From: Lentzea albida
GTDB taxonomy: Bacteria > Actinomycetota > Actinomycetes > Mycobacteriales > Pseudonocardiaceae
Assembly (NCBI RefSeq): GCF_900111005.1
Contig: NZ_FOFV01000013.1
Location: forward strand, 124,001 to 188,000
DNA: 64,000 nt
Direction: 5' to 3'
A program made the position numbers and the translations under genes. Below are positions 1 to 64,000 of this stretch, one piece after another; positions within the stretch are counted from its first letter, which is position 1; every line of letters starts with the position of its first letter. The notes below the pieces were generated by a model that was not told where the DNA came from, made no database searches, and saw nothing but the letters and a program-made list of their open reading frames with translations.

Positions 1-147
1 CCCGTTCGCGCCCAGTAGCGCTGACCGCCCACCGGGCCCGGCCGTCGTCGGCACGCAGTCCCGTTGCCCTGGAGCTGGCAGGATGGGACGCAGGGGGTCG
101 TGCTCGGCGGACGCGCGTTCCCCTTCCCGGCCCGAGGATTGGACGCA

Positions 148-939
148 ATGGGACGCTCGTCGGTGTTCACGTTCCAGTACATCGCCATCGACACGGAGGC
201 CGGTGTCACGCCGGAGCAGTTCGAGACCTTCGTGCGCGCTGAAGGCGTTCACCTGCCCCTGTACCCCGGATGGCGGTGGACTCTGCTGCGCGGGTTGCGC
301 GGAGAGCGGACCGGGCAGTACCTGATGTTGTACGAGATCGAGAGCGCCGAGCAGCGCGACCTCTACGTCACGGCCCGGGGTGAGCAGACCGAGCTGGCCC
401 GGGAGTTCTGGGCGCGGCACCCCGAGGCGGAGGCCGTGCTGGCGCGGTGGCGGCGGCTGGGCACGTTCGGTGAGCTGCCCACGTTGTTCACCGACTACCG
501 GCTGCTGGCCGACAACCCGCGGAGCACGGTCACGCCCGGTCCCCGCTACCGCGACCGCCCCGGGGAGGAGCCCGTCGCCAGGGTCGTCGGGATCCACAAC
601 CTGGCGTTGCGCGCCGGCGTGACCGAGGAGATGTTCGACCGCTTCATCGCCGAGAACCACCACCGGATCGACGACTACCCGGACTGGCGGTTCCACGTGC
701 TCAAGGGCGAGCGCGGCAACCGCCTCGACCAGTACGTGATGATGATGGAGATCGCGAGCCTGGACGCGCTGGACGTCTTCTACCCGGAGCCCGACATCGC
801 CACCGGCGAGGCGGCGGAGTTCGCGGCCGCCCACCGCGACACCAAGCAGATGTACGAGGAGTGGAAGCAGCTGGCCTCGTTCTCGGGCTCGCCGCAGATC
901 TACACGGACTACCTCGCCGTCGCGGAGAACCCGGCGTAG
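148..939 (+). CDS. Tandem-duplicated alpha/beta-barrel-like hypothetical protein
   Basis: I do not recognise a named function. The 263-residue product consists of two homologous units, about residues 1-125 and 145-263. Each starts with a helix containing 'GVT-E-F--F', continues with a strand pair around 'YP(G/D)WR' and 'RG-R--QY(L/V)M', and ends in '(F/Y)TDY--(L/V)A(D/E)NP'. This is the sort of layout found in dimeric alpha/beta-barrel proteins (ABM/EthD/NIPSNAP-like), so a one-chain pseudo-dimer is my inference. The ATG at 148 has GAGGA nine bases upstream. An earlier TTG at 64 gives a longer frame with no ribosome site. No signal peptide or membrane segment is visible. The gene ends 74 bases before the SARP regulator and may be cotranscribed with it. 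Confidence 0.75.
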   Translation: MGRSSVFTFQYIAIDTEAGVTPEQFETFVRAEGVHLPLYPGWRWTLLRGLRGERTGQYLMLYEIESAEQRDLYVTARGEQTELAREFWARHPEAEAVLARWRRLGTFGELPTLFTDYRLLADNPRSTVTPGPRYRDRPGEEPVARVVGIHNLALRAGVTEEMFDRFIAENHHRIDDYPDWRFHVLKGERGNRLDQYVMMMEIASLDALDVFYPEPDIATGEAAEFAAAHRDTKQMYEEWKQLASFSGSPQIYTDYLAVAENPA

Positions 940-1013
940 CCCCGCACGACCGGGATCAGGGCATTAGAGTCGTCGCCGAGCTCGGCGGCTGGTCCCGCTG
1001 CGGCGAAGGGGGG

Positions 1014-3443
1014 ATGGCCGTGGTCGTGCAGTACCGGGTCCTCGGCGCGCTGGAGGTGACGCTCGACGGCGCCGACGTGCCGGTGCCCGTGGGGCGGTGC
1101 CGGGTGTTGCTGGCGGCGTTGTTGTTGCGCCCCAACCGGTTCGTGTCCGTCGACGAGCTGGCGGAACTGGTGTGGGACGGCGCGCCGCCCGCGCGGGCCA
1201 GGCAGTCGCTGCACCAGGTCGTGCGGCGGCTCCGGGTCGCGCTCGGCGAGGCGGACTGCGTGCGGACGCTCTCCGGCGGGTACGAGGCGCGCGTCGGGCC
1301 GGACGAGCTCGACCTGCTGCGGTTCCGCGAACTCGTTGCGGCGCAGGACTTCGCGGCCGCCGTCAAGCTGCGGCGGGGTCCGCTGCTGACCAACGTCGTC
1401 TCCGAGTTGTTCCACCGCAACGAGGTCCGGCACGTGGCGGAGGAGTGCGCCGAGGTCGTGGCCCGGTCGAAGCGGCCCGTGCCCCGTCTGCTCCCCGCCG
1501 CCATGCCGCGCTTCGTCGGGCGGGACGGGCACCTGCGCCGGCTGACCTCGCTGGCCGAGGAGACCGGACCGGTCATCGCCACGATCACCGGCACCGCGGG
1601 CGTCGGCAAGAGCGTGCTCGCCGTGCAGTGGGCACACAGCACGACCGACCGCTTCCCGGACGGCCAGTTGCACGTGAACATGCGGGGGTTCGACCGGCAC
1701 CGCGACCCGATGCCACCAGGTGACGTGCTGAACCGGTTCCTCGAAGCGCTCGGGGTCCTGGTGGAGCGGATCCCGGAGGCACTCGACGACCAGGTCGCGC
1801 TCTACCGCGAGATGACAGCGGACCGGCGCCTGCTGGTGGTGCTCGACAACGTCCGCGACGCCGACCACGTCCGCCCGCTGCTGACCGGTCCGTCGTTCGT
1901 GCTGATCACGAGCCGCGACCGGCTCACCGGCCTGGCGGGGCGGGACGTCGCGCTCGACGTGCTCAGCGCCGAGGAGGCTCGCACGCTGCTGGTCAGCAGG
2001 CTCGGCGAAAAGCGGGTGGACACCGCCGACGACCTGGTGGCGTGGTGTGGTGGCCTGCCGCTGGCACTCGCGATCGTCGCGGCACGGGCGGCCGAGGTCC
2101 CGCACCTCCCGCTGTCCGCGCTCGCCGCCGACCTCGCCGACGAGCGGACCCGGCTCGACTCGCTCGACACCGGTGACGCGGAGACCAGCGTCCGCACCGT
2201 GTTCCAGTGGTCCTACCAGCGGCTCAGCCCGCAGGCGGCGCGGATGTTCCGGCTCGTCGGCCTGCACCCGGGACCGGACCTCACGATCCCGGCGGCCACG
2301 AGCCTCGCCGGTGAGCCCGCCGACGACGCCGTGCGCGAACTGGTCGGGGCGAACCTGCTGGTCGAGCACGCCCCCGGCCGGTTCACGTGCCACGACCTGC
2401 TGCGCGTCTACGCCGCCGACCGCGCGCAGGCCGACGAACCGGAGGCGTCCCGCGCGGCGGCGGTGGAACGCATGCTCGACCACTACCTCCACACGCTGGA
2501 ATGCATGAACCGCACGCATTACTGGAACCACCTCGGCACCCTCGAGGAGCCTCCCGTGCCGTCGGCCGGCACGACCCCGGAGGTGTTCGAGCGGCCGGAC
2601 GAGGCCGAGGCCTGGTTCCACGCGGAACGCGCGGTGATCTACGCGGTCGTCGTGCAGGCAGGCGACCAGGGGTACGACCGGCACACCTGGCAGTTGGTGT
2701 GGTTCATGACCGACCTGGTCGAGAGGTTCGGGCTCTGGCGGGAGTGGATCGGTCTGTTCGCGCGTACGACGGAGGTGGTGGAACGGCTCGGCGACCGCCT
2801 CCAGGTGAGCAGGTTCGTGTTCTTGCGCGCGGTCGGCCACGGCCGCCTCGGCGAACTGGAGAGGGGTGTGGAGCTGTTCGAGGCCGCCGACCTGGTCTGT
2901 GCGGAGATCGGCCTGGTTCCGGGTCGGGTGCGGGCGCAGGCGGGCATCGCATGGCTGCTCGGTGAACTCGACCGGCCGCACGAGGCGGTCGAGGTGGCCC
3001 GGAGGTCGCTCGCCCTGCTGCGCGGCTTCGAAGGCCGGACGCCGACTCGGATGCGGATGGCCCTGTACCAGCTCAGCGGCGCCCTCGTGCTCGCGGGCAG
3101 GCACGCGGAGGTGCTGGAACTCGGGGCCGAATGGGAATCCCTGGACGGCGTGGCCGACCCGCACCTGAGCGGGCAGATGGCGTCCGAACTGGCCCGCGCG
3201 TACATCGGGCTCGGCAGGCACGCCGAGGCGGTGGCGGAGCTGCTGGGCGCGCTGGAGTCGTTCGAGCAGATGGGCACGTGGGTCGACGTCGCCTACGCCG
3301 AGAACTTCCTCGGCGACGCCCACCTCGGGCTGGGTGATGCCGCAGAGGCACGCGTCTGGTGGGAGAAGGCGGCCGCCCGGTACGCGGAGCACGAACACTC
3401 GGACGAGGCGGCGGTCAGGGCGAAGCTCGCCAGCGTGAGCTGA
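1014..3443 (+). CDS. AfsR/SARP-type regulator (winged helix, short BTAD, NB-ARC, TPR)
   Basis: This 809-residue protein belongs to the AfsR/DnrI/RedD regulators that often switch on secondary-metabolite genes. Residues 1-90 form an OmpR-like winged helix (YRVLGALEVTLDG, then the LAELVWDG region). A shortened BTAD follows. An NB-ARC ATPase begins near residue 165, with P-loop GTAGVGKS near 192-199 and the LLVVLDNV Walker B. TPR-like helices fill the C-terminal third. BTAD normally spans about 150 residues; here the sequence runs from 'DELDLLRFRELV' to the pre-ATPase segment 'MPRFVGRDG' in roughly 75, so its second half is absent. Start ATG 1014 follows GAAGGGGGG; an upstream in-frame ATG at 861 lies inside the previous gene. 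Targets cannot be told from this window. Confidence 0.88.
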   Translation: MAVVVQYRVLGALEVTLDGADVPVPVGRCRVLLAALLLRPNRFVSVDELAELVWDGAPPARARQSLHQVVRRLRVALGEADCVRTLSGGYEARVGPDELDLLRFRELVAAQDFAAAVKLRRGPLLTNVVSELFHRNEVRHVAEECAEVVARSKRPVPRLLPAAMPRFVGRDGHLRRLTSLAEETGPVIATITGTAGVGKSVLAVQWAHSTTDRFPDGQLHVNMRGFDRHRDPMPPGDVLNRFLEALGVLVERIPEALDDQVALYREMTADRRLLVVLDNVRDADHVRPLLTGPSFVLITSRDRLTGLAGRDVALDVLSAEEARTLLVSRLGEKRVDTADDLVAWCGGLPLALAIVAARAAEVPHLPLSALAADLADERTRLDSLDTGDAETSVRTVFQWSYQRLSPQAARMFRLVGLHPGPDLTIPAATSLAGEPADDAVRELVGANLLVEHAPGRFTCHDLLRVYAADRAQADEPEASRAAAVERMLDHYLHTLECMNRTHYWNHLGTLEEPPVPSAGTTPEVFERPDEAEAWFHAERAVIYAVVVQAGDQGYDRHTWQLVWFMTDLVERFGLWREWIGLFARTTEVVERLGDRLQVSRFVFLRAVGHGRLGELERGVELFEAADLVCAEIGLVPGRVRAQAGIAWLLGELDRPHEAVEVARRSLALLRGFEGRTPTRMRMALYQLSGALVLAGRHAEVLELGAEWESLDGVADPHLSGQMASELARAYIGLGRHAEAVAELLGALESFEQMGTWVDVAYAENFLGDAHLGLGDAAEARVWWEKAAARYAEHEHSDEAAVRAKLASVS

Positions 3444-3516
3444 CCTCGTCGACGCGTCAACCCCCATCTGCTGTTCGGCCACCGGTCGGGCGAACGGGCG
3501 TGTGGTGGCCTGGCGG

Positions 3517-5715
3517 TCAGCGGTCCAGCGCGGCGATCAGGTCGTCACCCGGCAGTTCCACCCCCAGCTGACCACCTGGGTTGATCAGCAGCAGGGTGCC
3601 GGCCAGGACCGGGACGAGCTCGCGGCCCGTCGTCTGCATCGGGGACGCGGCGTCCTGCGGCAGGTGCCCCGGTGCGGTCCACACCGCCAGGAAGCGGCGG
3701 CCGTCCTGGGTCACGCCGATGCGCAGGTTGCCCTGGCCGTCGGTCTCCGCGATCAGGGTGGCGTCCAGCGTTGCCGTCAGCAGCCGGTGCTGGGGAGCCC
3801 AGCCGCACGCGACGTAGCCCAGGGTCACGTCCAGGTCCGCCAGGGGTTCGGGGAAGCCGCGGCGCTGCGGGCCTGGGCGGTAGTTGGGGTTGAGGTAGGT
3901 CTCGCCCGTGAACTCGCCGTCCTCCCCCACCGCGAACGCGCCGAAGAGCGTCGCGTCCGGGATGCCCTCGATGTAGTTCGGGTTGACCTCCGGGTCCGCG
4001 CACCACAGCCAGGCGTCGGGGACCTGGCGGCGGGCCTGCTCGCGCATCGCGTCCGTGAGCGGGGGCAGGCCGGGGTGCAGGGTGAAGTCGTCGATGTAGT
4101 CCGGGAACGCGGTGAACCGGTCCGGCAGGACGTAGGCGCGGACGCCCTCCGCGGTGACGGCGGTGATCAGCGTCCACGGGCCCTTGAGCCGGTAGAGGTA
4201 GTGCTCGCGGTCGGACGGGATCTCGGTCTCGTAGGCGAGGTTGCCGTCCGGATCGCCGTAGCGGTGCACCCACAGGTCTTCGACCTTCGTCAACCGGATG
4301 CCGGTCATCGTGTTCAGCTGCGGGTCCTGCTCGGAGATCACCTGGTACGGCGACTGCCAGGCGGGCAGTTCCTCGTCGATCTCGAACCGCAGCCTGTCCT
4401 GGTTCTCGATGAGCTGACCGGTCAGGTAGGTGACGGCGTTGCGGACGTCCGCGAACCGTTCGCGCCTCTCCTTGAGCTCGCCCTCGGCCCAGTAGACCTC
4501 GTACCAGTCGCCGTCGCGCACCAGGCACCACGCCCGGTCGCGGTGGCCGTCGAGGCTGTAGAAGCGCGGGCTGGTCTGGACGCGCGTGATCACCAGGCGG
4601 AGGGGTTCCAGCGCCTTGCGGAAGGCCGCGTCGATCTGGTTCTCGTTGAACGGCCTGCCCATCGCGAGCGCGGCCGCGCGTGCCTTCGCGTTCTCCGTGA
4701 CGGCCGGGAGCTCGTAGCGGTGCTGCCGGATGTGGTCGACCAGCGCCATCGACGGCGGGATCTCGTGCTCACGCAGGTAGTACGCGACGCTTTCCGGCCA
4801 CACCCAGCGACCGTCGGTGCGGAAGGCGAGTGGCACGACCCGCTCGGCGCCGCTGACGAGGTCGTTCGCCGAGCCGCGCGACGACAGGACGACCGGAGCG
4901 CTTTCCAAGTAGCGCAACAGCAGATCGTGTTCTCTGGCACCGACCATCGGCCGGTACCAGACTCCCCTGCCGTCCTCGACCACGTCGAAGGCACGCACCA
5001 GTTCCAACTCCGGCGGCGTCTCCGGCAGGGGATCCCAGGACTTCACGCGCCCCCACTGCTGGATCTTGCCCGCCGCTTGCCACATCCAGTCCGGTACCGC
5101 CTCCGGCCGCCTCGGCAGCAACCGCAGTTCATCAGCCGCGTGCTGAACCACGTCCGTCTCGACCAGCCACTCCGGCCGGCCTTCGATCAGGAATCGGCGC
5201 GTGGTCTCTCCACCGGAGACGAACGTGAAGCTGGCCGTGAACCACGTGCCGAGGCTGTTGCGGAAGTCGCGCAGCCGTTGCCGGTGAAGCCATTGGCTGA
5301 CCATCACCGGAGGCGCCCACGCACGGGTGGTGCCGTCGACGGTGACCGTGGCCTCGACCTCCATGTGGCGTCCGAGCGCGCGGCAGTGGAGGTCGATCTG
5401 CTGCAGGCCCTCCGGTGCGAGGGCGACGAGAGCCTCCTCCACCTGACCGGCGATCGAGGTGTTGGTGCGCGGCATCATGTCACCGGGCCCGAGCGAGGGG
5501 TACTGCGGCCACGCGCCGGGAAGCGGTGGCAACTCGCGGAGGAGCACCAGTCGCTCATCGCTCACGTGGCCCTGCAACGGATCCAGGTCGGTCTGCTCCG
5601 CGCCGTCCGCGGTGACGCGCCAGACCTCGGCGCCCAGCACCGTCTCGTAAGGCCCGGTCGCGCCGGGCTCGATCCGGAACGCCTCGTTGCCGTCGATGGC
5701 GATGTCGAACTGCAC
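3517..5715 (-). CDS. Type VII secretion-associated protein with SseB-like C-terminus, possible immunity/accessory factor
   Basis: This is the last gene of the toxin operon; the product has 732 residues. The N-terminal part (about 60-180) resembles YezG-type immunity domains. The C-terminal third has 'WLWCADPEVNPNYIEGIPD', a 'GEFTGETYLNPNYRPGP' stretch, and an SseB-type end (RRFLAVWTAPGH ... LLLINPGG). Actinobacterial proteins annotated as type VII secretion system-associated have this make-up. I infer a role in handling or neutralising the adjacent toxin. GTG at 5715 is chosen because AAGGAG lies eight bases upstream; an earlier GTG at 5736 has no such site. The gene starts 34 bases after the stop of the SUKH-like gene. 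The middle (about 330-560) is unassigned. Confidence 0.7.
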   Translation of the reverse strand: MQFDIAIDGNEAFRIEPGATGPYETVLGAEVWRVTADGAEQTDLDPLQGHVSDERLVLLRELPPLPGAWPQYPSLGPGDMMPRTNTSIAGQVEEALVALAPEGLQQIDLHCRALGRHMEVEATVTVDGTTRAWAPPVMVSQWLHRQRLRDFRNSLGTWFTASFTFVSGGETTRRFLIEGRPEWLVETDVVQHAADELRLLPRRPEAVPDWMWQAAGKIQQWGRVKSWDPLPETPPELELVRAFDVVEDGRGVWYRPMVGAREHDLLLRYLESAPVVLSSRGSANDLVSGAERVVPLAFRTDGRWVWPESVAYYLREHEIPPSMALVDHIRQHRYELPAVTENAKARAAALAMGRPFNENQIDAAFRKALEPLRLVITRVQTSPRFYSLDGHRDRAWCLVRDGDWYEVYWAEGELKERRERFADVRNAVTYLTGQLIENQDRLRFEIDEELPAWQSPYQVISEQDPQLNTMTGIRLTKVEDLWVHRYGDPDGNLAYETEIPSDREHYLYRLKGPWTLITAVTAEGVRAYVLPDRFTAFPDYIDDFTLHPGLPPLTDAMREQARRQVPDAWLWCADPEVNPNYIEGIPDATLFGAFAVGEDGEFTGETYLNPNYRPGPQRRGFPEPLADLDVTLGYVACGWAPQHRLLTATLDATLIAETDGQGNLRIGVTQDGRRFLAVWTAPGHLPQDAASPMQTTGRELVPVLAGTLLLINPGGQLGVELPGDDLIAALDR

Positions 5716-5749
5716 GTGCTTCACTCCTTGCCGCACAAGGGAAAAAGGG

Positions 5750-6307
5750 TCACGACTGCCGTGTTTCGACGAACTCGGCCCACTTCGGCGGCTGCTTGCC
5801 CATCTCCTCCATCATCTCCAGCATGTCGCGGAGGTCGGCGACGTTCGGCGCGGTGCCCGCGAACCAGTCGCTGACGCTGTTCCACGCCTTGCGCGCGCCC
5901 TCGCCCTCGACGACGTCCCAGACGGGCGGGTCGTCCTGGTCGAGGTCCGCGCCGTCGATGACGTGGTAGGCGTAGCCCTGGTGCGCGGTGAGCGCGAGCA
6001 GGCCACGCGGGTCGGTCAGCTCGTGGTCGAGACCGTTGAGGGTGGCGACGGCGTGCCGCTTGCGTTCCGCGGTCATCGCGTCGACCCCGAACGCCGTGCC
6101 GGCCAGCCACAGTCCTGATCGGACACCCATGATGCGCAGGACCTCGCGCACCGCCTCGGGAACGCGGTCCACTCCCTGGTCCGCGGCCATCTGGTCGATC
6201 TGGTCGTCGGACGCGCCTGCCACGGACCCACGACGCAGGCCGTTCGCGCACACGCTGTCGAAGATCGCGTCGATGCGCTCGCTCGGGTTGCCGGTCAGTT
6301 GGTTCAC
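5750..6307 (-). CDS. SUKH (SMI1/KNR4-like) immunity protein
   Basis: This is the likely cytoplasmic immunity protein for the toxin just upstream. The 185-residue product has the loose SUKH pattern: an N-terminal helix, an acidic centre, 'LLALTAHQGYAYHVIDGADLD', 'PPVWDVVEGE' and 'WNSVSDWFAG', with a helical end. GTG at 6307 overlaps the toxin stop as GTGA, so translation is coupled, as expected for a toxin-immunity pair. An upstream in-frame start at 6397 would lie within the toxin's deaminase-like end and is not preferred. SUKH proteins usually neutralise nuclease or deaminase toxin domains by direct binding; that pairing is inferred here from order alone. Confidence 0.75.
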   Translation of the reverse strand: MNQLTGNPSERIDAIFDSVCANGLRRGSVAGASDDQIDQMAADQGVDRVPEAVREVLRIMGVRSGLWLAGTAFGVDAMTAERKRHAVATLNGLDHELTDPRGLLALTAHQGYAYHVIDGADLDQDDPPVWDVVEGEGARKAWNSVSDWFAGTAPNVADLRDMLEMMEEMGKQPPKWAEFVETRQS

Positions 6308-9300
6308 AGCGGGTACAGCCTCTCTCCAGCTCGGTTGACGACTTCCAGGCGCATGTTCGGGAAGACGCGCTCGTAGGCGAGCATGATCTTCTGGCACGAC
6401 ATGCAGATCTGGAACTCGGCCGGGGTTCCGTCGCGCTTGGCGGACGGCAGGTCGACCACCATGCGGAGATCACCTGAGATGTCCGCGGCGGAGAACGGCG
6501 TGTAGGTCGTGCCGTTCGCCTCCGCCCTCGCCATGGCGCGTTTGTTGAGCTCGTCGACCGCGAGGGACATGCGGTCCTGCGTGCGCTGGACCTCGCCCTT
6601 GAAGCCGTCGCGGTAGTAGTTCGGGTCGTCCTTGTCGAGCCGGTCGACCAGCTTGTTGGCCTCGCGCAGCGCCGTGTCGACCTCGTTGGGGGTCAGGCCG
6701 CTGTACTCGGCGAGCTGGTGCCGCGCCAGCTCCTCGAACATCTTCGGCTCCGAGTCGTTGACCCTGGGGGTGCCGGCGCCGTCGCGCCACGCCCCGCTCT
6801 CCGGGTCGTACGAGGTCGCGTTGGACGTCTCGAAGAGGCGCTCGTTCTTCGGCGGCTGCTGCGGGGCTTCCGCGGCGGGACTCCAGTCGTGCTGCTTGCC
6901 GCTGAAGTTGTAGAAGTCGGCCGACTCGCCGTCGCGGTCGCTGCGGTAGCGCGCCGTGGACAGGGTGCGCTCGTGCGGACGGCGTTCGGCGTCCGTGCTC
7001 GGGTTGCGGCCGGTGAGCTCTCGGACGGAGTCCAGGCCCTCCTCGCGCTTCTCGCGGTTGTCCTCGCGCAGCTCGCGGAAGTCGTCCTCCCGCTCACCAC
7101 GCCGTTCCGCGGTCCCCGGTGCGAACTCGGGCGTCTCGTCGCCCCACTCGGGCGTGTGCCCTGGCGGGTAAGGACTTTCGTGGATGTTCTGCGAGCCGTC
7201 CGGACCGAAGGTGCGCCACTCGCCGTTCGGCGGCCAGCCGGGACCGTCGTCGGTGTTCCTGGTGGCGAAGACGTTGCCGTGGTAGTCGACCCAGGCGTCC
7301 GTGTTCGGCGCGGTCACCGGCACGCCGAGCTCCTGGGCGAGCTGGGCCGCGAACCCGTCGTCCCGCCTGCCCGTGTCGCAGCCGACGAGGGTGATCGGGT
7401 CGCCCCTGTAGTCGGGGTTCGCGCGGATGACGTCGGCGACGTCCCTCGGAGTGAGCGGGTGGTTGCCGACGCGGGCGTTGTGCTCGTTGCTGTGCAGGTC
7501 GACGACGAACTGGCCGGGGATCCTCGGGAGTTCCCTGGACGTGTAGTACCCGTTCTTGTCCTGTGACGTGTCGAAGATCGACATGCCGGCCGGGGTGGTG
7601 TGCACGTGGTCGCGCACGACCGGGTCGAGGTCCTCGCTGAGCGAGTCGAGGCGGTCGCTCAGCGGTTTCTGCGGGCGCTGTGGGGGTTCCTCGTCGCGAC
7701 GGTCGGTGTCGTGCTTCTCGGAGTCGTGGCGGTCGGAATCGTGCTGCTGCGACTCGTGCTGCTGCGGCTCGTGCTGCGGGACCGGGTCCTGGGACGGGTG
7801 CGGTTGCTCGGTCCTGGCGGGCTCGGGATGGCGGACGGGTTCCGGCGCGTCGGGGCGGTCGGTGTGCGTCGGCGTGGACGGACGGTCGGAGCGATCAGGC
7901 GTCTGGTGCGGCGACGGCTCGTTCGAGCCGCTGAGCCGGTCCGCGATCGACGGGCGCGGCAGGTCCGCCTGGCGCGGCAGTGGCTGCGTCGGGCCCGCCG
8001 GGCGCTGTTCGGGCACGTCCGACTTGGCCGGGGTGTCGGTGTGCCGGGGAGTGACCGGTTCCTGCTTCGGAGGCGTCCGGTCGGCACGGGTGTCCGCCTG
8101 GTCTCGCGTGTCCGTGGAACCGTCCGCCTGTGCGGTGGTGCTGTCAGCGGTCCGGTGGCCGATGAAGTCCGGGTTCGGCACGAACGGCCCGAGCACCCGC
8201 CCGCCGTCGTAGCTGACCTGGTGCCAGCCCTCGACGTAACGCCAGTCGATACCGCCGGGGAAGAGCGTCTCCCCCTCGTCGTACCTGCGGTCGTGACCGA
8301 CGTTGTCCAGCGTCGCGTCGGTCATGATGCCGCCGGGCGCCTTGATGACGTACACCTTGCCTTTGCCCGTGCCCGACCGCTCCATCGCGATCTTCTCGTC
8401 GGGCGTGGTGCTGACGAAGGCGTTGGTGTGCGAGTCGACGTGCCGGCGGAGGTCCGGCTCCTCCGAAGGCCTCGGCACGTCGAACCCGCCCGCCGCCTTG
8501 ATCTCCTCCGGTGAGCGCGTGTCGCCGCGGTACAGGACGTTCTCGTCCCTCATCCAGCCCGGGACGTCCCGGTACGCGACCTTCGACGGGTCCACTCCGT
8601 AGTGGGACGGGTCGAGTCCCCGGATGGCGACCGGTGGCCCGCCGTCGGGTCCGGGAGGTGGCGCCGTGTAGGACGGGTGCGGCGGCTTCGGTGGCTCTTC
8701 CGGGATCGGCTCGTGCGCGTCCGGGGTCGGCTGGTGCGCGTCCGGCGCCGGCTGGGTATCGGGGTGCTGCTGACCCGGCGGGCCGAACGAGTTCGGCGCG
8801 GGCGGCACGTCCTGGTGCGGACGTGCCGGAGGCGCGAACGACTGCGGCGGCCCACCAGGACGCCGGTCGCCTCCCTGCGGAACCGGTGCGTTGCCGTGTC
8901 CCGGCATGCCGGGCTGGCGCTGCGCGGGCGGGGCCTGCTGGTGAAAGCCTTGAGGCGGGCCGCCTGGACGGTGACCGCCAGGCGCGTTCGGAGCACCGCC
9001 GGGATGTGTGTTCTGCCCCCAGGGCTGTGCGCCGGGACGCGTGTTCTGGCCGTTGCCGGGCATGCCTGGCCGCATGCCGGGAGCGTTCTGCGGCATGCCG
9101 TGGCCACCCGGCGGCACGCCGGGTCCGCCAGGACGCATGCCCGGAGTGCCGGGGCGCGTGTTCCCGGAGCCGGGCATTCCGGGGTTGACGGGGTGCGTGC
9201 CAGGAGCCCCCGGATGCATGCCGGGACTGCCCGGCCGCACAGGGGGACCGCCTTGTGGCACACCGGAACGCGGGTTCGGAGGCGGGTTGTGACCTCCTGG

Positions 9301-10776
9301 CATGCCTGGGCGCGTGCCAGGAGGTGGGCCGGGCATGCCGCCGGGCATCGGGCCGTTGCGTCCGGGGACACCCGCGCCCGGGCCGGGCGCTCCCGGGGGT
9401 GCGAGGGCGTGGGGGTTCGGCGTTCCGCGCCCCTGGGTTCCGGGGGGTGGGCCACCGAAGCCCTGGGGTGAGGTCGGGGCGCCTGGCTGACGGTGGTGAC
9501 CACCGGGCGCCTGCGTTCCAGGGGATGGGGCGCCGACGGGCGGACGTCCCTGACCGCCGGCGGCAGGCGGACCGCCGACGGGCTGTCGGCCCTGTCCTCC
9601 GGCCACACCGGTGGGAGGACCGCCCGCAGGGGCGCGGCCTTGCCCACCGGGGGCAGCCATACCTCCGGGTGGGCCGCCAGCGGGCGCACGCCCCGGACCA
9701 CCAGCCGCAGCCACGCCCGCGGGAGGACCGCCTGCAGGAGCGCGGCCTTGCCCACCGGCGGCAGCCACACCTCCAGGCGGACCGCCAACGGGCTGTCGCG
9801 CCTGTCCCCCGGCCACACCCGCGGGGGGACCACCCGCGGGCGCACGGCCCTGACCACCAGTCGCAGCCATACCTCCAGGCGGACCACCCGCAGGCGCACG
9901 CCCCTGGCCAGCATTCCCAGGCGCGCCACCAGCCGGCGGGCGGCCCTGACCGCCCGCCGGCGGACCACCGGCGGCCGCCGTGCCGGGCACCTGGCCAGGC
10001 CGAGGTCCGCCGCCCGCGCCGGGACCCGTGTTCGGGCCGCCCGCCGGGTTCGTCGTGCGAGAGGGTGCACCGCCTCCAGGAGGTGCACCCGCCGGGGACG
10101 AAGGGGCCAGGCCGGGCGGTCGTCCGCCCGGTGCGCCTGCCGCCGGAGTCGTGCGCGGCGCGCTCGACGTGGTCGTGGGGCCGCCGAGCTTGTCGGGCAC
10201 CCGCGCCGGCGGGCCGCCGAGGCCCGGTGTTCTGGCGGAGCCGGTGCCCGAGGTGCCGCCGGGGATCGACGGCGTTGCCGAGGCGCGGTTGCCCGAGGAG
10301 GACGACGCCGAAGAAGAAGGGGTGCTGCTCGACGAGTTGCTGGAGGGCTGGGCCGGCGTCTTCGACTGGATGCGGTTCATCGACGACGCGGCCGACTGGT
10401 CGGCGTCGCGCGCGGTGCGGGCGGTCTCCTTGGTCTTGGTGCCCGCGTTGTCCGCGGCGGCGGCCGCCTTCTCGGCGCCGCCGCGGGCCGTCTGGATCGC
10501 GCGGTCTGCGTGTTGCATCGCCACCTGGCCGAACACGCCCGCGCTGCCCGAGGTGGCGTTGATGTTCAGCTTGGCCGCGACCGACGAGCGGACCTGGTCA
10601 CCTCGGCTGGTGATCTTGCCGCCGAGCGACTCGACGGCGTCCGGGTCCATCCGGGTGCCGCGGCCGCCGACGCCACCCGGCGACGGAGAAGACGACGACG
10701 GAGTGGGCGACGACGTGTTGCCGCTGTGCGAGCTACCGCCGTGATGAGAGGAGGACCCCCGAGTCCGGCCGGTCAT
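6304..10776 (-). CDS. Type VII-linked polymorphic toxin: ADP-ribosyltransferase, caspase-like and deaminase-like domains
   Basis: This is a secreted multi-domain toxin of 1490 residues. After a Ser-rich start, residues 43-140 form an ESX-like helical region. Residues about 140-720 are a Pro/Gly linker. About 725-880 resemble the enterotoxin-A/Scabin ADP-ribosyltransferase fold, with R-S-E class residues in order: LYRGDTR near 749, FVSTT, and EGE before LFPGGI near 835. About 1050-1190 look like the caspase-like 'lonely Cys' region of actinobacterial toxins (VVDLHSNEHN, ITLVGCDTG). The C-terminus (about 1310-1490) resembles cytidine-deaminase-fold toxins: VNDSEPKMFEEL near 1342 and zinc-type CMSC near 1458. 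Its ATG overlaps the stop of the WXG gene (ATGA). Fold assignments rest on motifs only. Confidence 0.85.
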   Translation of the reverse strand: MTGRTRGSSSHHGGSSHSGNTSSPTPSSSSPSPGGVGGRGTRMDPDAVESLGGKITSRGDQVRSSVAAKLNINATSGSAGVFGQVAMQHADRAIQTARGGAEKAAAAADNAGTKTKETARTARDADQSAASSMNRIQSKTPAQPSSNSSSSTPSSSASSSSGNRASATPSIPGGTSGTGSARTPGLGGPPARVPDKLGGPTTTSSAPRTTPAAGAPGGRPPGLAPSSPAGAPPGGGAPSRTTNPAGGPNTGPGAGGGPRPGQVPGTAAAGGPPAGGQGRPPAGGAPGNAGQGRAPAGGPPGGMAATGGQGRAPAGGPPAGVAGGQARQPVGGPPGGVAAAGGQGRAPAGGPPAGVAAAGGPGRAPAGGPPGGMAAPGGQGRAPAGGPPTGVAGGQGRQPVGGPPAAGGQGRPPVGAPSPGTQAPGGHHRQPGAPTSPQGFGGPPPGTQGRGTPNPHALAPPGAPGPGAGVPGRNGPMPGGMPGPPPGTRPGMPGGHNPPPNPRSGVPQGGPPVRPGSPGMHPGAPGTHPVNPGMPGSGNTRPGTPGMRPGGPGVPPGGHGMPQNAPGMRPGMPGNGQNTRPGAQPWGQNTHPGGAPNAPGGHRPGGPPQGFHQQAPPAQRQPGMPGHGNAPVPQGGDRRPGGPPQSFAPPARPHQDVPPAPNSFGPPGQQHPDTQPAPDAHQPTPDAHEPIPEEPPKPPHPSYTAPPPGPDGGPPVAIRGLDPSHYGVDPSKVAYRDVPGWMRDENVLYRGDTRSPEEIKAAGGFDVPRPSEEPDLRRHVDSHTNAFVSTTPDEKIAMERSGTGKGKVYVIKAPGGIMTDATLDNVGHDRRYDEGETLFPGGIDWRYVEGWHQVSYDGGRVLGPFVPNPDFIGHRTADSTTAQADGSTDTRDQADTRADRTPPKQEPVTPRHTDTPAKSDVPEQRPAGPTQPLPRQADLPRPSIADRLSGSNEPSPHQTPDRSDRPSTPTHTDRPDAPEPVRHPEPARTEQPHPSQDPVPQHEPQQHESQQHDSDRHDSEKHDTDRRDEEPPQRPQKPLSDRLDSLSEDLDPVVRDHVHTTPAGMSIFDTSQDKNGYYTSRELPRIPGQFVVDLHSNEHNARVGNHPLTPRDVADVIRANPDYRGDPITLVGCDTGRRDDGFAAQLAQELGVPVTAPNTDAWVDYHGNVFATRNTDDGPGWPPNGEWRTFGPDGSQNIHESPYPPGHTPEWGDETPEFAPGTAERRGEREDDFRELREDNREKREEGLDSVRELTGRNPSTDAERRPHERTLSTARYRSDRDGESADFYNFSGKQHDWSPAAEAPQQPPKNERLFETSNATSYDPESGAWRDGAGTPRVNDSEPKMFEELARHQLAEYSGLTPNEVDTALREANKLVDRLDKDDPNYYRDGFKGEVQRTQDRMSLAVDELNKRAMARAEANGTTYTPFSAADISGDLRMVVDLPSAKRDGTPAEFQICMSCQKIMLAYERVFPNMRLEVVNRAGERLYPL
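9530..9970 (-). repeat. Imperfect tandem repeat in the toxin linker (about 20-residue units)
   Basis: The coding DNA contains about seven imperfect copies of a roughly 60-base unit specifying variants of GGQGRAPAGGPPGGMAA. The repeat sits within the toxin's Pro/Gly-rich spacer, between the ESX-like head and the ADP-ribosyltransferase. The array probably varies in copy number between strains and is a spot where short-read assemblies may be wrong. Confidence 0.8.
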
Positions 10777-11609
10777 CAGGCGTTGGCGGGAGGCATGTCA
10801 TAGGGCTTGACCGCGTCGTAGGCGGTCTTCGCGTAGCCGCCGTACTCGGCGAAGCGCTCAAGCCCCTTGACCAGGCCCTGCATCTTCTCCGCCAGCTTGG
10901 CCATGCGGCCGCCGAAGCGCGCCATCGCCGACGCCAGCTTCGAGAGGCGGCCGGCGATCTTGGTCGCCATCATGGCGGCGCGCGTGCCGGCGTACCCGGC
11001 GAAGGCGGCGATGGAGCTGCCCAGCGTCACCACGGCGGACGCGGCGGCGATGAGCGCGCTCGCGATCAGTTCGCCGATGAGGTCCGAGATCCAGCCGAAC
11101 ACCAGTGACCGCAGCTCGCAGACGAGCGCGCCGGACAACGCGTAGATGGCCGCGGTGCCGTCCATGGTCTTGCCGAGCGCCTCGTACTCGCCCGCCATCT
11201 GTTCCATCTCGCGCTTGAACGCGTCCCCCGACGCGCCCTCCCAGTCGGAGACGGCGCGCATGTCCTCGCGGTGCTCCTGGGCGACCATCTTCATCTGCAG
11301 CGCGGCCTGCTTGAGCTGGTCGGTGTTCGCGTTGATCTCGTCAGGGTTGCCGAGCAACGCGTCCAGCGGCTCGCGCAGGAAGTCGACGTGCTCCAGCAGC
11401 CAGCCGACACCGGCGGACGCGAGCATTCCCAACGGGTTCGCCATGGTGGCGACGACGTCCACCACCATGCCGGCGCCGCCGAGCGCGACGTCGATGACGT
11501 CCGGCCCTTCGCCCTCCGACTCCGACGTCAGCGAGTCGACGAAACCGGCGACGCTGTCCACCACGCCCGCACCGGTCGACCACGTGGTCGTGCTGTTCTC
11601 CTCGGACAC
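10776..11609 (-). CDS. WXG100-superfamily-like protein with hydrophobic helices, toxin partner
   Basis: This 277-residue protein precedes the toxin and overlaps its start by ATGA. The central region (about 95-150) reads as a WXG100-like hairpin with 'VSDWEGASGDAFKREMEQM', where W-E-G is the turn. It is followed by an Ala/Gly-rich hydrophobic stretch (about 165-215) and a basic amphipathic tail. Long WXG proteins encoded beside LXG/polymorphic toxins act as secretion partners or helical chaperones for type VII export. That role is inferred. GTG at 11609 is 11 bases after the upstream YbaB-like stop. The hydrophobic region could insert into membranes, so a pore or tether role is an alternative. 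Confidence 0.75.
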   Translation of the reverse strand: MSEENSTTTWSTGAGVVDSVAGFVDSLTSESEGEGPDVIDVALGGAGMVVDVVATMANPLGMLASAGVGWLLEHVDFLREPLDALLGNPDEINANTDQLKQAALQMKMVAQEHREDMRAVSDWEGASGDAFKREMEQMAGEYEALGKTMDGTAAIYALSGALVCELRSLVFGWISDLIGELIASALIAAASAVVTLGSSIAAFAGYAGTRAAMMATKIAGRLSKLASAMARFGGRMAKLAEKMQGLVKGLERFAEYGGYAKTAYDAVKPYDMPPANA

Positions 11610-11620
11610 CCCAGACCGCC

Positions 11621-12124
11621 CTACTGCTTCTTGAAGATCGAGTCGCCGCCGAAGTCGTCGTCGTCATCGCTCGGCCGCGGCGCGGGACGACGGACGGGCG
11701 GAGGCGGAGGCGCTGTGGCAGCGCGCTCCTCGTACTCCTCGTTGAACGCGTAGCCCGGCGCCTTCGGCTGCTCTTCTTCCTCGGGCGGGGGCAGGTATTC
11801 GGTGATCATGCGGTAGGTCTCGGACCCCTCGCCCTCGACCTCGGCGAACGTCTCGGCGACCTTCACCGCGGCACCGCGTTGAGCCTTGCGCGCGATCTCG
11901 AGGATCTCGGCGGACAGCTGGCCGTGCGACTTCCGCATGGCGTCCGCGGTCAGGTCGAGGCCGGTCAGGGCGCCGTTGGGCGCCACGCTGACCGTGATCG
12001 TGCCGTCGTTCGACGACGCCGAACCGCCTGCCTGTGCGAGGCCCTCCTGCACCGCGGCGGCCTTCGCCTGCGCGTCGGCGATCTTCGCCTCGAAGTCCCG
12101 CATCCACTCTTCGGGCGTCTTCAC
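11621..12124 (-). CDS. YbaB/EbfC-family protein, first gene of toxin operon
   Basis: The 167-residue product matches the YbaB/EbfC pattern: an N-terminal helix (about 1-35, WMRDFEAKIADAQAKAAA), a 'GTITVSVAPNGALTGLDLTADAM' sheet, and a C-terminal helix. A disordered acidic and proline-rich tail ends in a run of aspartates. Actinobacterial type VII loci frequently carry such proteins (EspL-like in mycobacteria). Some YbaB proteins bind DNA, others act as chaperones. GTG at 12124 is preceded by GGGGGACAGG. Extending the frame to 12328 would run through the promoter region of the divergent gene at 12235, so it is rejected. It begins a five-gene transcript running to 3517. Confidence 0.75.
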   Translation of the reverse strand: MKTPEEWMRDFEAKIADAQAKAAAVQEGLAQAGGSASSNDGTITVSVAPNGALTGLDLTADAMRKSHGQLSAEILEIARKAQRGAAVKVAETFAEVEGEGSETYRMITEYLPPPEEEEQPKAPGYAFNEEYEERAATAPPPPPVRRPAPRPSDDDDDFGGDSIFKKQ

Positions 12125-12234
12125 CCTGTCCCCCAGCTCACCCTCGATCGAACGTCCCAAAGGATTCCACAGGCGCGCCCGGCGCGTCGGCCGAACGGCC
12201 GTATCGTCGAATCTCACACCTGGAGAAGGAAGCG

Positions 12235-12930
12235 ATGGCCGAGGAGTTGAACCGGGATCGCCGGGAACTCGCCGCCCTGGCGCAGCGGTTCGGGCTGCCC
12301 CAGACGGTGTCGGGAGCTGACTTCCCACCGTCGCAGACAGGTGCGCCGCTGATCGTCGACACGGGCGTCGGGGACGATTCGGACGCGGTCATCGCGCTCG
12401 TCGCAGCCGAGCCGTCGCTCACCCTCGTGTCCACAGTGGATGAGCAGGACGTGTGCCGCCTTCGGCGCTTGCTCGACCTGCACGGCCGCACCGACGTGCC
12501 GGTGGTCGCGGGTGACGAGCTCGACGAGGCGATGACGCGGGTCGTGACGAGCACGAACGGCCTGGTCCGCTGGGCGGGCCTGGGCCCGGCCACGAACGCG
12601 GCCCTGGTCGTCGGGAAGCCCGCTTGCGCGGAGCGCCTGGTGATCACACAGGCCGCCGCCGCTGCGGAACTCCGACGCGACCTGACCGCGGCGAGACTCC
12701 TGCTCACCAGGGCGGAGCTGCCGAAACTCGTCCGGCTCGACACGGTCCGGCACCACGGCCTCGTGATCGCCACCGCGCTTCAACTGCCGTTCGTGACACT
12801 GCGCCGCGCGCACGTCGCACTTGACGAGAGCGGCCGGCTGGTCGAGGCATCCGGCGGTGCGCTCGCACGAGTCAGCGTCAAGGTGGACGAGCGCGCGTTC
12901 CTGGGCTGGCTCTCCAGGGTGCTCGGCTAG
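12235..12930 (+). CDS. Nucleoside hydrolase (IUNH)-like protein
   Basis: The 231-residue protein has the opening signature of inosine-uridine nucleoside hydrolases in altered form: 'LIVDTGVGDDSDAVIAL' (residues about 39-55) where the classic motif is DTDPGxDDxxA. It also has the 'LTLVSTVDE' and 'RTDVPVVAGDELDEAM' segments typical of the family's Rossmann-like core. It is shorter than the usual 300-plus residues and lacks a clear distal aspartate/histidine, so catalysis is uncertain; a binding or degenerate role is possible. ATG 12235 has AAGGA upstream. The gene is divergent from the toxin operon. Its TAG stop overlaps the TAG of the convergent MarR gene inside a CTAG at 12927-12930. Confidence 0.65.
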   Translation: MAEELNRDRRELAALAQRFGLPQTVSGADFPPSQTGAPLIVDTGVGDDSDAVIALVAAEPSLTLVSTVDEQDVCRLRRLLDLHGRTDVPVVAGDELDEAMTRVVTSTNGLVRWAGLGPATNAALVVGKPACAERLVITQAAAAAELRRDLTAARLLLTRAELPKLVRLDTVRHHGLVIATALQLPFVTLRRAHVALDESGRLVEASGGALARVSVKVDERAFLGWLSRVLG

Positions 12931-13409
12931 GAGGCTCCGGCCGCGATGTCCTGGACCACCGCGCACGCGCTCGGCACCGGGTCCTGGTCGTTGACGTGCC
13001 CGGCCAACCGGCGGAGCAGCCCCTTGAACGTCTCGCGGTCGCCCTCCGACAGTCCGGACAGGACGTGCGCCTCGGCGTGGGCCAGGCGCAGGTCCAGCTC
13101 CTCCAGGCGCTTGCGGCCCTCGTCCGTCGCCACGACGAGGCGGGTGCGGCGGTCGGTCGGGGCCGGCTTGCGGGCGACCAGGGAGGCTCGCTCCAGGTCG
13201 TCGAGCAGGTAGGTCATGACCGTGCGGTCCACGCCGAGCTGCTGGCAGAGGGCGGACTGGCTTTCCGGCTGGTCACGGGTGGCCGCGGTGAGGACCTGGT
13301 AGCCGCGGTGGCCGCCGGGGAGGTCGCCCACGGCCGCGTTCGTGGCCTTGACGAGGGCGCGGAACACCACGCCCAGGGTCCAGCCGAAGTCGTCCTCTAG
13401 CGCCGTCAC
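12927..13409 (-). CDS. MarR-family transcriptional regulator
   Basis: This 160-residue MarR winged-helix regulator has the recognition region 'SALCQQLGVDRTVMTYLLDDLERASLV' and the wing 'RKPAPTDRRTRLVVATDEGRK'. It lies head to head with the LLM-hemerythrin gene, the usual geometry for a MarR repressor and its target. I chose GTG 13409 because TATCAT (13422-13417 on this strand) lies seven bases before it, the spacing of a leaderless promoter; an upstream start at 13475 would collide with the divergent gene. Two palindromic sites lie between the genes. Effector unknown; the neighbouring flavin/di-iron fusion hints at an oxidant or small phenolic signal (inference). Confidence 0.85.
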   Translation of the reverse strand: MTALEDDFGWTLGVVFRALVKATNAAVGDLPGGHRGYQVLTAATRDQPESQSALCQQLGVDRTVMTYLLDDLERASLVARKPAPTDRRTRLVVATDEGRKRLEELDLRLAHAEAHVLSGLSEGDRETFKGLLRRLAGHVNDQDPVPSACAVVQDIAAGAS

Positions 13410-13473
13410 CCGACCAATGATAGCCGCGACAGAACGTCTGTCGCGCAGAACATCTGCGTGGCATACTTTCGGC
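13410..13473. promoter_or_regulatory. Divergent leaderless promoters with two MarR-type operators
   Basis: Two related 11-bp palindromes, CAGAACGTCTG (13430-13440) and CAGAACATCTG (13446-13456), lie one and a half helical turns apart. The first is extended to 21 bp by perfect eight-base arms CGCGACAG/CTGTCGCG (13425-13445). They cover the expected -35 regions of both the MarR promoter (-10 TATCAT, N7, GTG) and the LLM promoter (-10 CATACT at 13462-13467, N6, ATG). This suggests autorepression and repression of the partner gene. Confidence 0.7.
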
Positions 13474-14868
13474 ATGACAGATTACGGTCACCCGCTGGAG
13501 TTCGGGGTGTTCCTGCCGCCCGGCGCCGAGGACTTCGCCACGACGTTGCGGCTCGCGCGGGCCGCTGACGAGCTCGGGCTGGAGCTCGTCAGCATCCAGG
13601 ACCACCCCTACAACGCGGCGAACCTCGACACGTGGACGTCGTTGTCGGTCATCGCTGCGTCGACCACCAACGTGCGGGTGTTCCCCAACGTGGCCAACCT
13701 GCCTCTCAGGCCGCCGGCTGTTCTTGCGCGCGCTGCGGCCAGTCTTGACGTCATCAGCGGTGGGCGCGTTGAGCTCGGGCTTGGCGCTGGGGCGTTTTGG
13801 GACGCCATCGCCGCCATGGGCGGGCCTCATCGCACTGCCCCGGAGTCGATCGAGGCGCTCGAGGAAGCCATCGCGGTGATCCGGGCACTGTGGACGCCGG
13901 GGCGCGGGGTTCGCTTGCAGGGCAAGCACTATTCACTCAGCGGGGCGCGGCCCGGGCCGTTTCCGAAGCACGACGTCGGGATCTGGCTGGGCGCCTACAA
14001 GAAGCGGATGCTCCAGCTCACCGGGCGGAAGGCGGACGGGTGGCTGCCGTCGAGCCCGTACGCGCCGCCGCCGCAGCTCAAGGCGATGAACGCCATCATC
14101 GACGACTCCGCGCGCGAGGCAGGCCGCGATCCCAAGGACATCCGCAGGCTCTACAACATCACGACCGAACTCAACGCCGAGCAGCTCGCTGAGGTGGCGC
14201 TGAACGACGGCATGAGCGGGTTCGTGCTGATGGTCAACACCGACGACGAGGTACGCGTGTTCGCGGAAGAGGTCGCACCTGCCGTGCGCGAGTTGGTGCA
14301 GAAGGAGCGCGGCGACAAGAGGTTGTGGGACGAGTCGACGCGCCCAAAAGGCCCGGCGCCTGAAGCGGGCGCCGTCTACACCGCTTCGGGCAGGGCGTTG
14401 GGGCGCCAGCTGATCGGGGTGCACAACCACCTGCGGGAGGAGCTCACCAAGGTCCGTTCGATCGTCCAGCAGGTCGCGGACGGGGTCGTCCAGGTCGGCG
14501 ACGCGCGGTCCGAGATCAACGCGATGACCATGCGCCAGAACAACTGGGCGATGGGCGCGTACTGCGAGAGCTACTGCCGTCTCGTCACCATCCACCACAC
14601 CCTCGAGGACACGAGCCTCTACCCGCAGCTCAGGCAGGGGGATCCGCGGCTGGGGCCGGTGCTCGACCGGCTGACCGAGGAGCACCAGGTCATCCACCAC
14701 GTGCTCGAACGGCTCGACGCCGCGCTGGTGGCCGCGGTCGCGGAGCCGGGGAAGGTCACCGAGGTGCAGGAGGCGGTCGACCTGCTCGCGGACGCGTTGC
14801 TGTCACACCTGTCCTACGAGGAGGGTGAACTGGTCGAGCCGATGGCCCGCATCGCGTACCACCACTGA
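13474..14868 (+). CDS. LLM-class (luciferase-like) oxidoreductase fused to a hemerythrin domain
   Basis: Residues about 1-285 of this 464-residue protein form a luciferase-like monooxygenase TIM barrel (FGVFLPPGAEDF, SIQDHP, 'GRVELGLGAGAFWDAI', 'GKHYSLSGARPG'), the type that uses F420 or FMN. A linker joins a hemerythrin-type four-helix bundle (about 315-464) with candidate ligands in HNHLREEL, HHTLEDTSLYPQL, EEHQVIHHVL and HLSYEEGEL. Flavin or F420 oxidoreduction joined to a di-iron oxygen-binding module suggests redox or oxygen-coupled chemistry (inference; substrate unknown). ATG 13474 has no Shine-Dalgarno site but fits a leaderless promoter. It is probably repressed by the divergent MarR protein. 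Confidence 0.85.
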   Translation: MTDYGHPLEFGVFLPPGAEDFATTLRLARAADELGLELVSIQDHPYNAANLDTWTSLSVIAASTTNVRVFPNVANLPLRPPAVLARAAASLDVISGGRVELGLGAGAFWDAIAAMGGPHRTAPESIEALEEAIAVIRALWTPGRGVRLQGKHYSLSGARPGPFPKHDVGIWLGAYKKRMLQLTGRKADGWLPSSPYAPPPQLKAMNAIIDDSAREAGRDPKDIRRLYNITTELNAEQLAEVALNDGMSGFVLMVNTDDEVRVFAEEVAPAVRELVQKERGDKRLWDESTRPKGPAPEAGAVYTASGRALGRQLIGVHNHLREELTKVRSIVQQVADGVVQVGDARSEINAMTMRQNNWAMGAYCESYCRLVTIHHTLEDTSLYPQLRQGDPRLGPVLDRLTEEHQVIHHVLERLDAALVAAVAEPGKVTEVQEAVDLLADALLSHLSYEEGELVEPMARIAYHH

Positions 14869-14925
14869 GTGCACTTGGGCGTGTGCGGCGGCGCGGTACC
14901 CGCGTCTGCCAACAGACTGGGGTGC

Positions 14926-15402
14926 GTGGACACCAGGAAACGAGTCGATCCCGTCCGGCGCGGTCGCACCATCCTGGGGGCGGCGCTCCTGCTCACAGCC
15001 GTCGCCGCGGGAACGAGAGCCGCCGTCGGGTTCACCTACGGGGCCGAGGCGGAGGCCGCGATCCGGGCGGAGGACGGTCTGGACGTCACGATCGCGCTGC
15101 ACCACGGGATGACGTACGCGTGGCTCGTGTTCGCCGTGCTGACCGGCGTCGCCGCGGTCCCGTTGCTGCTCAACGGTTCGGGCCGGACGTTCGCGGCGGG
15201 CGTCTGCTACGCGCTCGGCATGCCGTTGCTGCTGTTCAGCATCGGCGTGATCGCGCCGATCGGCACGGTCCAGACGCTGACGTGGCTGGCGTGCGGAACG
15301 ATCCTGCTGCTGGCGTGCTTCGTGATGCTGACGTCGGGTCCGGTTCCCCCTCGGCGAGTGGCTCCGGACCGGCGCAGGCCGGTCCGGAGCCGTCACCGCT
15401 AG
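14926..15402 (+). CDS. Small integral membrane protein, four predicted helices
   Basis: The 158-residue product has a short basic N-terminus and four hydrophobic segments (about 13-30, 58-78, 84-104 and 110-132), then an Arg/Pro-rich cytoplasmic tail. I do not recognise a family. GTG 14926 is preferred: CAGACT ends seven bases before it, compatible with a leaderless start. A GTG at 14869 directly after the previous stop would add 19 non-hydrophobic residues and cannot be excluded. The TAG stop overlaps the TAG of the convergent protease gene within CTAG (15399-15402). Confidence 0.6.
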   Translation: MDTRKRVDPVRRGRTILGAALLLTAVAAGTRAAVGFTYGAEAEAAIRAEDGLDVTIALHHGMTYAWLVFAVLTGVAAVPLLLNGSGRTFAAGVCYALGMPLLLFSIGVIAPIGTVQTLTWLACGTILLLACFVMLTSGPVPPRRVAPDRRRPVRSRHR

Positions 15403-17483
15403 CGGCCGGTCACGGTGCAGGTGGCGGTCGCGGACCTGCCGGGGTTGCTCTCCGACACGGCCGTCAGCGTCACCTTGGACATCGCCGAACCACCGCCCCG
15501 CTGCACGTGCACCGGGACGTCGACGCGACCGCCGAACTTGGCCGTGGCCAACGCGTTCGGCACCGAGACGGTCCAGCCGTTCGACGCCGTCGCCGTCACG
15601 CGGTAGACGTCACCGTCGAGGTACTGGTCGACGGGCTCCGGGTGCTGTCCGCCCGGCACCGCTGCCCGGCCGGTGTTGGTCAGCGGGAACTTGCACGTCG
15701 CCACGCCCGAGGAGTCGACCCGTGCCGCGGTCGGCGTCACGCGCACGCCGCGCTGCTGCGGGCCGGCGCCGTCGAGCGACCGGATCGCCACCGTGTACGA
15801 CAGCACGCCGCGCGAGTCGCGCTGCAGGTCCAGCACGTAGAAGTGCAGGCGGTTGGCCGTGTCGACGAACTCGAACTCGCTGCCGGAGTTCGTACCCGCG
15901 TGGAACAGCGCGTCGGACAGCTGGCGGTAGTCGCCGATCGTGATCGGGACCCTGGTGCCGTCGGGCAGGACGTAGTCGGTCATGCCGATGTCCTGCGGGT
16001 TGGCGTCGACCACCCACGTGAACGGTGCGGCGTCGACGTTCTTGGTCTTGGCGAGCAGCACGCCGGAGTCCGGGGTGAACGAGTCGGCGCCCATCCGGTC
16101 CACGACCTCGAGCGTGTAGTTGTTGTAGCCGCCGCCGTCGCAGAACGGGTCGGTGGAGACGTTGCAGGACGGCGTCTTGTCGCCCGTGCCCAGTGCGAGG
16201 TTGATGCCCGTCAGGCCGGCATCTCCGGGGTTCACCTCACGCGCGGTGATCTTCGCGATGACCGTGCCGGAGCCGGCCAGCGCCTCGCGGGACAGCCGCA
16301 GGACGTTCTTCTCGTCGATGATGCCGAGCTTGATCTTGTTGCGCAGGGTCTGTTGCGCGCCAAGGGATGCGCCACCGGTCGCCGGGATCGTCCAGCGCGA
16401 GTGCGGGCCGCCGGGGCCGTTGAACGAGCCGCGCGACAGCATGTCCCACGGGCCGCTGTAGTCACGGCGCGGCGGGCTGCCGTACGGGTTGTTGTAGTTG
16501 TCACCGATGCCGAGGATGTGGCTCAGCTCGTGCGCGTAGACGCCCTGGCCGGAGCTCTCGGCCTGGGTGGACGAGCCACCGCCCGCGTTCGGCCAGATCG
16601 ACGAGCCCGCGGCCCACGACGTCCAGTCGACGTACCGGGTGCGCGACCAGTTCGGCAGCGCGGGGTCCGGCGGGCCGAAGTCGTCGGTCACGTCCTCCTT
16701 GGTCCGGAACTTCATCATCCCGAACTCCTGCCAGGTTCCGGACTCGTCCTGGCCCGCCGACAGGTAGTAGATGAAGTCGTACCCCGCGGGCACCTCGGCG
16801 CCGACGTCGGCCACCCACGCGGCACGGCCGTCGGTGCGGATGTTGCGGTTGCAGGAGTCGCCCGCGGGACATCCGGTCCCGCCCTGGAACTCCATGGCGT
16901 ACTCGTGGTCCTTGCCCGGCATCTGGTACGGGCCGAACGCCTTCAGCTCGACGCCGTAGCGCCCGCCGGAGGTCTCCATCCAGTACTCGTGCACGGTGTG
17001 GCCGCGGTTGAGGCCGTTCGGCTTGTTGAGGAAGTCCTGGTAGAACTGGCCGACCTCGGCGCGCGGCACCCCGGAGGCCTCGGCGCTCGGGTTGCCGAAC
17101 ACCGTGGAGTTCTTGGGCTGCGTGACGACGAACGGCTGGTTCGGGTAGTCCAGCAGGACCAGCGCGCCCTTGAAGTTGCGCACCGACCCCTTGACCGCCG
17201 GGTCGGCCCAGTTCGTGCCGGGGATCTTCTTGTAGTCCCGCTCCCACGTCATGTGGTCGGGGTTGACCCAGTTCTGCGGGTCGATCGGGCCCGGGAACCC
17301 GGCCTGCGCGAGGACGCGCGCGGAGTCCCTCGTCTGCTGCCAAGGCTGTTGCTGAGGCCAGTGGTCGTACTGCCAGTGGTTCGCCGGCTCGTCAGGGGCT
17401 GCGGCGGAGTTGCCGACGTTGACCATCGCGATCGAGAGGAGCGCGGTGATCAGCAAGGCAGGGCGCCGGTGTGTGCGCTTCAT
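15399..17483 (-). CDS. Secreted M6 family (immune inhibitor A-like) metalloprotease
   Basis: This 694-residue secreted zinc protease has a Sec signal peptide at residues 1-28 (MKRTHRR then a hydrophobic core, ending NSAAAP). The catalytic region contains HELSHILGIGD near residue 318, fitting HExxHxxGxxD. M6 hallmarks such as 'NFKGALVLLDYPNQPF' and 'YWMETSGGRYGVE' lie before it, and 'GPWDMLSRGSF', a Met-turn-like element, after it. Several cysteines (CPAGDSC, CNVSTDPFC) suggest disulfides. The last 110 residues form a beta-rich domain. It probably degrades external proteins. The gene runs convergently into the small membrane gene and has no operon partner. Confidence 0.9.
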   Translation of the reverse strand: MKRTHRRPALLITALLSIAMVNVGNSAAAPDEPANHWQYDHWPQQQPWQQTRDSARVLAQAGFPGPIDPQNWVNPDHMTWERDYKKIPGTNWADPAVKGSVRNFKGALVLLDYPNQPFVVTQPKNSTVFGNPSAEASGVPRAEVGQFYQDFLNKPNGLNRGHTVHEYWMETSGGRYGVELKAFGPYQMPGKDHEYAMEFQGGTGCPAGDSCNRNIRTDGRAAWVADVGAEVPAGYDFIYYLSAGQDESGTWQEFGMMKFRTKEDVTDDFGPPDPALPNWSRTRYVDWTSWAAGSSIWPNAGGGSSTQAESSGQGVYAHELSHILGIGDNYNNPYGSPPRRDYSGPWDMLSRGSFNGPGGPHSRWTIPATGGASLGAQQTLRNKIKLGIIDEKNVLRLSREALAGSGTVIAKITAREVNPGDAGLTGINLALGTGDKTPSCNVSTDPFCDGGGYNNYTLEVVDRMGADSFTPDSGVLLAKTKNVDAAPFTWVVDANPQDIGMTDYVLPDGTRVPITIGDYRQLSDALFHAGTNSGSEFEFVDTANRLHFYVLDLQRDSRGVLSYTVAIRSLDGAGPQQRGVRVTPTAARVDSSGVATCKFPLTNTGRAAVPGGQHPEPVDQYLDGDVYRVTATASNGWTVSVPNALATAKFGGRVDVPVHVQRGGGSAMSKVTLTAVSESNPGRSATATCTVTGR

Positions 17484-17537
17484 GCGCTAACCGTGGTGCA
17501 GGAAGGCCCTCGCCAACCACCGTCGATCGTCTGCCGC

Positions 17538-18851
17538 TCAACGGAATTCCGGTAGATCGACGCGAACGGACGCACCGCGCGGTCTCGGCACGAACCGGAC
17601 GCTGCCGGAGTGCGCGGCCACGGTGTCCGCCACGATCGCCAGTCCCAGCCCCGATCCCGGCAGGCCGCGGGCGTCCGGGGCGCGCCAGAACCGCTCGAAC
17701 GCCGAGGTCCTGTGCTCGAACGGCACACCGGGGCCCTCATCACTCACCGTGAGCCAGCCGGGCTTCGAGCGGACCGTGATCGCGGAGCCCGCCGGGGAGA
17801 ACTTCACGGCGTTGTCGAGGAGGTTGAGCACACTGCGTTCCAGCGCGCCCGCGTCGCCGACGATCGACCACTCGGCGCGGTCGACGTCGAAGACGTGGTC
17901 GTGAGCGCGGCTGCGGGCTCGTTCGACGGCCCTGTCGATCACGCCGGCCACGTCGACGGAGTCGCTGGCCAGTTCCCGGTCGTCACGCGCCAGCACGACC
18001 AGTTCGGTGACGAGGTCGCTGAACTCCTGGCTCTGGGCCTGCAGGCGGTCGAGGACCTCGGCGCGCTGGGGCAGTTCGCGGCCCGTGCGCTCGGCGCGGA
18101 CCAGCAGGTCGATGTTGGTGCGCAGGCTCGTCAACGGGGTGCGCAGCTCGTGTGCGGCATCGTTGACCAGGTCTTTCTGGCGGCGGCGGGACTCGGCCAG
18201 CGCCGCGGTCATCGACGTGAACGCGCGGCCCAGGCGGCCCACCTCGTCCTGGCCGCCGACGGTGACGGGGGTGGTCAGGTCCTCGGTGCGCGCGATGTGT
18301 TCGGCGGTCTCGGTGAGGCGTTCCATGGGGGCGAGGGCGCGGCGGGTGAGCCACAGCCCGGCTCCGGCCACGAGCAGCGCGCCGAAGACCGACACGGCGG
18401 TCAGGACACCGGCGAGCGTGGTCAGGGTGCTGTTGATCTCGGCCTTGCTGCGGCTCAGGATCAGCACCTCGCCGGGGGCGATCGGCTGCAGCAGAACGCG
18501 TGCCTCGGCGCCCGACTCGGTGACGCCGTCGCGGAACGCCGGTGTGGCGACGACGTCCTCGGCAGAGGTGACGACGGGGTCGACGCCGGGTGGCGCGCAG
18601 CTCAGGCCGTCGGCGGTCAGGGTCTGGATGCCCTGCAGGACCTGCCGCAACCCCTCGGCGGGAACGCCTTCGTCGCACCGGATCTTGATGCGCGGCGGTG
18701 GGGTGCTGGCCAGCAACGACTTGTCGAGCTGCGAGCTCAGGTTGTGCTCGGTGGCGAGCCAGGTGACGACGCTGATCCCGGCGATCGCGACCGCCACGAC
18801 GAACGCGGTGATCAACGCGAGCTTGCTGCGCAGCAGGACCGGGCGGCTCAT
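17538..18851 (-). CDS. Two-component sensor histidine kinase
   Basis: This 437-residue membrane sensor kinase has TM1 at about 9-30, an extracytoplasmic domain of about 120 residues with two cysteines, TM2 at about 150-172, HAMP at about 175-225, an H-box NDAAHELRTPLTSLR near 234, N-box NLLDNAVKFSP near 344, and G-box GLPGSGLGLAI near 400. The arrangement matches MprB/TcrY-type actinobacterial kinases. Its ATG overlaps the regulator's stop by ATGA, so the pair is translationally coupled. The regulator's probable binding repeats lie beyond the regulator start, next to divergent cell-envelope glycosyltransferase genes, suggesting an envelope-related signal (inference). Confidence 0.92.
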   Translation of the reverse strand: MSRPVLLRSKLALITAFVVAVAIAGISVVTWLATEHNLSSQLDKSLLASTPPPRIKIRCDEGVPAEGLRQVLQGIQTLTADGLSCAPPGVDPVVTSAEDVVATPAFRDGVTESGAEARVLLQPIAPGEVLILSRSKAEINSTLTTLAGVLTAVSVFGALLVAGAGLWLTRRALAPMERLTETAEHIARTEDLTTPVTVGGQDEVGRLGRAFTSMTAALAESRRRQKDLVNDAAHELRTPLTSLRTNIDLLVRAERTGRELPQRAEVLDRLQAQSQEFSDLVTELVVLARDDRELASDSVDVAGVIDRAVERARSRAHDHVFDVDRAEWSIVGDAGALERSVLNLLDNAVKFSPAGSAITVRSKPGWLTVSDEGPGVPFEHRTSAFERFWRAPDARGLPGSGLGLAIVADTVAAHSGSVRFVPRPRGASVRVDLPEFR

Positions 18852-19513
18852 GGCGACTCGCGCAGGATGAAACCCATGCCGCGCACGGTGTGCAGCAGCC
18901 GCGGGCGGCCACCCGACTCGGTCTTGCGCCGCAGGTAGCCGATGTACACGTCGAGCAGGTTGGTGCCCTGGTCCTTGCCCCACACGGCGTGCCGGAGGTG
19001 CTGCTTGGTGAGCAGCCGCTCCGGGTCGCGCAGGAAGACGGTGAGCAGGTCGAACTCCGTCGGGGTCAGGTCGAGCAGCTCGCCGCCGCGCACGACCTCG
19101 TGGGCCGCCGGGTCCATCCGCAGGTCGGCGAACTGGAGCACCTGCGGTGGCGTCCGCCGCCGGTTCTGCTTCAGCAACGCCCTGATGCGCGCCAGCAGTT
19201 CCTCCAGCGCGAACGGTTTGACCAGGTAGTCGTCGGCGCCGGCGTCCAGGCCGGTGACCTTGTCGCCCAGCGCGTCGCGGGCGGTGAGCATCAGCACGGG
19301 CAGGCGCTCGCCGGCCGCGCGCAGGCGCCGGCAGGCCTCCGAACCGTCGAGCACGGGCATCATCAGGTCGAGGATCGCCAGGTCGGCGCGGTGCACCAGG
19401 GGGAGCGCCTCGGCGCCGTCCGCGGCGGTCGTGACCTCGTAGCCCTCGAACTCGAGGCTGCGCCGCAGACTGTCCCGGACGTCCGGGTCGTCGTCCACCA
19501 CGAGCAGTCTCAT
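18848..19513 (-). CDS. OmpR/PhoB-family response regulator
   Basis: The 221-residue regulator has a receiver domain with the acidic pair at residues 7-9, phospho-acceptor Asp49 (LAILDLMMP), the Thr of LMLTARD, and the Lys of LVKPF. The C-terminal winged helix (about 130-221, LTPTEFDLLTVFLRDPERLLTK, YIGYLRRK) is OmpR type. ATG 19513 is the conventional start (MRLLVVDDDPDVRD); longer versions run through the divergent promoter region. It is the partner of the coupled kinase. Direct repeats of CTCTCA 11 bases apart lie 48 bp from its start. Confidence 0.93.
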   Translation of the reverse strand: MRLLVVDDDPDVRDSLRRSLEFEGYEVTTAADGAEALPLVHRADLAILDLMMPVLDGSEACRRLRAAGERLPVLMLTARDALGDKVTGLDAGADDYLVKPFALEELLARIRALLKQNRRRTPPQVLQFADLRMDPAAHEVVRGGELLDLTPTEFDLLTVFLRDPERLLTKQHLRHAVWGKDQGTNLLDVYIGYLRRKTESGGRPRLLHTVRGMGFILRESP

Positions 19514-19560
19514 GCCGAGGACGGTAGAGCCGTTCGCTGTGAGCCAGCTGTGCATCCGGG

Positions 19561-19605
19561 CTCTCACGATTCTCTCAGCGGAAGCCAAGGACGTTCTCAC
19601 AACTC
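19561..19605. promoter_or_regulatory. Candidate OmpR-type direct-repeat operator
   Basis: CTCTCA occurs at 19561-19566 and again at 19572-19577, an exact 11-bp spacing (one helical turn), with a related TTCTCACAACT at 19595-19605. OmpR/PhoP-type regulators bind such same-face repeats. The sites lie between the two-component genes and the divergent glycosyltransferase pair, so either or both could be controlled. Confidence 0.5.
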
Positions 19606-19664
19606 CGTCAGCAGGCTCGATCTCGGAACGAGCGAGTCGTGTCCACAGTGGAACGGAGAGAGCC

Positions 19665-20885
19665 ATGACGGCGGTGAGCACCGCACAGGCCACAGGGACG
19701 GTGGACATCATGATCCCCGTGTACAACGAGGAACGCGCGCTGCCCGGCTGCGTCGAGGTCCTGCACGGGTTCCTGACCGAGCAGTTCCCGTTCGACTGGT
19801 CGATCGTGGTGGTCGACAACGCCAGCACGGACGGGACCCTGGAGGTCGCCCGCGATCTGGAACGGAAGTACGAGCGGGTACGCGTGCACCACCTCGACCG
19901 CAAGGGTCGCGGGCTGGCGCTGCGGGAGTCGTGGGGTTCCAGCGAGGCGGCGGTCGTCGTCTACATGGACGTCGACCTGTCGACCGGGCTGGACGGGCTG
20001 CTGCCGCTGGTCGCGCCGCTGCTCAACGGGCACTCGGACCTCGCGATCGGCTCGCGCCTCGCGCCCGGTTCGCGAACGGTGCGCGGGCCGCGGAGAGAGC
20101 TGGTGTCGCGCGCCTACAACGCGTTGATCAGGCTGACGCACGGCGCGCGGTTCAGCGACGCGCAGTGCGGGTTCAAGGCCGCGCGCACGGAGGTCGTCCG
20201 GCCGCTGCTCGGCCAGGCGCGCGACGAGGCGTGGTTCTTCGACACCGAACTGCTGCTCCTGGCCGAGCACAACGGTCTGCGCGTGCACGAGGTGCCGGTG
20301 GACTGGGTCGAGGACGTGGACAGCCGGGTCGACGTGGTCGGCACCGCGATCGACGACATCAAGGGGTTGATCCGCGTTGCCCGTGCCAAGGCCAACGGGA
20401 CGGCGCTCGTGACCGGGTTGCCGCGCCGGCCGCAGCCCCGCGCGATCCACCCGGACGCCGTGTTGAGCCGCAGCGAGGGCGGGCTCTCCTGGCAGGTGCT
20501 GTCGTTCGCGGTCATCGGCGTGATCTCCACGCTCGCGAACCTGGCCCTGTACGGCGCTTTCCGGCTGTGGTGGCCGGTGCTGGTGGCGAACCTCGCCGCG
20601 CTGGTGATCACCACGTTGTTCAACACGGAGGCCAACCGGCGCTTCACCTTCACGGCCCGCAACGCCTCGCGCGGCAAGACGCACCTGCAGGGGTTCGTGG
20701 TGTTCGGGCTCTACTACGCGTTCACGTCGGCCGCGTTGCTCGTGTTGCACGCGGTCTCCCCCGACCCGCCGCGCACCCTGGAACTGGTGGTGCTGCTCGG
20801 TTCCTCGGCACTGGGCACGGTGGGTCGCTTCTTCCTGCTGCGGAGCTGGGTGTTCCGCCGCAACGACCGAAAGGACGACGCATGA
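19665..20885 (+). CDS. GT2 polyprenyl-phosphate glycosyltransferase fused to GtrA-like membrane domain
   Basis: The first 240 residues of this 406-residue protein form a DPM1/ArnC-like GT-A domain (VDIMIPVYNEERALPG, VVVDNASTDGT, VYMDVDLSTGLDGLL). The last 130 form a GtrA-like four-helix membrane domain (VLSFAVIGVISTLANLALYG, FNTEANRRFTF). Such proteins load a sugar onto undecaprenyl or decaprenyl phosphate at the inner face of the membrane. ATG 19665 has GGAG six bases upstream. Its stop overlaps the ArnT-like gene start by ATGA. The pair therefore probably makes and then uses a lipid-linked sugar (as proposed for YkcC/YkcB-like proteins), under control of the divergent two-component system. 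Confidence 0.9.
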   Translation: MTAVSTAQATGTVDIMIPVYNEERALPGCVEVLHGFLTEQFPFDWSIVVVDNASTDGTLEVARDLERKYERVRVHHLDRKGRGLALRESWGSSEAAVVVYMDVDLSTGLDGLLPLVAPLLNGHSDLAIGSRLAPGSRTVRGPRRELVSRAYNALIRLTHGARFSDAQCGFKAARTEVVRPLLGQARDEAWFFDTELLLLAEHNGLRVHEVPVDWVEDVDSRVDVVGTAIDDIKGLIRVARAKANGTALVTGLPRRPQPRAIHPDAVLSRSEGGLSWQVLSFAVIGVISTLANLALYGAFRLWWPVLVANLAALVITTLFNTEANRRFTFTARNASRGKTHLQGFVVFGLYYAFTSAALLVLHAVSPDPPRTLELVVLLGSSALGTVGRFFLLRSWVFRRNDRKDDA

Positions 20886-22873
20886 CCGCCACTGCCGAAG
20901 TGGCAGCCCCTGCTGGCGAACCCGTCGAGGCACGACCTCCCCGTTGGCACGTCTGGGGTCTCGTCGCGATCTGCGTGCTGGCCGGTGGCCTGTACGCGTG
21001 GGCGATCGGCGCGGGACAGATCGGCAACTCCTACTACTCGGCCGCCGCGAAGTCGATGTCGACGTCGTTCACCAACTTCCTGTTCGGCTCGTTCGACCCG
21101 GCGGGCGTGGTGACCGTCGACAAGCCTCCGATGGCGTTGTGGCCGCAGGCGATCTCCGTGTGGCTCTTCGGGTTCCACGGCTGGGCGGTGTTGTTGCCGC
21201 AGGTGGTCGAGGGGGTCGCGGCGGTGTTCCTGCTGCACCGCACCGTCCGGCTGTGGGCGGGCGAACAGGTCGCGCTGCTCGCGGCGTTGATCTTCGCCCT
21301 CACGCCGATCACCGTCGCGATCAACCGCGACAACAACCCGGACACGTTGCTGGTGCTGCTGCTCGTCGCGTCCGCCTACGCCTTCACGCGGTCGGTCAAG
21401 GCCGCGGACAGCCGGTCGCGCACGAAGTGGCTGCTGTGGTGCGCCTTCTTCATCGGCTGCGGGTTCCTGACGAAGATGCTGCAGGCGTGGATCGTGGTCC
21501 CCGGCTTCGCCCTGGCCTACCTGGTCGGGACTTCAGGGGCGGTGAAACGGCGGATCCTCGACCTGCTCGCCGCCGGCGCGGTGCTGGTGGCGTCGTCGTT
21601 CTGGTGGGTGGCGCTGCACGCGTTCTGGCCCGGCTCCAAGCCGTACATCGGCGGGAGCACGGACGGCGGCGCGTGGGACCTGATCATCGGCTACAACGGG
21701 CTGGGCCGGGTGTTCGGCGGGAGCGGCAACCGGGGTGGCGGCAGCATGCCGGTGCCCAGCGGCGCGGCGCCGACCGGGCAGGGGCCGATGGAGTTCGGCG
21801 GACCCGGTGGCGGGGCGATGTTCGGCGGTCAGCCGGGCATCACGCGCATGTTCGACGCGTCGGTCGGCGGGCAGATCTCGTGGCTGCTGCCGTTGTGCCT
21901 GCTGGTCTTGGGAACCGTTTCCGTGGCGGGAGTGCTGCGCCGGCGGCGCGGGGTTCCCGGCGACGCGGCCGAGCGTGCGGGCTGGTTCCTGTGGGGCAGC
22001 TGGCTGCTCGTCACGGCGTTGGTGTTCAGCCTCGCGCAGGGCATCTTCCACCCGTACTACACGACGATGCTGGCGCCGGCCGTCGCCGCGATCAGCGCCG
22101 CCGGGATGGTGATGTTCTGGCGTGCCAAGAGCTTCGTGCGGTTCCTGCTTCCGCTGTCGGTCGTGCTGACGGCCGGGTGGGCGTTCGTGGTGGTCTCGCG
22201 CGACACGTCCTGGCACGGCTGGACGCGGTGGGCCGTGCTCGGCATGGCCGCTGTCGCCGTCGTCGTGCTGGTCCTGGGACTGCGCCGGGCCGGACTCGTG
22301 GCCGCGGTGGTCGCCGTCCTGCTGGTCCCCGCCGTGTGGTCCACGGCCACCGCGGCGACGGCGAGTTCGAACGGCACGATCCCCGCGGCCGGACCGGCGG
22401 AACGCGGCGGTGGTGGTTTCCAGGTCTTCGGCGGGCAGAGGCCGGGCAACGGCAGGCCCGCGCGGCCACAGATCGGCACGATGCCCGGCCCCGGCGGTGG
22501 TGGCCGGGGTGAGCTGACCGACGAGCAGAAGCGGATCCTGGCCTACGCCAGGGAGAACAGCGGTGGCGCGGAGATCACGCTCGCGGTCGCCGGGTCGTCG
22601 CAGATGGCCTCGCCGTTCATCATGGGTTCCGACGAGGTCGTGATCGGCATGGGCGGGTTCTCCGGCTCCGACGACGCGCCGTCGGTCGACCAGCTCCAGA
22701 CCTGGGTGAGCGAGGGCAGGCTGAAGTTCGTGCTCGGCGGTGGCGACCGGATGGGCGGTCCTGGCGGCCGTGACGACCACGGCCGCCAGGCGTGGATCTC
22801 CCAGCACTGCTCGGCGGTGGACCCGAACCTCTACGGCGGCGGATCGGAGCAGCTCCTGGAGTGCCGGGCGTGA
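20882..22873 (+). CDS. ArnT/PMT-like (GT39/GT83) membrane glycosyltransferase
   Basis: The 663-residue multi-pass membrane protein resembles YkcB/ArnT-type transferases. It has an early extracytoplasmic loop with 'GSFDPAGVVTVDKPPMALW' bearing the acidic catalytic region, followed by many helices. Two Gly/Pro-rich external stretches (about 280-325 and 505-545) and a soluble C-terminal domain of about 110 residues (ILAYARENSGGAEITLAV ... WISQHCSAVDP) complete it. Members transfer sugar from polyprenyl phosphate to an outer acceptor. The partner is the coupled GT2-GtrA protein. The acceptor is unknown; wall polymer or protein O-glycosylation are both possible. Confidence 0.88.
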   Translation: MTATAEVAAPAGEPVEARPPRWHVWGLVAICVLAGGLYAWAIGAGQIGNSYYSAAAKSMSTSFTNFLFGSFDPAGVVTVDKPPMALWPQAISVWLFGFHGWAVLLPQVVEGVAAVFLLHRTVRLWAGEQVALLAALIFALTPITVAINRDNNPDTLLVLLLVASAYAFTRSVKAADSRSRTKWLLWCAFFIGCGFLTKMLQAWIVVPGFALAYLVGTSGAVKRRILDLLAAGAVLVASSFWWVALHAFWPGSKPYIGGSTDGGAWDLIIGYNGLGRVFGGSGNRGGGSMPVPSGAAPTGQGPMEFGGPGGGAMFGGQPGITRMFDASVGGQISWLLPLCLLVLGTVSVAGVLRRRRGVPGDAAERAGWFLWGSWLLVTALVFSLAQGIFHPYYTTMLAPAVAAISAAGMVMFWRAKSFVRFLLPLSVVLTAGWAFVVVSRDTSWHGWTRWAVLGMAAVAVVVLVLGLRRAGLVAAVVAVLLVPAVWSTATAATASSNGTIPAAGPAERGGGGFQVFGGQRPGNGRPARPQIGTMPGPGGGGRGELTDEQKRILAYARENSGGAEITLAVAGSSQMASPFIMGSDEVVIGMGGFSGSDDAPSVDQLQTWVSEGRLKFVLGGGDRMGGPGGRDDHGRQAWISQHCSAVDPNLYGGGSEQLLECRA

Positions 22874-22876
22874 CGG

Positions 22877-23656
22877 TCAGGGCACCAGCGCCCACGCCTG
22901 CTGCGCGCTGGCCTTGCAGAAGGCGAGCCAACGGCTCTGCGTGGTGATCACGCCGTCGGAACCGGCGCGGACGAGGGCGGCTGAGGAGTCCCGCTGCGTC
23001 TGCGGGCCCCAGTCGCCGTCGATTCCGGTGGAGTAGCCCCAGATGTACTGACAGGCGGCCTGGACGAAGTACGTCTGGGTCGTCGAGGAGGTGGCGAAGC
23101 CGGAGTCGCCGCTGCCCGAGATCGCGTTGTCGATGTGGGCGTGGTTGTGGTGCTCGGCGTCGTCCAAGTACGAGAGGACGTGCCGGAAGTGGTGGTGCAG
23201 TGACGCCATCGTTCCCCAGTAACGGATGCGGGCGGTGCGCAGGGCGTCACCCGTCGTGTTCCGCCACTGGTCGTAACGGGCGTTGAAGGCGGTGAACGTC
23301 GCGCCCGTGTCGCGGTTCGTGATGAGCATGCGGGCGAGGTCGAACGCCCTGCCCTCGCCGTGCATGCCGGGCTTGTCCACATACGCGCCGTACGAGTAGA
23401 TCTTGTGCGGCGCGGTCCAGTGGTACGGCGTCCAGTTGCGCCAGTGCACGTGCCACGCCTCCAGCCGCGCGTAGAACGCGGGCTCGTAGCGGAACGACGT
23501 CGCGGCGCCGTTCACCTCGTAGAAGGTCGGCTGCGAGTTGATCTCGGAGTGGGTGACGAGGGCCGCCGCGGAGGCGTTCGGCGTGCCGAGCAGAACCGCC
23601 GCCGACCCCGCCACACCCGCGGCGAGGATGCTCCGGCGTGACACAGATCCGTCCAT
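22877..23656 (-). CDS. Tat-exported extensin/M15-like peptidase
   Basis: The N-terminus carries a twin-arginine signal (VSRRSILAAGVAGSAAVLLG) cleaved near ASA-A. The mature part has a LAS/M15-type metal site: 'GMHGEGRAFDLARM' (His and Asp) and 'HHNHAHID' (HxH), as in VanY/extensin-type D,D-carboxypeptidases. The C-terminal 60 residues resemble a peptidoglycan-binding repeat (CQYIWGYSTGIDGDWGPQTQR). A cell-wall peptidase or wall-binding role is likely. ATG 23656 has no strong ribosome site, but the Tat signal fixes the start. The 259-residue product ends four bases from the convergent glycosyltransferase stop. Confidence 0.8.
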   Translation of the reverse strand: MDGSVSRRSILAAGVAGSAAVLLGTPNASAAALVTHSEINSQPTFYEVNGAATSFRYEPAFYARLEAWHVHWRNWTPYHWTAPHKIYSYGAYVDKPGMHGEGRAFDLARMLITNRDTGATFTAFNARYDQWRNTTGDALRTARIRYWGTMASLHHHFRHVLSYLDDAEHHNHAHIDNAISGSGDSGFATSSTTQTYFVQAACQYIWGYSTGIDGDWGPQTQRDSSAALVRAGSDGVITTQSRWLAFCKASAQQAWALVP

Positions 23657-23690
23657 GCCCGAAGTGTTCTGCCGGGCATGAACGCGATCC

Positions 23691-23804
23691 CTAGTCCCGC
23701 GACCAGTTCTCGGCCGCCGGTACGTCCTCTTCGTCCGCCTCGTCCGCCTGGTCCTCGAGCACGCGGCGGACCTGTTCCTCGCTCGCACCGAACATGAAGC
23801 ACAT
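23691..23804 (-). CDS. Small acidic protein of 37 residues (possible)
   Basis: A short frame starting MCFMFGASEEQVRR and ending AAENWSRD is mostly helical and acidic. It has no ribosome site, but TAGCGT lies exactly seven bases before the ATG (23817-23812), the leaderless-promoter spacing seen repeatedly in this window. It sits upstream of, and on the same strand as, the Tat-exported peptidase. I recognise no family. It may also be chance. Confidence 0.35.
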   Translation of the reverse strand: MCFMFGASEEQVRRVLEDQADEADEEDVPAAENWSRD

Positions 23805-23900
23805 GCTCCTGACGCTAGGCGCCTCCCGCGGGGCCGGGCTTCTCGATTCCTGCTCGCTGTCGCCCCTTCTCGTTGCGGCCCCGGCGTGTTGGGATGCACC

Positions 23901-25211
23901 ATGACCGATCGCGGCGAACGCATTGTGAGCGTGCTGGAAGAGGCCTTCTCGGGGCTGATGACCGCCGACCCCGCCGCGTTCCGGCACAAGTTCCGCAAGA
24001 TGGCGGCCGAGCCGTTCGCGTTCTACCGCGGCAGCGCGTGCCTGTTCTACGCCGACATGGCCGAAATGCCCGACGAGTGGGCCGACGACCGCACCGGCCG
24101 CATCTGGATCCAGGGCGACCTGCACGCGCAGAACTTCGGGACCTACATGGACTCCGAGGGCACGCTGGTGTTCGACGTCAACGACTTCGACGAGGCCTAC
24201 CTCGGCGCGTTCACGTGGGACCTCCGCCGCTTCGCCGCCTCGATGGCCCTCCTCGGCTGGCGCAAGGCGCTGCCCGACAGCGCGATCACCGAACTGATCC
24301 GCACCTACGTCCTCTCGTACGTCGCGCAGGTCCGCTCGTTCGTCGAGCACCCGAACGACGAGCTCTTCAGCCTGCGCCTCGACAGCACCGAGGGCGTGCT
24401 GCACCGCGTCCTGCAACGGGCCCGCCTGGCCACCAGGATCGGCCTGCTGGAGGAGAAGACGGTGGTCGTCGACTACGAGCGCCGCTTCCGCCGCGACCGC
24501 GAGGGCACCCACGAACTCCCGCCGGAGGTCCACGAGGACGTCCTGCGGGCCTACGAGTCCTACCTGGACACCATCCCGACCGGCAAACGGGCGTCGAGCC
24601 GCACCTACGCCGTCAAGGACGTGGTGGGCCGCAGCGGTTTCGGCATCGGCTCGGCCGGCCTGCACGCGTACAACATCCTGGTCGAGGGCCGCTCCCAGGC
24701 GCTGGAGAACGACGTCGTGCTGTCGATGAAGCAGGCCAACGTCGCAGCGCCGAGCCGCATCGTCGCCGACCCCGGGATCCGCGAGTACTTCACCGACCAC
24801 GGCCACCGCACCGCCGTCTCCCAGCGGGCGCTGCAGGCCCACGCCGACCCGTGGCTCGGACACACCCAGATCAACGGTGTCGGCTACGTCGTCGCGGAGC
24901 TCTCGCCGTACGAGGCGGACCTCGACTGGTCCGACCTCACCGAACCCGCGGACATGCTCCCGGTGCTCGACCACCTGGGCCGGGCCACCGCGAAGATGCA
25001 CTGCGTGGCCGACTCGGACTCGTCGCAGACCCTGGTCGACTTCCAGTGCGAGGAGGCCATCGCGGCCGTGATCGGGGATCGCGACGCCGACTTCTGCGAC
25101 TCGATCGTGGAGTTCGCGCTGGGGTACGCGCGGCAGACCCGGGAGGACCACCGGCTGTTCGTGGACGCGTTCCGGGACGGCCGGATCAAGGGTGTCGGCT
25201 CGACGGCGTGA
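23901..25211 (+). CDS. DUF2252 family protein
   Basis: This 436-residue protein clearly belongs to DUF2252, a kinase-like fold: 'FRHKFRKMAAEPFAFYRGSA', 'IWIQGDLHAQNFGTYM' (the HxxN-like catalytic-loop equivalent), 'FDVNDFDEAYLGAFTWDLRR' (DFD equivalent), and a late 'ARQTREDHRLFVDAF'. The motif order resembles aminoglycoside-phosphotransferase-type enzymes. The substrate is unknown and a phosphotransfer role is inference. ATG 23901 is chosen; a TTG five codons earlier is weaker. The gene is monocistronic and its stop faces the GGDEF gene stop 12 bases away. Confidence 0.85.
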   Translation: MTDRGERIVSVLEEAFSGLMTADPAAFRHKFRKMAAEPFAFYRGSACLFYADMAEMPDEWADDRTGRIWIQGDLHAQNFGTYMDSEGTLVFDVNDFDEAYLGAFTWDLRRFAASMALLGWRKALPDSAITELIRTYVLSYVAQVRSFVEHPNDELFSLRLDSTEGVLHRVLQRARLATRIGLLEEKTVVVDYERRFRRDREGTHELPPEVHEDVLRAYESYLDTIPTGKRASSRTYAVKDVVGRSGFGIGSAGLHAYNILVEGRSQALENDVVLSMKQANVAAPSRIVADPGIREYFTDHGHRTAVSQRALQAHADPWLGHTQINGVGYVVAELSPYEADLDWSDLTEPADMLPVLDHLGRATAKMHCVADSDSSQTLVDFQCEEAIAAVIGDRDADFCDSIVEFALGYARQTREDHRLFVDAFRDGRIKGVGSTA

Positions 25212-25222
25212 GGCCGAAGTAG

Positions 25223-26149
25223 CTAGCGCACCAGGCCGTGGTGGCGGTTCGTCCACGCGGCGACGGCCGGCAGCACGTCCGTGATCCACTCGCGGGCGGC
25301 GGCCGTCAGCTCGTAGCGGGACGCGCGGCGGAGCACGAAACCGTTGTCCTGCAGCCGTTCCAGGGTGAGGATCACCCTCGGGCCGAGGAGCGGGACCAGG
25401 TCCTCGGTGGCCTTGGGGCCGTCGGACAGCGACACGAGGACCTGCGGCAGCTGGTCGCTGCTCATCAGGTCCTGCAACGCGAGCAGGTGGTGCAGGGCCG
25501 AGGTGTCGGTGCGCTCGGCGGCGAACGTGCTCGGGTCGTGCAGGTGGACCCTGGCCCGGCCGGTCCGCTTGGCCCGTTGCAGGGCCGCGTCGGTGTCTCG
25601 GACCAGGTCGATCAGCGTGTCCTCGCCGCTCGGCACGTGGGAGGCGACGCCGATGGACGCCGTCTGGCCGTGCAGGGTGAGGTGGTGGCCGTCGTTCGTG
25701 GTGATCTCGGTCTGCAACGTGCGGATGCCGCGCAGGATCCGTTCGGCCACAGTGGCCGCTTCTCGGCCCGTGGTGTGCTGGAGCAGCACCAGGAACTCGT
25801 CGCCGCCGTAGCGGCACACGAGGTCTGTCGGGCGCGTGTGTGCTTTGAGGACGGCGGCCACGTCGGTGAGGACCACGTCGCCGGCCGGGTGGCCGTACTC
25901 GTCGTTGATCTTCTTGAAGCGGTCTAGGTCGACCATGAGCAGCGCGACCTGTTCCCACCGGCGCTGGGCGCGGCGGTACGCCGCGGGCGCCTGATCGTCC
26001 CAGCCCCAGCGGCCGAGGAGGCCCGTCAGGCGGTCCGTCGCCCAGGCACCGACCGGTTGTGCGCACGAGCCGCAACGCGAGGGAACGCTCTCATCGTGCA
26101 GGCGCAGGGAACTGTGGTCGACGGACAACCCCGTCCGCGCAGTCGCCAC
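25223..26149 (-). CDS. GGDEF diguanylate cyclase with C-terminal winged helix
   Basis: This 308-residue protein begins with a short Cys-x-x-Cys segment (RCGSCAQP, residues 25-32). A GGDEF domain follows (about 38-200) with an intact RYGGDEF (113-119) and an inhibitory I-site RPTD (106-109) five residues before GGDEF, so an active, product-inhibited cyclase is expected. Residues about 225-308 read like an HxlR-type winged helix (LPQVLVSLSDGP, LLGPRVILTLERLQDNGFVL, RYELTAAAREWITDVLP). A GGDEF fused directly to a DNA-binding-type domain is uncommon. There is no membrane segment. The GTG start at 26149 follows GGGGGGA. The Cys pair could bind metal or a redox signal (inference). Confidence 0.85.
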   Translation of the reverse strand: MATARTGLSVDHSSLRLHDESVPSRCGSCAQPVGAWATDRLTGLLGRWGWDDQAPAAYRRAQRRWEQVALLMVDLDRFKKINDEYGHPAGDVVLTDVAAVLKAHTRPTDLVCRYGGDEFLVLLQHTTGREAATVAERILRGIRTLQTEITTNDGHHLTLHGQTASIGVASHVPSGEDTLIDLVRDTDAALQRAKRTGRARVHLHDPSTFAAERTDTSALHHLLALQDLMSSDQLPQVLVSLSDGPKATEDLVPLLGPRVILTLERLQDNGFVLRRASRYELTAAAREWITDVLPAVAAWTNRHHGLVR

Positions 26150-26292
26150 GAGTCCCCCCGGATGCTCTGACCGGCCCGATCTGCCCCTTTCAACTGACGT
26201 GACGTCGTTCGGATCAAACGCGACACATCAGTGCAAGCGGCGGAGTGTGATCATAGGGCTACGGAGTGGTGGATTCAACCCCTGTGATGCCA

Positions 26293-26322
26293 TATGCTCG
26301 CGTGGTTCCACAGCAGTGGAAC
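26293..26322 (+). promoter_or_regulatory. Promoter and palindromic operator of the EspR-like operon
   Basis: TATGCT (26293-26298) fits a -10 element and would place transcription start near 26305. A perfect palindrome with seven-base arms, GTTCCAC-AGCA-GTGGAAC (26305-26322), begins there. A bound protein would block initiation, so autoregulation by the HTH protein encoded 39 bases downstream is likely. Confidence 0.5.
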
Positions 26323-26360
26323 GATTTCCTGGCCGCGAGTCGCTCCAGCGGAGGTGTGGC

Positions 26361-27056
26361 GTGAGGCCGTTCGCCGTGGTCCTCAACGAGCTGTGCACCA
26401 CCCCGCCCGACGGCCGGGGCAAGGTCACCAACGTGGCGCTCTCGGCCGCGGTGAAGGCGCGGGGCGGGGACATCGGGCACGGCTACATCTCGCAGCTGCG
26501 GCTCGGCGTGAAGGACAACCCGACGTGCCAGGCCATCGTCGACCTCGCCGGCGCGCTCGGCGTGCACCCGGCCGTGTTCCTGGGTGGCCGTCGTGAGCTG
26601 CGCACGGCAGAACAGCCCGGATGGCGGCCCACGGCGTTGAGCACGCTCTTCGAAGCCGTGCACCCGCCGGACCGCGGCCCTTGGTCGCCCGAGGAGGTCG
26701 CGACCGCGATCAGCTCGTCCGGCCAGTTCGGCAGCATCTCCGCGAGCTACATCCGCGAGCTGCTCGGCAACACGAGCGACAACCCGCGGCTCAAGCACAT
26801 CCTCGGCCTGGCCGACCACTTCGGCGCCGACCCCGCGTACTTCTTCGACGACGAGCTGGCGGCGCGCGTCGACTCGGAGCTGACGGACTTCCTGGCGCTG
26901 CGCGAGCTCGGCGTCGTCGAATTCGTCACCCGTCTGGCCGAACGCACGGGCGATCTCTCCCCACAGGCCAGGGCTGCTGCGGTAGAAGGGTTCCGGCAGG
27001 CCCTCGAAGTCGGTGAGGGGTGGTCGTTCCCGTTGAACGGCCGCCGCCCCACGTGA
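26361..27056 (+). CDS. EspR-like XRE-family regulator with duplicated HTH
   Basis: The 231-residue protein has two related helix-turn-helix units, about residues 10-75 (GHGYISQLRLGVKDNPT ... LGVHPAVF) and 95-165 (ISASYIRELLGNTSDNPRL ... FGADPAYF). Both resemble the N-terminal domain of mycobacterial EspR. The C-terminal 60 residues are helical. GTG 26361 has GGAGG six bases upstream. It begins a four-gene run with an ImmA/IrrE peptidase ten bases downstream. That pairing usually means the peptidase cleaves or controls the HTH protein. A perfect palindrome overlaps the presumed transcription start. Confidence 0.85.
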   Translation: MRPFAVVLNELCTTPPDGRGKVTNVALSAAVKARGGDIGHGYISQLRLGVKDNPTCQAIVDLAGALGVHPAVFLGGRRELRTAEQPGWRPTALSTLFEAVHPPDRGPWSPEEVATAISSSGQFGSISASYIRELLGNTSDNPRLKHILGLADHFGADPAYFFDDELAARVDSELTDFLALRELGVVEFVTRLAERTGDLSPQARAAAVEGFRQALEVGEGWSFPLNGRRPT

Positions 27057-27066
27057 CGACGACGGC

Positions 27067-27672
27067 GTGAAGATCTCGGCCTGGACCGCAGACGACATCG
27101 AGAGGAGGCGGCGGGTGAACCGCAGGAAACTGCGCAAGCTGGTCGACGAGGTCGCCCGGGACCTCGCGCTGCCGCCCGACGCCACGCACCAGGAGGCGAG
27201 CCGCCGCGTCTGCGAGCTCATGAGCGAACGGCTCGGGCGCCAGGTCGACGTCCGGTTCGCCGCCATCACGAACGCGGTGTGCCTGAGCGGCGCGACGGCG
27301 TTGCTCGAGAACGGCACGTACCTGGTCATCTGCGCCGACTCGCCGTCCTGGTACCACCGCCTGCACGTGTTGCTGCACGAGTTCGCCCACGTGCTGCTCG
27401 AGCACCAGCCCGTCGCGCTCGGCCGCGACGAGGGTCTGCGCAGGCTCGCGCCGCACCTGCTGCCGCGGATGGCGAAGATCATCGCCGGCCGCACGACGCT
27501 CACCGAGGACGAGGAGCGCGAGGCCGAAAACCTCGCCGACCACCTGCTGGAGAGGTTGACGGAACACCGGGTGTGGGCCGACACCGCCGCCACCGAGGAG
27601 CCCGCGCACGTGCGCCGGGTCGCCGAGTCGCTCGAGGGAAGATCTCGCTGGGTGCGTCGTGGCGATCTTTAA
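27067..27672 (+). CDS. ImmA/IrrE-family metallopeptidase
   Basis: The 201-residue protein contains the zinc motif HEFAHVLLEH (residues about 104-113), with a downstream Glu-rich helix 'EDEEREAENLADHLLERL' that probably supplies the third ligand, as in ImmA/IrrE proteases. Such proteases are normally encoded with an XRE regulator, which they cleave in response to stress; here the EspR-like gene ends ten bases upstream. The gene overlaps the next one by 14 bases. GTG 27067 is used; its ribosome site is weak, so expression may depend on upstream translation. Confidence 0.85.
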   Translation: MKISAWTADDIERRRRVNRRKLRKLVDEVARDLALPPDATHQEASRRVCELMSERLGRQVDVRFAAITNAVCLSGATALLENGTYLVICADSPSWYHRLHVLLHEFAHVLLEHQPVALGRDEGLRRLAPHLLPRMAKIIAGRTTLTEDEEREAENLADHLLERLTEHRVWADTAATEEPAHVRRVAESLEGRSRWVRRGDL

Positions 27673-28876
27673 CCTGATCTACCTCTCGTGCGGTGTCGTC
27701 GGACTGCTCCTCCTCGCTTACAAGATCCGCTCGTTGCGCTCCAGCTGGGGCAGTCCCCGCGTCGTGGCGCTGATCTCCACCGTGTTCTTCTCGGCGTTCG
27801 CCATCCTCTTCGCGGCTCCCGCGAACATCACCTGGGTCAACCGGGTGACCGGCGTGCCGAACTTCGCCGCGCTGCTCGTCTACGGCCTCGTGGTCTGCTT
27901 CGCGGGATCGGCGTTCGCGCTGGTGCTGTACTGGCGCTACCCGGCGGCCCAGGCGTGGCAACGGGTCCGGCTGATCGTCGTCAGCTACGCCACCGTCGTG
28001 GCCGCGATGGTCGTGCTGTTCACCAAGTCCGAGGTCGGTGAGGAACGCCAGGTCGACTTCGACACGTACTACGCCACGCAGCCGACGATCGCGGTCTTCC
28101 TGTTCATCTACCTCGTCGCCACCCTGATCGGCTGCGGTGGCCAGGCGTACCACTGCTGGCAGGGCTCGCGCGACGAGGCGATCTCCGCGCGGCCGTGGCT
28201 GCGCCTCGGGCTGCGCTGGTACTGCGCGGCGGCGTTGTTCCCCATGGCCTTCGCGGTCATCAAGCTGTTCGTGCTGCTGATGGACTGGGCCGGTGAGCGC
28301 AGCTTCGACGTCCTGAGCACGACGGCGCCGTTGATGGCGTCGCTGTCGATGATCCCGCTGGTGATCGCGATGGCGTTGCCGGTGTTCGGGCCGCGCCGCC
28401 CGTCGCCGTCGCAGTGGGTGCGGCGCTGGCGCACGTACTTCGCGCTGCGGCCGTTGCACCGCGCGCTGGTGCACGTGAACCCCGGCATCGTGCTGGTGGC
28501 GCCGGGCAAGTTCCTCAACCCGCACCACCGCGTGCGCCGGCAGATCATCGAGCTCAACGACTGGCGCTGGGCGTTGACGCCGTACTTCGACCTGTCGGTC
28601 GGCGAGGCAGCCGCTTCGCTGGCGCAGCGGGCTTCGCTGTCCAAGGACGAGGTGGCCGCGGTCGTGGAAGCCGCCCAGCTGCGCGCCGCGGGCTCGTCCC
28701 GCGGCCGTGCGCGGGCGCCCCAGCGCCGTCCCGCCGCGGAGATCGTCGACGGCACCGACCTCGCCGCCGAGCACGACAGGTGGGTCCGGATCTCGCGTGC
28801 CTACCAGCACTCGCCGATGGTCGAGGCCGCCGTCGCCGGCACGGCACGGGTGGAAGCAGCAGGGGGAATGGACTGA
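27659..28876 (+). CDS. MAB_1171c-family seven-helix membrane protein
   Basis: This 405-residue protein has about seven transmembrane helices in its first 250 residues, then a cytoplasmic domain of about 150 residues (YFALRPLHRALVHVNPGIVL ... VRRQIIELNDWRWALTPYF). The layout matches the actinobacterial family annotated MAB_1171c 'putative transporter', usually beside XRE and ImmA/IrrE genes as here. There is no experimental function that I can cite. The cytoplasmic tail with conserved 'RRQIIELNDWR' suggests signal transduction rather than simple transport (inference). It overlaps the peptidase gene by 14 bases and its TGA overlaps the next ATG (TGATG). Confidence 0.8.
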   Translation: MAIFNLIYLSCGVVGLLLLAYKIRSLRSSWGSPRVVALISTVFFSAFAILFAAPANITWVNRVTGVPNFAALLVYGLVVCFAGSAFALVLYWRYPAAQAWQRVRLIVVSYATVVAAMVVLFTKSEVGEERQVDFDTYYATQPTIAVFLFIYLVATLIGCGGQAYHCWQGSRDEAISARPWLRLGLRWYCAAALFPMAFAVIKLFVLLMDWAGERSFDVLSTTAPLMASLSMIPLVIAMALPVFGPRRPSPSQWVRRWRTYFALRPLHRALVHVNPGIVLVAPGKFLNPHHRVRRQIIELNDWRWALTPYFDLSVGEAAASLAQRASLSKDEVAAVVEAAQLRAAGSSRGRARAPQRRPAAEIVDGTDLAAEHDRWVRISRAYQHSPMVEAAVAGTARVEAAGGMD

Positions 28877-30249
28877 TGGCACCCACACACGCCGTTGTGC
28901 TCGGAGGCGGGCTCGCGGGCGTGCTCGCGGCGTCCGTGCTCGTCCGGCACGTGGACGAGGTCACCGTGGTGGAGCGGGACAAGCTGCCCGAGGGGCCCGC
29001 CCCGCGCTCCGGCGTGCCGCAGGCCCGGCACGCGCACCTGCTGATGTCCGGTGGCGCGCGGGCGATCGAGTCGTTGCTGCCGGGCACGCTGGACGCGTTG
29101 TTCGCGGCCGGGGCGCACCGGATCGGGGTGCCGAACGACCTGGTGTCGCTGAGCGCCCAGGGATGGGTGCCGCGGTTCCCGGAGATGCAGTTCATCGTCA
29201 CGTGCAGCCGATCACTGCTCGACTGGGTGGTGCGCTCGCAGGCGTTGCGGGACAACAAGATCTCCGTGCTGACCGGGACCGAGCCGGTGTCGTTGCTCGG
29301 GTCCGCCGACGCCGTGACCGGGGTGCTGGTCGAGGACCGGATCTCCCGTGAGCAGGTCTCGCTGGAGGCCGACCTCGTCGTGGACGCCACCGGGCGCGGG
29401 TCCCGGCTGCCCGCCTGGCTGGCCGGGTTCGGGCTGCCCGAGGTGGAGTCGGAGAGCGTCGACTCCGGACTCGCCTACGCCACGAGGATCTTCCAGGCTC
29501 CCCCGACGGCCGCCTCCGGGTTCCCGCTCGTCAACGTGCAGGCGAACCCGCGCGACCCGTTCCCGGGGTGCACCGCGACCCTGCTGCCCATCGAGGACGG
29601 CAAGTGGCTCGTGACGCTGTCCGGGACACGCGGCGGTGAGCCGTCGACCGACGAGTCGGAGTTCGTCTCGTTCGCGCGGTCGGTGCGCAACCCGGTCGTG
29701 GGTGAGCTGATCGAGTCCGCCGAACCTCTGTCGCCGGTGTACGGGTCGCACAGCACCGCGAACCGGCGGATGTACTTCGAGCGCTTGAAGTCGTGGCCGT
29801 CCGGGTTGCTGGCTCTGGGCGACTCGGTGGCCACGTACAACCCCGTCTACGGGCACGGGATGTCGATCGCGGCGCAGAGCGCACAGGTGCTGGACTCGGG
29901 CCTCGCGGACGGGCGTTCCGCTCAGCAGATCCAGCGCGGCATCGGCAAGGTGGTCGACGGGGCGTGGGCGATGGCGACCAACCAGGACATCCTGTATCCG
30001 GGCGCGGTCGGGAAGCCGCTGCCGCTGGCCGGACGGGTGCTGCAGCGGTACGTCGACCGTTTGGTGCGCACGGCGACCACGGAGCCACCGGTGACGCGGG
30101 CGTTCCTGGAGGCGTTCACCCTGTCCGCGCCGATGGCGAACCTGCTCAGCCCGCGGATGGTGTGGGCGACGCTGCGCGGGCCGCGGTCGGCGTCGCCGGA
30201 ACCGACGCTGACCGCGGACGAGCGCGAGCGGGTCACGTCCGCGGAGTGA
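28876..30249 (+). CDS. FAD-dependent monooxygenase/oxidoreductase
   Basis: This 457-residue flavoprotein has an N-terminal dinucleotide fold 'AVVLGGGLAGVLAASVL' (residues 5-21), a second strand ending VVERD, 'LVVDATGRGSRLPAWLAG' and 'GLLALGDSVATYNPVYGHG' (the GD motif binding FAD ribose). It resembles class A hydroxylase-like or geranylgeranyl-reductase-like enzymes. It is the fourth gene of the EspR/ImmA/MAB_1171c operon, coupled by TGATG. Flavoproteins recur next to these membrane proteins in actinomycetes, so a functional unit is likely. The substrate is unknown. Its 3' end overlaps the convergent VOC gene by 17 bases. Confidence 0.85.
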   Translation: MAPTHAVVLGGGLAGVLAASVLVRHVDEVTVVERDKLPEGPAPRSGVPQARHAHLLMSGGARAIESLLPGTLDALFAAGAHRIGVPNDLVSLSAQGWVPRFPEMQFIVTCSRSLLDWVVRSQALRDNKISVLTGTEPVSLLGSADAVTGVLVEDRISREQVSLEADLVVDATGRGSRLPAWLAGFGLPEVESESVDSGLAYATRIFQAPPTAASGFPLVNVQANPRDPFPGCTATLLPIEDGKWLVTLSGTRGGEPSTDESEFVSFARSVRNPVVGELIESAEPLSPVYGSHSTANRRMYFERLKSWPSGLLALGDSVATYNPVYGHGMSIAAQSAQVLDSGLADGRSAQQIQRGIGKVVDGAWAMATNQDILYPGAVGKPLPLAGRVLQRYVDRLVRTATTEPPVTRAFLEAFTLSAPMANLLSPRMVWATLRGPRSASPEPTLTADERERVTSAE

Positions 30250-30706
30250 AGTCCGCGCTCTGCACGTAGGCCATGGCTTCGAGGAACGCCGGGTCGTTCA
30301 TCCTGGCGTCCAGCTCCTCCCCGGTGGGCTCGGCGACGCGCTGGTGCAGCCACCAGAGGTTGCCGAACGGGTCGGCGAACCTGCTGACCCTGTCGCCCCA
30401 GAACAGCTCGGTGGGTTCGGTGACGACCCGGCTGCCCAGCTTCCGGGCCCTGTCGAGCGTGGCCGCGTCGTCGGCGACGTAGAGGCGCAGGAACGCCGGC
30501 GTGGGCGGCCAGTTCGGCACGTCGAACAGCATCACGACGGAGTCGCCGATGCGGACCTCGGCGTGGCCGATCTCCGGTGCCTCGCCGACCCGTCCTAGCT
30601 CGGTCGCGTCGAACACCTCGGTGATGAAGTCGATCAGCTCGGCCGTGCGGCCCCGGCTGATCAGCCACGGCGTCACGGTGTGGTAGCCCTCGGGCACGAC
30701 GTTCAT
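30233..30706 (-). CDS. VOC (glyoxalase/PhnB-like) protein
   Basis: The 157-residue VOC-fold protein (YHTVTPWLISRGRTAELIDF ... VMLFDVPN ... FLRLYVADD ... WGDRVSRFADPFGNLWWLHQR) resembles PhnB/YdeM proteins. Members bind metal or a small ligand; the function here is unknown. ATG 30706 is preceded by GGGGAGA; a longer frame to 30745 extends into the intergenic operator. It is divergent from the WYL regulator, which probably controls it through TAGGAC-type repeats between the two. Confidence 0.85.
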   Translation of the reverse strand: MNVVPEGYHTVTPWLISRGRTAELIDFITEVFDATELGRVGEAPEIGHAEVRIGDSVVMLFDVPNWPPTPAFLRLYVADDAATLDRARKLGSRVVTEPTELFWGDRVSRFADPFGNLWWLHQRVAEPTGEELDARMNDPAFLEAMAYVQSADFTPRT

Positions 30707-30746
30707 GGTGGTCTCCCCTTTCGTCGGGGCGACCGTATTTCGCATG

Positions 30747-30786
30747 TAGGACGAGATCGGTCCTAGTTGTGTCCTAGGTTGGTGGC
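30747..30786. promoter_or_regulatory. WYL-regulator operator and leaderless promoter
   Basis: TAGGAC (30747-30752) and GTCCTA (30760-30765) form a perfect six-base inverted repeat, and GTCCTA recurs at 30771-30776. The last copy overlaps the -10 element TAGGTT (30775-30780), which ends six bases before the WYL-gene ATG at 30787, so that mRNA is probably leaderless. Autorepression is the simplest reading. Confidence 0.6.
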
Positions 30787-31767
30787 ATGAGTGATGCGGC
30801 CCGGTTGTTGCGCCTGCTGTCGTTGCTGCAGACGCCGCGCGAGTGGCCCGGCAGCGAACTCGCGGCCAGGCTCGGGGTCACCCCGCGCACGGTGCGGCGC
30901 GACGTCGACCGGTTGCGCGACCTCGGCTATCCCGTCGAGGCGTCGATGGGCGTGCTCGGCGGGTACCGCCTGGGCGCGGGCGCGGCGATGCCCCCGCTGC
31001 TGGTCGACGACGAGGAGGCCGTCGCCATCGCGGTCGGGTTGCGGGTCGCCGCCCGCCAGCCGGTGGCGGGCATCGCCGAGGCGTCCTTGCGCGCCCTGGC
31101 GAAGCTGCAGCAGGTGCTGCCGTCCCGGCTGGCACGCCGGGTTTCTTCGTTGACGTCGGCGACGTCCGCCCCGGTGTCGCACGCCTCTGCGGTCGATCCC
31201 GGCCAGTTGACCGTGCTCGCCGGCGCGGTCGCGGCCCGTGAACGCGTGCGGTTCGCCTACGTGGCCAACGAGAACGTCGTCTCGAAGCGGCACGTGGAGC
31301 CTGTTCAGTTGGTAGCGCTCGGCCGGCGCTGGTACCTCCTCGCTTTCGACGTGGAACGGGACGACTGGCGGACCTTCCGGCTGGACCGGGTGTCGTCCGC
31401 GGTGGCCACCGGGGCCCGGTTCGCGCCTCGGGTGCCGCCCGGCGGGGACGCGGTGGAGTTCGTGACCCAGCGGATGTACGACACGGCTCCCACGTTCCAG
31501 GCGCGCGCGATCCTGGGGCTGCCGGTGGAGTTGGCTCGGGCGCGTCTGGGGGACTTCGCCGGGGAGTTGATCGCGGTTGAGGACGGGTCGTGTTCTTGGT
31601 GCAGTCCTGAGGACACGGTGGAGTATTTGGGGTTTCGCCTCACCTCGCTGGGGTGTGAGTTCGTGGTGGAGGGGCCGGAGGAGCTGGTCGAGCACCTTCG
31701 GGAGGTGGGGGAACGGATAGGGCGGGCTGTGGGGTGGACGGGTGGCCGTGATGGGGGCGGTGGGTGA
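30787..31767 (+). CDS. WYL-domain (YafY-type) transcriptional regulator
   Basis: The 326-residue regulator has an N-terminal winged helix (SELAARLGVTPRTVRRDVDRLRD, residues about 22-46) and a WYL domain (about 140-210, RHVEPVQLVALGRRWYLLAFD, where RWYLLAFD corresponds to the WYL core), then the WCX-type C-terminus. WYL proteins sense nucleotides or other ligands. No ribosome site is visible; TAGGTT six bases before the ATG indicates a leaderless transcript. It is divergent from the VOC gene. Confidence 0.88.
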   Translation: MSDAARLLRLLSLLQTPREWPGSELAARLGVTPRTVRRDVDRLRDLGYPVEASMGVLGGYRLGAGAAMPPLLVDDEEAVAIAVGLRVAARQPVAGIAEASLRALAKLQQVLPSRLARRVSSLTSATSAPVSHASAVDPGQLTVLAGAVAARERVRFAYVANENVVSKRHVEPVQLVALGRRWYLLAFDVERDDWRTFRLDRVSSAVATGARFAPRVPPGGDAVEFVTQRMYDTAPTFQARAILGLPVELARARLGDFAGELIAVEDGSCSWCSPEDTVEYLGFRLTSLGCEFVVEGPEELVEHLREVGERIGRAVGWTGGRDGGGG

Positions 31768-31904
31768 GGTGGGCGGCGAGTGAAGTGGGTGACGTCGGGC
31801 GGTCGGCGGGTCGCGTGCGGCGGGGCCGGACGCGAGGCGGGGCGAGTTGCAGCGGCGCCGGCGAGCCGGCCGCAAGGCCGAGCCCGACCAGCCCCACCGC
31901 GCCC

Positions 31905-32384
31905 TCACCCGCCTGGCGGCCCCGCTCTCACCCCCAGCACCGGCTGCCCTCCCACCATCCCGTCGTAGGAGCTGTCCCACGGCCAGCGCCCGGCCTCGTC
32001 GGCGTGCACGAGCTGCAGGGCCTCGATGCCCTCGCCGTACAGCCGCGCGGACACCAGCAGGTGCGCCCACGGGCGGGCCACGCGGACCACCTCCAGCAGG
32101 GGGCCGCCGGGCACCGTGAAGCGCTTTCCCGGGGGTGGGAGGCAGCTGTGCGCGAGGTGTTCCGCCATGTCGTCGAGGAGGCGGCCCGCTTCGAGGACGG
32201 GCATGCCCGTCACGACCAGTTCCGGTAGGCCTCGGGGGCTCAGGCCCACCGTGTAGGCCCAGGGCGGGTGGGCCCGGTCCCGTTCCACGGCCTGGACGGC
32301 CCAGCCCCGTGCGGCTATGCAGCGGCGCAGCGTGGCCAGGTGTTCTTCCATCCGGTCGGCGGGGTGGTCGCAGTCCCAGCACAT
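31905..32384 (-). CDS. DUF4262 protein
   Basis: This 159-residue protein matches DUF4262: an N-terminal cysteine pair (MCWDCDHP), 'RGWAVQAVERDRAHPPWAYTVGL', 'GLPELVVTGMPVLEAGRLLDDMA', and a C-terminal 'EALQLVHADEAGRWPWD'. Function is unknown in the family. ATG 32384 has GAGGAGA six bases upstream. It is divergent from the CHAT-TIR gene across a 200-base gap. The roughly 137 bases between its stop and the WYL gene end show only G/C-rich sequence without a clear signal. Confidence 0.75.
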   Translation of the reverse strand: MCWDCDHPADRMEEHLATLRRCIAARGWAVQAVERDRAHPPWAYTVGLSPRGLPELVVTGMPVLEAGRLLDDMAEHLAHSCLPPPGKRFTVPGGPLLEVVRVARPWAHLLVSARLYGEGIEALQLVHADEAGRWPWDSSYDGMVGGQPVLGVRAGPPGG

Positions 32385-32435
32385 GGTGGTCTCCTCGGAT
32401 CGGTGGTGGATCCAGTGTGCCGAGGAGCACCGACA

Positions 32436-32479
32436 AGATCGTTTGAGCGATTCGTTGACAGAAAGTTGACAAACGATCT
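32436..32479. promoter_or_regulatory. Ten-bp inverted repeat with two TTGACA boxes upstream of CHAT-TIR gene
   Basis: AGATCGTTTG (32436-32445) and CAAACGATCT (32470-32479) are perfect inverted repeats separated by 24 bases. Two TTGACA hexamers (32455-32460 and 32466-32471) lie in and beside the spacer, 11 bases apart, and GATCGTT occurs again at 32492-32498. This looks like a regulator site over one or more -35 boxes, for the CHAT-TIR gene and/or the divergent DUF4262 gene. Confidence 0.5.
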
Positions 32480-32584
32480 GTGGGCCGTCTGGATCGTTAA
32501 TCTGCGACGCACGGAGGAACGTGCATGCGCCAACAAACGCTTCAACCCGAAGTAGCACAAGGGCACCACCCAGCTGGGGACTGA

Positions 32585-35500
32585 ATGCGCATCGAACCCG
32601 GCAGCCCACTCGCGGACGCGGTCAAGGCCGCGCGGTCCGCCGCACTGCGCGGCAACGTGCTCGGCGTCGACCTCGCCTACGAGAAGGCCGCGAAGATCAG
32701 TCCCGCCGTCGCCCACGACCACTGCTCGACGTTGCTGAACCTCGGTGCGATCGCCAAGGCCGCGCAGCGCTGCGACGAGTACCTGCAGGCGGGCAACGAC
32801 ACGACGTTGCGCGTCCTCAGAGCCCAGATCCGCAGTGCCGCAACCGATCACACCGCTGCCGAGCACGACGTGCGCGAGTTGCGGCGGTTGAAGCTCACCG
32901 AGTTGGAACAGGCCCGGCTCGCGCGGGTCGCGGCGCTGGCCGCCGCGGACTTCTACGACTACCCCACGGCCGAGAGCGAGCTCGACGCCGCCGAACGGCA
33001 CTTCCGCCGCGCCGGGAGGCCCGAGTACCTGGAACACATCGGGCGCGACCGGCTCCTGCTGGACGTGCGCAGGAGCACGCGCGTCGCGAAGCTCGGCGAC
33101 CGGACTCCCCGCACTCCCATGGAGTTCCTCCAACGGGCCGCCGCGCTGCGCCGCGAGGTCCGGTACGAGGAAGCGCTGGCGTTGATGACGCGGTGCGTCA
33201 CCAGCTACCAGATCGAGGCCGCGCTGAGGTTCGCCGTCCTGTACGAGCTGACGGTGCTGCTGGTCATGACCCGGCAGGCGGGTGCGGCGCGCAAGCTCTT
33301 CCCGCTGCTGGTCGCGGCCGCCGGGCCGGAGGTGGTCTCGCGGCTCCCGGACGCCACGCAGGCGCTCAGCCCGGAGCGCAGGCTCTCCCACGTGCGCCGC
33401 CTGATCGCCGAGGACGAGCTGCTCAAGGCGGAGGGCATGCTGGGCGAGGGGAACTCCCCGCTGTGGCACCTGACCGCTGCCGAACTGGCTCACGCGCGGG
33501 GACGGCTCGACCAGGCGGTGCTGCACTTCGAGGTCGCGAGCCGGTCCGGTCACGCCGAGCTCACCGCGCTGGCGTTGCGCGGGCTCGGGGACGCGTTCGC
33601 CGACGCGGGCGACGAGGACCTGGCCGCCCAGCACTGGGCCGAGTCGCACCGCATCGAGGACACCATCGCCGACCACCGCGACAGCCCCAGCGTCAAGCTG
33701 CGGATGCTGCGCACGGCACCCGGTGTGCAGGACGGACGGGTGCGCGCGGCCGCTCGCCGCGTCCGCCGCGAGGGCGACAGGGCGCTGGCGGGGCTGGTGG
33801 TGGCGGTCGAGGCGGCCAGGGGCACGTCGATCCTCCCCGAACCGCGCGAGCTGCCGAGCTTCACCGACCTGCGGGCGGCCCGGCGCTGGCTCGCCGGCAT
33901 CACGCGGCACCTGTCGAAGGACCAGGTCGTGTGGATGATGCACGCGACACCGGACCGGCTGCACCACCTGGTGATCGGCCGCGGGATCACGCACGTGACG
34001 ACCGACGTCCACATCGGCGACCTCACCGACACGATCCGCCGCCTCAAAGCGTGGAAACCCAAGTACGACAAGGCCATCCTCGGCGCCCTGCTGGTCGAGC
34101 TGGCCGGCCTGATCGCGTTGGACGACGTCGTGAAGGTCCTGCCGCCCAAGGCTTCCAGGATCGTCGTGGTGGCGGGGGACGTCCTCGCCGACGTCCCGCT
34201 GGCGGGCCTGCCGCTCACCGGCACGACCCGTTTCCTCGGCCTGACGCACGCGCTGTCCAGCCTGCCGTGCCTGTCCGCGCTGCGACCGCTGCAACGCCGG
34301 TCCCGCCGGCGCAGGGGTGACGACGCGGTGGTCGTCGGGGAGGCCTCCGAGCTGCACCGAGCCGTCCGGGCGGGCCGGTTCCACCGCCTCCGCGTCAACG
34401 CCCACGGCATGCACGACCGCATGAACCCCGACCAGTCGTGGCTCCAGTTCGGCGACGGACAGGTGACCGTGGAGGCGTTGGGGCAGATGGACTTCAGCGC
34501 GTTCGGCACCGTCGTGCTCGGCGCCTGCGAGTCCGGCATGACCCAGCAGCGCGGCCGCGACGAACGGGCCGGGTTCGTCCGCGCGGCCATCACCGCGGGT
34601 GCGGCGTCGGTCGTCGCCGCCCGCTGGAAGGCCGACGGCGAGGCCGCGCGGAAGGTGCTCGACGCGTTCGACCGCAACCTCGCGAGCCTGCCCCGGGATC
34701 GCGCCCTGCAGCACGCGCTCGGAGAAGTCGCCGATCGGCACCCGGCGGACTGGGCGTGCTGGTCCCTGCACGGCGACGCGGGCGTCCAGACCTCGGCGGG
34801 CCCGCTGCGCAGACGACTCAGGAAGAACGGAGACCCCGTGCCGCTCGAGACCCGCCCCAAGGTGTTCCTGTCGTTCGCGGGCAAGGACCGCGAGCACGCC
34901 GAGCGGCTGCGCGCCGACCTGGAGGCCCGCAACGTCAACGCCTACCTGGACGAGAACGCCGGCGCACCCGGTGGCGACGTGGCCGCCGGGATCGACGAGG
35001 AACTGGCGACCTCGGACTACTACGTCCTGCTGTGGTCGGCGAACACCCTTCAACGCGAGTGGGCCGCCGCGGAGTGGACACCGGCGTTCACGCTGGAGAT
35101 GACACGCCGGCGCGCCTTCCTGTTCGTCGTGCGGCTGGACGAGGAACCGCTGCCGCCACTCCTCGCACCGCGCAAGCACATCGACCTCCGGGACGCCGCC
35201 GACCGCCTCGTCGCGGTGTGGCGCTCCGACCGCAAGTCGGAGCTCCCCGTGTTCCCGCAACCCGTTCCGCCGACGCCGCAGGGCCCGACCACCGCGATCT
35301 CGGTGCGCAGCCACGACCTCGGCACCACGCACGTCGTGATGACACCGCTGCACCTCACCGGCACCGCGCTGTACCGGGCGGTGTTCGACGCGCTGCAGCT
35401 CCCGACCGAGCAGGCCACGTTCGACGGCACGGTCGGGATGCGGTTCAGCTACGAGCTGTACCAGCAGAACGAGCCGATCCCCGACGACGAGTCCACTGTG

Positions 35501-35647
35501 GAGCTCGCCTCCGACGTGGTGGACATCGCGGTCCGCGTCGAGTCGTTCGGCAGCTCCTCCGGACGGGGTGAGGACGTCGACGAGGGCTTGGAGGTCGACC
35601 AACAGCGCATGTTGCTGGTCGCGGCCTTCCGCCACCTGCTCCCCTAG
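32585..35647 (+). CDS. TPR-CHAT-TIR conflict/defence protein
   Basis: This single 1020-residue protein appears to combine sensing, protease and NADase modules. Residues 1-370 are TPR-like helices. About 420-725 form a CHAT caspase-like domain with His in NAHGMHD (near 604) and Cys in GACESGM (near 649). About 757-870 are a TIR domain (KVFLSFAGKDREHAERL, YVLLWSANTLQREWAAAEW) keeping the glutamate (near 830) used by NAD-cleaving TIRs. The last 120 residues look beta-rich, possibly ubiquitin-like (tentative). Such combinations occur in phage-triggered cell-suicide systems of multicellular bacteria. The ATG follows GGGGA. No co-operonic partner is evident, so it may be self-contained. Confidence 0.85.
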   Translation: MRIEPGSPLADAVKAARSAALRGNVLGVDLAYEKAAKISPAVAHDHCSTLLNLGAIAKAAQRCDEYLQAGNDTTLRVLRAQIRSAATDHTAAEHDVRELRRLKLTELEQARLARVAALAAADFYDYPTAESELDAAERHFRRAGRPEYLEHIGRDRLLLDVRRSTRVAKLGDRTPRTPMEFLQRAAALRREVRYEEALALMTRCVTSYQIEAALRFAVLYELTVLLVMTRQAGAARKLFPLLVAAAGPEVVSRLPDATQALSPERRLSHVRRLIAEDELLKAEGMLGEGNSPLWHLTAAELAHARGRLDQAVLHFEVASRSGHAELTALALRGLGDAFADAGDEDLAAQHWAESHRIEDTIADHRDSPSVKLRMLRTAPGVQDGRVRAAARRVRREGDRALAGLVVAVEAARGTSILPEPRELPSFTDLRAARRWLAGITRHLSKDQVVWMMHATPDRLHHLVIGRGITHVTTDVHIGDLTDTIRRLKAWKPKYDKAILGALLVELAGLIALDDVVKVLPPKASRIVVVAGDVLADVPLAGLPLTGTTRFLGLTHALSSLPCLSALRPLQRRSRRRRGDDAVVVGEASELHRAVRAGRFHRLRVNAHGMHDRMNPDQSWLQFGDGQVTVEALGQMDFSAFGTVVLGACESGMTQQRGRDERAGFVRAAITAGAASVVAARWKADGEAARKVLDAFDRNLASLPRDRALQHALGEVADRHPADWACWSLHGDAGVQTSAGPLRRRLRKNGDPVPLETRPKVFLSFAGKDREHAERLRADLEARNVNAYLDENAGAPGGDVAAGIDEELATSDYYVLLWSANTLQREWAAAEWTPAFTLEMTRRRAFLFVVRLDEEPLPPLLAPRKHIDLRDAADRLVAVWRSDRKSELPVFPQPVPPTPQGPTTAISVRSHDLGTTHVVMTPLHLTGTALYRAVFDALQLPTEQATFDGTVGMRFSYELYQQNEPIPDDESTVELASDVVDIAVRVESFGSSSGRGEDVDEGLEVDQQRMLLVAAFRHLLP

Positions 35648-35765
35648 GCAACCGATCGGGTGAATTCCCCTCCCGCTGTCAGCCTTTGCTGGTTTCAAAG
35701 CCTGTAACCGGTGAAGGTCGCCGTCGGGCGGTGAACGACACGAGCGGACGCTGAAGGGAAGGCCG

Positions 35766-36239
35766 TTGAGCGCACCGGATCAGGGCTTCGCGGAGTTCTT
35801 CCGCGAGTGCCGGCCCGTGCTGACCAGGACGCTGACGGCTCTGAGTGGCGACACCCGCGTGGTCGAGGACATCGCGCAGGACGCGTTGCTGATCGCACAA
35901 CACCGGTGGGGCGACATCCGCGCGTACGACAAGCCCGAGGCGTGGGTGCTCAAGGTCGCAATACGCCTTTTGCGGCGCTGGGAGCAGAAGTACGCACGAG
36001 AAACCCCTCTGGCCGAAGTGCCTGAGGGCGTCCAACCGGCGCACGACGTGGAGGCGTTGCACTCGGCGTTGCGCGAGCTCTCCCCCAGGCACCGCGAGAC
36101 CGTGGCGCTGCACCACCTGCTCGGGTACTCGGTCAGCGAGATCGCCGCGGTGCTGGTGGTCGGCGAGTCGACCGTGCGCACGCACCTCACCCGCGGCCGG
36201 GCCGAGCTGCGGCGGATCCTCGGAGGCAGTGATGAGTGA
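35766..36239 (+). CDS. ECF-type RNA polymerase sigma factor
   Basis: The 157-residue protein has sigma region 2 (FAEFFRECRPVLTRTL ... VEDIAQDALLIAQHRW) and region 4 (LSPRHRETVALHHLLGYSVSEIAAVLVVGESTVRTHL), giving a minimal ECF/SigE-like sigma factor. TTG at 35766 follows GAAGGGAAGG. There is no anti-sigma gene; instead the next gene, overlapping by eight bases, encodes a TPR-like protein that may play that part (inference). Upstream, AGCCTTTG and CAAAGCCT (near 35678-35701) form a near-perfect inverted repeat. Confidence 0.85.
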   Translation: MSAPDQGFAEFFRECRPVLTRTLTALSGDTRVVEDIAQDALLIAQHRWGDIRAYDKPEAWVLKVAIRLLRRWEQKYARETPLAEVPEGVQPAHDVEALHSALRELSPRHRETVALHHLLGYSVSEIAAVLVVGESTVRTHLTRGRAELRRILGGSDE

Positions 36240-37266
36240 GCTGCTGGACCGGTTCGAGTTCGACGACGCGGTCGAACGGATGTACCGCGCGGGCGAGGCC
36301 GCCGAACGGGCCGGTCGCCTGCGCGAGGCGGCCGTGCACTTCCGGGTCGCCGCCGACCAACACCTCGGTGACGCGGCCGTGCGGCTGGCCCGCGTGCTTT
36401 TCGCACTAGGCGAGGAGAACGAGGCCGCGCAGTGGTGTGCGGCTGCCGTGCAGGACGGGTTTTCCGAGGCCGAGGAGTTGGTCCTCGAGAACTCCCTGAA
36501 GCGGCAACGGTTCTTGGAGCACGCGGCCCGGATCATGGTCGGCGCGCCCACGTTCGACTGGCTGCCGTCCGGCATGCCGTCCCGGCACATCGCCGCCCCG
36601 GAGATCGCGAGGCGCACCGCCGCGTTGCGCGCGCTGGACGAGCGCTATGGCGGAATTGCCTGCCACACAGCGGTTCTGGAGCACCTGGCCGACGTCGAAC
36701 CGATGGTCGTCGTGGGCGACGTCCCGACGTGGACCGCCGTCGCCGAGGTCTACGAGCTGGCGGGCTGGACGGCGTTCGACAGCGGGCAGCCGGGCACCGC
36801 CCTCCCCCACTTCGCGCACGCCCTGACGCTGGCGAGGCAGGCCGAGGACGAGTCGCTGATCGCGTCCGTGCTGACCCGCGCCGGCCGGATGTTCCTGCAC
36901 CACAACGCACCCGAGGACGCGCTGAAGGCCTTCCAGCTCGGTTTCGTGGCGGCGCACAACGCGTGGGCCGACCGCCGCGTGCTGGACGATCCCCCGCAGG
37001 CCATCGCCTCACTCACCACCAAGGTCCGCACCTATGACGAAGGCAGGTCCCGCACCCTCGCGTTGACGGCGTTGGCCCGCAACCACCTCGCACTCGGTGA
37101 CGTGGCCGCGGCGACCGGGTTCGCCGCGGAGGCCGTGGCGTCCGCGCGGAACCTGCGGTCGGCCCGCGCCGAGGACCACCTGCACTGGCTCGATCAGGAA
37201 GCACGGGCCGCCGGCGCATCCGTGCTGGCAGAGCAGATCTCGGCCCGTCCCGCACGCTCGGGCTGA
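36232..37266 (+). CDS. TPR-like protein coupled to sigma factor gene
   Basis: This 344-residue all-helical protein has TPR-like repeats: 'AAERAGRLREAAVHFRVAADQ' near the N-terminus, then 'WTAVAEVYELAGWTAFDSGQPGTALPHF', 'ALTALARNHLALGDVAAAT'. There are no membrane segments or enzyme motifs. It starts within the sigma gene (ATG 36232, GGAGG five bases upstream, overlap eight bases), so the two are made together. A regulator or sensor for the sigma factor is the best guess. A GTG one codon earlier is an alternative start. Confidence 0.7.
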   Translation: MSELLDRFEFDDAVERMYRAGEAAERAGRLREAAVHFRVAADQHLGDAAVRLARVLFALGEENEAAQWCAAAVQDGFSEAEELVLENSLKRQRFLEHAARIMVGAPTFDWLPSGMPSRHIAAPEIARRTAALRALDERYGGIACHTAVLEHLADVEPMVVVGDVPTWTAVAEVYELAGWTAFDSGQPGTALPHFAHALTLARQAEDESLIASVLTRAGRMFLHHNAPEDALKAFQLGFVAAHNAWADRRVLDDPPQAIASLTTKVRTYDEGRSRTLALTALARNHLALGDVAAATGFAAEAVASARNLRSARAEDHLHWLDQEARAAGASVLAEQISARPARSG

Positions 37267-37311
37267 CGCTTTCACCCGATCCGGGCCGATACACGCGTGC
37301 GTGCATGCGGG

Positions 37312-37324
37312 TAGGTTCTCCGTC
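37312..37324 (+). promoter_or_regulatory. Leaderless promoter of the PF04672 methyltransferase
   Basis: TAGGTT followed by seven bases and the ATG at 37325; transcription is expected to start at or next to the start codon. Confidence 0.55.
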
Positions 37325-38128
37325 ATGGCCGAGCCTTTCTCCTGGGTGCCCGCGGGGATCAACACGGACGTGCCGAGCGCAGCGCGCGTCTACGACTTCC
37401 TGCTGGGAGGTGGCCACAACTTCGCGTCGGACCGCATGGTCGGCGACAAGGTGCTGCAGATCCTGCGCGACGGCCGTGCCATCGCCTCGTCGAACCGCTC
37501 GTTCATGCGCCGTGCGGTCCTGCTGATGATGGAGCAGGGCATCACGCAGTTCCTCGACCTCGGCTCCGGCATCCCCACGGTCGGCAACGTCCACGAGATC
37601 GTGCAACAGGAGAACCCGGACGCACGGGTCGTGTACGTCGACTACGACGAGGTGGCGGTCTCGCACAGCCAGCTCATCCTGGAGGGCAACGCCAACGCGG
37701 GCGTCGTGCAGGCGGACATGTGCCGCCCCGACGACGTGCTGTCCGACCCGGTCGTGAAAGACCTGATCGACTTCTCCAAGCCCGTCGGCCTGCTCATGGT
37801 CGCCGTGCTGCACTTCGTCTCGGACGACAAGGGCCCGGCCGAGGTCGTCGCCCGCTACCGCGACGCCGTGCCCGAGGGCAGCCTGATCGCGCTGTCGCAC
37901 CTCACCGCCGACTTCAAGCCGGACGAGATGGGCGGCGTCGTCGAGGCCATGAAGCACAGCCGCGACCCGATGTACTTCCGCGGGCTCACGGAGTTCGAGC
38001 CGATGTTCGCCGGCATGGAGGTCCTCCAGCCGGGCGTCGTCCCGGCGCCGCAGTGGCACCCGGAACTCGGCCCGGCCGGAGAGGGCGGCCCGGAGGACGT
38101 CTACGTGGGCGTGGGCCGCAAGCTCTAG
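37325..38128 (+). CDS. SAM-dependent methyltransferase, PF04672 family
   Basis: The 267-residue protein is a typical actinobacterial S-adenosyl methyltransferase of the PF04672 (DUF574) group: 'INTDVPSAARVYDFLLGGGHNF', 'FMRRAVLLMMEQGITQFLDLGSGIPT' (motif I), 'ARVVYVDYDEVAV' and 'VGLLMVAVLHFVSDD'. Substrate unknown. TAGGTT at 37312-37317 ends seven bases before ATG 37325 and there is no ribosome site, so the mRNA is probably leaderless. Its TAG stop overlaps the TAG of the convergent PI-PLC gene in CTAG (38125-38128). Confidence 0.88.
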   Translation: MAEPFSWVPAGINTDVPSAARVYDFLLGGGHNFASDRMVGDKVLQILRDGRAIASSNRSFMRRAVLLMMEQGITQFLDLGSGIPTVGNVHEIVQQENPDARVVYVDYDEVAVSHSQLILEGNANAGVVQADMCRPDDVLSDPVVKDLIDFSKPVGLLMVAVLHFVSDDKGPAEVVARYRDAVPEGSLIALSHLTADFKPDEMGGVVEAMKHSRDPMYFRGLTEFEPMFAGMEVLQPGVVPAPQWHPELGPAGEGGPEDVYVGVGRKL

Positions 38129-39732
38129 CGGAACTTCCAGGCCTGGGCCGCGGAACCGTTGCAGGTCCACAGGTTCAGGCGGGTGCCCGGCGTGGTCGAC
38201 GCACCGGGGTTGTCCAGGCACAGCCCCGACTGCGGGTTCTGCACCGAGCCGTCCGACCGCACGCGCCACTGCTGCGCGCCTGTGCCGTTGCACTGCCACA
38301 GCTGCACGGCGGTGCCGTTGGTGGTGCCGCCGTTGTCGACGTCGAGGCACCTGCCGGCGATGGCGATGGTGCCGTCGGCGACGACGCGCCACTTCTGCGC
38401 GTAGGTGTTGTTGCAGGTCCAGATCTGGACCGGGTTGCCGTTGGCGGTGCCGCCCTTGTCGTTGTCCAGGCACAGGCCCGAGGGCAGCTCGACGGATCCG
38501 GCGCCGGACGGGTGGCGCAGAGCCGGGAGTGACGGCGTGTTCAGGTGGTAGAAGTCGACGGCCAGGTAGTTCGGGGTCTTGCGGGCGGCCGGCTCGCAGA
38601 AGCGCTGGGCGCGGTCGGCGGTCTTCGCGTTGTCGGTGCTGACGGTGCCCTGCATCGGGACGTCGCGGAAGTGGTTCATGACGTACAGCGGGCGGAAGCC
38701 GGCTTCCGTCGCGGTCAGGGGTTTGTCGGACCAGCGGGAGTAGCAGGACCAGTCGCTGCTGCCGACGCCCGCGCCCATGGACCAGTAGTTCTCGACGGTC
38801 CAGTCGCGCTGGTAGAGGACACCGGAGTCCTCGCGGCCGTCACGGCCGTGCGAGGTGAAGATGAGCAGGCGCTTGCCGGACGCCCTCATCTGCGACAACG
38901 TCGGCCAGCCGTGCTCGCGCACGCCCTCGGCGCGGAACAGGACGTCGTTCAGGCCTCGGACGCGGGCCAGTTCGGAGCGCAGGACGTCGGCGGAGACGTA
39001 GTCCTCCAGGAAGACCGTGATGACCTCGGTGGGGCGTGACTTCAGGAAGTCGACCATGCGCTGGAGGTCGACATTCAGGGCGACCGGCTTGCTGACGGCC
39101 GTGCAGCTGTTGTGGCAGAGGATCGCGCCGTCGGGGGTCTGGTGGATGTCGAGCATGAAGCCGCGGACGCCGTCGTTGAGCTGCTGCACGATGCCGCGGG
39201 ACTGGTTCGGGGCGATGTTCGCGAACATGAAGCCGCCGTCGACGCCGTTCGCGTAGGCGTTGTGGGAGGTCAGGAACGTCATCTCGTCCAGCCGCGGGTC
39301 GGCAGGGGTCTGGACGCGGACGGGGTTCACGGGCGTCAGAAACCACGTGTCGTCGCCCGTTCCGACGCGGACCTGGTCGGTGCCGGACGCGATCAGGTAG
39401 CGGTCGGCGCCGGGGTCCTTGAAGCGGTATCTGTCCTGGTCGTCGAGCAGGCCGACCCACTGGGCCGCGGCACTCGAGCAGCCGACCATCTGGGTCGCGT
39501 CGCCGTTGCGGCCGAGGCACAGGCCGCCTTCGGAGAGCGTGCTGCCGTTCCAGGAGAACTGCTGGCGGTCCTCGTTGCCCTTGGGGCGGTGCTGCTGGAC
39601 CGAGGAGCCGGAGACGGCCGCGTTCTGGCCGGTCACGGCGCTTTGCAGGTAGTAGTTGCCGGTGGGGGCGGCGGCCGCGTCGACGGGGACGAGCAGCAGC
39701 GGCAACAGTGCCAGTGCAGGGATGATGCGCAT
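38125..39732 (-). CDS. Secreted PI-specific phospholipase C-like protein with ricin-type lectin
   Basis: The 535-residue product has a Sec signal (MRIIPALALLPLLLVPVDAAAA). A beta-rich region (about 25-125) is followed by a PI-PLC X-like TIM barrel (about 135-420) with the catalytic histidine motif FLTSHNAYANG and 'RGFMLDIHQTPDGAILCHNSC'. The end is a ricin-B lectin (about 425-535) with three QxW-type repeats (AQKW, AQQW, AQAW) and spaced cysteines. It is probably an extracellular lipase that binds glycans. ATG 39732 is the natural start for the signal peptide, though its ribosome site is poor; GTG 39753 is an alternative. Confidence 0.85.
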   Translation of the reverse strand: MRIIPALALLPLLLVPVDAAAAPTGNYYLQSAVTGQNAAVSGSSVQQHRPKGNEDRQQFSWNGSTLSEGGLCLGRNGDATQMVGCSSAAAQWVGLLDDQDRYRFKDPGADRYLIASGTDQVRVGTGDDTWFLTPVNPVRVQTPADPRLDEMTFLTSHNAYANGVDGGFMFANIAPNQSRGIVQQLNDGVRGFMLDIHQTPDGAILCHNSCTAVSKPVALNVDLQRMVDFLKSRPTEVITVFLEDYVSADVLRSELARVRGLNDVLFRAEGVREHGWPTLSQMRASGKRLLIFTSHGRDGREDSGVLYQRDWTVENYWSMGAGVGSSDWSCYSRWSDKPLTATEAGFRPLYVMNHFRDVPMQGTVSTDNAKTADRAQRFCEPAARKTPNYLAVDFYHLNTPSLPALRHPSGAGSVELPSGLCLDNDKGGTANGNPVQIWTCNNTYAQKWRVVADGTIAIAGRCLDVDNGGTTNGTAVQLWQCNGTGAQQWRVRSDGSVQNPQSGLCLDNPGASTTPGTRLNLWTCNGSAAQAWKFR

Positions 39733-39894
39733 GAGGTGAAGGCTGGCGCACACGCATGAACATGAAAAGGATTCACACCGAAATCCGGCCGAACCGAGAC
39801 CTCTGTGGCCCAGGACACAGAATCCGATGCAGCGGACGGAGCAGCGAAGGGGGTTTCCCACTCCGCAAACGACCGAGGACGAGAAGGGGGCGGC

Positions 39895-40401
39895 GTGGGG
39901 TTCGACCAGTTCGTGGCTGATCGGCTGGACCGGCTGTTGGGGTACGCCACCGCGATCACCTGTGACAAACACCTGGCGCAGGACATCGTGCAGAACGTGC
40001 TCCTGCGCGCGCAGGGCAAGTGGGAGCGCATCGGGGCGATGGACGCGCCCTACCTGTACGTGAAGCGCATGGTGACCAACGACTACCTGTCGTGGCGGCA
40101 CCGCAAGGCGGCACGCGAGATCGCCGTGGAACGCGGTGAGCTCGTCAGGCACGCACCGGCGATGGCGGATCCGGCTGACGCGCACGCCGAACGGGAGGCC
40201 ATGCGCGCACGCATCGCCGTCCTGCCGCGCAAGCAACGTGCCGCGTTGGTGCTGCGGTTCTACGAGGACTGCAGCGACGCCGAGATCGCACAGGTGCTCG
40301 GATGCACGGAATCCACCGTGCGCAGTCAGCTCTCTCGCGCACTGCAGACGTTGCGCACTCACGAACTCGCCCGGTCCGCCACCCTGGGGGTGCACTCATG
40401 A
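39895..40401 (+). CDS. SigE-family RNA polymerase sigma factor
   Basis: The 168-residue ECF-type sigma factor has region 2 (FDQFVADRLDRLLGYATAIT ... AQDIVQNVLLRAQ, PYLYVKRMVTNDYLSWRHR) and region 4 (LPRKQRAALVLRFYEDCSDAEIAQVLGCTESTVRSQL). GTG 39895 follows GAAGGGGGCGGC; an upstream start at 39805 is rejected. Its stop overlaps the start of an LCP protein gene by ATGA, where actinobacterial SigE-family genes often have an anti-sigma or a membrane-anchored partner. The 162-base gap before it contains only weak inverted repeats. Confidence 0.9.
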   Translation: MGFDQFVADRLDRLLGYATAITCDKHLAQDIVQNVLLRAQGKWERIGAMDAPYLYVKRMVTNDYLSWRHRKAAREIAVERGELVRHAPAMADPADAHAEREAMRARIAVLPRKQRAALVLRFYEDCSDAEIAQVLGCTESTVRSQLSRALQTLRTHELARSATLGVHS

Positions 40402-41327
40402 ACGACCTGATCCGCCAGGCCATCGCCGCCGAGGCCGACGAGCGCGTCGACTCGCGGACCGTGCTGGCCAACCTGCACAAGGCCAGGAAGGCCAAGCCGT
40501 TCGGCATGATCATCGGGGTCGCGACGCTGACCGTCGCGGCGGCGGCAGCGGCCGTCGTCATCCCGACGACGATCAAGAAGACCGAGGCCGCGCCGCCGGC
40601 GAACGCACCGGTCTCCGGAGCGCAGAACGTCCTGTTGATCGGCACCGACGACGACCGCCGCGCGGACGCGATCGTGCTCGCGCGTTTCGAGACCGACGGA
40701 TCCGCGTCGATCATCTCGCTGCCCCGCGACATCCACGCCGGCACCGGCCAGGACAGGCTCAGCGGCCTGTTCAAGGACGATCCGCGCAAGCTGACCGCGG
40801 CAGTCGAGGACCTGACCGGGACGAAGGTCGACCACTACGCCGCGGTCGCGATGTCCGAGTTCGGCCGGGTCGCCACGGCCGTGGGCGGCATCGAGGTGTG
40901 CTTGAACAACTACGTGATGGACGAGTACAGCGGCGCACACTTCATGGCGGGCAAGAACACGCTCGTCGGAGAGCAGGCGCTGCAGTTCCTGAGGCAGCGC
41001 CACGGTCTCCCCGAGGGTGACCTGGACCGGGTCAAGCGCCAGCAGGCGTTCCTCACCTCGTTCGCGGCGAAGATCACGAAGGACAAGGCCCCGGAACTGC
41101 TGCAGTTGCTCGAACGGTCGATCGAGTACGACGAGGGCTGGGACCTGCTGCAGTTCGCGTCGCGGTTCCAGGGGCCGGTGAAGGTCCGGAGCGCGACGCT
41201 GCCCATCGGCGAGGAGGTCCAGCGCGACGGCATCCAGGTGTACGCACCGGATCCGGACCAGTCGAAGAGGTTCGTCGAGGACCAGTTCGGCGGCGGGGGT
41301 CCGACCGAGACCGGGTGCGTGAACTGA
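40398..41327 (+). CDS. LytR-CpsA-Psr (LCP) family protein
   Basis: The 309-residue protein has a cytoplasmic start of about 36 residues, one membrane anchor (GMIIGVATLTVAAAAAAVVI), and a compact LCP domain: 'NVLLIGTDDDRRADAIVLARF', 'SIISLPRDIHAG', 'VGGIEVCLN' and 'FLRQRHGLPEGDLDRVKRQQ', the Arg/Asp residues that bind polyprenyl pyrophosphate. LCP enzymes attach glycopolymers to the wall. Coupled to the sigma gene by ATGA; the basic cytoplasmic N-terminus could also act as an anti-sigma (inference). Confidence 0.88.
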   Translation: MNDLIRQAIAAEADERVDSRTVLANLHKARKAKPFGMIIGVATLTVAAAAAAVVIPTTIKKTEAAPPANAPVSGAQNVLLIGTDDDRRADAIVLARFETDGSASIISLPRDIHAGTGQDRLSGLFKDDPRKLTAAVEDLTGTKVDHYAAVAMSEFGRVATAVGGIEVCLNNYVMDEYSGAHFMAGKNTLVGEQALQFLRQRHGLPEGDLDRVKRQQAFLTSFAAKITKDKAPELLQLLERSIEYDEGWDLLQFASRFQGPVKVRSATLPIGEEVQRDGIQVYAPDPDQSKRFVEDQFGGGGPTETGCVN

Positions 41328-41401
41328 CGATCACTCGGATGGAGCATCAAGTCGCTCTTCTGCGCAGCCGATGATCTGCATGTAGCGCGCGAGACGGCCG
41401 C

Positions 41402-41413
41402 TACGATCGATTT
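41402..41413 (+). promoter_or_regulatory. Leaderless promoter of the LAL regulator
   Basis: TACGAT, six bases, then GTG at 41414. The hexamer matches TANNNT and the spacing places the transcript start at the start codon. Confidence 0.55.
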
Positions 41414-44173
41414 GTGCGCGAACCACTTGAACGTGACTCCGAGATCGCGCACCTCCGTGAAGCCCTGGACGCCGCCACCCGTGGTGAGGGTCGTGTCGTC
41501 GTCATCGAAGGGCGTGCGGGCATCGGCAAGACCAGGCTCGTGCACGAGTGCCGCGAACTGGCCAAGAAACGCGGTTTCGGCAGGTTGCAGGCCGTCGGCG
41601 ACGCCCTGGAGAGCGCCATGGCGTGGGGCGTCGTCCGGCAGATGGTCGAGCGGTCGGTGTCGCGGTACTCCGGCGAGATCCGCGAGAAGATCCTGGCCGG
41701 GCCGTCCGGGGCGGCGTTGAAGGCGCTGGACGACGCCGCGCTCGACCCGAGCCAGGCCGAACTGGCCCGCACGCTGCACTCGTTGTGGTGGGTCGCGGTG
41801 GACCTCTCCTCCACCCGCCCGCTGCTGATCACCGTGGACGACGCGCACTGGGCCGACCACTCGTCGCTGCAGTTCCTCGTCTACCTGTCCCGCCGGATCG
41901 CGGACCTGCCGATCGCGCTGGTCGTCGCGACCCGGCCTCCGATGGACAACCTCGGGCCGCTGGCGCAGCTCAGCGTGTCCGCCGACCGGTTGCTGCCGCG
42001 GCCGCTCACCCCGGACGCGCTCGGTGCGCTGGTCGGCGGGCACCCCGAGGTGATCACCGCCCTGCACGCGGCCAGCGGCGGAAATCCTTTCCTGTCGGGT
42101 GTTCTGGTCGACGAGCTCGCCGCTCTCGGGCTGCCGCTCGACGACGCGGCGACGGCGGAGGAGGTCGGTGCGCTCGGACCGAGCACCGTTTTCCGCGCCA
42201 CGCTGGGAAGACTGCCCGCCGACGCGGTGTCGCTGGCGGGTGCGGTCGCCGTCCTCGGCACGCACGCCGATCCGTGGCAGGCAGCGGACCTGGCCGGGGT
42301 GACCGACCTGCCCGGCGCGGTCGAGGCGTTGACGGCGGCGAACGTGCTGGTGACCGGCGAACACCTGGAGTTCGTGCATCCCGTTGTGCGCGAAGCGGTT
42401 CTGACGGGGTTGGGACCGATCGCGCGTGCCTCGCTGCACGCGCGTGCCGCGAAGTCGTTGCAGGAACAGCACGCGCCCGCCGATCGCGTGGCAGCGCACC
42501 TCGTCCACGCTCCCAAGGGGACGCTGCCGGACGCGGCCGAGGTGTTGCGGAAAGCCGCGGCGGCGTTGCTGTCGGCGGGAGATCCGCGCACGGCCGCGGC
42601 GCATCTGACGCGTGCCGCCGAGGAGGAGCCAGGCGACGCCGGACTGCGCGCGGAGCTCGGCCGGGCACTGCTGCGGGTCGGTGACGCCGTCAACGCGCAC
42701 CGGCACCTGAAAGCTGCGGCACAAGCACTTCCGGACGCGGAACTGGTGGCCGCGGCGGCGTCGGCGACGGCCGCGCTGGAGGGTCCGGCCGCGGCGATCG
42801 CGGAACTGACCGAGGCCATCGCGGCCCGTCCCGGCGGCGAGTCGCGGCTGCACCTGGAGGCGCGGCTCGCGGTCTTCCGCTCGTTCCTCCCCGACCAGCG
42901 CCGCACCGCCTCCGAGCACCTCAGCGCGTACGCGGGCCTCGCGGGCAGCACCCCCGACGAACGCACGCTGCTCGGGCTCCTCGCGCAGATGGGCCGCTAC
43001 GAGGTGTGGCCGCACGACGAGGTGGCCACGACGGCGACGCGCGCGCTCGCGAACGGTGCGTACCTCGACGACGCGACGGGCAGCACGGACGCGATGGTCG
43101 CGTGGCTGGTGGCGTTGCTCGCGCTGATGGCCGCGGACGGCGTGGACACCGCACGGCACGAGATCGAGCGCGCGCGGCTGAAGGTCCGCCGGCACGGGTC
43201 GCCGATCGAGTTCGCGATGGTGGCCAACGCGTCGCTGTTCCTGAACTGGCGCTGCGGCGACATGCAGGTCGTCGAGGCGGAGGCCGAGGCCGCACTGGCC
43301 GCCGTCGCGCACGAGGACCCGGTGTCCGAGGTGATCAGCCTGCGCGCGACCTCGACGCACTTCGCGGTCTACGCGGCGCTCGAACGAGGTGACGTCGCGG
43401 CGGCGCAGGCGTTCATCGCGGCGTTCGACGGCAAGCACGCCGATGCCCGGCTGACCATGCCGATGATCTGGCTGCACGAGGTGCGCGCGTTGATCGCGCT
43501 GGCCGAGGGCGACGCACGGCGTGCGATGTCCGAGGCCTACCGCCAGCGCGACGCGATGCACCAGGTGCACGTCGATCCGCCGACGATCCCGTGGCGCGCG
43601 GTGGCGACGAGAGCGGCACTGCTGCTCGGCCAGCACGAACTCGCTCTGGAACTGGCCACCGAGCAGCTGGAGGTGGCCAGGAGGTGGGGCGCGGCCACCG
43701 AGGTCGGAGCGGCGTTGCGGCTGCTCTCGAACGCGGACCCGGACGCGCGGCTGGAGCTGCTGACCGAGTCCGTGTCCGTGCTGGAGCAGTCACCGTCCCG
43801 CCTGGAGCTGGCCCGATCGCTCGTGGACCTGGGCGAGGCGCTCCGGGTCGTGCGCAGGCGGACGGACGCGCGGGAGCCGTTGCACCAGGCCATCGACATC
43901 GCCGAGAAGTGCGGCTCGACCGTGCTGCGGACCCGTGCGGCCGAGGCGTTGGAAGCGCTCGGCGACCGGCCGCGGCGCCAGGTCGTGGTGGGTGCGGAGG
44001 CGCTCACGGCGTCCGAACGCCGGGTGGCCGACCTCGCGGCGGCGGGCAGGGCGAACAGGGAGATCGCGCAGGAGCTGTTCGTGACGCCCAAGACGGTCGA
44101 GAACCACCTCGGCCGGATCTACACGAAGCTCGGAATCGCAGGTCGCAGGGACCTCGCCCGCGTTCTCGCCTGA
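41414..44173 (+). CDS. Large ATP-binding LuxR-family (LAL/MalT-type) regulator
   Basis: This 919-residue STAND-type regulator has Walker A EGRAGIGKT (residues 32-40), Walker B LLITVDDAHWAD (near 138-149), TPR-like helices through the middle, and a C-terminal LuxR HTH (LTASERRVADLAAAGRANREIAQELFVTPKTVENHL split over about 857-905). LAL regulators often control secondary metabolism or uptake. GTG 41414 has no ribosome site, but TACGAT (41402-41407) ends six bases before it, so a leaderless mRNA is expected. A GGGTGT/ACACCC hairpin (44189-44207) lies just after the gene. Confidence 0.92.
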   Translation: MREPLERDSEIAHLREALDAATRGEGRVVVIEGRAGIGKTRLVHECRELAKKRGFGRLQAVGDALESAMAWGVVRQMVERSVSRYSGEIREKILAGPSGAALKALDDAALDPSQAELARTLHSLWWVAVDLSSTRPLLITVDDAHWADHSSLQFLVYLSRRIADLPIALVVATRPPMDNLGPLAQLSVSADRLLPRPLTPDALGALVGGHPEVITALHAASGGNPFLSGVLVDELAALGLPLDDAATAEEVGALGPSTVFRATLGRLPADAVSLAGAVAVLGTHADPWQAADLAGVTDLPGAVEALTAANVLVTGEHLEFVHPVVREAVLTGLGPIARASLHARAAKSLQEQHAPADRVAAHLVHAPKGTLPDAAEVLRKAAAALLSAGDPRTAAAHLTRAAEEEPGDAGLRAELGRALLRVGDAVNAHRHLKAAAQALPDAELVAAAASATAALEGPAAAIAELTEAIAARPGGESRLHLEARLAVFRSFLPDQRRTASEHLSAYAGLAGSTPDERTLLGLLAQMGRYEVWPHDEVATTATRALANGAYLDDATGSTDAMVAWLVALLALMAADGVDTARHEIERARLKVRRHGSPIEFAMVANASLFLNWRCGDMQVVEAEAEAALAAVAHEDPVSEVISLRATSTHFAVYAALERGDVAAAQAFIAAFDGKHADARLTMPMIWLHEVRALIALAEGDARRAMSEAYRQRDAMHQVHVDPPTIPWRAVATRAALLLGQHELALELATEQLEVARRWGAATEVGAALRLLSNADPDARLELLTESVSVLEQSPSRLELARSLVDLGEALRVVRRRTDAREPLHQAIDIAEKCGSTVLRTRAAEALEALGDRPRRQVVVGAEALTASERRVADLAAAGRANREIAQELFVTPKTVENHLGRIYTKLGIAGRRDLARVLA

Positions 44174-44316
44174 GACGGAGCGACGTGGGGGTGTGCCTGA
44201 TACACCCAACTTCCGAACAGCGGTGTTGAGGGTTCTCCCCTCATGCCCTTGGGGGTCCGCCTCGGCGAATCTTGTGTCACCGCAGGGGAAACACAGGAAA
44301 TCGAGGGGACACCGAA

Positions 44317-45237
44317 ATGATCCGCAACGCTCTGGTCGCCGCCGCCGCTCTCACCGCCGTCGTCGCACCCGCCACCGCCGTGGCCGACCCGATCATCGGC
44401 ACGCCGCCCCCGTGCGTCGGCGCCTCCGACCTGGCCGGCCCGCAGTTCAACGTCAAGAAGTGCGGCGTCAGCGACGTGGACCAGCACCGCGCCGGCCTGG
44501 AGAGCAACGGCAATGCCTACTGCGGCCCGGCCTCGCTCTACAACGTCCTGCACTACTGGGGCCACCAGAAGGACGCGCCGGTCGGCTGGCTGACCACCAA
44601 GGTCGGCAACCTCGACCCCAAGGACCCGTCCGACTTCAGCGTCATCACGAACTCGATCTGGCGCATCGGCGTCGACGCCAAGTACGACGGCGGCACGAGC
44701 CTCGGCAACCTGCGCAAGGCGTGGGACGTCGCCACCAAGCCCGCCCGCGACGCCGGGTGGACCACCTCCACGGGCGCCGTGAGCACCCACGAGAACCCGG
44801 ACTTCGCCGGTGACCTCGCGAAGAAGCTCAACGAGGGTCCGATCCAGCTCGTGTACGGCCGCTACAAGGCGGGCCCCACCACCGGTTCGCTGCAGCGCAG
44901 CGGTGGCCACATCGTCACCGTGGTGTCCGCGACCGGGTCGTTCGGCGGCAGCACGATCCAGCTGAAGCTGGCCGACCCCGGCCGCGCGGGCGACAGCGGT
45001 CAGGGCGACTACCTCTACACCCAGTCCGCCTACGAGTCGCTCGACGTCACGCTGACCAAGCGGTCGATCAAGGAGTACGTGCCGGTCAAGGACGACGAGA
45101 ACACCCGCGAGGACGAGTCGCTCGAGCCGGGCACGTACCGGACGGTGACGCGCTGGGAGCTCACCGGGCCGCGCTACGTCAGCGACACCACCCGGCAGAT
45201 GGTCGAGGCGTTCAACTGGTTCGACATGGCCAAGTAG
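44317..45237 (+). CDS. Secreted C39-like (papain-fold) protein
   Basis: The 306-residue product has a signal peptide (MIRNALVAAAALTAVVAPATAVA) and a mature papain-like domain: 'NGNAYCGPASLYNVLHYWG' (Cys near residue 69) and 'SGGHIVTVVSATGS' (His), fitting a C39-like cysteine peptidase layout. An adhesive or isopeptide-type role is also conceivable. ATG 44317 follows GAGGGGA. The 143-base upstream gap holds the GGGTGT hairpin and a GAGGG/CCCTC hairpin but no recognised operator. A strong terminator-like hairpin follows the gene. Confidence 0.8.
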   Translation: MIRNALVAAAALTAVVAPATAVADPIIGTPPPCVGASDLAGPQFNVKKCGVSDVDQHRAGLESNGNAYCGPASLYNVLHYWGHQKDAPVGWLTTKVGNLDPKDPSDFSVITNSIWRIGVDAKYDGGTSLGNLRKAWDVATKPARDAGWTTSTGAVSTHENPDFAGDLAKKLNEGPIQLVYGRYKAGPTTGSLQRSGGHIVTVVSATGSFGGSTIQLKLADPGRAGDSGQGDYLYTQSAYESLDVTLTKRSIKEYVPVKDDENTREDESLEPGTYRTVTRWELTGPRYVSDTTRQMVEAFNWFDMAK

Positions 45238-45279
45238 TTCGCCGGGCTCGCAGGGCACTCTTCCGGACCACGTCCGCTG

Positions 45280-45307
45280 GGGCCGCATCCCTTCTGGGGT
45301 GCGGCCC
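45280..45307 (+). terminator. Terminator-like hairpin after the C39-like gene
   Basis: GGGCCGCATCCC (45280-45291), loop TTCT, then GGGGTGCGGCCC (45296-45307): a 12-bp stem with one wobble pair. It is followed by only a short T-containing tail, which is usual for actinomycete terminators. Confidence 0.65.
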
Positions 45308-45313
45308 TTCGGC

Positions 45314-45476
45314 AGCGCCGCGGCAGTCGGCCTTTGCCCCGTGTCCGGCGTTCAGACGGCCGCATCGTGGCGCCGGCCCCGCGCCCCTGTACTGGTTGTA
45401 CCGGGGCGCGGGGCCGGTGCCACGAGGTGGCCTGCTGAGCGTCGGAGACGCGGCGAAGGCCGGCTGTCGCGGCGCT
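45314..45476. repeat. Large inverted repeat: 74-nt arms, 15-nt spacer
   Basis: The left arm (45314-45387) and right arm (45403-45476) are inverted copies, 62 of 74 bases identical without gaps. The inner 23 bases pair with a single G-U exception, and the 15-base spacer itself contains GTAC-N5-GTAC. The right arm ends on the first base of the TetR gene's -10 element. Translated on opposite strands, both arms give a similar peptide (YRGAGP(V/A)PR), confirming inverted duplication. No transposase is nearby. A foldback or MITE-like remnant, a double operator, or a structured RNA are all possible. Confidence 0.8.
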
Positions 45477-45487
45477 AGCCTGAACCC
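45476..45487 (+). promoter_or_regulatory. Leaderless promoter of TetR gene
   Basis: TAGCCT, six bases, ATG at 45488. It abuts the end of the inverted-repeat right arm, so a protein on the repeat could control it. Confidence 0.55.
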
Positions 45488-46006
45488 ATGCACGACCGCG
45501 ATCGGGAACGCACCCGCCGCCGGTTGCTGGACGCCGCGTTCGTCGAGTTCGCCGCCCACGGCATCGCCGGGGCCCGGATGGAACGCATCGCGCGCATAGC
45601 CCGGTGCTCCGCGGGCCTCGCCTACAACTACTACGGCGGCAAGGACGAGCTGTTCGACGCCGTGCAGTCCGACGTGGCGGGCGCGACGGCGCTGGAGTTC
45701 GACGTGCTCGACCTGCCGGGGTACGCGGGCCGGTTGTACGACCTGCAGCACCAGCACCCCGAGCTCGCCCGGCTCGCGACCTGGCAACGGCTGGAGCGGC
45801 GCTCTCCCGTGAGCCGGACCGCCGACGTCGAGGCGATCCGGTCCGCCCAGGAGTCGGGGCTGGTGTCGTCGCGGTTCCCGGCGGAGCAGGTGTTGCAGCT
45901 GGTGCTGGCGGTCGCGTCGATGTGGGCGGCGGCTCCGTCGAGTTCGGACCACGGGGTACGGCGGCGGACCGTCGAGGACGCCGTGCGCCGGCTGGTGGAG
46001 CCGTAG
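45488..46006 (+). CDS. TetR-family regulator
   Basis: The 172-residue TetR regulator has an N-terminal HTH (RRLLDAAFVEFAAHGIAGARMERIARIARCSAGLAYNYYGGKDELFDAV) spread over residues 10-60, with an alpha-helical ligand domain behind. TAGCCT (45476-45481) ends six bases before ATG 45488, so the mRNA is probably leaderless. The glycosyltransferase gene starts ten bases after its stop with an identical TAGCCT element. Both suggest local control of the two GT1 genes. Ligand unknown, possibly a lipophilic antibiotic. Confidence 0.88.
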   Translation: MHDRDRERTRRRLLDAAFVEFAAHGIAGARMERIARIARCSAGLAYNYYGGKDELFDAVQSDVAGATALEFDVLDLPGYAGRLYDLQHQHPELARLATWQRLERRSPVSRTADVEAIRSAQESGLVSSRFPAEQVLQLVLAVASMWAAAPSSSDHGVRRRTVEDAVRRLVEP

Positions 46007-46015
46007 CCTGGAGAT
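46004..46015 (+). promoter_or_regulatory. Leaderless promoter of first GT1 gene, overlapping the TetR stop
   Basis: TAGCCT (46004-46009) includes the TetR TAG stop codon; six bases later comes ATG 46016. The hexamer and spacing are identical to those of the TetR gene. An alternative is GGAG (46010-46013), but its two-base spacing is too short for a good ribosome site. Confidence 0.5.
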
Positions 46016-47089
46016 ATGCGTGTTCTCGTCGTCGCCGCTCCCCTGCTGGGCCACGTCTTCCCGTTGATGCCGCTCGCGCTGCGGTTGCGCGAGGCCGGCC
46101 GCGAGGTCGTGGTCGCCACGGGCGGGGAGGCGTTGCGGGTCGGCGAGTCCGGGCTGCGGGTCGAGGACGTCGTCCCCTCCAGCGTCCGCTTCGGACCGAT
46201 CGCGGTGCGGATCATGCTCGCGCATCCGCTGGTGGCCAAGCGGGAGATGCGGGGCAGCGGGCGGCTCGACTTCGTGTCGCGGTTGTTCAGCAGGGTCGGT
46301 GACGCGATGACCGGGCCGTTGCGGGAGTTCGCGGAGGGCTGGCGGCCGGACGTCGTGGTGCACGAGCCGCTGGCGGCGGCCGGGTCGGCGCTGGGGGTGC
46401 CGTCGGTCGTGCACGACGTGTCGTTGTTCGACGGGCTGGAGCTGACGGCCGCGGTCGGCGCGCGGATGAAGGCCGGGGTGCGGTCGCCCACGACGGTCCT
46501 GCGCACCGCTCCGCCCTCGCTCGCGGAGTTCCCCGGCGGCGAACGGGTGCGGTTCGTGCCCTACAGCGGTGACGGCGAGGTGCCGCCGTGGCTCGCGGAG
46601 CCGTCCGGCAAGCCGCGGATCCTGGTCAGCAGGAGCACCGCGCCCGGTCCCGGCTCCGGCCGGATGATGGCGGCCGTGGTCAGGGCGGCCGAGCGGGTGG
46701 ACGCCGAGTTCGTGCTGGTGCGTCCGGACCGGACGGACGGACTGCCGGGCAACGTGCGGGCGGTCGGGTGGGTGCCGATCCCGCGCGTGCTGCCGTTCTG
46801 CGACGGGATCGTGCACCACGGTGGCGCGGGGACGTTGCTCGGCGCGCTCGCCGCCGGGGTGCCGCAGCTGGTCGAGCCCGGGCCCGGTGACAGGACCGTC
46901 CACGCGGACGCGATCACCCGGCGCGGGGCGGGGCTGAAGGCCGAGCCGCGCGAGGTCACGCCGGACCTGCTGACCCGGCTGATCGAGGATTCGAGGCTCC
47001 AGCGGGCCGCCGGTGAGGTGCGTGCGGAGATCGCCTCGGCGCCTTCGCCCGCCGAGGTCGCGGAGCGCTCGGAAAGCTGGGTGAATTGA
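46016..47089 (+). CDS. GT1-family (MGT/YjiC-like) glycosyltransferase
   Basis: This 357-residue soluble GT-B glycosyltransferase has an N-terminal 'VLVVAAPLLGHVFPLMPLAL' acceptor domain and a C-terminal nucleotide-sugar site 'VHHGGAGTLLGALAAGVPQLVEP' (His/Gly motif near 263-270). The family glycosylates natural products or inactivates macrolide-type antibiotics. It is followed by a second GT1 gene with about 38 bases between. Because no polyketide or peptide synthase genes are near, a tailoring role in a local cluster is not supported; resistance or xenobiotic glycosylation is a fair alternative. Confidence 0.85.
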   Translation: MRVLVVAAPLLGHVFPLMPLALRLREAGREVVVATGGEALRVGESGLRVEDVVPSSVRFGPIAVRIMLAHPLVAKREMRGSGRLDFVSRLFSRVGDAMTGPLREFAEGWRPDVVVHEPLAAAGSALGVPSVVHDVSLFDGLELTAAVGARMKAGVRSPTTVLRTAPPSLAEFPGGERVRFVPYSGDGEVPPWLAEPSGKPRILVSRSTAPGPGSGRMMAAVVRAAERVDAEFVLVRPDRTDGLPGNVRAVGWVPIPRVLPFCDGIVHHGGAGTLLGALAAGVPQLVEPGPGDRTVHADAITRRGAGLKAEPREVTPDLLTRLIEDSRLQRAAGEVRAEIASAPSPAEVAERSESWVN

Positions 47090-47112
47090 CCCCGTCGTAA
47101 TGGAGGAGCACC

Positions 47113-47124
47113 TAATCTGGCCCG
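47113..47124 (+). promoter_or_regulatory. Leaderless promoter of second GT1 gene
   Basis: TAATCT, six bases, GTG at 47125; no other start signal is visible in this short gap. Confidence 0.5.
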
Positions 47125-48270
47125 GTGCGCATTCTCTTCTCGAGCTTAGGCTCCCACGGACACGTTTACCCGATACTTCCGCTCGCGACCGCCGCGCGAG
47201 CGCAAGGCCATGACGTTCTCTACGCCGTTGATGCAGGATTCCACGCGACTGTGGAAAAACTCGGACTCACGGTGGTCGACGCGGGCATCAGCATCTGGGC
47301 CGCGTTCCGCCAGGCGAACGAACTGCACGGCACGGACGGGTTCCGGCGGGACATGCTGCGCCAGACCGCCGTCGACGCGTTCGGATCACTGCTGCCCAGG
47401 GCCTACGTGACCGATCTGGAGCCGGTGCTCGAACGGGACAAGCCGGACCTCGTCGTCTTCGAGCTCATGAACCCCGGCGCGGGTCTCGCCGCCCTGCGGG
47501 CAGGCATTCCGGCCGTGTGCCACGGGTTCGGCAGGATGGACGAATCCCTTGTTCCGGAAGCGATGAGCGACCTGCTCCTCGAGTACGTCGACGAACTCGG
47601 GATCACGCTCCCGAATGGGCAACATTACGGGCTCGGATCGACTTATCTCGACGTCTTCCCGCCTTCACTGCAGGATCTCGACTTTCTTTCGGACGTGGAG
47701 CGCATTCCGATGCGTCCGGTCCCGTTCACCGAGCCGGGCGAATTGCCCGGTTGGGTCGTGGAGCACGAAAGGCCGCTGGTCTACCTCACGTTCGGCACGG
47801 CGTTCTCGAACCAGGACGTGCTGAGGACCGCGATCACCGGGCTGTCCGGTGTGGACGCCGAACTGCTGGTCGCGACCGGGCCGCAGGTCGACCCGGCGCT
47901 GCTGGCCGACGTACCGGACCACGTCCACCTGCTGCCGTGGGTGCCCCAGGCGGATCTGCTCGCGCACGCAGATCTCGTCGTGCACCACGGCGGCGCCGGC
48001 ACCACGGTCGCCGCGATGACGCACGGCCTGCCACAGCTCGTGCTGCCGCAGGGCGCTGACCACTTCCGCAACGCCGGGATCGTGGCGGGCACCGGCCTGG
48101 GCGCCCAGCTCGTCGGCGCGGACTTCACCGCGGACGCGGTCCAGGAGACCGCGCGCAAGTTGTTGGCGGACGACGACGTTCGCGTCGCCAACGCCCGCAT
48201 CGCCGCGGAGATCGCCGCGATGCCGCACCCCGACGACGTCGTGCCGGAACTGGTCGAGCTGGCCGGCTGA
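47125..48270 (+). CDS. GT1-family glycosyltransferase
   Basis: This 381-residue GT-B enzyme is related to the preceding gene product. It begins 'MRILFSSLGSHGHVYPILPLA' and has 'LVYLTFGTAFSNQD' and the sugar-nucleotide site 'VVHHGGAGTTVAAMTHGLPQ' (near 288-307), then 'LPQGADHFRNA'. The acceptor is likely a hydrophobic aglycone (family knowledge). Base usage and length match the family. GTG 47125 fits a leaderless promoter. Its stop faces the convergent STAS gene 19 bases away. Confidence 0.87.
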   Translation: MRILFSSLGSHGHVYPILPLATAARAQGHDVLYAVDAGFHATVEKLGLTVVDAGISIWAAFRQANELHGTDGFRRDMLRQTAVDAFGSLLPRAYVTDLEPVLERDKPDLVVFELMNPGAGLAALRAGIPAVCHGFGRMDESLVPEAMSDLLLEYVDELGITLPNGQHYGLGSTYLDVFPPSLQDLDFLSDVERIPMRPVPFTEPGELPGWVVEHERPLVYLTFGTAFSNQDVLRTAITGLSGVDAELLVATGPQVDPALLADVPDHVHLLPWVPQADLLAHADLVVHHGGAGTTVAAMTHGLPQLVLPQGADHFRNAGIVAGTGLGAQLVGADFTADAVQETARKLLADDDVRVANARIAAEIAAMPHPDDVVPELVELAG

Positions 48271-48288
48271 GGACGGGCGGACCGGTGC

Positions 48289-48672
48289 CTACTCGCTGGG
48301 CACCGGTTTCAACGCCGTCAGCACCTCGTCGACGGAGTCGTAGAGCGGCAGGACGTCGGCCACGCCCGTGACCTGCAGAGGCCGTCTCACGGCCCGTTGC
48401 GGTGCCACGACGTGCAGCTTCCTGCCGTGCTCGTCGGCGATCTCGTGCGCCGAGATCAGCGTGGAGATGCCGGTCGAGCCGAAGAAGGTGACCTGGGTCA
48501 GGTCGGCGATCAGCGCGGGCCCGGTCGTGGTCAGGGCGAGGCGGACGGCGTCCAGCACGAGATCCGCCGTGTCGACGTCGATCTCGCCTTCCACCGCTAC
48601 GACCACCACACCCGCCACCTCGGTGGCACGGACCGTGAGCAGCGGTGATTCCTCAAACTGTTCTTCGTTCAC
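48289..48672 (-). CDS. STAS-domain anti-sigma factor antagonist
   Basis: The 127-residue STAS protein (LLTVRATEVAGVVVVAVEGEIDVDTA ... LIADLTQVTFFGSTGISTLI) resembles SpoIIAA/RsbV. The phosphorylatable serine is kept in FFGSTG, although the usual preceding Asp is Gly. Its kinase or anti-sigma partner is not in the window. GTG 48672 has GGGGAG six bases upstream; extension to 48699 is not needed. Confidence 0.85.
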   Translation of the reverse strand: MNEEQFEESPLLTVRATEVAGVVVVAVEGEIDVDTADLVLDAVRLALTTTGPALIADLTQVTFFGSTGISTLISAHEIADEHGRKLHVVAPQRAVRRPLQVTGVADVLPLYDSVDEVLTALKPVPSE

Positions 48673-48774
48673 CAGCACTCCCCGGTGGCCGAAGCGCACG
48701 AGACCCTGACTCCGAGCACGCTGCTGAACCCGGTTACGTCTCCGACGTTACGACCGTTGCTTCCCCATCACAAC

Positions 48775-49770
48775 CTATCCCACGGCGTAGCGGAAGTTCC
48801 GCGAACGTCCGACCACGAACGGTCGGACCGCCTCGAACACCTCTTCGTGCTGCTCCTGGACGCCCAGTCGCGGCGAGATGAGTTTCAGCAGGTGGGTGGC
48901 CTCCGAGCCGAGGGCGGCACCGAGCGGGAGCACGCCCAGGAAGATCTCGGCGGTGGAGCGCGCGGCGATCTCCCTGGCGCGTTGGAGCGCCTCCAACGGC
49001 AGGTCCCGGAGCAGCACGTTGTCACCCTGGTAGGTGTGCGGCGGCAGCGGCCTGCCGGCAACCTCGGCGAACGGCTTCAGGCCCAAGTCCTCCTTGAGCA
49101 CGGGCGCGACGCGGAGGTGGCCGACGTCGAACGGCTTCGTGCTCGCGAAGGTGATCCGCACGACGTCACCGAGGGTGGTGAGCGCCGGGGTGACGTGGTC
49201 GGGCAGGTCCCAGGTGTGGAACGCCTCGACCACCTCGCGCTCGTACCGGGCCTCGAAGAACAGCTCGCCCGCGTGCACCCGCTCGACGGGCAGGAGCTCG
49301 AACTCCAGCGCGGTGACGACGTCGCCGACCTTCTCCGTCCTGGTGACGCGATCGCTCGCGAAGCCGAACTCCCTGGCCAGCACGCTGAAGCCGCCGCCGA
49401 GGGTGTAGCCGACGACGCCCACGTCGCTCGCGTCGCCGCTGAGCGGGGCGAGACCGTGCGGGGCGGCCTTCTCGACCACCTGCTGCCAGACAGCGCCCGC
49501 CTCGGCCCTGGCCGTGCCCGTCGCGGGGTCGACCTCGACCGCGTTCAGGCGCCTGGTGGAGATCAGGACGCCGGTCGTGGCGGTGGTCAGGCCGTGACCG
49601 GTGGTCTGGATCGCGTACTCGAGGCCGTGGGACTCGGCGTGGCCGACGGCGTCCTCGACGTCCTGGACGTTCTCCACGGCGAAGACCACCTGCGGTTCGT
49701 GGCGGAGCCCGGTCTGGAAACCGCTGCGTTCCTCGTCGTAACCGGCGTCTCCGGGGTAGAAGATCTGCAT
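48775..49770 (-). CDS. FAD-linked oxidase (BBE-like), internally shortened
   Basis: This berberine-bridge-type FAD oxidoreductase is only 331 residues against about 450 in relatives. It keeps 'YAIQTTGHGLTTATTGVLISTRRLN', 'GDASDVGVVGYTLGGGFSVLAREFGFASDRV' and the C-terminal 'FRYAVG'. Between 'TRTEK' and 'VGDVVTALEFEL' it lacks the roughly 30-residue segment that normally includes 'FWALRGGGGNFG', which contacts FAD. The frame stays open, so this is an in-frame loss or an assembly fault; activity is doubtful. It is divergent from a LysR gene, its likely regulator. ATG 49770 has GGAG close upstream. Confidence 0.75.
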   Translation of the reverse strand: MQIFYPGDAGYDEERSGFQTGLRHEPQVVFAVENVQDVEDAVGHAESHGLEYAIQTTGHGLTTATTGVLISTRRLNAVEVDPATGTARAEAGAVWQQVVEKAAPHGLAPLSGDASDVGVVGYTLGGGFSVLAREFGFASDRVTRTEKVGDVVTALEFELLPVERVHAGELFFEARYEREVVEAFHTWDLPDHVTPALTTLGDVVRITFASTKPFDVGHLRVAPVLKEDLGLKPFAEVAGRPLPPHTYQGDNVLLRDLPLEALQRAREIAARSTAEIFLGVLPLGAALGSEATHLLKLISPRLGVQEQHEEVFEAVRPFVVGRSRNFRYAVG

Positions 49771-49804
49771 GTCTCCAGGGTTGCCGACCTGCGTCTATAT
49801 GTCC

Positions 49805-49832
49805 AAGATCTAGATCTTCCGCTGTCTATAAT
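49805..49832. promoter_or_regulatory. LysR operator and consensus -10
   Basis: AAGATCTAGATCTT (49805-49818) is a perfect 14-bp palindrome between the divergent oxidase and LysR genes. TATAAT (49827-49832), a full consensus -10, ends eight bases before the LysR ATG, so that transcript has little or no leader. The palindrome is placed to repress LysR and act on the oxidase promoter. Confidence 0.65.
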
Positions 49833-49840
49833 CATTCGTT

Positions 49841-50710
49841 ATGGAGCTTCGGCAGCTGGAGTACTTCGTCGCGGTCGCGGAGGAGGGCTCGTTCACGCGC
49901 GCGGCGGAACGGGTGCACGTCGCCCAGCCCGGGATCAGCGCGCAGATCCGGCGGCTGGAGCGGGAACTCGGGCACGACCTGCTGGACCGCTCGGGACGCA
50001 CCGTCACGCTGACCGGCGTGGGCGCGGCGGTGCTGCCGCTGGCGCGGGCGGCACTGGGGTCGGTGGAGTCGGCCCGGCGGACCGTGGAGGAGATGGCCGG
50101 GCTGGTGCGCGGCTCCGTGCGGGTCGGGATGGTCGTGTCGTGCGGGATCATGGACCTCCCCGAACTGCTGTCGGCGTTCCACACGTCGTTCCCCGACGTC
50201 GAGATCACGTTGTCGGAGGCCAACTCCTCCACGTTGATCGAGTCGCTTGTGGACGGTCGGCTGGACTTCGCACTCGTCGGCTACGCGGGTGCGGAGCCCG
50301 AGGGGGTGGCTGTCCGGGTGCTGGCCGACGAACCGCTCGTGGCCGCGGTGTCGGCCTCGGATCCCTGGTACGGCAGGGAATCCGTGCCGCTGGAGGAGTT
50401 GCTGGAGCGCGGGCTGATCTGCCTGCCGCCGGGCACCGGACTGCGCGGGGCGCTGGACGCGGCCTGCGGTGCGCGCCGGCCGCGGATCGCGTTCGAGGCG
50501 TCCGCGCCCCCGATGGTGATCACGCTGGCGCAGCGCGGGCTCGGGCCGGCGGTCCTGGCGCGGTCGATGGTGGGCGACCTGCACGCCGTTCGGATCACCG
50601 ATCCCGTGCCGCACAGCAGGCTCGCGTTCGCGTGGCGCGCGGAAGGTCCGCACAGCCCGGCCGCGCGGACGCTGATCGGGCTCGCGGAGAACCAGGTGAC
50701 AACGGTCTAG
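49841..50710 (+). CDS. LysR-family transcriptional regulator
   Basis: The 289-residue LysR protein begins MELRQLEYFVAVAEEGSFTRAAERVHVAQPGIS, here spanning residues 1-33, and has the RLERELGHDLL helix and a standard effector domain (about 90-289). It is divergent from the shortened FAD oxidase, the usual target arrangement. A decayed 51-base copy of its own 3' end lies about 730 bases downstream at 51390-51440. Confidence 0.92.
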   Translation: MELRQLEYFVAVAEEGSFTRAAERVHVAQPGISAQIRRLERELGHDLLDRSGRTVTLTGVGAAVLPLARAALGSVESARRTVEEMAGLVRGSVRVGMVVSCGIMDLPELLSAFHTSFPDVEITLSEANSSTLIESLVDGRLDFALVGYAGAEPEGVAVRVLADEPLVAAVSASDPWYGRESVPLEELLERGLICLPPGTGLRGALDAACGARRPRIAFEASAPPMVITLAQRGLGPAVLARSMVGDLHAVRITDPVPHSRLAFAWRAEGPHSPAARTLIGLAENQVTTV

Positions 50711-50726
50711 TCCACGCGGCTTCTGG

Positions 50727-51347
50727 TCAGGCGCTGGTCGTCGGGTTCGCGGTGGCGTTGAAGTCGAGCTTCGTGGCGCTGTCCCGCCAGGCGAAGACGA
50801 TCGGGACGAGCAGGATCAGGTAGAGCGCCGCGGGGACGGCGACCCAGCCGCCGAGGTGGTGCGCCGCTTTGACCAGCATGAGGGCCGTGTAGGCGAGGGG
50901 GATGATGCCCGCCCCGCTGTAAGCGATGAGCATCGCGAGGCGGAGGGGTGTGCCCGCGGTGTGGATGTTGGTGGCGTGTTCGGCGGCGGTCGCGCCGATG
51001 CGGGAGGGGTCGAGGGAGTGGCTCTCGCCGTGGTCGGTCGCGGCGAGGAGAGCGCGTTCGAGGGTGAGGATCGACCGGGCTCGGACGGCCGCGAGGTTGA
51101 GCAGTTGCGCGTGGAAAGCGGCGGTGCACAGCAGCGGGAACGGCAGGAGGCTGATCGCCCAGCCGAGGAGATCGAGTTTGTCGTAGAAGGCGATCGTGCC
51201 GATGAGGTAGGTCGTGGTGACGCCGATCGTCGCGAGACTCACGGTCAGGGTGGTGGCCCGGTCGGCCCGGTCTGCTTGGTAGATGGCGGTGAGCACGGGG
51301 AGTCGGTCCGGAATGGCAGCTGCTCCTGGCTGGTCTGTGCGACTCAC
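50727..51347 (-). CDS. Membrane protein, about four helices
   Basis: The 206-residue product has hydrophobic segments at about 30-50, 60-80, 130-150 and 165-185 flanking a cytoplasmic region (SRIGATAAEHATNIHTAGTPL). No family is recognised. GTG 51347 is preferred over upstream starts, because farther in-frame extension to 51842 crosses the leader region and start of the EF-Tu gene. It is convergent with the LysR gene and has the LysR 3' copy just beyond its start. Confidence 0.6.
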   Translation of the reverse strand: MSRTDQPGAAAIPDRLPVLTAIYQADRADRATTLTVSLATIGVTTTYLIGTIAFYDKLDLLGWAISLLPFPLLCTAAFHAQLLNLAAVRARSILTLERALLAATDHGESHSLDPSRIGATAAEHATNIHTAGTPLRLAMLIAYSGAGIIPLAYTALMLVKAAHHLGGWVAVPAALYLILLVPIVFAWRDSATKLDFNATANPTTSA

Positions 51348-51389
51348 TGTCCCAGGTTTGCCGCGCTCCGGGCAGTGGAAAGGTGTTCG

Positions 51390-51440
51390 TCCGCACGGGC
51401 GTTGACCAGACCGGCGGAAAACCAGGTGACAGCGGTCCAG
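51390..51440 (+). pseudogene. Remnant copy of the LysR gene 3' end
   Basis: 51390-51440 matches the last 51 bases of the LysR gene (50660-50710) at 39 of 51 positions; the reading frame keeps AENQVTAV against AENQVTTV. Nothing more of a LysR gene is present. It looks like the tail of a lost paralogue or a local duplication. Confidence 0.55.
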
Positions 51441-51461
51441 CACGCCTGTCACGATCACCGC

Positions 51462-51554
51462 ATGTTCCTGACGGCTGAGCTCAACACGTGCGCGGGTGTG
51501 CCCGCGGACGCGCTCGCCGTCGCCTCGGCAGCGCTGGCCGGCGCCCGACTCTGA
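51462..51554 (+). CDS. Possible 30-residue leader peptide upstream of EF-Tu
   Basis: This short frame ([20 protein letters not shown]...) has GTGACA-N18-CACGAT-N6-ATG in front, compatible with a leaderless promoter. Its stop lies six bases before a hairpin (51560-51588), which precedes the EF-Tu gene at 51646. The arrangement is that of an attenuator leader. No homology is recognised, so it may be chance. Confidence 0.35.
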
Positions 51555-51559
51555 CCCTT

Positions 51560-51588
51560 CTCCAGTCCATCCTTCAGGACCACTGGAG
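51560..51588 (+). promoter_or_regulatory. Leader hairpin upstream of EF-Tu gene
   Basis: CTCCAGT (51560-51566) and ACTGGAG (51582-51588) are perfect inverted repeats, with CC/GG able to extend the stem inside. It lies 57 bases before the EF-Tu start and six bases after a small open frame. It could act as an attenuator or as an mRNA stabiliser. Confidence 0.45.
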
Positions 51589-51645
51589 GAGGGTTGTGGC
51601 GGTCCATCGGTTCTGAGCCACCGTTTCGCACCGAGGAACAGGAAG

Positions 51646-52827
51646 ATGAAGCAGGAGTTCGTGCGCGCCAAGCCGCACCTCAACATCGGCACGATGGGCC
51701 ACGTCGACCACGGCAAGACCACGCTCACCGCGGCGATCACCAAGGTTCTGTCCGAAAAGGACCCGACGGGCACGACCTTCACGGCGTTCGACCGGATCGA
51801 CCGGGCGCCGGAGGAGCTGGCCCGCGGCATCACGATCAACATCGCGCACGTCGAGTACGAGACGCCGACGCGGCACTACGCGCACGTCGACATGCCCGGC
51901 CACGCCGACTACGTGAAGAACATGATCACGGGGGCGGCGCAGCTCGACGGCGCGATCCTCGTGGTGTCCGCCGAGGACGGCACGATGCCGCAGACGCGGG
52001 AGCACGTGGTGCTGGCGCACCGGGTGGGCGTACCGCACGTGGTGGTGGCGTTGAACAAGGCCGACGCGGTGAGCGACCCGGAGCTGCTCGACCTGGTGGA
52101 GCTGGAGATCCGCGACCTGCTCTCCCGGTACGGCTTCGACGGCGACGCCACGCCGGTCGTGCGGGTGTCCGGCCTGCGCGCGCTGCAGGGCGACCCGCGG
52201 TGGGTGCAGTCGGTGGTGGACCTGCTCGACGCCGTGGACTCCCACGTCCCGGTGCCGGAGCGGGACGTCACCGGGCCGTTCCTGATGCCGATCGAGAACG
52301 TCCTGACCATCACCGGCCGCGGCACGGTCGTGACCGGTGCGGTGGAGCGGGGTGTGCTCGGCCTCGGCGACCAGGTCGAGGTGCTCGGTCTCGGCTCGGC
52401 GGTGACCTCGGTCGCCACCGGCATCGAGACGTTCGGCAAGCCGATGCAGCAGGCGCAGGCGGGGGACAACGCCGCGATCCTGCTGCGCGGCGTGAAGCGC
52501 GGCGACGTCCGGCGCGGCCAGGTGCTGGCGCTGCCGGGCAGCGTCGCGCCGCACACCCGGTTCCGCGCGTCGGTGTACCTGCTCTCGCACGCCGAGGGCG
52601 GCAGGCACACCGGTATCGCGTCGAACTACCGCCCGCAGTTCCACTTCCGCACCGGCGACGTCGTCGGCGTGGTGGAGCTCGACAGGACGCTGGCGCTGCC
52701 AGGGGACACCGTCGAGGTCGTGGTGGAGCTGGGCAAGGCGGTGGCGATGGACACCGGGCTGGGCTTCGCGATCCGCGAGGGCGGCAAGACCGTGGGTGCC
52801 GGCACGGTCGGCGAGATCCTCGCCTAG
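51646..52827 (+). CDS. tuf: Divergent stand-alone elongation factor Tu (predicted elfamycin-type resistant)
   Basis: The 393-residue EF-Tu has all GTPase motifs ([26 protein letters not shown]). It is alone, not beside rpsL/rpsG/fusA, so it is an extra copy. Aligned to E. coli EF-Tu (mature numbering), several otherwise constant positions differ: Q124 is Arg126 here, L120 is Val122, R230 is Ala232, G275 is Ala277. Replacements at Q124 and L120 (kirromycin/enacyloxin), R230 (pulvomycin) and G275 (GE2270A-type) are known resistance sites; G257, G316, A375, R333 and T334 are conserved. I infer an EF-Tu tolerant of elfamycin-class antibiotics. ATG 51646 follows GAGGAACAGGAAG. Leader peptide and hairpin lie upstream. 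Confidence 0.93.
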
Positions 52828-52865
52828 GCGGCGGTCGACGGCCCGAGAAGGTGGTCGCGTCGCCT

Positions 52866-52901
52866 GGTGGCGCGGTGGGGCTCGGGTTCCGCCGCGCCAC
52901 C
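52866..52901. terminator. Probable terminator stem between EF-Tu and DUF6766 genes
   Basis: GGTGGCGCGG (52866-52875) and CCGCGCCACC (52892-52901) form a perfect ten-bp stem with a 16-base loop in the gap between two convergent genes. A T run is absent. GGGAC/GTCCC follows as a second weak stem. Confidence 0.5.
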
Positions 52902-52943
52902 ACGGGAAGCACGGTGGGACAACGGGTCCCGCCGCGCTTTCCG

Positions 52944-53609
52944 CTAACCGGACCTGTCGCTCACCGAGTGCGGCGCCCCGACCGGCTTCGACTCGGGCGA
53001 CCCGCGCTCGCGCAGGTAGACGCTGAGGATCGCCATCGACGCGATCGCGAGGAACTCCGACTGCCAGTTCTGCAGCGACCGGTTCCAGAAGTCGGCGCTC
53101 AGGAAGTAGTCGAACAGGCCCATCTTCTCCGCCAGCGGGTCGGAGTTGTTGGCGTACCAGCCCGCGACCCACTGCAGGGACCACGAGAACAGGAACAGCA
53201 CCAGCATCACGAGGCCCAGCGACCTGGAGTAGAACGCCGTGCGCCAGCCACCTGCCCGCGCCCACTTCGGCGAGTCCGGCTTCACGTACGCGCCGACCTG
53301 CTGCTCCTGGTCGGTCTCGCGGCCTGCCTTCTTCGCCGGCTTCGACTCCGTCGAACCGCGCTGGATCAGCCAGACGGTCGCGGTCACGTACAGGAAGAAC
53401 TGCAGGTACTCGGACTGCCAGTTCTCCACGACGTCCACGAGGAAGTCGGCGGAGAACAGGTACGACCCCAGGGACAGCACCGGCTGCCCCAACGCGGCCT
53501 GACGCTCGTTGTAGTCGGCGTGGCCCGCGAAGAACTGGCCGACCAGCGCCGCGAGGAACAGTCCCCCGAAAACGAGCGTCAGGCTGTGCTCGCGCAGGAA
53601 TCTCCTCAT
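52944..53609 (-). CDS. DUF6766 membrane protein with internal repeat
   Basis: The 221-residue membrane protein belongs to DUF6766. It contains an internal duplication: 'YLFSADFLVDVVENWQSEYLQFF' (about 50-72) and 'DYFLSADFWNRSLQNWQSEFLA' (about 165-186), each followed by a hydrophobic helix and 'RGS(T/P)ESKP'. Four hydrophobic segments are evident. Function unknown. It is convergent with the EF-Tu gene. Start ATG 53609 has a poor ribosome site. Confidence 0.8.
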   Translation of the reverse strand: MRRFLREHSLTLVFGGLFLAALVGQFFAGHADYNERQAALGQPVLSLGSYLFSADFLVDVVENWQSEYLQFFLYVTATVWLIQRGSTESKPAKKAGRETDQEQQVGAYVKPDSPKWARAGGWRTAFYSRSLGLVMLVLFLFSWSLQWVAGWYANNSDPLAEKMGLFDYFLSADFWNRSLQNWQSEFLAIASMAILSVYLRERGSPESKPVGAPHSVSDRSG

Positions 53610-53636
53610 AGGAGCGGATGCCCTGCGCCCCTCTCA

Positions 53637-54587
53637 TCAAACATCGATCAGCGGCACGACCTGCTTGGCCCAGAACTCGAAGAAACCCTGCTGGTCAGGC
53701 CCGATCTGCTGCACGTAGACCTCGTCGAACCCGGCGTCGGCGAACTCCTTGATCTTCTCCGCGTACTTCTCGGGGTCGGGGCCGCACGGGACCGCTTCCC
53801 TGATCATGTCCGGCGTGACGAGTTCGGACGCCTGCTCGAAGTGCTTGGGCGTCGGCAGCACCTGGGCCAGTTCGCCGGGCAGGCCGTCGTTGGGCCACAG
53901 GCGGTGCGCGGTCGCCACGGCGTCCTCTTCGGACTCCGCCCAGCAGACCTTCAGGCCGCTCTGCGCCGGGCCGCGGCCGCCCTCGGCGCGGTACTTCTCC
54001 ACCAGGTCGCCGGCGGGACCGACCGACACGTAGCCGTCGCCGCAGCGGGCCGCGAGCTTGACCGCCTTCGGGCCGAACGCCGACACGTAGATCGGCACCG
54101 GGCGTTCGGGCACGGTGTAGATGCGGGCGTTCTCCACGGTGTAGTGCTTGCCGTGGTGCGTGACCTCGTCACCCTGGTGCAGCGTGCGGATGAGGCCGAT
54201 CGCCTCCTCCAGCATCTCCAGGCGCACGTCCGCAGACGGCCAGCGGTCACCCAGCACGTGCTCGTTCAGCGCCTCACCGCTGCCGACGCCGAGGACGAAC
54301 CTGCCCTCGGTCTGCACGGCGGCGGTGGCGGCGGCCTGCGCGATGACGGCCGGGTGGATGCGGACGATCGGGCACGTCACGGCCGTGGTGATGGGCAGCG
54401 TCACGGCCTCCGACAGCGCGCCGATCGTGCCCCAGACGAACGGCGACTGGCCCTGTTCGTCGTTCCACGGGTGGAAGTGGTCGGAGATCCACAGCGCCTC
54501 GAAGCCCTGCTCCTGGGCCATGCGTGCGTTGCGGACCAGCTCGCGCGGCCCGTGTTCTTCCGAGGAAAGGAAATAGCCCAGTTTCAC
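53637..54587 (-). CDS. F420-dependent LLM-class oxidoreductase, TIGR03557 family
   Basis: The 316-residue protein has the F420-dependent luciferase-like TIGR03557 signature: 'LGYFLSSEEHGPRELVRNA', 'ISDHFHPWNDEQGQSPFVW', 'AVTCPIVRIHPAVIAQAAAT', 'GSGEALNEHVLGDRWPS' and 'VYVQQIGPDQQGFFEFW'. These resemble F420-dependent glucose-6-phosphate dehydrogenase. The substrate is unknown. GTG 54587 overlaps the ThDP gene stop (GTGA), so it is the last gene of a coupled five-gene operon. Confidence 0.9.
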   Translation of the reverse strand: MKLGYFLSSEEHGPRELVRNARMAQEQGFEALWISDHFHPWNDEQGQSPFVWGTIGALSEAVTLPITTAVTCPIVRIHPAVIAQAAATAAVQTEGRFVLGVGSGEALNEHVLGDRWPSADVRLEMLEEAIGLIRTLHQGDEVTHHGKHYTVENARIYTVPERPVPIYVSAFGPKAVKLAARCGDGYVSVGPAGDLVEKYRAEGGRGPAQSGLKVCWAESEEDAVATAHRLWPNDGLPGELAQVLPTPKHFEQASELVTPDMIREAVPCGPDPEKYAEKIKEFADAGFDEVYVQQIGPDQQGFFEFWAKQVVPLIDV

Positions 54588-56341
54588 GGCAGCAACTCCT
54601 GGATCTTGGTTTGGACTCCGCGGCGCAACACGCCCCACGCGTCGGGGTCGCCTCGCAGCACCGCCTCGGTCATGTCCTTGATCTGCTCGAACGTCGCGTG
54701 CGGCGGGATCGGCGGCACGTCCGGGTCGCAGCGCACGTCGAGCACGGTCGAGCCGTCGAACGCGAGCGCGGTCTCCCACGCCGTGCCGAGCTGCGCCGGG
54801 TCGTTGATCTCGATGCCCTGCAGGCCGATGGACCGCGCGAAGGCGGCGTACGAGATATCCGGGAGCGACTGCGACTCCTCGAACTTCGGCGCTCCACCCA
54901 TCGCGCGAAGCTCCCACGTGACCTGGTTGAGGTCGTTGTTGTGGAAGACGCAGACCACGCAACGGATGCCGTACCGGCGCAGCGTCAACAACTCCGCCAT
55001 GCCGTTCATCTGCATCGCGCCGTCGCCGACCAGCGCGATCAACGGCCTGCCGGGCTGCGCGAAGGCGGCACCGAGCGCGTACGGGACGGCGCAGCCCATC
55101 GTGGCGAGCGTGCCGGACAGCGACGACCGGACGTTCCCGCGGATCTTCAGCAACCGCGCGTACCAGTTCGTCGCCGAGCCCGAGTCGGCGGTGACGATCG
55201 CGTTGTGCGGCAGTCGTTTCGAGAGCTCCGAGACGATCCGCATCGGGTTGACGGGATCGGCCGGCACCTGCGCCTGCCGTTCGACGACCTCCCACCAGCG
55301 CTCGACGTTCTTCTCGATCGTCTCCCGCCACGAGCGGTCGGTCTTCTCCTCCAGCAACGGGATCAGCGCGCGCAACGTCTCCCGCGCGTCGCCGACGAGG
55401 TTGACCTCGGTCGGGTAGCGCATGCCGATCGAACGGCCGTCGACGTCGACCTGCACCCCGCGCGCCTTGCCGTACTGCGGCAGGTACTGGGAGTACGGGA
55501 AGTTCGAGCCGACGATCAGCAACCGGTCGCAGTCGCGCATCATCTCGTACGACGGCCGGGTGCCGAGCAGCCCGATCGAGCCCGTCACGTACGGCAGGTC
55601 GTCGGGCAGCACGTCCTTGCCGAGCAACGCCTTCGCGACGCCGGCACCGAGCAGGTCGGCGACCGCGCGCACCTCCTCGGCGGCCTCGCGGGCGCCCTGG
55701 CCGATCAGGATCGCGACCTTCTCGCCGCTGTTCAGCACCTCGGCCGCGCGCCGGACGTCGTCCAGGGCGGGCACGACGGACGACGAGGGGCGCGACGGCG
55801 GACTCGACGGGATGTACTTGAACTCGTGCTTGGGTGGCGAGTACTCCTGCTCCTGCACGTCGTTCGGGATGATCAGCACGGCCGGCGCGCGCTCGGCCTG
55901 GGCCGTGCGCATCGCGCGGTCCAGCGCGTTCGGCAACTGCTCGGGCACCGTCACGTCCACCAGGAACGAGGCGACGTCGCGGAACAGCGAGTGGAGGTCG
56001 ACCTCCTGCTGGTAGCTGCCGCCCATCGCGGTGCGGGCGGTCTGGCCGACGATAGCGACGACCGGCACGTGGTCGAGCTTCGCGTCGTACAGGCCGTTGA
56101 GCAGGTGGATCGCGCCCGGCCCCGAGGTCGCTAGGCACACACCGACGTCGCCGCTGAACTTGGCGAAGCCGACCGCGGCGAACGCGGCCATCTCCTCGTG
56201 CCGGGTCTGGACGAACTTCGGGTCGTTGTCCGCCTTGCCGAACGCGGCCACGATCCCGTTGATGCCGTCGCCGGGGTAGGCGAACACCTGCTTCACACCC
56301 CAGTCGCGCAGGCGTTGCACGACGAAGTCCCCGACGGTCAT
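54584..56341 (-). CDS. ThDP-dependent enzyme (pyruvate oxidase/PoxB-like)
   Basis: The 585-residue ThDP enzyme has the catalytic-Glu region 'QTRHEEMAAFAAVGFAKF' near residue 49, the central FAD-like domain, and the ThDP/Mg motif 'GDGAMQMNGMAELLTL ... HNND' near 430-460. The best match is the pyruvate oxidase/quinone-linked pyruvate dehydrogenase branch of the acetolactate-synthase superfamily. It would oxidatively decarboxylate pyruvate or another 2-oxoacid. ATG 56341 overlaps the metallophosphoesterase stop (ATGA). Acceptor and substrate need assay. Confidence 0.9.
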   Translation of the reverse strand: MTVGDFVVQRLRDWGVKQVFAYPGDGINGIVAAFGKADNDPKFVQTRHEEMAAFAAVGFAKFSGDVGVCLATSGPGAIHLLNGLYDAKLDHVPVVAIVGQTARTAMGGSYQQEVDLHSLFRDVASFLVDVTVPEQLPNALDRAMRTAQAERAPAVLIIPNDVQEQEYSPPKHEFKYIPSSPPSRPSSSVVPALDDVRRAAEVLNSGEKVAILIGQGAREAAEEVRAVADLLGAGVAKALLGKDVLPDDLPYVTGSIGLLGTRPSYEMMRDCDRLLIVGSNFPYSQYLPQYGKARGVQVDVDGRSIGMRYPTEVNLVGDARETLRALIPLLEEKTDRSWRETIEKNVERWWEVVERQAQVPADPVNPMRIVSELSKRLPHNAIVTADSGSATNWYARLLKIRGNVRSSLSGTLATMGCAVPYALGAAFAQPGRPLIALVGDGAMQMNGMAELLTLRRYGIRCVVCVFHNNDLNQVTWELRAMGGAPKFEESQSLPDISYAAFARSIGLQGIEINDPAQLGTAWETALAFDGSTVLDVRCDPDVPPIPPHATFEQIKDMTEAVLRGDPDAWGVLRRGVQTKIQELLP

Positions 56342-57060
56342 GAGTTGTTCCCTTCCAGCACGTAGACCGTGTAGGCGGAACGGATGATGGGCTGCGCGAC
56401 GTTGCGGACCCGCACCCCGCCCGGCGTCAGGCCGTGCTCGGTGCCGAAGTGCGCGTGGCCGTGCACGGCGAGATCCGTCCCGGTCGCGTCGATGGCCTCG
56501 CCGAGCAGGTACGAGCCGAGGAACGGGTAGATCTCCGGCGGCTCCCCGCGCAACGTGTCGGGCACCGGCGCGTAGTGCGTCAGCGCGACCTTGATGTCCG
56601 TGTCCAGTTCGGACAGTGCGCCCTTCAGGTTCTCCGCGATGTCGCAGGTGTGCTGGATGAACGCCTTCATCTCGCGCTCACCGAACGCGCTGCCGCACTT
56701 GCCGGCGAACCCGCCGCCGAACCCCTTCACCCCACCGATGCCGATCGAGCAACCGTTGACCCGATGGGTGAACGTCGTGCCTTCCAGCACGTGGATGCCC
56801 TTGTCCTCCAGGGTCTTGGTGACCTCGAGGGGCTTGTCGTCCTGGTGGTCGTGGTTGCCCAGCACGGCGACGACGGGCACCGGGAGGTCCGCGAACTCGT
56901 CCGCGACCACCTCGGCCTCGACGACCGTGCCGTGCCGGGTCAGGTCACCGGCGAGGAGCAGGACGTCGGCGTGCTCGCCGACCTTCTCCAACGCCGGACG
57001 CAGGTGCCCGCGCATGTCCTCGCCGAGGTGGATGTCCCCGACCGCCGCGACTCGGATCAT
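56338..57060 (-). CDS. Calcineurin-like metallophosphoesterase
   Basis: The 240-residue metallophosphoesterase has the five family motifs: GDIHLGED, AGDLTRHG, LGNHDH, the HYAPV segment and HGHAH. It binds two metals and cleaves phospho(di)esters, substrate unknown. Its ATG overlaps the BON-gene stop (ATGA) and its stop overlaps the ThDP gene start, so it is translated as part of the operon. Confidence 0.92.
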   Translation of the reverse strand: MIRVAAVGDIHLGEDMRGHLRPALEKVGEHADVLLLAGDLTRHGTVVEAEVVADEFADLPVPVVAVLGNHDHQDDKPLEVTKTLEDKGIHVLEGTTFTHRVNGCSIGIGGVKGFGGGFAGKCGSAFGEREMKAFIQHTCDIAENLKGALSELDTDIKVALTHYAPVPDTLRGEPPEIYPFLGSYLLGEAIDATGTDLAVHGHAHFGTEHGLTPGGVRVRNVAQPIIRSAYTVYVLEGNNS

Positions 57061-57305
57061 CGCAGGTCCTCCTCACCCTCCGGTTCGCCCGCAGGTGTCA
57101 CGCGCACGTCGTTGAGGATCTTCAGCTCCGGGGCGGCCTCGTGCAGGACCTCCTCCAGGGCGGCACGCCGGTCGGCGCACGCCACGTCGCCGGAGAGCAT
57201 CACGTTGTCGCCGCGCACGGTGACGCGCACGCCGAGCTCGGCGGTCCGCGGGTCCTCGGCCACCGCCCTACGCAGATTTGCCGCCAGGTACTGCTCGGAA
57301 CTCAT
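57057..57305 (-). CDS. Small BON-domain protein
   Basis: The 82-residue protein is a single BON domain (YLAANLRRAVAEDPRTAELGVRVTVRGDNVMLSGDVACADRR pattern over residues 5-46), without a signal peptide, so cytoplasmic. BON units bind lipids or act as adaptors. ATG 57305 has GGGAGGGG upstream and overlaps the end of the nucleotidyltransferase gene by 38 bases. Confidence 0.85.
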   Translation of the reverse strand: MSSEQYLAANLRRAVAEDPRTAELGVRVTVRGDNVMLSGDVACADRRAALEEVLHEAAPELKILNDVRVTPAGEPEGEEDLR

Positions 57306-57858
57306 GGCCCCTCCCGATGATGTCCAGGCGTTCGATGAGCACCAGGAACGCTTCCGCATAAGGAGAGTGCTTGGTCTCCTCGCGCACCTGGTCCCAGTCG
57401 ATCTGTTCGCGCAACGCCCGTGCGAACGGCAGCAGCTCGCTGAAGTCGCAGCGGTGCCCGTCCAGCACGAGCAGCTTGCTGCTCAGGACGAACGTCGCCG
57501 GCATCACCGGCAGCATCACCGAACCGACGGGCATCTCCTCGGCCATCGCGAGGGTCTCGTCGGTCACCGGGCGTTCGTTCGGCCGGAAGAGCAGGTCCAC
57601 CAGCGAGTCGCCGTCGTAGACCTTCAGCAGCCAGTCCTCCGGCGGTTCCGCACCGCGCAGTCCCGCCTCCACGAGCACCCGCACCGCTTCGTTGACGTCC
57701 TCTTCCTTCACCAGGAGGTCGACGTCGTGCTCACTCACGGGCCCGCCTCGCGCGTAACCGGCACAACCACCGGTCAGGGCGAACGGGATCTCCGCTCCAC
57801 GTAAGACCTTGGCGACCTTGGTCAAGGTCATCAGCAGTTCGGCCTGCACGTCGCTCAT
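57268..57858 (-). CDS. Nucleotidyltransferase-fold protein
   Basis: The 196-residue nucleotidyltransferase (AbiEii/DUF-type) has 'PFALTGGCAGYARGG' then 'SEHDVDLLV', in which the G-S/G-G turn and the Asp-x-Asp pair correspond to the active site. It is the first gene of the operon that ends with the F420-type enzyme. Substrates in this family range from tRNA to antibiotics; none is indicated. TAGCCC lies seven bases before the ATG, a near match to the leaderless pattern, so promoter and start are plausible. Confidence 0.85.
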   Translation of the reverse strand: MSDVQAELLMTLTKVAKVLRGAEIPFALTGGCAGYARGGPVSEHDVDLLVKEEDVNEAVRVLVEAGLRGAEPPEDWLLKVYDGDSLVDLLFRPNERPVTDETLAMAEEMPVGSVMLPVMPATFVLSSKLLVLDGHRCDFSELLPFARALREQIDWDQVREETKHSPYAEAFLVLIERLDIIGRGHEFRAVPGGKSA

Positions 57859-57894
57859 GCACTCCGGGCTACCCGCCGACGCGCGGAGTGAACC

Positions 57895-58404
57895 TCAGTC
57901 CGTGGCGAGACGCGCGTGCGTTTCCGTGTCGTAGCGGACGCCGTCGTAGAGCAGCCGGGCGCGTTCGACGCCCTCGACCGCGAACCCCGCTCCCGTGGCG
58001 ACGCGGCAGGAGGCGGGGTTGTCCAGGCGGTGGGCGAGCTCCAGGCGGAACAGGCCGAGCTCGGAGAAGGCGAACTCGCTGACGGCCTTGCAGGCCTCGG
58101 TCGCGAGGCCCTTGCCCCGCGCCTCCTCCCGCATCCAGTACGAGATCCACCCGGTGAGGTGACGGCGTTCGACGCTCGACACCGCCGCGTTGCCGACGGG
58201 CACCCCGTCGTGCAGCACGGCGAACGAGTAGGCGGTGTCGTCCTCGCGACGGGCCATGAGCAGCGCGATCCAGTCCTGCGCGGCGGTGAGCGAGTCGATC
58301 GGGAGGGTGAACTGGCGGGCCATCATCTCCTCGCCCGCGGCGGCCAGGATGACCGGTGCGTCGTCGAGGTTCCAGGGCCGCAGCAGGGTGGTCACACCCT
58401 CCAC
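57895..58404 (-). CDS. GNAT-family acetyltransferase
   Basis: The 169-residue GNAT protein of the RimJ/RimL type has 'TLLRPWNLDDAPVILAAAG', 'WISYWMREEARGKGLATEACKAV' (acetyl-CoA loop) and 'LFRLELAHRLDNPASCRVATGAGF'. Substrate unknown. The start is uncertain: GTG 58404, GTG 58395 and ATG 58443 are all possible, none with a clear ribosome site. Divergent from the zinc-ribbon gene. Confidence 0.85.
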   Translation of the reverse strand: MEGVTTLLRPWNLDDAPVILAAAGEEMMARQFTLPIDSLTAAQDWIALLMARREDDTAYSFAVLHDGVPVGNAAVSSVERRHLTGWISYWMREEARGKGLATEACKAVSEFAFSELGLFRLELAHRLDNPASCRVATGAGFAVEGVERARLLYDGVRYDTETHARLATD

Positions 58405-58480
58405 CTTCCGAATTCGGGCGTCGCCCTGCAACTCAGGGGGCATCCCGCACGTCAGAAGAACAACGGCAAAGGGAGAGCAG

Positions 58481-58705
58481 ATGGTCATTTTCGGCTGGCG
58501 GACGACGATCGAGCAGCTGCGGATGCTGCAGCTGGTGTGCGGGCACTGCCACCACCAGTCGGCGCACAACCTGTTCCGGCGCTACACGAAGCCGACCATC
58601 TTCTTCATCCCGCTGTTCACGATCAGCAGCAAGTACGGGCTGCAGTGCACTTTCTGCGGGGTCTCCTACGACATCAGCAAGATGCACGCGCATCAGCTCG
58701 TCTGA
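58481..58705 (+). CDS. Small zinc-ribbon protein
   Basis: The 74-residue protein has two Cys pairs, 'CGHCHHQ' and 'CTFCGVSYD', in a layout seen in small zinc-ribbon proteins of actinobacteria, with an intervening hydrophobic strand (IFFIPLFTISSKYG). Function unknown. ATG 58481 follows AAGGGAGAGCAG. Confidence 0.8.
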   Translation: MVIFGWRTTIEQLRMLQLVCGHCHHQSAHNLFRRYTKPTIFFIPLFTISSKYGLQCTFCGVSYDISKMHAHQLV

Positions 58706-58763
58706 CAGGCCTCACAGCCGGGCGCGTGCACGTCGGTGGTGACGCGCCCGCACTCCGGGCAGA
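58693..58763 (-). other. Zinc-ribbon-like tail in a shifted frame beyond the DUF998 stop
   Basis: Directly beyond the DUF998 stop on the same strand, another frame encodes ELICPECGRVTTDVHAPG followed by CEACQTS and a stop. The pair of CxxC motifs looks real, but the stretch has no ATG or GTG start of its own. It may be a lost C-terminal extension (frameshift) or a remnant. Confidence 0.3.
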
Positions 58764-59348
58764 TCAGCTCGAGAAGGCAGGCCGGTTCAGCCTCAGGGAC
58801 ACGATCGAGGTCCAGACCCAGCCGATCGTCGCGACCACGTAGAGCAGCACCGTCCCGCCGGGGCTGCCGAGGAACGCCGTCGGCACCACCAGCAGCAGGC
58901 CCGTCAGGCCGCTCATCACCGCCAGCCATCCCCCGAGCCTACGCGTGAACACGAAGCACGCCCCGATCCAGCCGATCATCGCGATCCCGAACGCGACGGC
59001 GTGCAGGGCGCCGTGCCACGACATCGAGGCGGGCGGGCCGTCCGGTGTGCCGAGCGGGAACCCCATCGCGGGATCGGCGACGAACACCCCGCCGAGGACC
59101 ATCCCCGCTCCCATCAGGCCGATCAGCCGCGCGCCCCACTTCGTGTGCTTCGCCATGCCGGTGGCCGCGACCAGGAACAACGCGCCGCTGACCACGAAGT
59201 TCGCGATCTGGATCCACCCGAGCGAGCCGAGGCTGAGCATGCTGAACGGGTGCCGTGCGAGGTCGAAGCCCTCGCGGGTGAACGCCTGGGCGTAGCCGAC
59301 GACGAGGTAGAGCGGGCCGGCGACGACGCCGCACACGATGCGGGACAT
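58764..59348 (-). CDS. DUF998 membrane protein
   Basis: The 194-residue protein has about six hydrophobic helices and the DUF998 pattern ('LYLVVGYAQAFTREGFDLARHPFSML', 'GLMGAGMVLGGVFVADPAMGFPLG'). It is probably an integral membrane protein of unknown function. ATG 59348 follows GGAGGAA. It is divergent from the SRPBCC/hydrolase pair across a nested inverted repeat. Confidence 0.85.
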   Translation of the reverse strand: MSRIVCGVVAGPLYLVVGYAQAFTREGFDLARHPFSMLSLGSLGWIQIANFVVSGALFLVAATGMAKHTKWGARLIGLMGAGMVLGGVFVADPAMGFPLGTPDGPPASMSWHGALHAVAFGIAMIGWIGACFVFTRRLGGWLAVMSGLTGLLLVVPTAFLGSPGGTVLLYVVATIGWVWTSIVSLRLNRPAFSS

Positions 59349-59360
59349 GGGGTTCCTCCA

Positions 59361-59444
59361 GTTCTCGGTGTGGCGAGAACGGAATCACCGACAAGATTTT
59401 TTGTCAAGACGAGTATCGCTGTCTTGACGAAGAGAATCGTCGGT
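59361..59444. promoter_or_regulatory. Nested inverted repeats between DUF998 and SRPBCC genes
   Basis: GTTCTCG/CGAGAAC (59361-59367, 59374-59380) is a perfect seven-bp repeat. GTCAAGAC/GTCTTGAC (59403-59410, 59421-59428) is a perfect eight-bp repeat with TTGAC in each arm, pointing outward as -35-like boxes of both divergent genes. Outer arms ACCGAC/GTCGGT (59387-59392, 59439-59444) enclose it symmetrically. An unusual A/T-rich patch lies inside. A dimeric regulator that occludes both promoters is likely. Confidence 0.6.
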
Positions 59445-59484
59445 AGCAGGATGGCACCATTCCACGCACCGGAGAGGGAGACCG

Positions 59485-60168
59485 ATGGGCCACGAGTTCA
59501 CGAGTGCCGACGAGATCGAGGTACCGGCGTCCGTCGAGGACGTCTGGACTGCCATCGCGACGGGGCCGGGCATCGACTCGTGGTTCATGGGCCGCAACGA
59601 GGTCGCGAACGGCCAGGTCAAGATGGCCTTCGGCGGGTACGCGCCGACGAGCGCGATCACCGCCTCCGAGCCCGGCCGCCACTTCGCGCACACCAGCGGC
59701 GAGGCGCCCGACGGCCGGTTCATCGCCTACGAGTTCCTCGTCGAGGCCCGCGAGCAGAGCAGCACCGTGTTGCGGATGGTCACGAGCGGCTTCCTGCCCG
59801 GCGACGACTGGGCCGACGAGTTCGAGGCGATGACGCTGGGCGGCGCGCTGTTCCGGCGCACGCTGCTCGAGTACCTGACGCACTTCCCCGGCCGCACGGC
59901 CCGCCCGCTCACGGTCTTCGGGCCCGCGGTCACCGACTGGGACGAGGCCTGGAAGCGGCTCGACGCGGCGCTGGCCGAGAAGCTGCCGGACGCCGTCGAG
60001 TTCCACCGCAACGCCCACACGCTCGCCCTGCGCACCGACCGCGGCATGTACCGGTTCATGCGGGGCTTCCGCGGCCCGATGATCGCCGCGCACCACGTCT
60101 TCTCCGGCGACGAGTCCGAACAGGACTGGCAGGGCTTCCTCGACACCACCCTGGGAGAGAACCGATGA
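59485..60168 (+). CDS. SRPBCC/AHSA1-like protein
   Basis: The 227-residue SRPBCC-fold protein (SADEIEVPASVEDVWTAIATGPGIDSWFMG ... MAFGGYAPTSAI) has a ligand cavity architecture used by START/AHSA1 proteins. Specific function unknown. ATG 59485 follows GGAGAGGGAG. Its stop overlaps the hydrolase start by ATGA, so the two are co-expressed. Confidence 0.85.
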   Translation: MGHEFTSADEIEVPASVEDVWTAIATGPGIDSWFMGRNEVANGQVKMAFGGYAPTSAITASEPGRHFAHTSGEAPDGRFIAYEFLVEAREQSSTVLRMVTSGFLPGDDWADEFEAMTLGGALFRRTLLEYLTHFPGRTARPLTVFGPAVTDWDEAWKRLDAALAEKLPDAVEFHRNAHTLALRTDRGMYRFMRGFRGPMIAAHHVFSGDESEQDWQGFLDTTLGENR

Positions 60169-60986
60169 CCCGCTTCACGACTTCCGCCGACGGCACCGGG
60201 ATCGCCTACTCGGTCACCGGCTCCGGGCCTGCGCTGGTCCTCGTGGACGGCGCGATGTGCCACCGGATGTTCGGGCCGTCCACCGAGCTGGCGTCCGTGC
60301 TGGACAAGAACTTCACGGTGTACACCTACGACCGGCGTGGCCGCGGCGAGACCGGGGACGGCGCCACGCCGTGGTCGCTGGAGCGCGAGGTCGAGGACAT
60401 CGACGCCGTGATCAGGGAGGCGGGCGGCAGTGCGTTCGTCTTCGGCGTCTCCTCGGGCGCGGTGCTGGCTCTCGAGGCGGCCTCACGCCTGCCGTCCATC
60501 TCCCGGCTCGCGATCTACGAGGCGCCGTTCGTCGTGGACGACACGTACGAGCCGCGTCCTGCGGACATCGTCGAGCGGATGAACGACATGCTCGCGCGCG
60601 GCGACCGGTCCGGAATGCTCTCGACGTTCATGAAACTGGTCGGCGTGCCGGCCTTCGGTCTGGCGATCATGAAGCTGACGCCCGTGTGGAAGAAGCTCAA
60701 GCCCGTCGCGCACACGCTGCCGTGGGACCTCACGATCCTCGGCGACGACGGCCGCGGGGAGCCTCTGCCCACCGACCGGTGGAAGGTCGAGGTGCCGACA
60801 CTCGCGATGGACGGCGGCAAGAGCCCCGAATACCTCCGCAACGCCATGAAGAACGTCGCGGAGGTCGTGGGAGCGGACCACAGGACGCTGCCCGGTCAGA
60901 CGCACATGTACAAGTCGTCGGTCATGGCACCGGAACTGGTGGAGTTCTTCTCGCGGGCCCAGCGCACCGCGGGTCCCATCGCGTAA
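60165..60986 (+). CDS. Alpha/beta-hydrolase
   Basis: The 273-residue alpha/beta-hydrolase has an oxyanion region 'LVLVDGAMCHRMFG', nucleophile elbow 'FGVSSGAVLALEA' (GxSxG, Ser near 95) and late His in 'PGQTHMYKS'. Likely an esterase or lyase-like enzyme. It is coupled to the SRPBCC gene. The last 91 bases overlap, on the opposite strand, the coding end of the MFS gene. Confidence 0.87.
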   Translation: MTRFTTSADGTGIAYSVTGSGPALVLVDGAMCHRMFGPSTELASVLDKNFTVYTYDRRGRGETGDGATPWSLEREVEDIDAVIREAGGSAFVFGVSSGAVLALEAASRLPSISRLAIYEAPFVVDDTYEPRPADIVERMNDMLARGDRSGMLSTFMKLVGVPAFGLAIMKLTPVWKKLKPVAHTLPWDLTILGDDGRGEPLPTDRWKVEVPTLAMDGGKSPEYLRNAMKNVAEVVGADHRTLPGQTHMYKSSVMAPELVEFFSRAQRTAGPIA

Positions 60987-62101
60987 CCGGCCACGACGAA
61001 CAGCCCGCCGACCAGCACCCAGCCGATCGCGCCCCAGCCGAGCACGACGGTCGTGAGCAGGGCGGGGCCGACCATGCGCGCGACGGCCGTGCCCGTCGCG
61101 AAGAAGCCCTGGTACTGGCCCTGCCGGTCGGCGGGCGCGAGGGAGAAGCTGATCTCCCACGCACCGGAGGCGAGCATCATCTCGCCGAGCACCTGCAACG
61201 CGGCGGCCGCGACCAGCAACGCCGCCGCGGGCCAGGCACCGACGCCGAACGCCGTCACGGCGAACACCGCGCAGGACGCGAGCATGACCAGTCCGGCGTG
61301 CCGCACGAGCTTCGAGGCCGCACCGAGTCCCGTGGCGCGGCGGGCGATTCGGACCTGGTACAGGACGACGGCCGCGGTGTTGAGCACCAGCAACGCGGCC
61401 GCGAGCCACGTCGGTGCCTCGGTGCGCTGCACGATCCACAACGGGATGATCAGGCTCAGCAGCGGCATGTAGAGCAGCATCACGGCGTTGATCAGCGTGA
61501 TCAGGGCGTACGGGCGGTCCTTCAGGACGTCGAACCTGCCCTTCGCCCGGGACATGGCGGTCTCGGGCAGCGTGCCGAGGACGACCGCGGCGATGAGAAA
61601 CGCGACGACGTCGAGCACGAACACGGCCGTGTAGGCGGCCTCGGTGCCCAGGTGCAGCGCGAACCCGCCCGCGGCCGCACCGATCGCGATGCCGGCGTTG
61701 GCCGTGGACTGGATCCGCGCACGGGCCCGCGTGCGCTCCTCGGGCGTGGTCAGTCCGGCGAGCAGGGCCTGCCGGGAGGCCTGCAGCCCGCTCTGGAAGC
61801 TCGCGTACAGGCACATGACCAGCACGAACGCGGGGAAGTTCCGGGTGAGCAGCAGGACGCCGATGCTGGCGGCCGTGGCGGCGGCGAGCACGACGGCGGT
61901 GGTGCGCGGTCCCCACCGGTCGGCGAGGTGGCCCAGCCCGACACCGGCGACGGCGCCGACGCCCCACGCGAGGGTGAGCGCGAGGCCGACCCTCGCCGCG
62001 CTCAGGCCCACGACCTGCGTGAAGTAGAGGGCCGAGACGACGAGGAAGCCGCCGTCGCCGATGGAGTTCGTCAGCTGTGCGTACGCGAGTCGCCTGGTCA
62101 T
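60896..62101 (-). CDS. MFS transporter
   Basis: The 401-residue protein has about 12 transmembrane helices and MFS features ('GLGHLADRWGPRTTAVVL' after TM2, 'SRQALLAGLTTPEERTRARAR'). It probably exports a drug or metabolite. TACGGT on this strand (62114-62109) ends seven bases before ATG 62101 and no ribosome site is visible: leaderless. The 3' end overlaps the convergent hydrolase gene by 91 bases. Confidence 0.88.
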   Translation of the reverse strand: MTRRLAYAQLTNSIGDGGFLVVSALYFTQVVGLSAARVGLALTLAWGVGAVAGVGLGHLADRWGPRTTAVVLAAATAASIGVLLLTRNFPAFVLVMCLYASFQSGLQASRQALLAGLTTPEERTRARARIQSTANAGIAIGAAAGGFALHLGTEAAYTAVFVLDVVAFLIAAVVLGTLPETAMSRAKGRFDVLKDRPYALITLINAVMLLYMPLLSLIIPLWIVQRTEAPTWLAAALLVLNTAAVVLYQVRIARRATGLGAASKLVRHAGLVMLASCAVFAVTAFGVGAWPAAALLVAAAALQVLGEMMLASGAWEISFSLAPADRQGQYQGFFATGTAVARMVGPALLTTVVLGWGAIGWVLVGGLFVVAGYAMGPAVRWAREKNSTSSGAMTDDLYMCV

Positions 62102-62114
62102 GCCACTGACCGTA
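62102..62114 (-). promoter_or_regulatory. Leaderless promoter of the MFS gene
   Basis: TACGGT at 62114-62109 on the minus strand, seven bases, then ATG at 62101. It sits just beyond the stop of the upstream Pr6Pr gene (62130), showing that the MFS gene has its own promoter. Confidence 0.5.
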
Positions 62115-62129
62115 GGACGGTGATTGGCC

Positions 62130-62708
62130 CTAGCTCTGGGACAACGAAGCACTGCGTTTCTGGGCCAATTTGGTGCCGACCCAAGACACCCCGAACGCCA
62201 GCACGACGAAGACCACCGCGACGAACAGGCAGGTCGCCAGCACGCCGCTGTACCCCTGCCGGCGCGGGTCGAGGAACGGGTACGGGTACCAGCCGACGAT
62301 CGAACCCCTGACCAGCGAGTACACCAGGTAGGCCAGCGGGAACGCGAGCCAGGTCCACCACCTGCGGGTCCTCTCCGGCGCGAGCAACCACTCCACGACG
62401 ACGAGGACCGGCACGATGATGTGCAGCACCCAGTTCGCGTACGCCGGCGTCTGCACGTCGATGCCTTGGAGCAGGAACGAGTAGACGAGTCCCGTCGTCG
62501 CCATGTAGACCACGGCCGCGCCCCTGATCTGCGCCGACACCGGCCTGAACACGCCCAGCAGCATCACCACCGCCGCGAAGAGGTTCGACAGGATGGTGAA
62601 GAAGCTGTAGTGGTTCGCCGGCTGGAACCGGTCCCCCAGCACGACCACCAGGTAGATCTCCGCCGAAAGCACCAGAAGGAAGACGGCCATCCGGAGCAAC
62701 TTGATCAC
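62130..62708 (-). CDS. Pr6Pr-family membrane protein
   Basis: The 192-residue protein has six hydrophobic helices and the Pr6Pr pattern: 'FTILSNLFAAVVMLLGVF', 'LVYSFLLQGIDVQTPAYANWVLHIIVPVLVVVEWLL' spread over 75-112, and 'WWTWLAFPLAYLVYSLVRG'. The family resembles androgen-induced proteins; function in bacteria is unknown. GTG 62708 follows TCTAAT-N6, a weak leaderless fit. Confidence 0.85.
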   Translation of the reverse strand: MIKLLRMAVFLLVLSAEIYLVVVLGDRFQPANHYSFFTILSNLFAAVVMLLGVFRPVSAQIRGAAVVYMATTGLVYSFLLQGIDVQTPAYANWVLHIIVPVLVVVEWLLAPERTRRWWTWLAFPLAYLVYSLVRGSIVGWYPYPFLDPRRQGYSGVLATCLFVAVVFVVLAFGVSWVGTKLAQKRSASLSQS

Positions 62709-62731
62709 CGGAGCATTAGAACCCGGTTTCG

Positions 62732-63130
62732 TCAGGGGTGCATCCGGGCGCCCTTGAAGATCTTGTCGACGGCGTTCTTCTGGCCGTGCACGGCCATGCC
62801 GACCAGGTCGAGGTCCTGCGTGTGCACCTTGCGGACGGCCGCGCGGTTGTCGGCGTCGTTGCCGGTCGCGAACAGGTCGGCGGTGAAGATGGTCATCGTC
62901 TGGTCGCGGTTCAGGGCCCTGCCGTGGGCCTTCTTCAGCAGCTCCGCGTCGCCCTGCAGCACCACCACGGGCTGGCCGAACATCGGCAGGTACTTCATGC
63001 CGTCGGCGTCGACGTAGGGCTCACCCTTGAGCATCTCGGGCAGGCCGCTGACGAGGAAGGCGGTGACGTTCAGCGCCTGCCAGCCGGCCAGGTCGTCCCG
63101 CAGCAGCACAGCGATCTTGGTGTCGAACAT
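62732..63130 (-). CDS. DUF2000 family protein
   Basis: This 132-residue protein clearly fits DUF2000: 'KIAVLLRDDLAGWQALNVTAFL', 'GEPYVDADGMKYLPMFGQPVVVL', 'FTADLFATGNDADNRAAV' and 'DLDLVGMAVHGQKNAVDKIF'. The fold is small alpha/beta; function unknown. ATG 63130 is used; GTG 63139 three codons earlier is equally possible. It is divergent from, and probably regulated by, the AraC-type gene 50 bases away; DUF2000 genes often sit beside AraC regulators. Confidence 0.88.
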   Translation of the reverse strand: MFDTKIAVLLRDDLAGWQALNVTAFLVSGLPEMLKGEPYVDADGMKYLPMFGQPVVVLQGDAELLKKAHGRALNRDQTMTIFTADLFATGNDADNRAAVRKVHTQDLDLVGMAVHGQKNAVDKIFKGARMHP

Positions 63131-63168
63131 GGACACCACGATCGCGGGCAGCGGCGCGTGCGGTCTTG

Positions 63169-63180
63169 TACGTTCCTGAC
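63169..63180 (+). promoter_or_regulatory. Leaderless promoter of the AraC gene
   Basis: TACGTT (63169-63174), six bases, ATG at 63181. Confidence 0.55.
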
Positions 63181-63942
63181 ATGAGCACGGCCGCGTGGAA
63201 GCCCGCGGTGGAAGGCATCAAGGAGGTCTTCCACGCCTCCTTCACCACGCACGTCTACCCGGCGCACACGCACGACGCGTGGACGTTGATGGTGCTCGAC
63301 ACCGGGGCCGTGCGGTACGAACTGGACCGTCACGAGCACGGCGCTCTCGTGGACGGCGTCACGCTGTTGCCACCGCACGTGCCGCACGACGGCCGGTCCG
63401 CGCTGCCGACGGGCTTCCGCAAGCGCGTGCTGTACCTCGACGACGCGGCGCTGCCGTCCGACCTGATCGGCAAGGCCGTCGACACGCCGATGCTGCCCGA
63501 CCCGCTGCTGCGCCAGCGGGTGCACCAGCTGCACCTCGCGCTGGACGACCCGTTCGAGGCGTCGTCACGGCTCGCGCTGATCACCGAACGGCTGGCGCAC
63601 CACTTCGCCGGCACCACCCCCGTCGTGCACGCGGACCCGACGCTGGCCGACCGGTTGCGGCAGCTGCTGGACGCCTCGCTGCCGGCGGGGATCACCCTGG
63701 CGGAGGCGGCCGCGGAGCTGCAGACCAGTCCCACGCACCTCGTGCGGGCGTTCAGCCGCCGGTTCGGGCTGCCGCCGCACCGGTACCTGACCGGTCGCCG
63801 GGTGGACATCGCCCGCGGCCACCTGGTCGAGGGACGGCCGGCGGCGGAGGCCGCGGTGCTGGCCGGGTTCCACGACCAGTCGCACCTCACGCGCCATTTT
63901 CGCCGTGTGCTGGGTACGAGTCCTGGCCGCTTCGTACGCTGA
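63181..63942 (+). CDS. AraC-family transcriptional regulator
   Basis: The 253-residue regulator has a cupin-type N-terminal sensor (SFTTHVYPAHTHDAWTLMVLD, with His ligands or pocket residues) and a C-terminal double HTH (ITLAEAAAELQTSPTHLVRAFSRRFGLPPHRYL, AAVLAGFHDQSHLTRHFRRVLG). ATG 63181 fits TACGTT-N6. It is divergent from the DUF2000 gene. Its stop TGA is immediately followed by the promoter spacer of the next gene. Confidence 0.92.
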   Translation: MSTAAWKPAVEGIKEVFHASFTTHVYPAHTHDAWTLMVLDTGAVRYELDRHEHGALVDGVTLLPPHVPHDGRSALPTGFRKRVLYLDDAALPSDLIGKAVDTPMLPDPLLRQRVHQLHLALDDPFEASSRLALITERLAHHFAGTTPVVHADPTLADRLRQLLDASLPAGITLAEAAAELQTSPTHLVRAFSRRFGLPPHRYLTGRRVDIARGHLVEGRPAAEAAVLAGFHDQSHLTRHFRRVLGTSPGRFVR

Positions 63943-63946
63943 CACC

Positions 63947-64000
63947 GTGCACGTCGGCATCCTCGGGCCCGTTGAGGCGCATTCCCCGCACGGCAAGATC
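63947..64000 (+). CDS. SARP/AfsR-type regulator, 5' fragment cut by window end
   Basis: GTG 63947 opens a frame beginning VHVGILGPVEAHSPHGKI, the typical first strand of a SARP winged helix. Only 18 codons are present. TACGCT (63935-63940) ends six bases before the GTG, so the gene probably has a leaderless transcript of its own, starting four bases after the AraC stop. Confidence 0.6.
   Translation, partial: MHVGILGPVEAHSPHGKI

What the first reader, a model, noticed from the sequence alone, without database searches (positions are those of the whole stretch)
51646..52827. Extra EF-Tu carries replacements at several known elfamycin-resistance positions
The copy is isolated from the ribosomal operon and is intact as a GTPase. 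By hand alignment with E. coli EF-Tu it has Gln124 to Arg (here R126), Leu120 to Val (V122), Arg230 to Ala (A232), Gly275 to Ala (A277). In E. coli and other bacteria, changes at these residues map to kirromycin/enacyloxin, pulvomycin and GE2270A resistance. Four such positions in one gene are hard to explain by drift and suggest a resistance EF-Tu, either self-protecting or acquired.
Basis: partly seen in the sequence, partly recalled or inferred. Interest (0 to 1): 0.85.

Follow-up and report, generated by a model that had tools for sequence, protein, structure and literature searches.

The report
EF-Tu3 with conserved leader RNA element
The extra gene is a known kind of spare, probably antibiotic-tolerant protein-synthesis factor (EF-Tu3); in the relatives examined it sits behind a short upstream reading frame and a knot-like RNA that the search found at no other gene, which may be how the cell decides when to use the spare.

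Summary
The four substitutions are real (L120V, Q124R, R230A, G275A; E. coli numbering), but the inference is only partly right. The gene is EF-Tu3 (actEF-Tu), an actinobacterial paralogue reported drug-resistant in Streptomyces. It is vertically inherited: 22 of 23 sampled congeners carry it, with shared flanks in the 19 compared; no elfamycin-cluster marker was found. G275A occurs in all 85 EF-Tu3-like proteins and in the genus's main EF-Tu (with G257S; 9 of 9). Only Q124R, R230A and L120V set the extra copy apart from it. Four changes at 13 known positions are no excess at 41% divergence.

The stronger finding lies upstream: a WblC-type promoter box, an apparently leaderless upstream ORF (usually MF...GAR[SLRI]*) and, starting in its stop codon, two interleaved, covarying helices with H-type pseudoknot geometry, ending about 30 nt before EF-Tu3. 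A covariance model hit 35 of 296 whole genomes, once each, always just upstream of an EF-Tu3 gene (one a remnant). Rfam has no match, and no held paper found describes it. Likely role: ribosome-coupled control of a conditional, drug-tolerant EF-Tu. The switch mechanism and this protein's resistance are inferred.

The parts
51417..51422 (+). WblC/WhiB7-type box GAAAAC, 3 nt upstream of a -35-like GTGACA (51426-51431); -10-like CACGAT 51450-51455 (hexamers picked by eye)
   Evidence: GAAAWY lies 44-46 nt upstream of the leader start in 52 of 80 EF-Tu3 loci (200 mononucleotide shuffles: mean 1.6, maximum 6). Box definition and WblC activation of S. coelicolor tuf3: passages of PMC7157823.
51462..51554 (+). 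Upstream ORF (leader), [30 protein letters not shown], 30 aa, predicted leaderless (no Shine-Dalgarno)
   Evidence: Open frame in 23 of 23 genus loci (22 found by the pattern; L108, a variant, by the scan). Leader with second codon TTC or TTA ending at the helix-A stop in 80 of 84 EF-Tu3 loci. SD-like pentamer upstream of the leader in 3 of 80, upstream of tuf3 in 76 of 80.
51552..51596 (+). Helix A (stem 1): 51552-51566 with 51582-51596, 15 bp, begins in the leader stop codon TGA
   Evidence: coordinates; 98.3% of cells paired; 3 of 11 pairs with changes on both sides, 4 never vary; 51552-51598: -26.6 kcal/mol, z -3.67.
51573..51617 (+). Helix B (stem 2): 51573-51581 with 51609-51617, 9 bp, interleaved with A (H-type pseudoknot geometry: loops of 6, 0 and 12 nt here)
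   Evidence: 10 of 11 pairs have changes on both sides, 70.1% of cells paired; whole-structure covariation 0.289 against 0.166 shuffled (0 of 500); best interleaved helix p<0.05 in 55 of 84 loci; 13 clade medians combined p=5e-9. Geometry.
51633..51637 (+). Shine-Dalgarno-like GAGGA of the EF-Tu3 gene
   Evidence: Sequence; SD-like pentamer before tuf3 in 76 of 80 loci.
51646..52827 (+). EF-Tu3 (actEF-Tu) gene, 393 aa; L120V, Q124R, R230A, G275A and the clade-wide D216N, R262G (E. coli numbering)
50658..51440 (+). About 730 nt between lysR and tuf3 that none of the 19 genus loci compared has, flanked by a 53-nt direct repeat (50658-50710, 51388-51440, 77%) carrying the promoter; only the tuf3-proximal copy has GAAAAC (the other reads GAGAAC)

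Best explanation
This is EF-Tu3, a vertically inherited, probably conditionally expressed paralogue of elongation factor Tu that keeps the GTPase motifs but has altered drug pockets. Shown from sequence: membership of the EF-Tu3 clade, purifying selection, a WblC-type promoter box, and a conserved, apparently leaderless upstream ORF whose stop codon opens two interleaved helices (H-type pseudoknot geometry) ending about 30 nt before the EF-Tu3 start codon. Inferred: translation stress raises transcription through WblC; ribosomes translating the leader meet or melt the pseudoknot at the leader's last codons, and whether the knot is folded or open sets how much EF-Tu3 is made, probably at the level of EF-Tu3 translation because no intrinsic terminator was found. 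EF-Tu3 then keeps some elongation going when the main EF-Tu is limiting or poisoned. Drug resistance of this protein is inferred from orthology and residues, not shown.
For: EF-Tu3 rows lie on one side of one branch, apart from housekeeping EF-Tu (71 of 71 rows put in the tree, out of 85; SH-aLRT 100, quick search), with named Streptomyces, Actinophytocola, Actinoplanes and Nocardia copies inside. Genus dN/dS 0.14 against 0.12 for the main tuf. R230 replaced, A275 and N216 present in 85 of 85; Q124 replaced in 59 of 85. Leader and helices. Found only at EF-Tu3: one hit in the own genome, one in each of 35 of 296 class genomes; all 35 loci have an EF-Tu gene or remnant just downstream. WblC box; WblC activation of S. 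coelicolor tuf3. Overexpressed tuf3 raised GE2270A resistance at least fourfold in one of three constructs, at a growth cost (passage of PMC12309360).
Against: The leader peptide is weakly constrained (dN/dS 0.94 in the genus, 0.77, 0.63 and 0.50 in three other groups). The best interleaved helix was not significant in 29 of 84 loci, and five of the 55 significant rows picked another pairing than the shared one. Helix B has only 70.1% of cells paired in the structure-free alignment, partly because 13 or 14 of 33 rows are out of register; further pair types did not exceed shuffles (76 of 500). ViennaRNA, which cannot score knots, does not form B in the window and prefers another fold for L012 (z -0.31). 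Three of six extra genomes found by the model lack the MF start. The biochemically tested EF-Tu3 sequences were not in hand. Two of three tuf3 overexpression constructs gave no resistance.
Confidence: 0.72

Rival explanations
1. The leader works as a transcription attenuator of the wblC/ABC-F type: one helix is an antiterminator and the other a terminator, switched by the ribosome on the upstream ORF.
For: A short conserved ORF just before two helices, upstream of a translation-stress gene; precedents in Streptomyces (passages of PMC7157823 and PMC12421871). The 10 nt after helix B are somewhat T-richer than the upstream regions as a whole (0.22 against 0.15).
Against: The four strands barely overlap (gap between b and a' median 2 nt, range -2 to 7), so the helices need not exclude each other; the longest T run in the 10 nt after helix B is at most 2 in 73 of 77 rows; no terminator-like site in window 51300-52000.
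Confidence: 0.25
2. The pseudoknot is an autoregulatory binding site (for example for EF-Tu3 or a ribosomal protein), and the ORF is secondary.
For: Conserved letters besides the pairing, one copy per genome and only at EF-Tu3, weak peptide constraint.
Against: The ORF start, the lack of SD, the promoter distance and the in-frame stop inside helix A are kept across most clades.
Confidence: 0.12
3. One reading: a dedicated elfamycin-resistance EF-Tu, self-protecting or acquired.
For: Q124R and R230A at positions otherwise unchanged in 113 housekeeping rows; Streptomyces EF-Tu3 reported resistant.
Against: Genus-wide presence and shared flanks, neither cluster marker found, no excess of changes at resistance positions, G275A shared with the main tuf.
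Confidence: 0.15

Closest known systems
Streptomyces EF-Tu3 / tuf3 (actEF-Tu of PMC4342817)
   Same: Same clade (with S. dysideae and S. pseudovenezuelae copies); divergent second EF-Tu (62% to the main copy here), R230 and G275 replaced, D216N; WblC-type promoter box; same leader element.
   Different: The 19 Streptomyces-like rows keep Q124 and L120 and 16 of them have H160; the window genus has R124, V120 and Y160 in 23 of 23. Resistance and stress expression were reported for Streptomyces only.
wblC/whiB7 and ABC-F upstream-ORF attenuators
   Same: Short ORF upstream of a translation-stress gene, suited to sensing ribosome behaviour.
   Different: No intrinsic terminator found; two interleaved helices with hardly any shared strand instead of competing hairpins; the ORF appears leaderless.
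repY/repZ leader-pseudoknot control of IncI plasmids (recalled, not looked up)
   Same: A leader ORF and a pseudoknot upstream of the regulated start codon.
   Different: No sequence relation tested; here the leader stop lies inside stem 1.

Membership tests
EF-Tu3 / actEF-Tu | Groups with actinobacterial EF-Tu3 apart from housekeeping EF-Tu | tested here: met
   71 of 71 rows in the tree on one side of one branch, SH-aLRT 100, quick search. S. coelicolor and S. ramocissimus sequences themselves were not included.
EF-Tu3 / actEF-Tu | Second copy beside a main tuf | tested here: met
   Own genome; 40 of 40 EF-Tu3 genomes outside the genus searched; 21 of 22 congener carriers, G011 showing EF-Tu3 alone at E<=1e-100.
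EF-Tu3 / actEF-Tu | Resistance of the protein to three drug classes | not testable with these tools
   Needs purified protein.
EF-Tu3 / actEF-Tu | Stress-induced, WblC-activated promoter | tested here: inconclusive
   Box GAAAAC-3 nt-GTGACA present at the shared distance; expression not tested.
uORF transcription attenuator (wblC type) | Conserved short upstream ORF | tested here: met
   80 of 84 loci.
uORF transcription attenuator (wblC type) | Intrinsic terminator and competing antiterminator sharing a strand | tested here: not met
   T run of at most 2 in 73 of 77 rows, strands hardly shared; no terminator-like site in the window region.
H-type RNA pseudoknot | Two interleaved helices, both supported by covariation, with loops that allow co-existence | tested here: met
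   Covariation. Medians of 77 rows: stems 13 and 9 bp, loops 10, 2 and 9 nt. That both form in one molecule is not shown.
Known Rfam family | Match at or above gathering score | tested here: not met
   Window 51200-51800 with relaxed filters: two matches far below gathering score. Eight loci at gathering score: one match, a group II intron elsewhere in L010.

The most novel reading that the evidence does not exclude
The leader is a dedicated sensor of EF-Tu function. A leaderless upstream ORF with a penultimate CGA codon (74 of 84 loci), read just as the ribosome meets a pseudoknot, slows when aminoacyl-tRNA delivery by the main EF-Tu fails, and the changed folding of the knot switches on a drug-tolerant EF-Tu: a translation factor whose own substitute is controlled by how well it works.
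Probability: 0.22. Interest if true: 0.85.

Novelty: new variant of a known kind. Interest (0 to 1): 0.66.

Why it matters
EF-Tu3 has been in print for Streptomyces since at least 1995 as a dispensable, stress-expressed EF-Tu, later reported resistant, but how it is switched on beyond its promoter is unclear. A covarying leader element found at EF-Tu3 and at no other gene by the searches run makes that question directly testable with reporters, toeprinting and structure probing. It also corrects a trap: resistance-type residues such as G275A and G257S can be fixed in a genus's housekeeping EF-Tu.

Tried and rejected
Enrichment of changes at resistance positions: none. Fixed EF-Tu3 differences at GE2270A contacts: 1 of 12, p=0.14 or 0.06 by threshold. 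Elfamycin cluster next to the gene: the neighbours scanned are STAS, FAD-binding, LysR, DUF6766, LLM oxidoreductase, TPP enzyme and phosphoesterase proteins, plus one without a match. Cluster markers in the own genome: none; the first PF14028 control rang nowhere, so the family was searched. Frameshift fusion of leader and tuf3: the open frame around tuf3 varies from 397 to 452 codons in the genus. Intrinsic terminator: not found. Leader as a functional peptide: weak. Plasmid carriage: the two best PLSDB hits lie on 2.8-Mb and 11.9-Mb replicons. Structure prediction and fold search were not run.

Rows dropped: L059 and L076 (odd translations) before the protein alignment; 14 EF-Tu3-like rows of the genus left out of the tree; L201 (identical to L011) before the leader counts, hence 84 of 85; seven rows whose automatic helix-B pick was not taken as the shared one before the geometry table (77 kept). 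The RNA alignment A1 holds 33 of 84 loci: 35 were picked, L119 and L121 were then left out and L095 shortened; g38, g56, the L142 group, L111 and L128 are not in it.

Full report
CHECK OF THE OBSERVATION. The gene at 51646-52827 is a complete EF-Tu. The genome (9.44 Mb, 40 contigs) has one other EF-Tu, 62% identical, near an EF-G-like match. Against E. coli TufA the four named residues are correct: L120V, Q124R, R230A, G275A. That these positions map to kirromycin, pulvomycin and GE2270A resistance is recalled; the GE2270A contact residues (D216, G257, R262, V274, G275 and others) I saw in a passage of PMC8183687. The statistical argument fails: 4 of 13 recalled resistance positions differ from E. 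coli, against 160 of 393 overall; restricted to near-invariant columns, 2 of 8 against 13 of 149 (p=0.17). What stands out is that Q124 and R230 are unchanged in all 113 housekeeping rows tabulated.

WHAT THE PROTEIN IS. 22 of 23 sampled same-genus genomes carry an orthologue (92-97%). Own genome included, 46 of 297 family genomes (7 of 46 genera) have one at E<=1e-170, and 41 of 394 class genomes (8 of 138 genera) at E<=1e-169, a threshold that cuts into the Streptomyces-like members. The family is Pseudonocardiaceae by inference: a family member's contig has the length of a named Actinophytocola gossypii record, and that genus's family is recalled. The genus is not named here. The 71 EF-Tu3 rows put in the tree (of 85) lie on one side of one branch, SH-aLRT 100, including named Streptomyces, Actinoplanes, Actinophytocola and Nocardia copies; the search was quick and the root is not fixed. 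Forty of forty EF-Tu3 genomes outside the genus have another EF-Tu. In 19 of 19 genus loci compared, genes on both sides are shared with the window, with local losses; in the one locus of another genus none is. dN/dS is 0.14 (23 genomes) against 0.12 for the main tuf (9 genomes); codon usage is less biased than in the main tuf, which suggests lower expression. This is the actEF-Tu / EF-Tu3 of PMC4342817, described there as stress-expressed and resistant in Streptomyces. PMC12309360 calls S. coelicolor EF-Tu3 GE2270A-resistant but less active; one of its three overexpression constructs raised resistance at least fourfold at a growth cost, two did not. PMC6804068 reports kirromycin resistance of S. 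coelicolor EF-Tu3.

RESIDUES ACROSS THE CLADE. All 85 EF-Tu3-like proteins have A275, N216 and G262, and none has R230 (A 77, V 6, K 2). At 124, 59 of 85 differ from Q; at 160, 31 of 85 differ from Y; 81 of 85 have a change at 124 or 160, and the other four have V120. The Streptomyces-like rows (Q124, 16 of 19 with H160) and the window genus (R124, V120, Y160) may thus have reached kirromycin tolerance differently; Y160 also varies in 17 of 119 housekeeping rows, so this is weak. The main EF-Tu of the genus carries S257, A274 and A275 in 9 of 9 examined; 29 of 31 other actinobacterial housekeeping copies and 73 of 73 wider ones keep G275. The genus's ordinary EF-Tu may itself be GE2270A-tolerant.

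THE LEADER. Comparing 5' regions showed conservation that a promoter alone does not explain. In the window an ORF 51462-51554 (30 codons) is open in all 23 genus genomes; 80 of 84 EF-Tu3 loci have a leader with second codon TTC (79) or TTA (1) ending at the same structural point. A WblC-type box lies 44-46 nt before it in 52 of 80 loci (shuffled mean 1.6, maximum 6); a loose -10 pattern fits in 64 of 80 (no control run), and an SD-like pentamer precedes it in 3 of 80 against 76 of 80 for tuf3. The leader is therefore predicted to be leaderless. The penultimate codon is CGA in 74 of 84, GAT in 7, GAG in 2 and ACC in 1, so a codon-specific role is uncertain. Peptide constraint is weak (dN/dS 0.94 in the genus).

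THE RNA. The leader stop codon is the 5' end of helix A (98.3% of cells paired). Helix B joins the loop of A to a strand downstream; 10 of its 11 pairs show changes on both sides in an alignment made without structure. Whole-structure covariation is 0.289 against 0.166 in shuffles (0 of 500 as high) and at most 0.187 when slid; further pair types did not exceed shuffles (76 of 500). Only 70.1% of helix-B cells pair there, because the Streptomyces-like, g133, Nocardia and two Actinoplanes-group rows sit one or two columns out of register. Per-locus shuffles give p<0.05 in 55 of 84 loci, of which five (L093, L095, L096, L098, L128) picked another pairing; the 13 clade medians combine to 5e-9. 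Medians in 77 rows: stems 13 and 9 bp (ranges 9-15 and 6-12), loops 10, 2 and 9 nt, 31 nt from helix B to the tuf3 ATG: H-type pseudoknot geometry, with a third loop of 45-57 nt in genera g38 and g56. ViennaRNA, which cannot score knots, forms A but not B in the window, and another fold in L012. There is no clear U tract and no terminator-like site.

HOW SPECIFIC. A covariance model of helix A and flanks hits the own genome once at E<=5 (150 of 13,495 first-look candidates scored) and 35 of 296 class genomes once each at E<=0.01 (stricter filters, 15 candidates scored per genome, so weak copies elsewhere could be missed). All 35 loci have an EF-Tu gene or remnant just downstream, among them six genomes that one search had not listed; in one (G407) only a 44%-identical remnant follows. 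Three of these six lack the MF start. All 28 other EF-Tu3 genomes with handles up to G585 were hit; the 12 with higher handles were probably outside the 296, which I could not verify. Fifteen of fifteen loci not used to build the model score E<=5.1e-7. 43 loci of main tuf and other controls score nothing at E<=10, though most have only about 100 nt upstream. Rfam has no match on the element.

HOW IT PROBABLY WORKS. WblC activates tuf3 in S. coelicolor (passages of PMC7157823), and the box is present here. The leader ribosome must open stem 1 to reach its stop codon, so ribosome position and knot folding are physically linked; the knot ends at the edge of the tuf3 initiation site. I infer ribosome-coupled control, more likely of translation than of transcription termination. 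[quoted passage not shown]

PRINT STATUS. 'tuf3' with 'uORF' occurs in one held paper, where the uORF is that of wblC. All 16 held papers with the word 'tuf3' were listed; I read passages of five (PMC7157823, PMC12309360, PMC4342817, PMC6344877, PMC4511581) and did not open two further Streptomyces papers (PMC3937824, PMC6637917). Subscription papers, including the 2007 EF-Tu3 paper, were not available, so an earlier description cannot be excluded.

CHANGES ON RECHECK.

Noticed in passing
L002 (main tuf of the own genome) and L156-L163: The housekeeping EF-Tu of the genus carries S257, A274, A275 in 9 of 9 genomes examined, a GE2270A-resistance-type signature; also in G026 (same family) and, without A274, in G039.
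   Followed up: partly
L220, L223, L224, L227 (main tuf of genus g49); L165 (G047): Main EF-Tu has T375 in 4 of 4 g49 genomes examined and S375 in G047, a position tied to kirromycin/enacyloxin resistance (recalled).
   Followed up: no
L213 (G073:C1:518500-523500): A third, very divergent EF-Tu (about 50% identical) with R120, H124, N160, S257, H333, V375, in a 655-codon open frame.
   Followed up: no
window 50658-51440: About 730 nt that none of the 19 genus loci compared has, flanked by a 53-nt repeat (77%) that duplicated the tuf3 promoter; only the copy next to tuf3 has GAAAAC.
   Followed up: partly
L266 (G407:C1:495400-498600): The leader element is kept but the EF-Tu match after it is a 44%-identical stretch of 216 residues, possibly a decaying EF-Tu3 locus.
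   Followed up: no
L119-L121, L195-L200 upstream regions: In genera g56 and g38 the third loop is 45-57 nt, and in g38 a further hairpin with a TGACCCTCAC-like arm follows helix B (seen by eye).
   Followed up: no
G023 and G011 (same genus): G023 is the only one of 23 congeners without EF-Tu3 at the threshold used; G011 shows EF-Tu3 but no main tuf at E<=1e-100, perhaps an assembly gap. Neither was checked.
   Followed up: no
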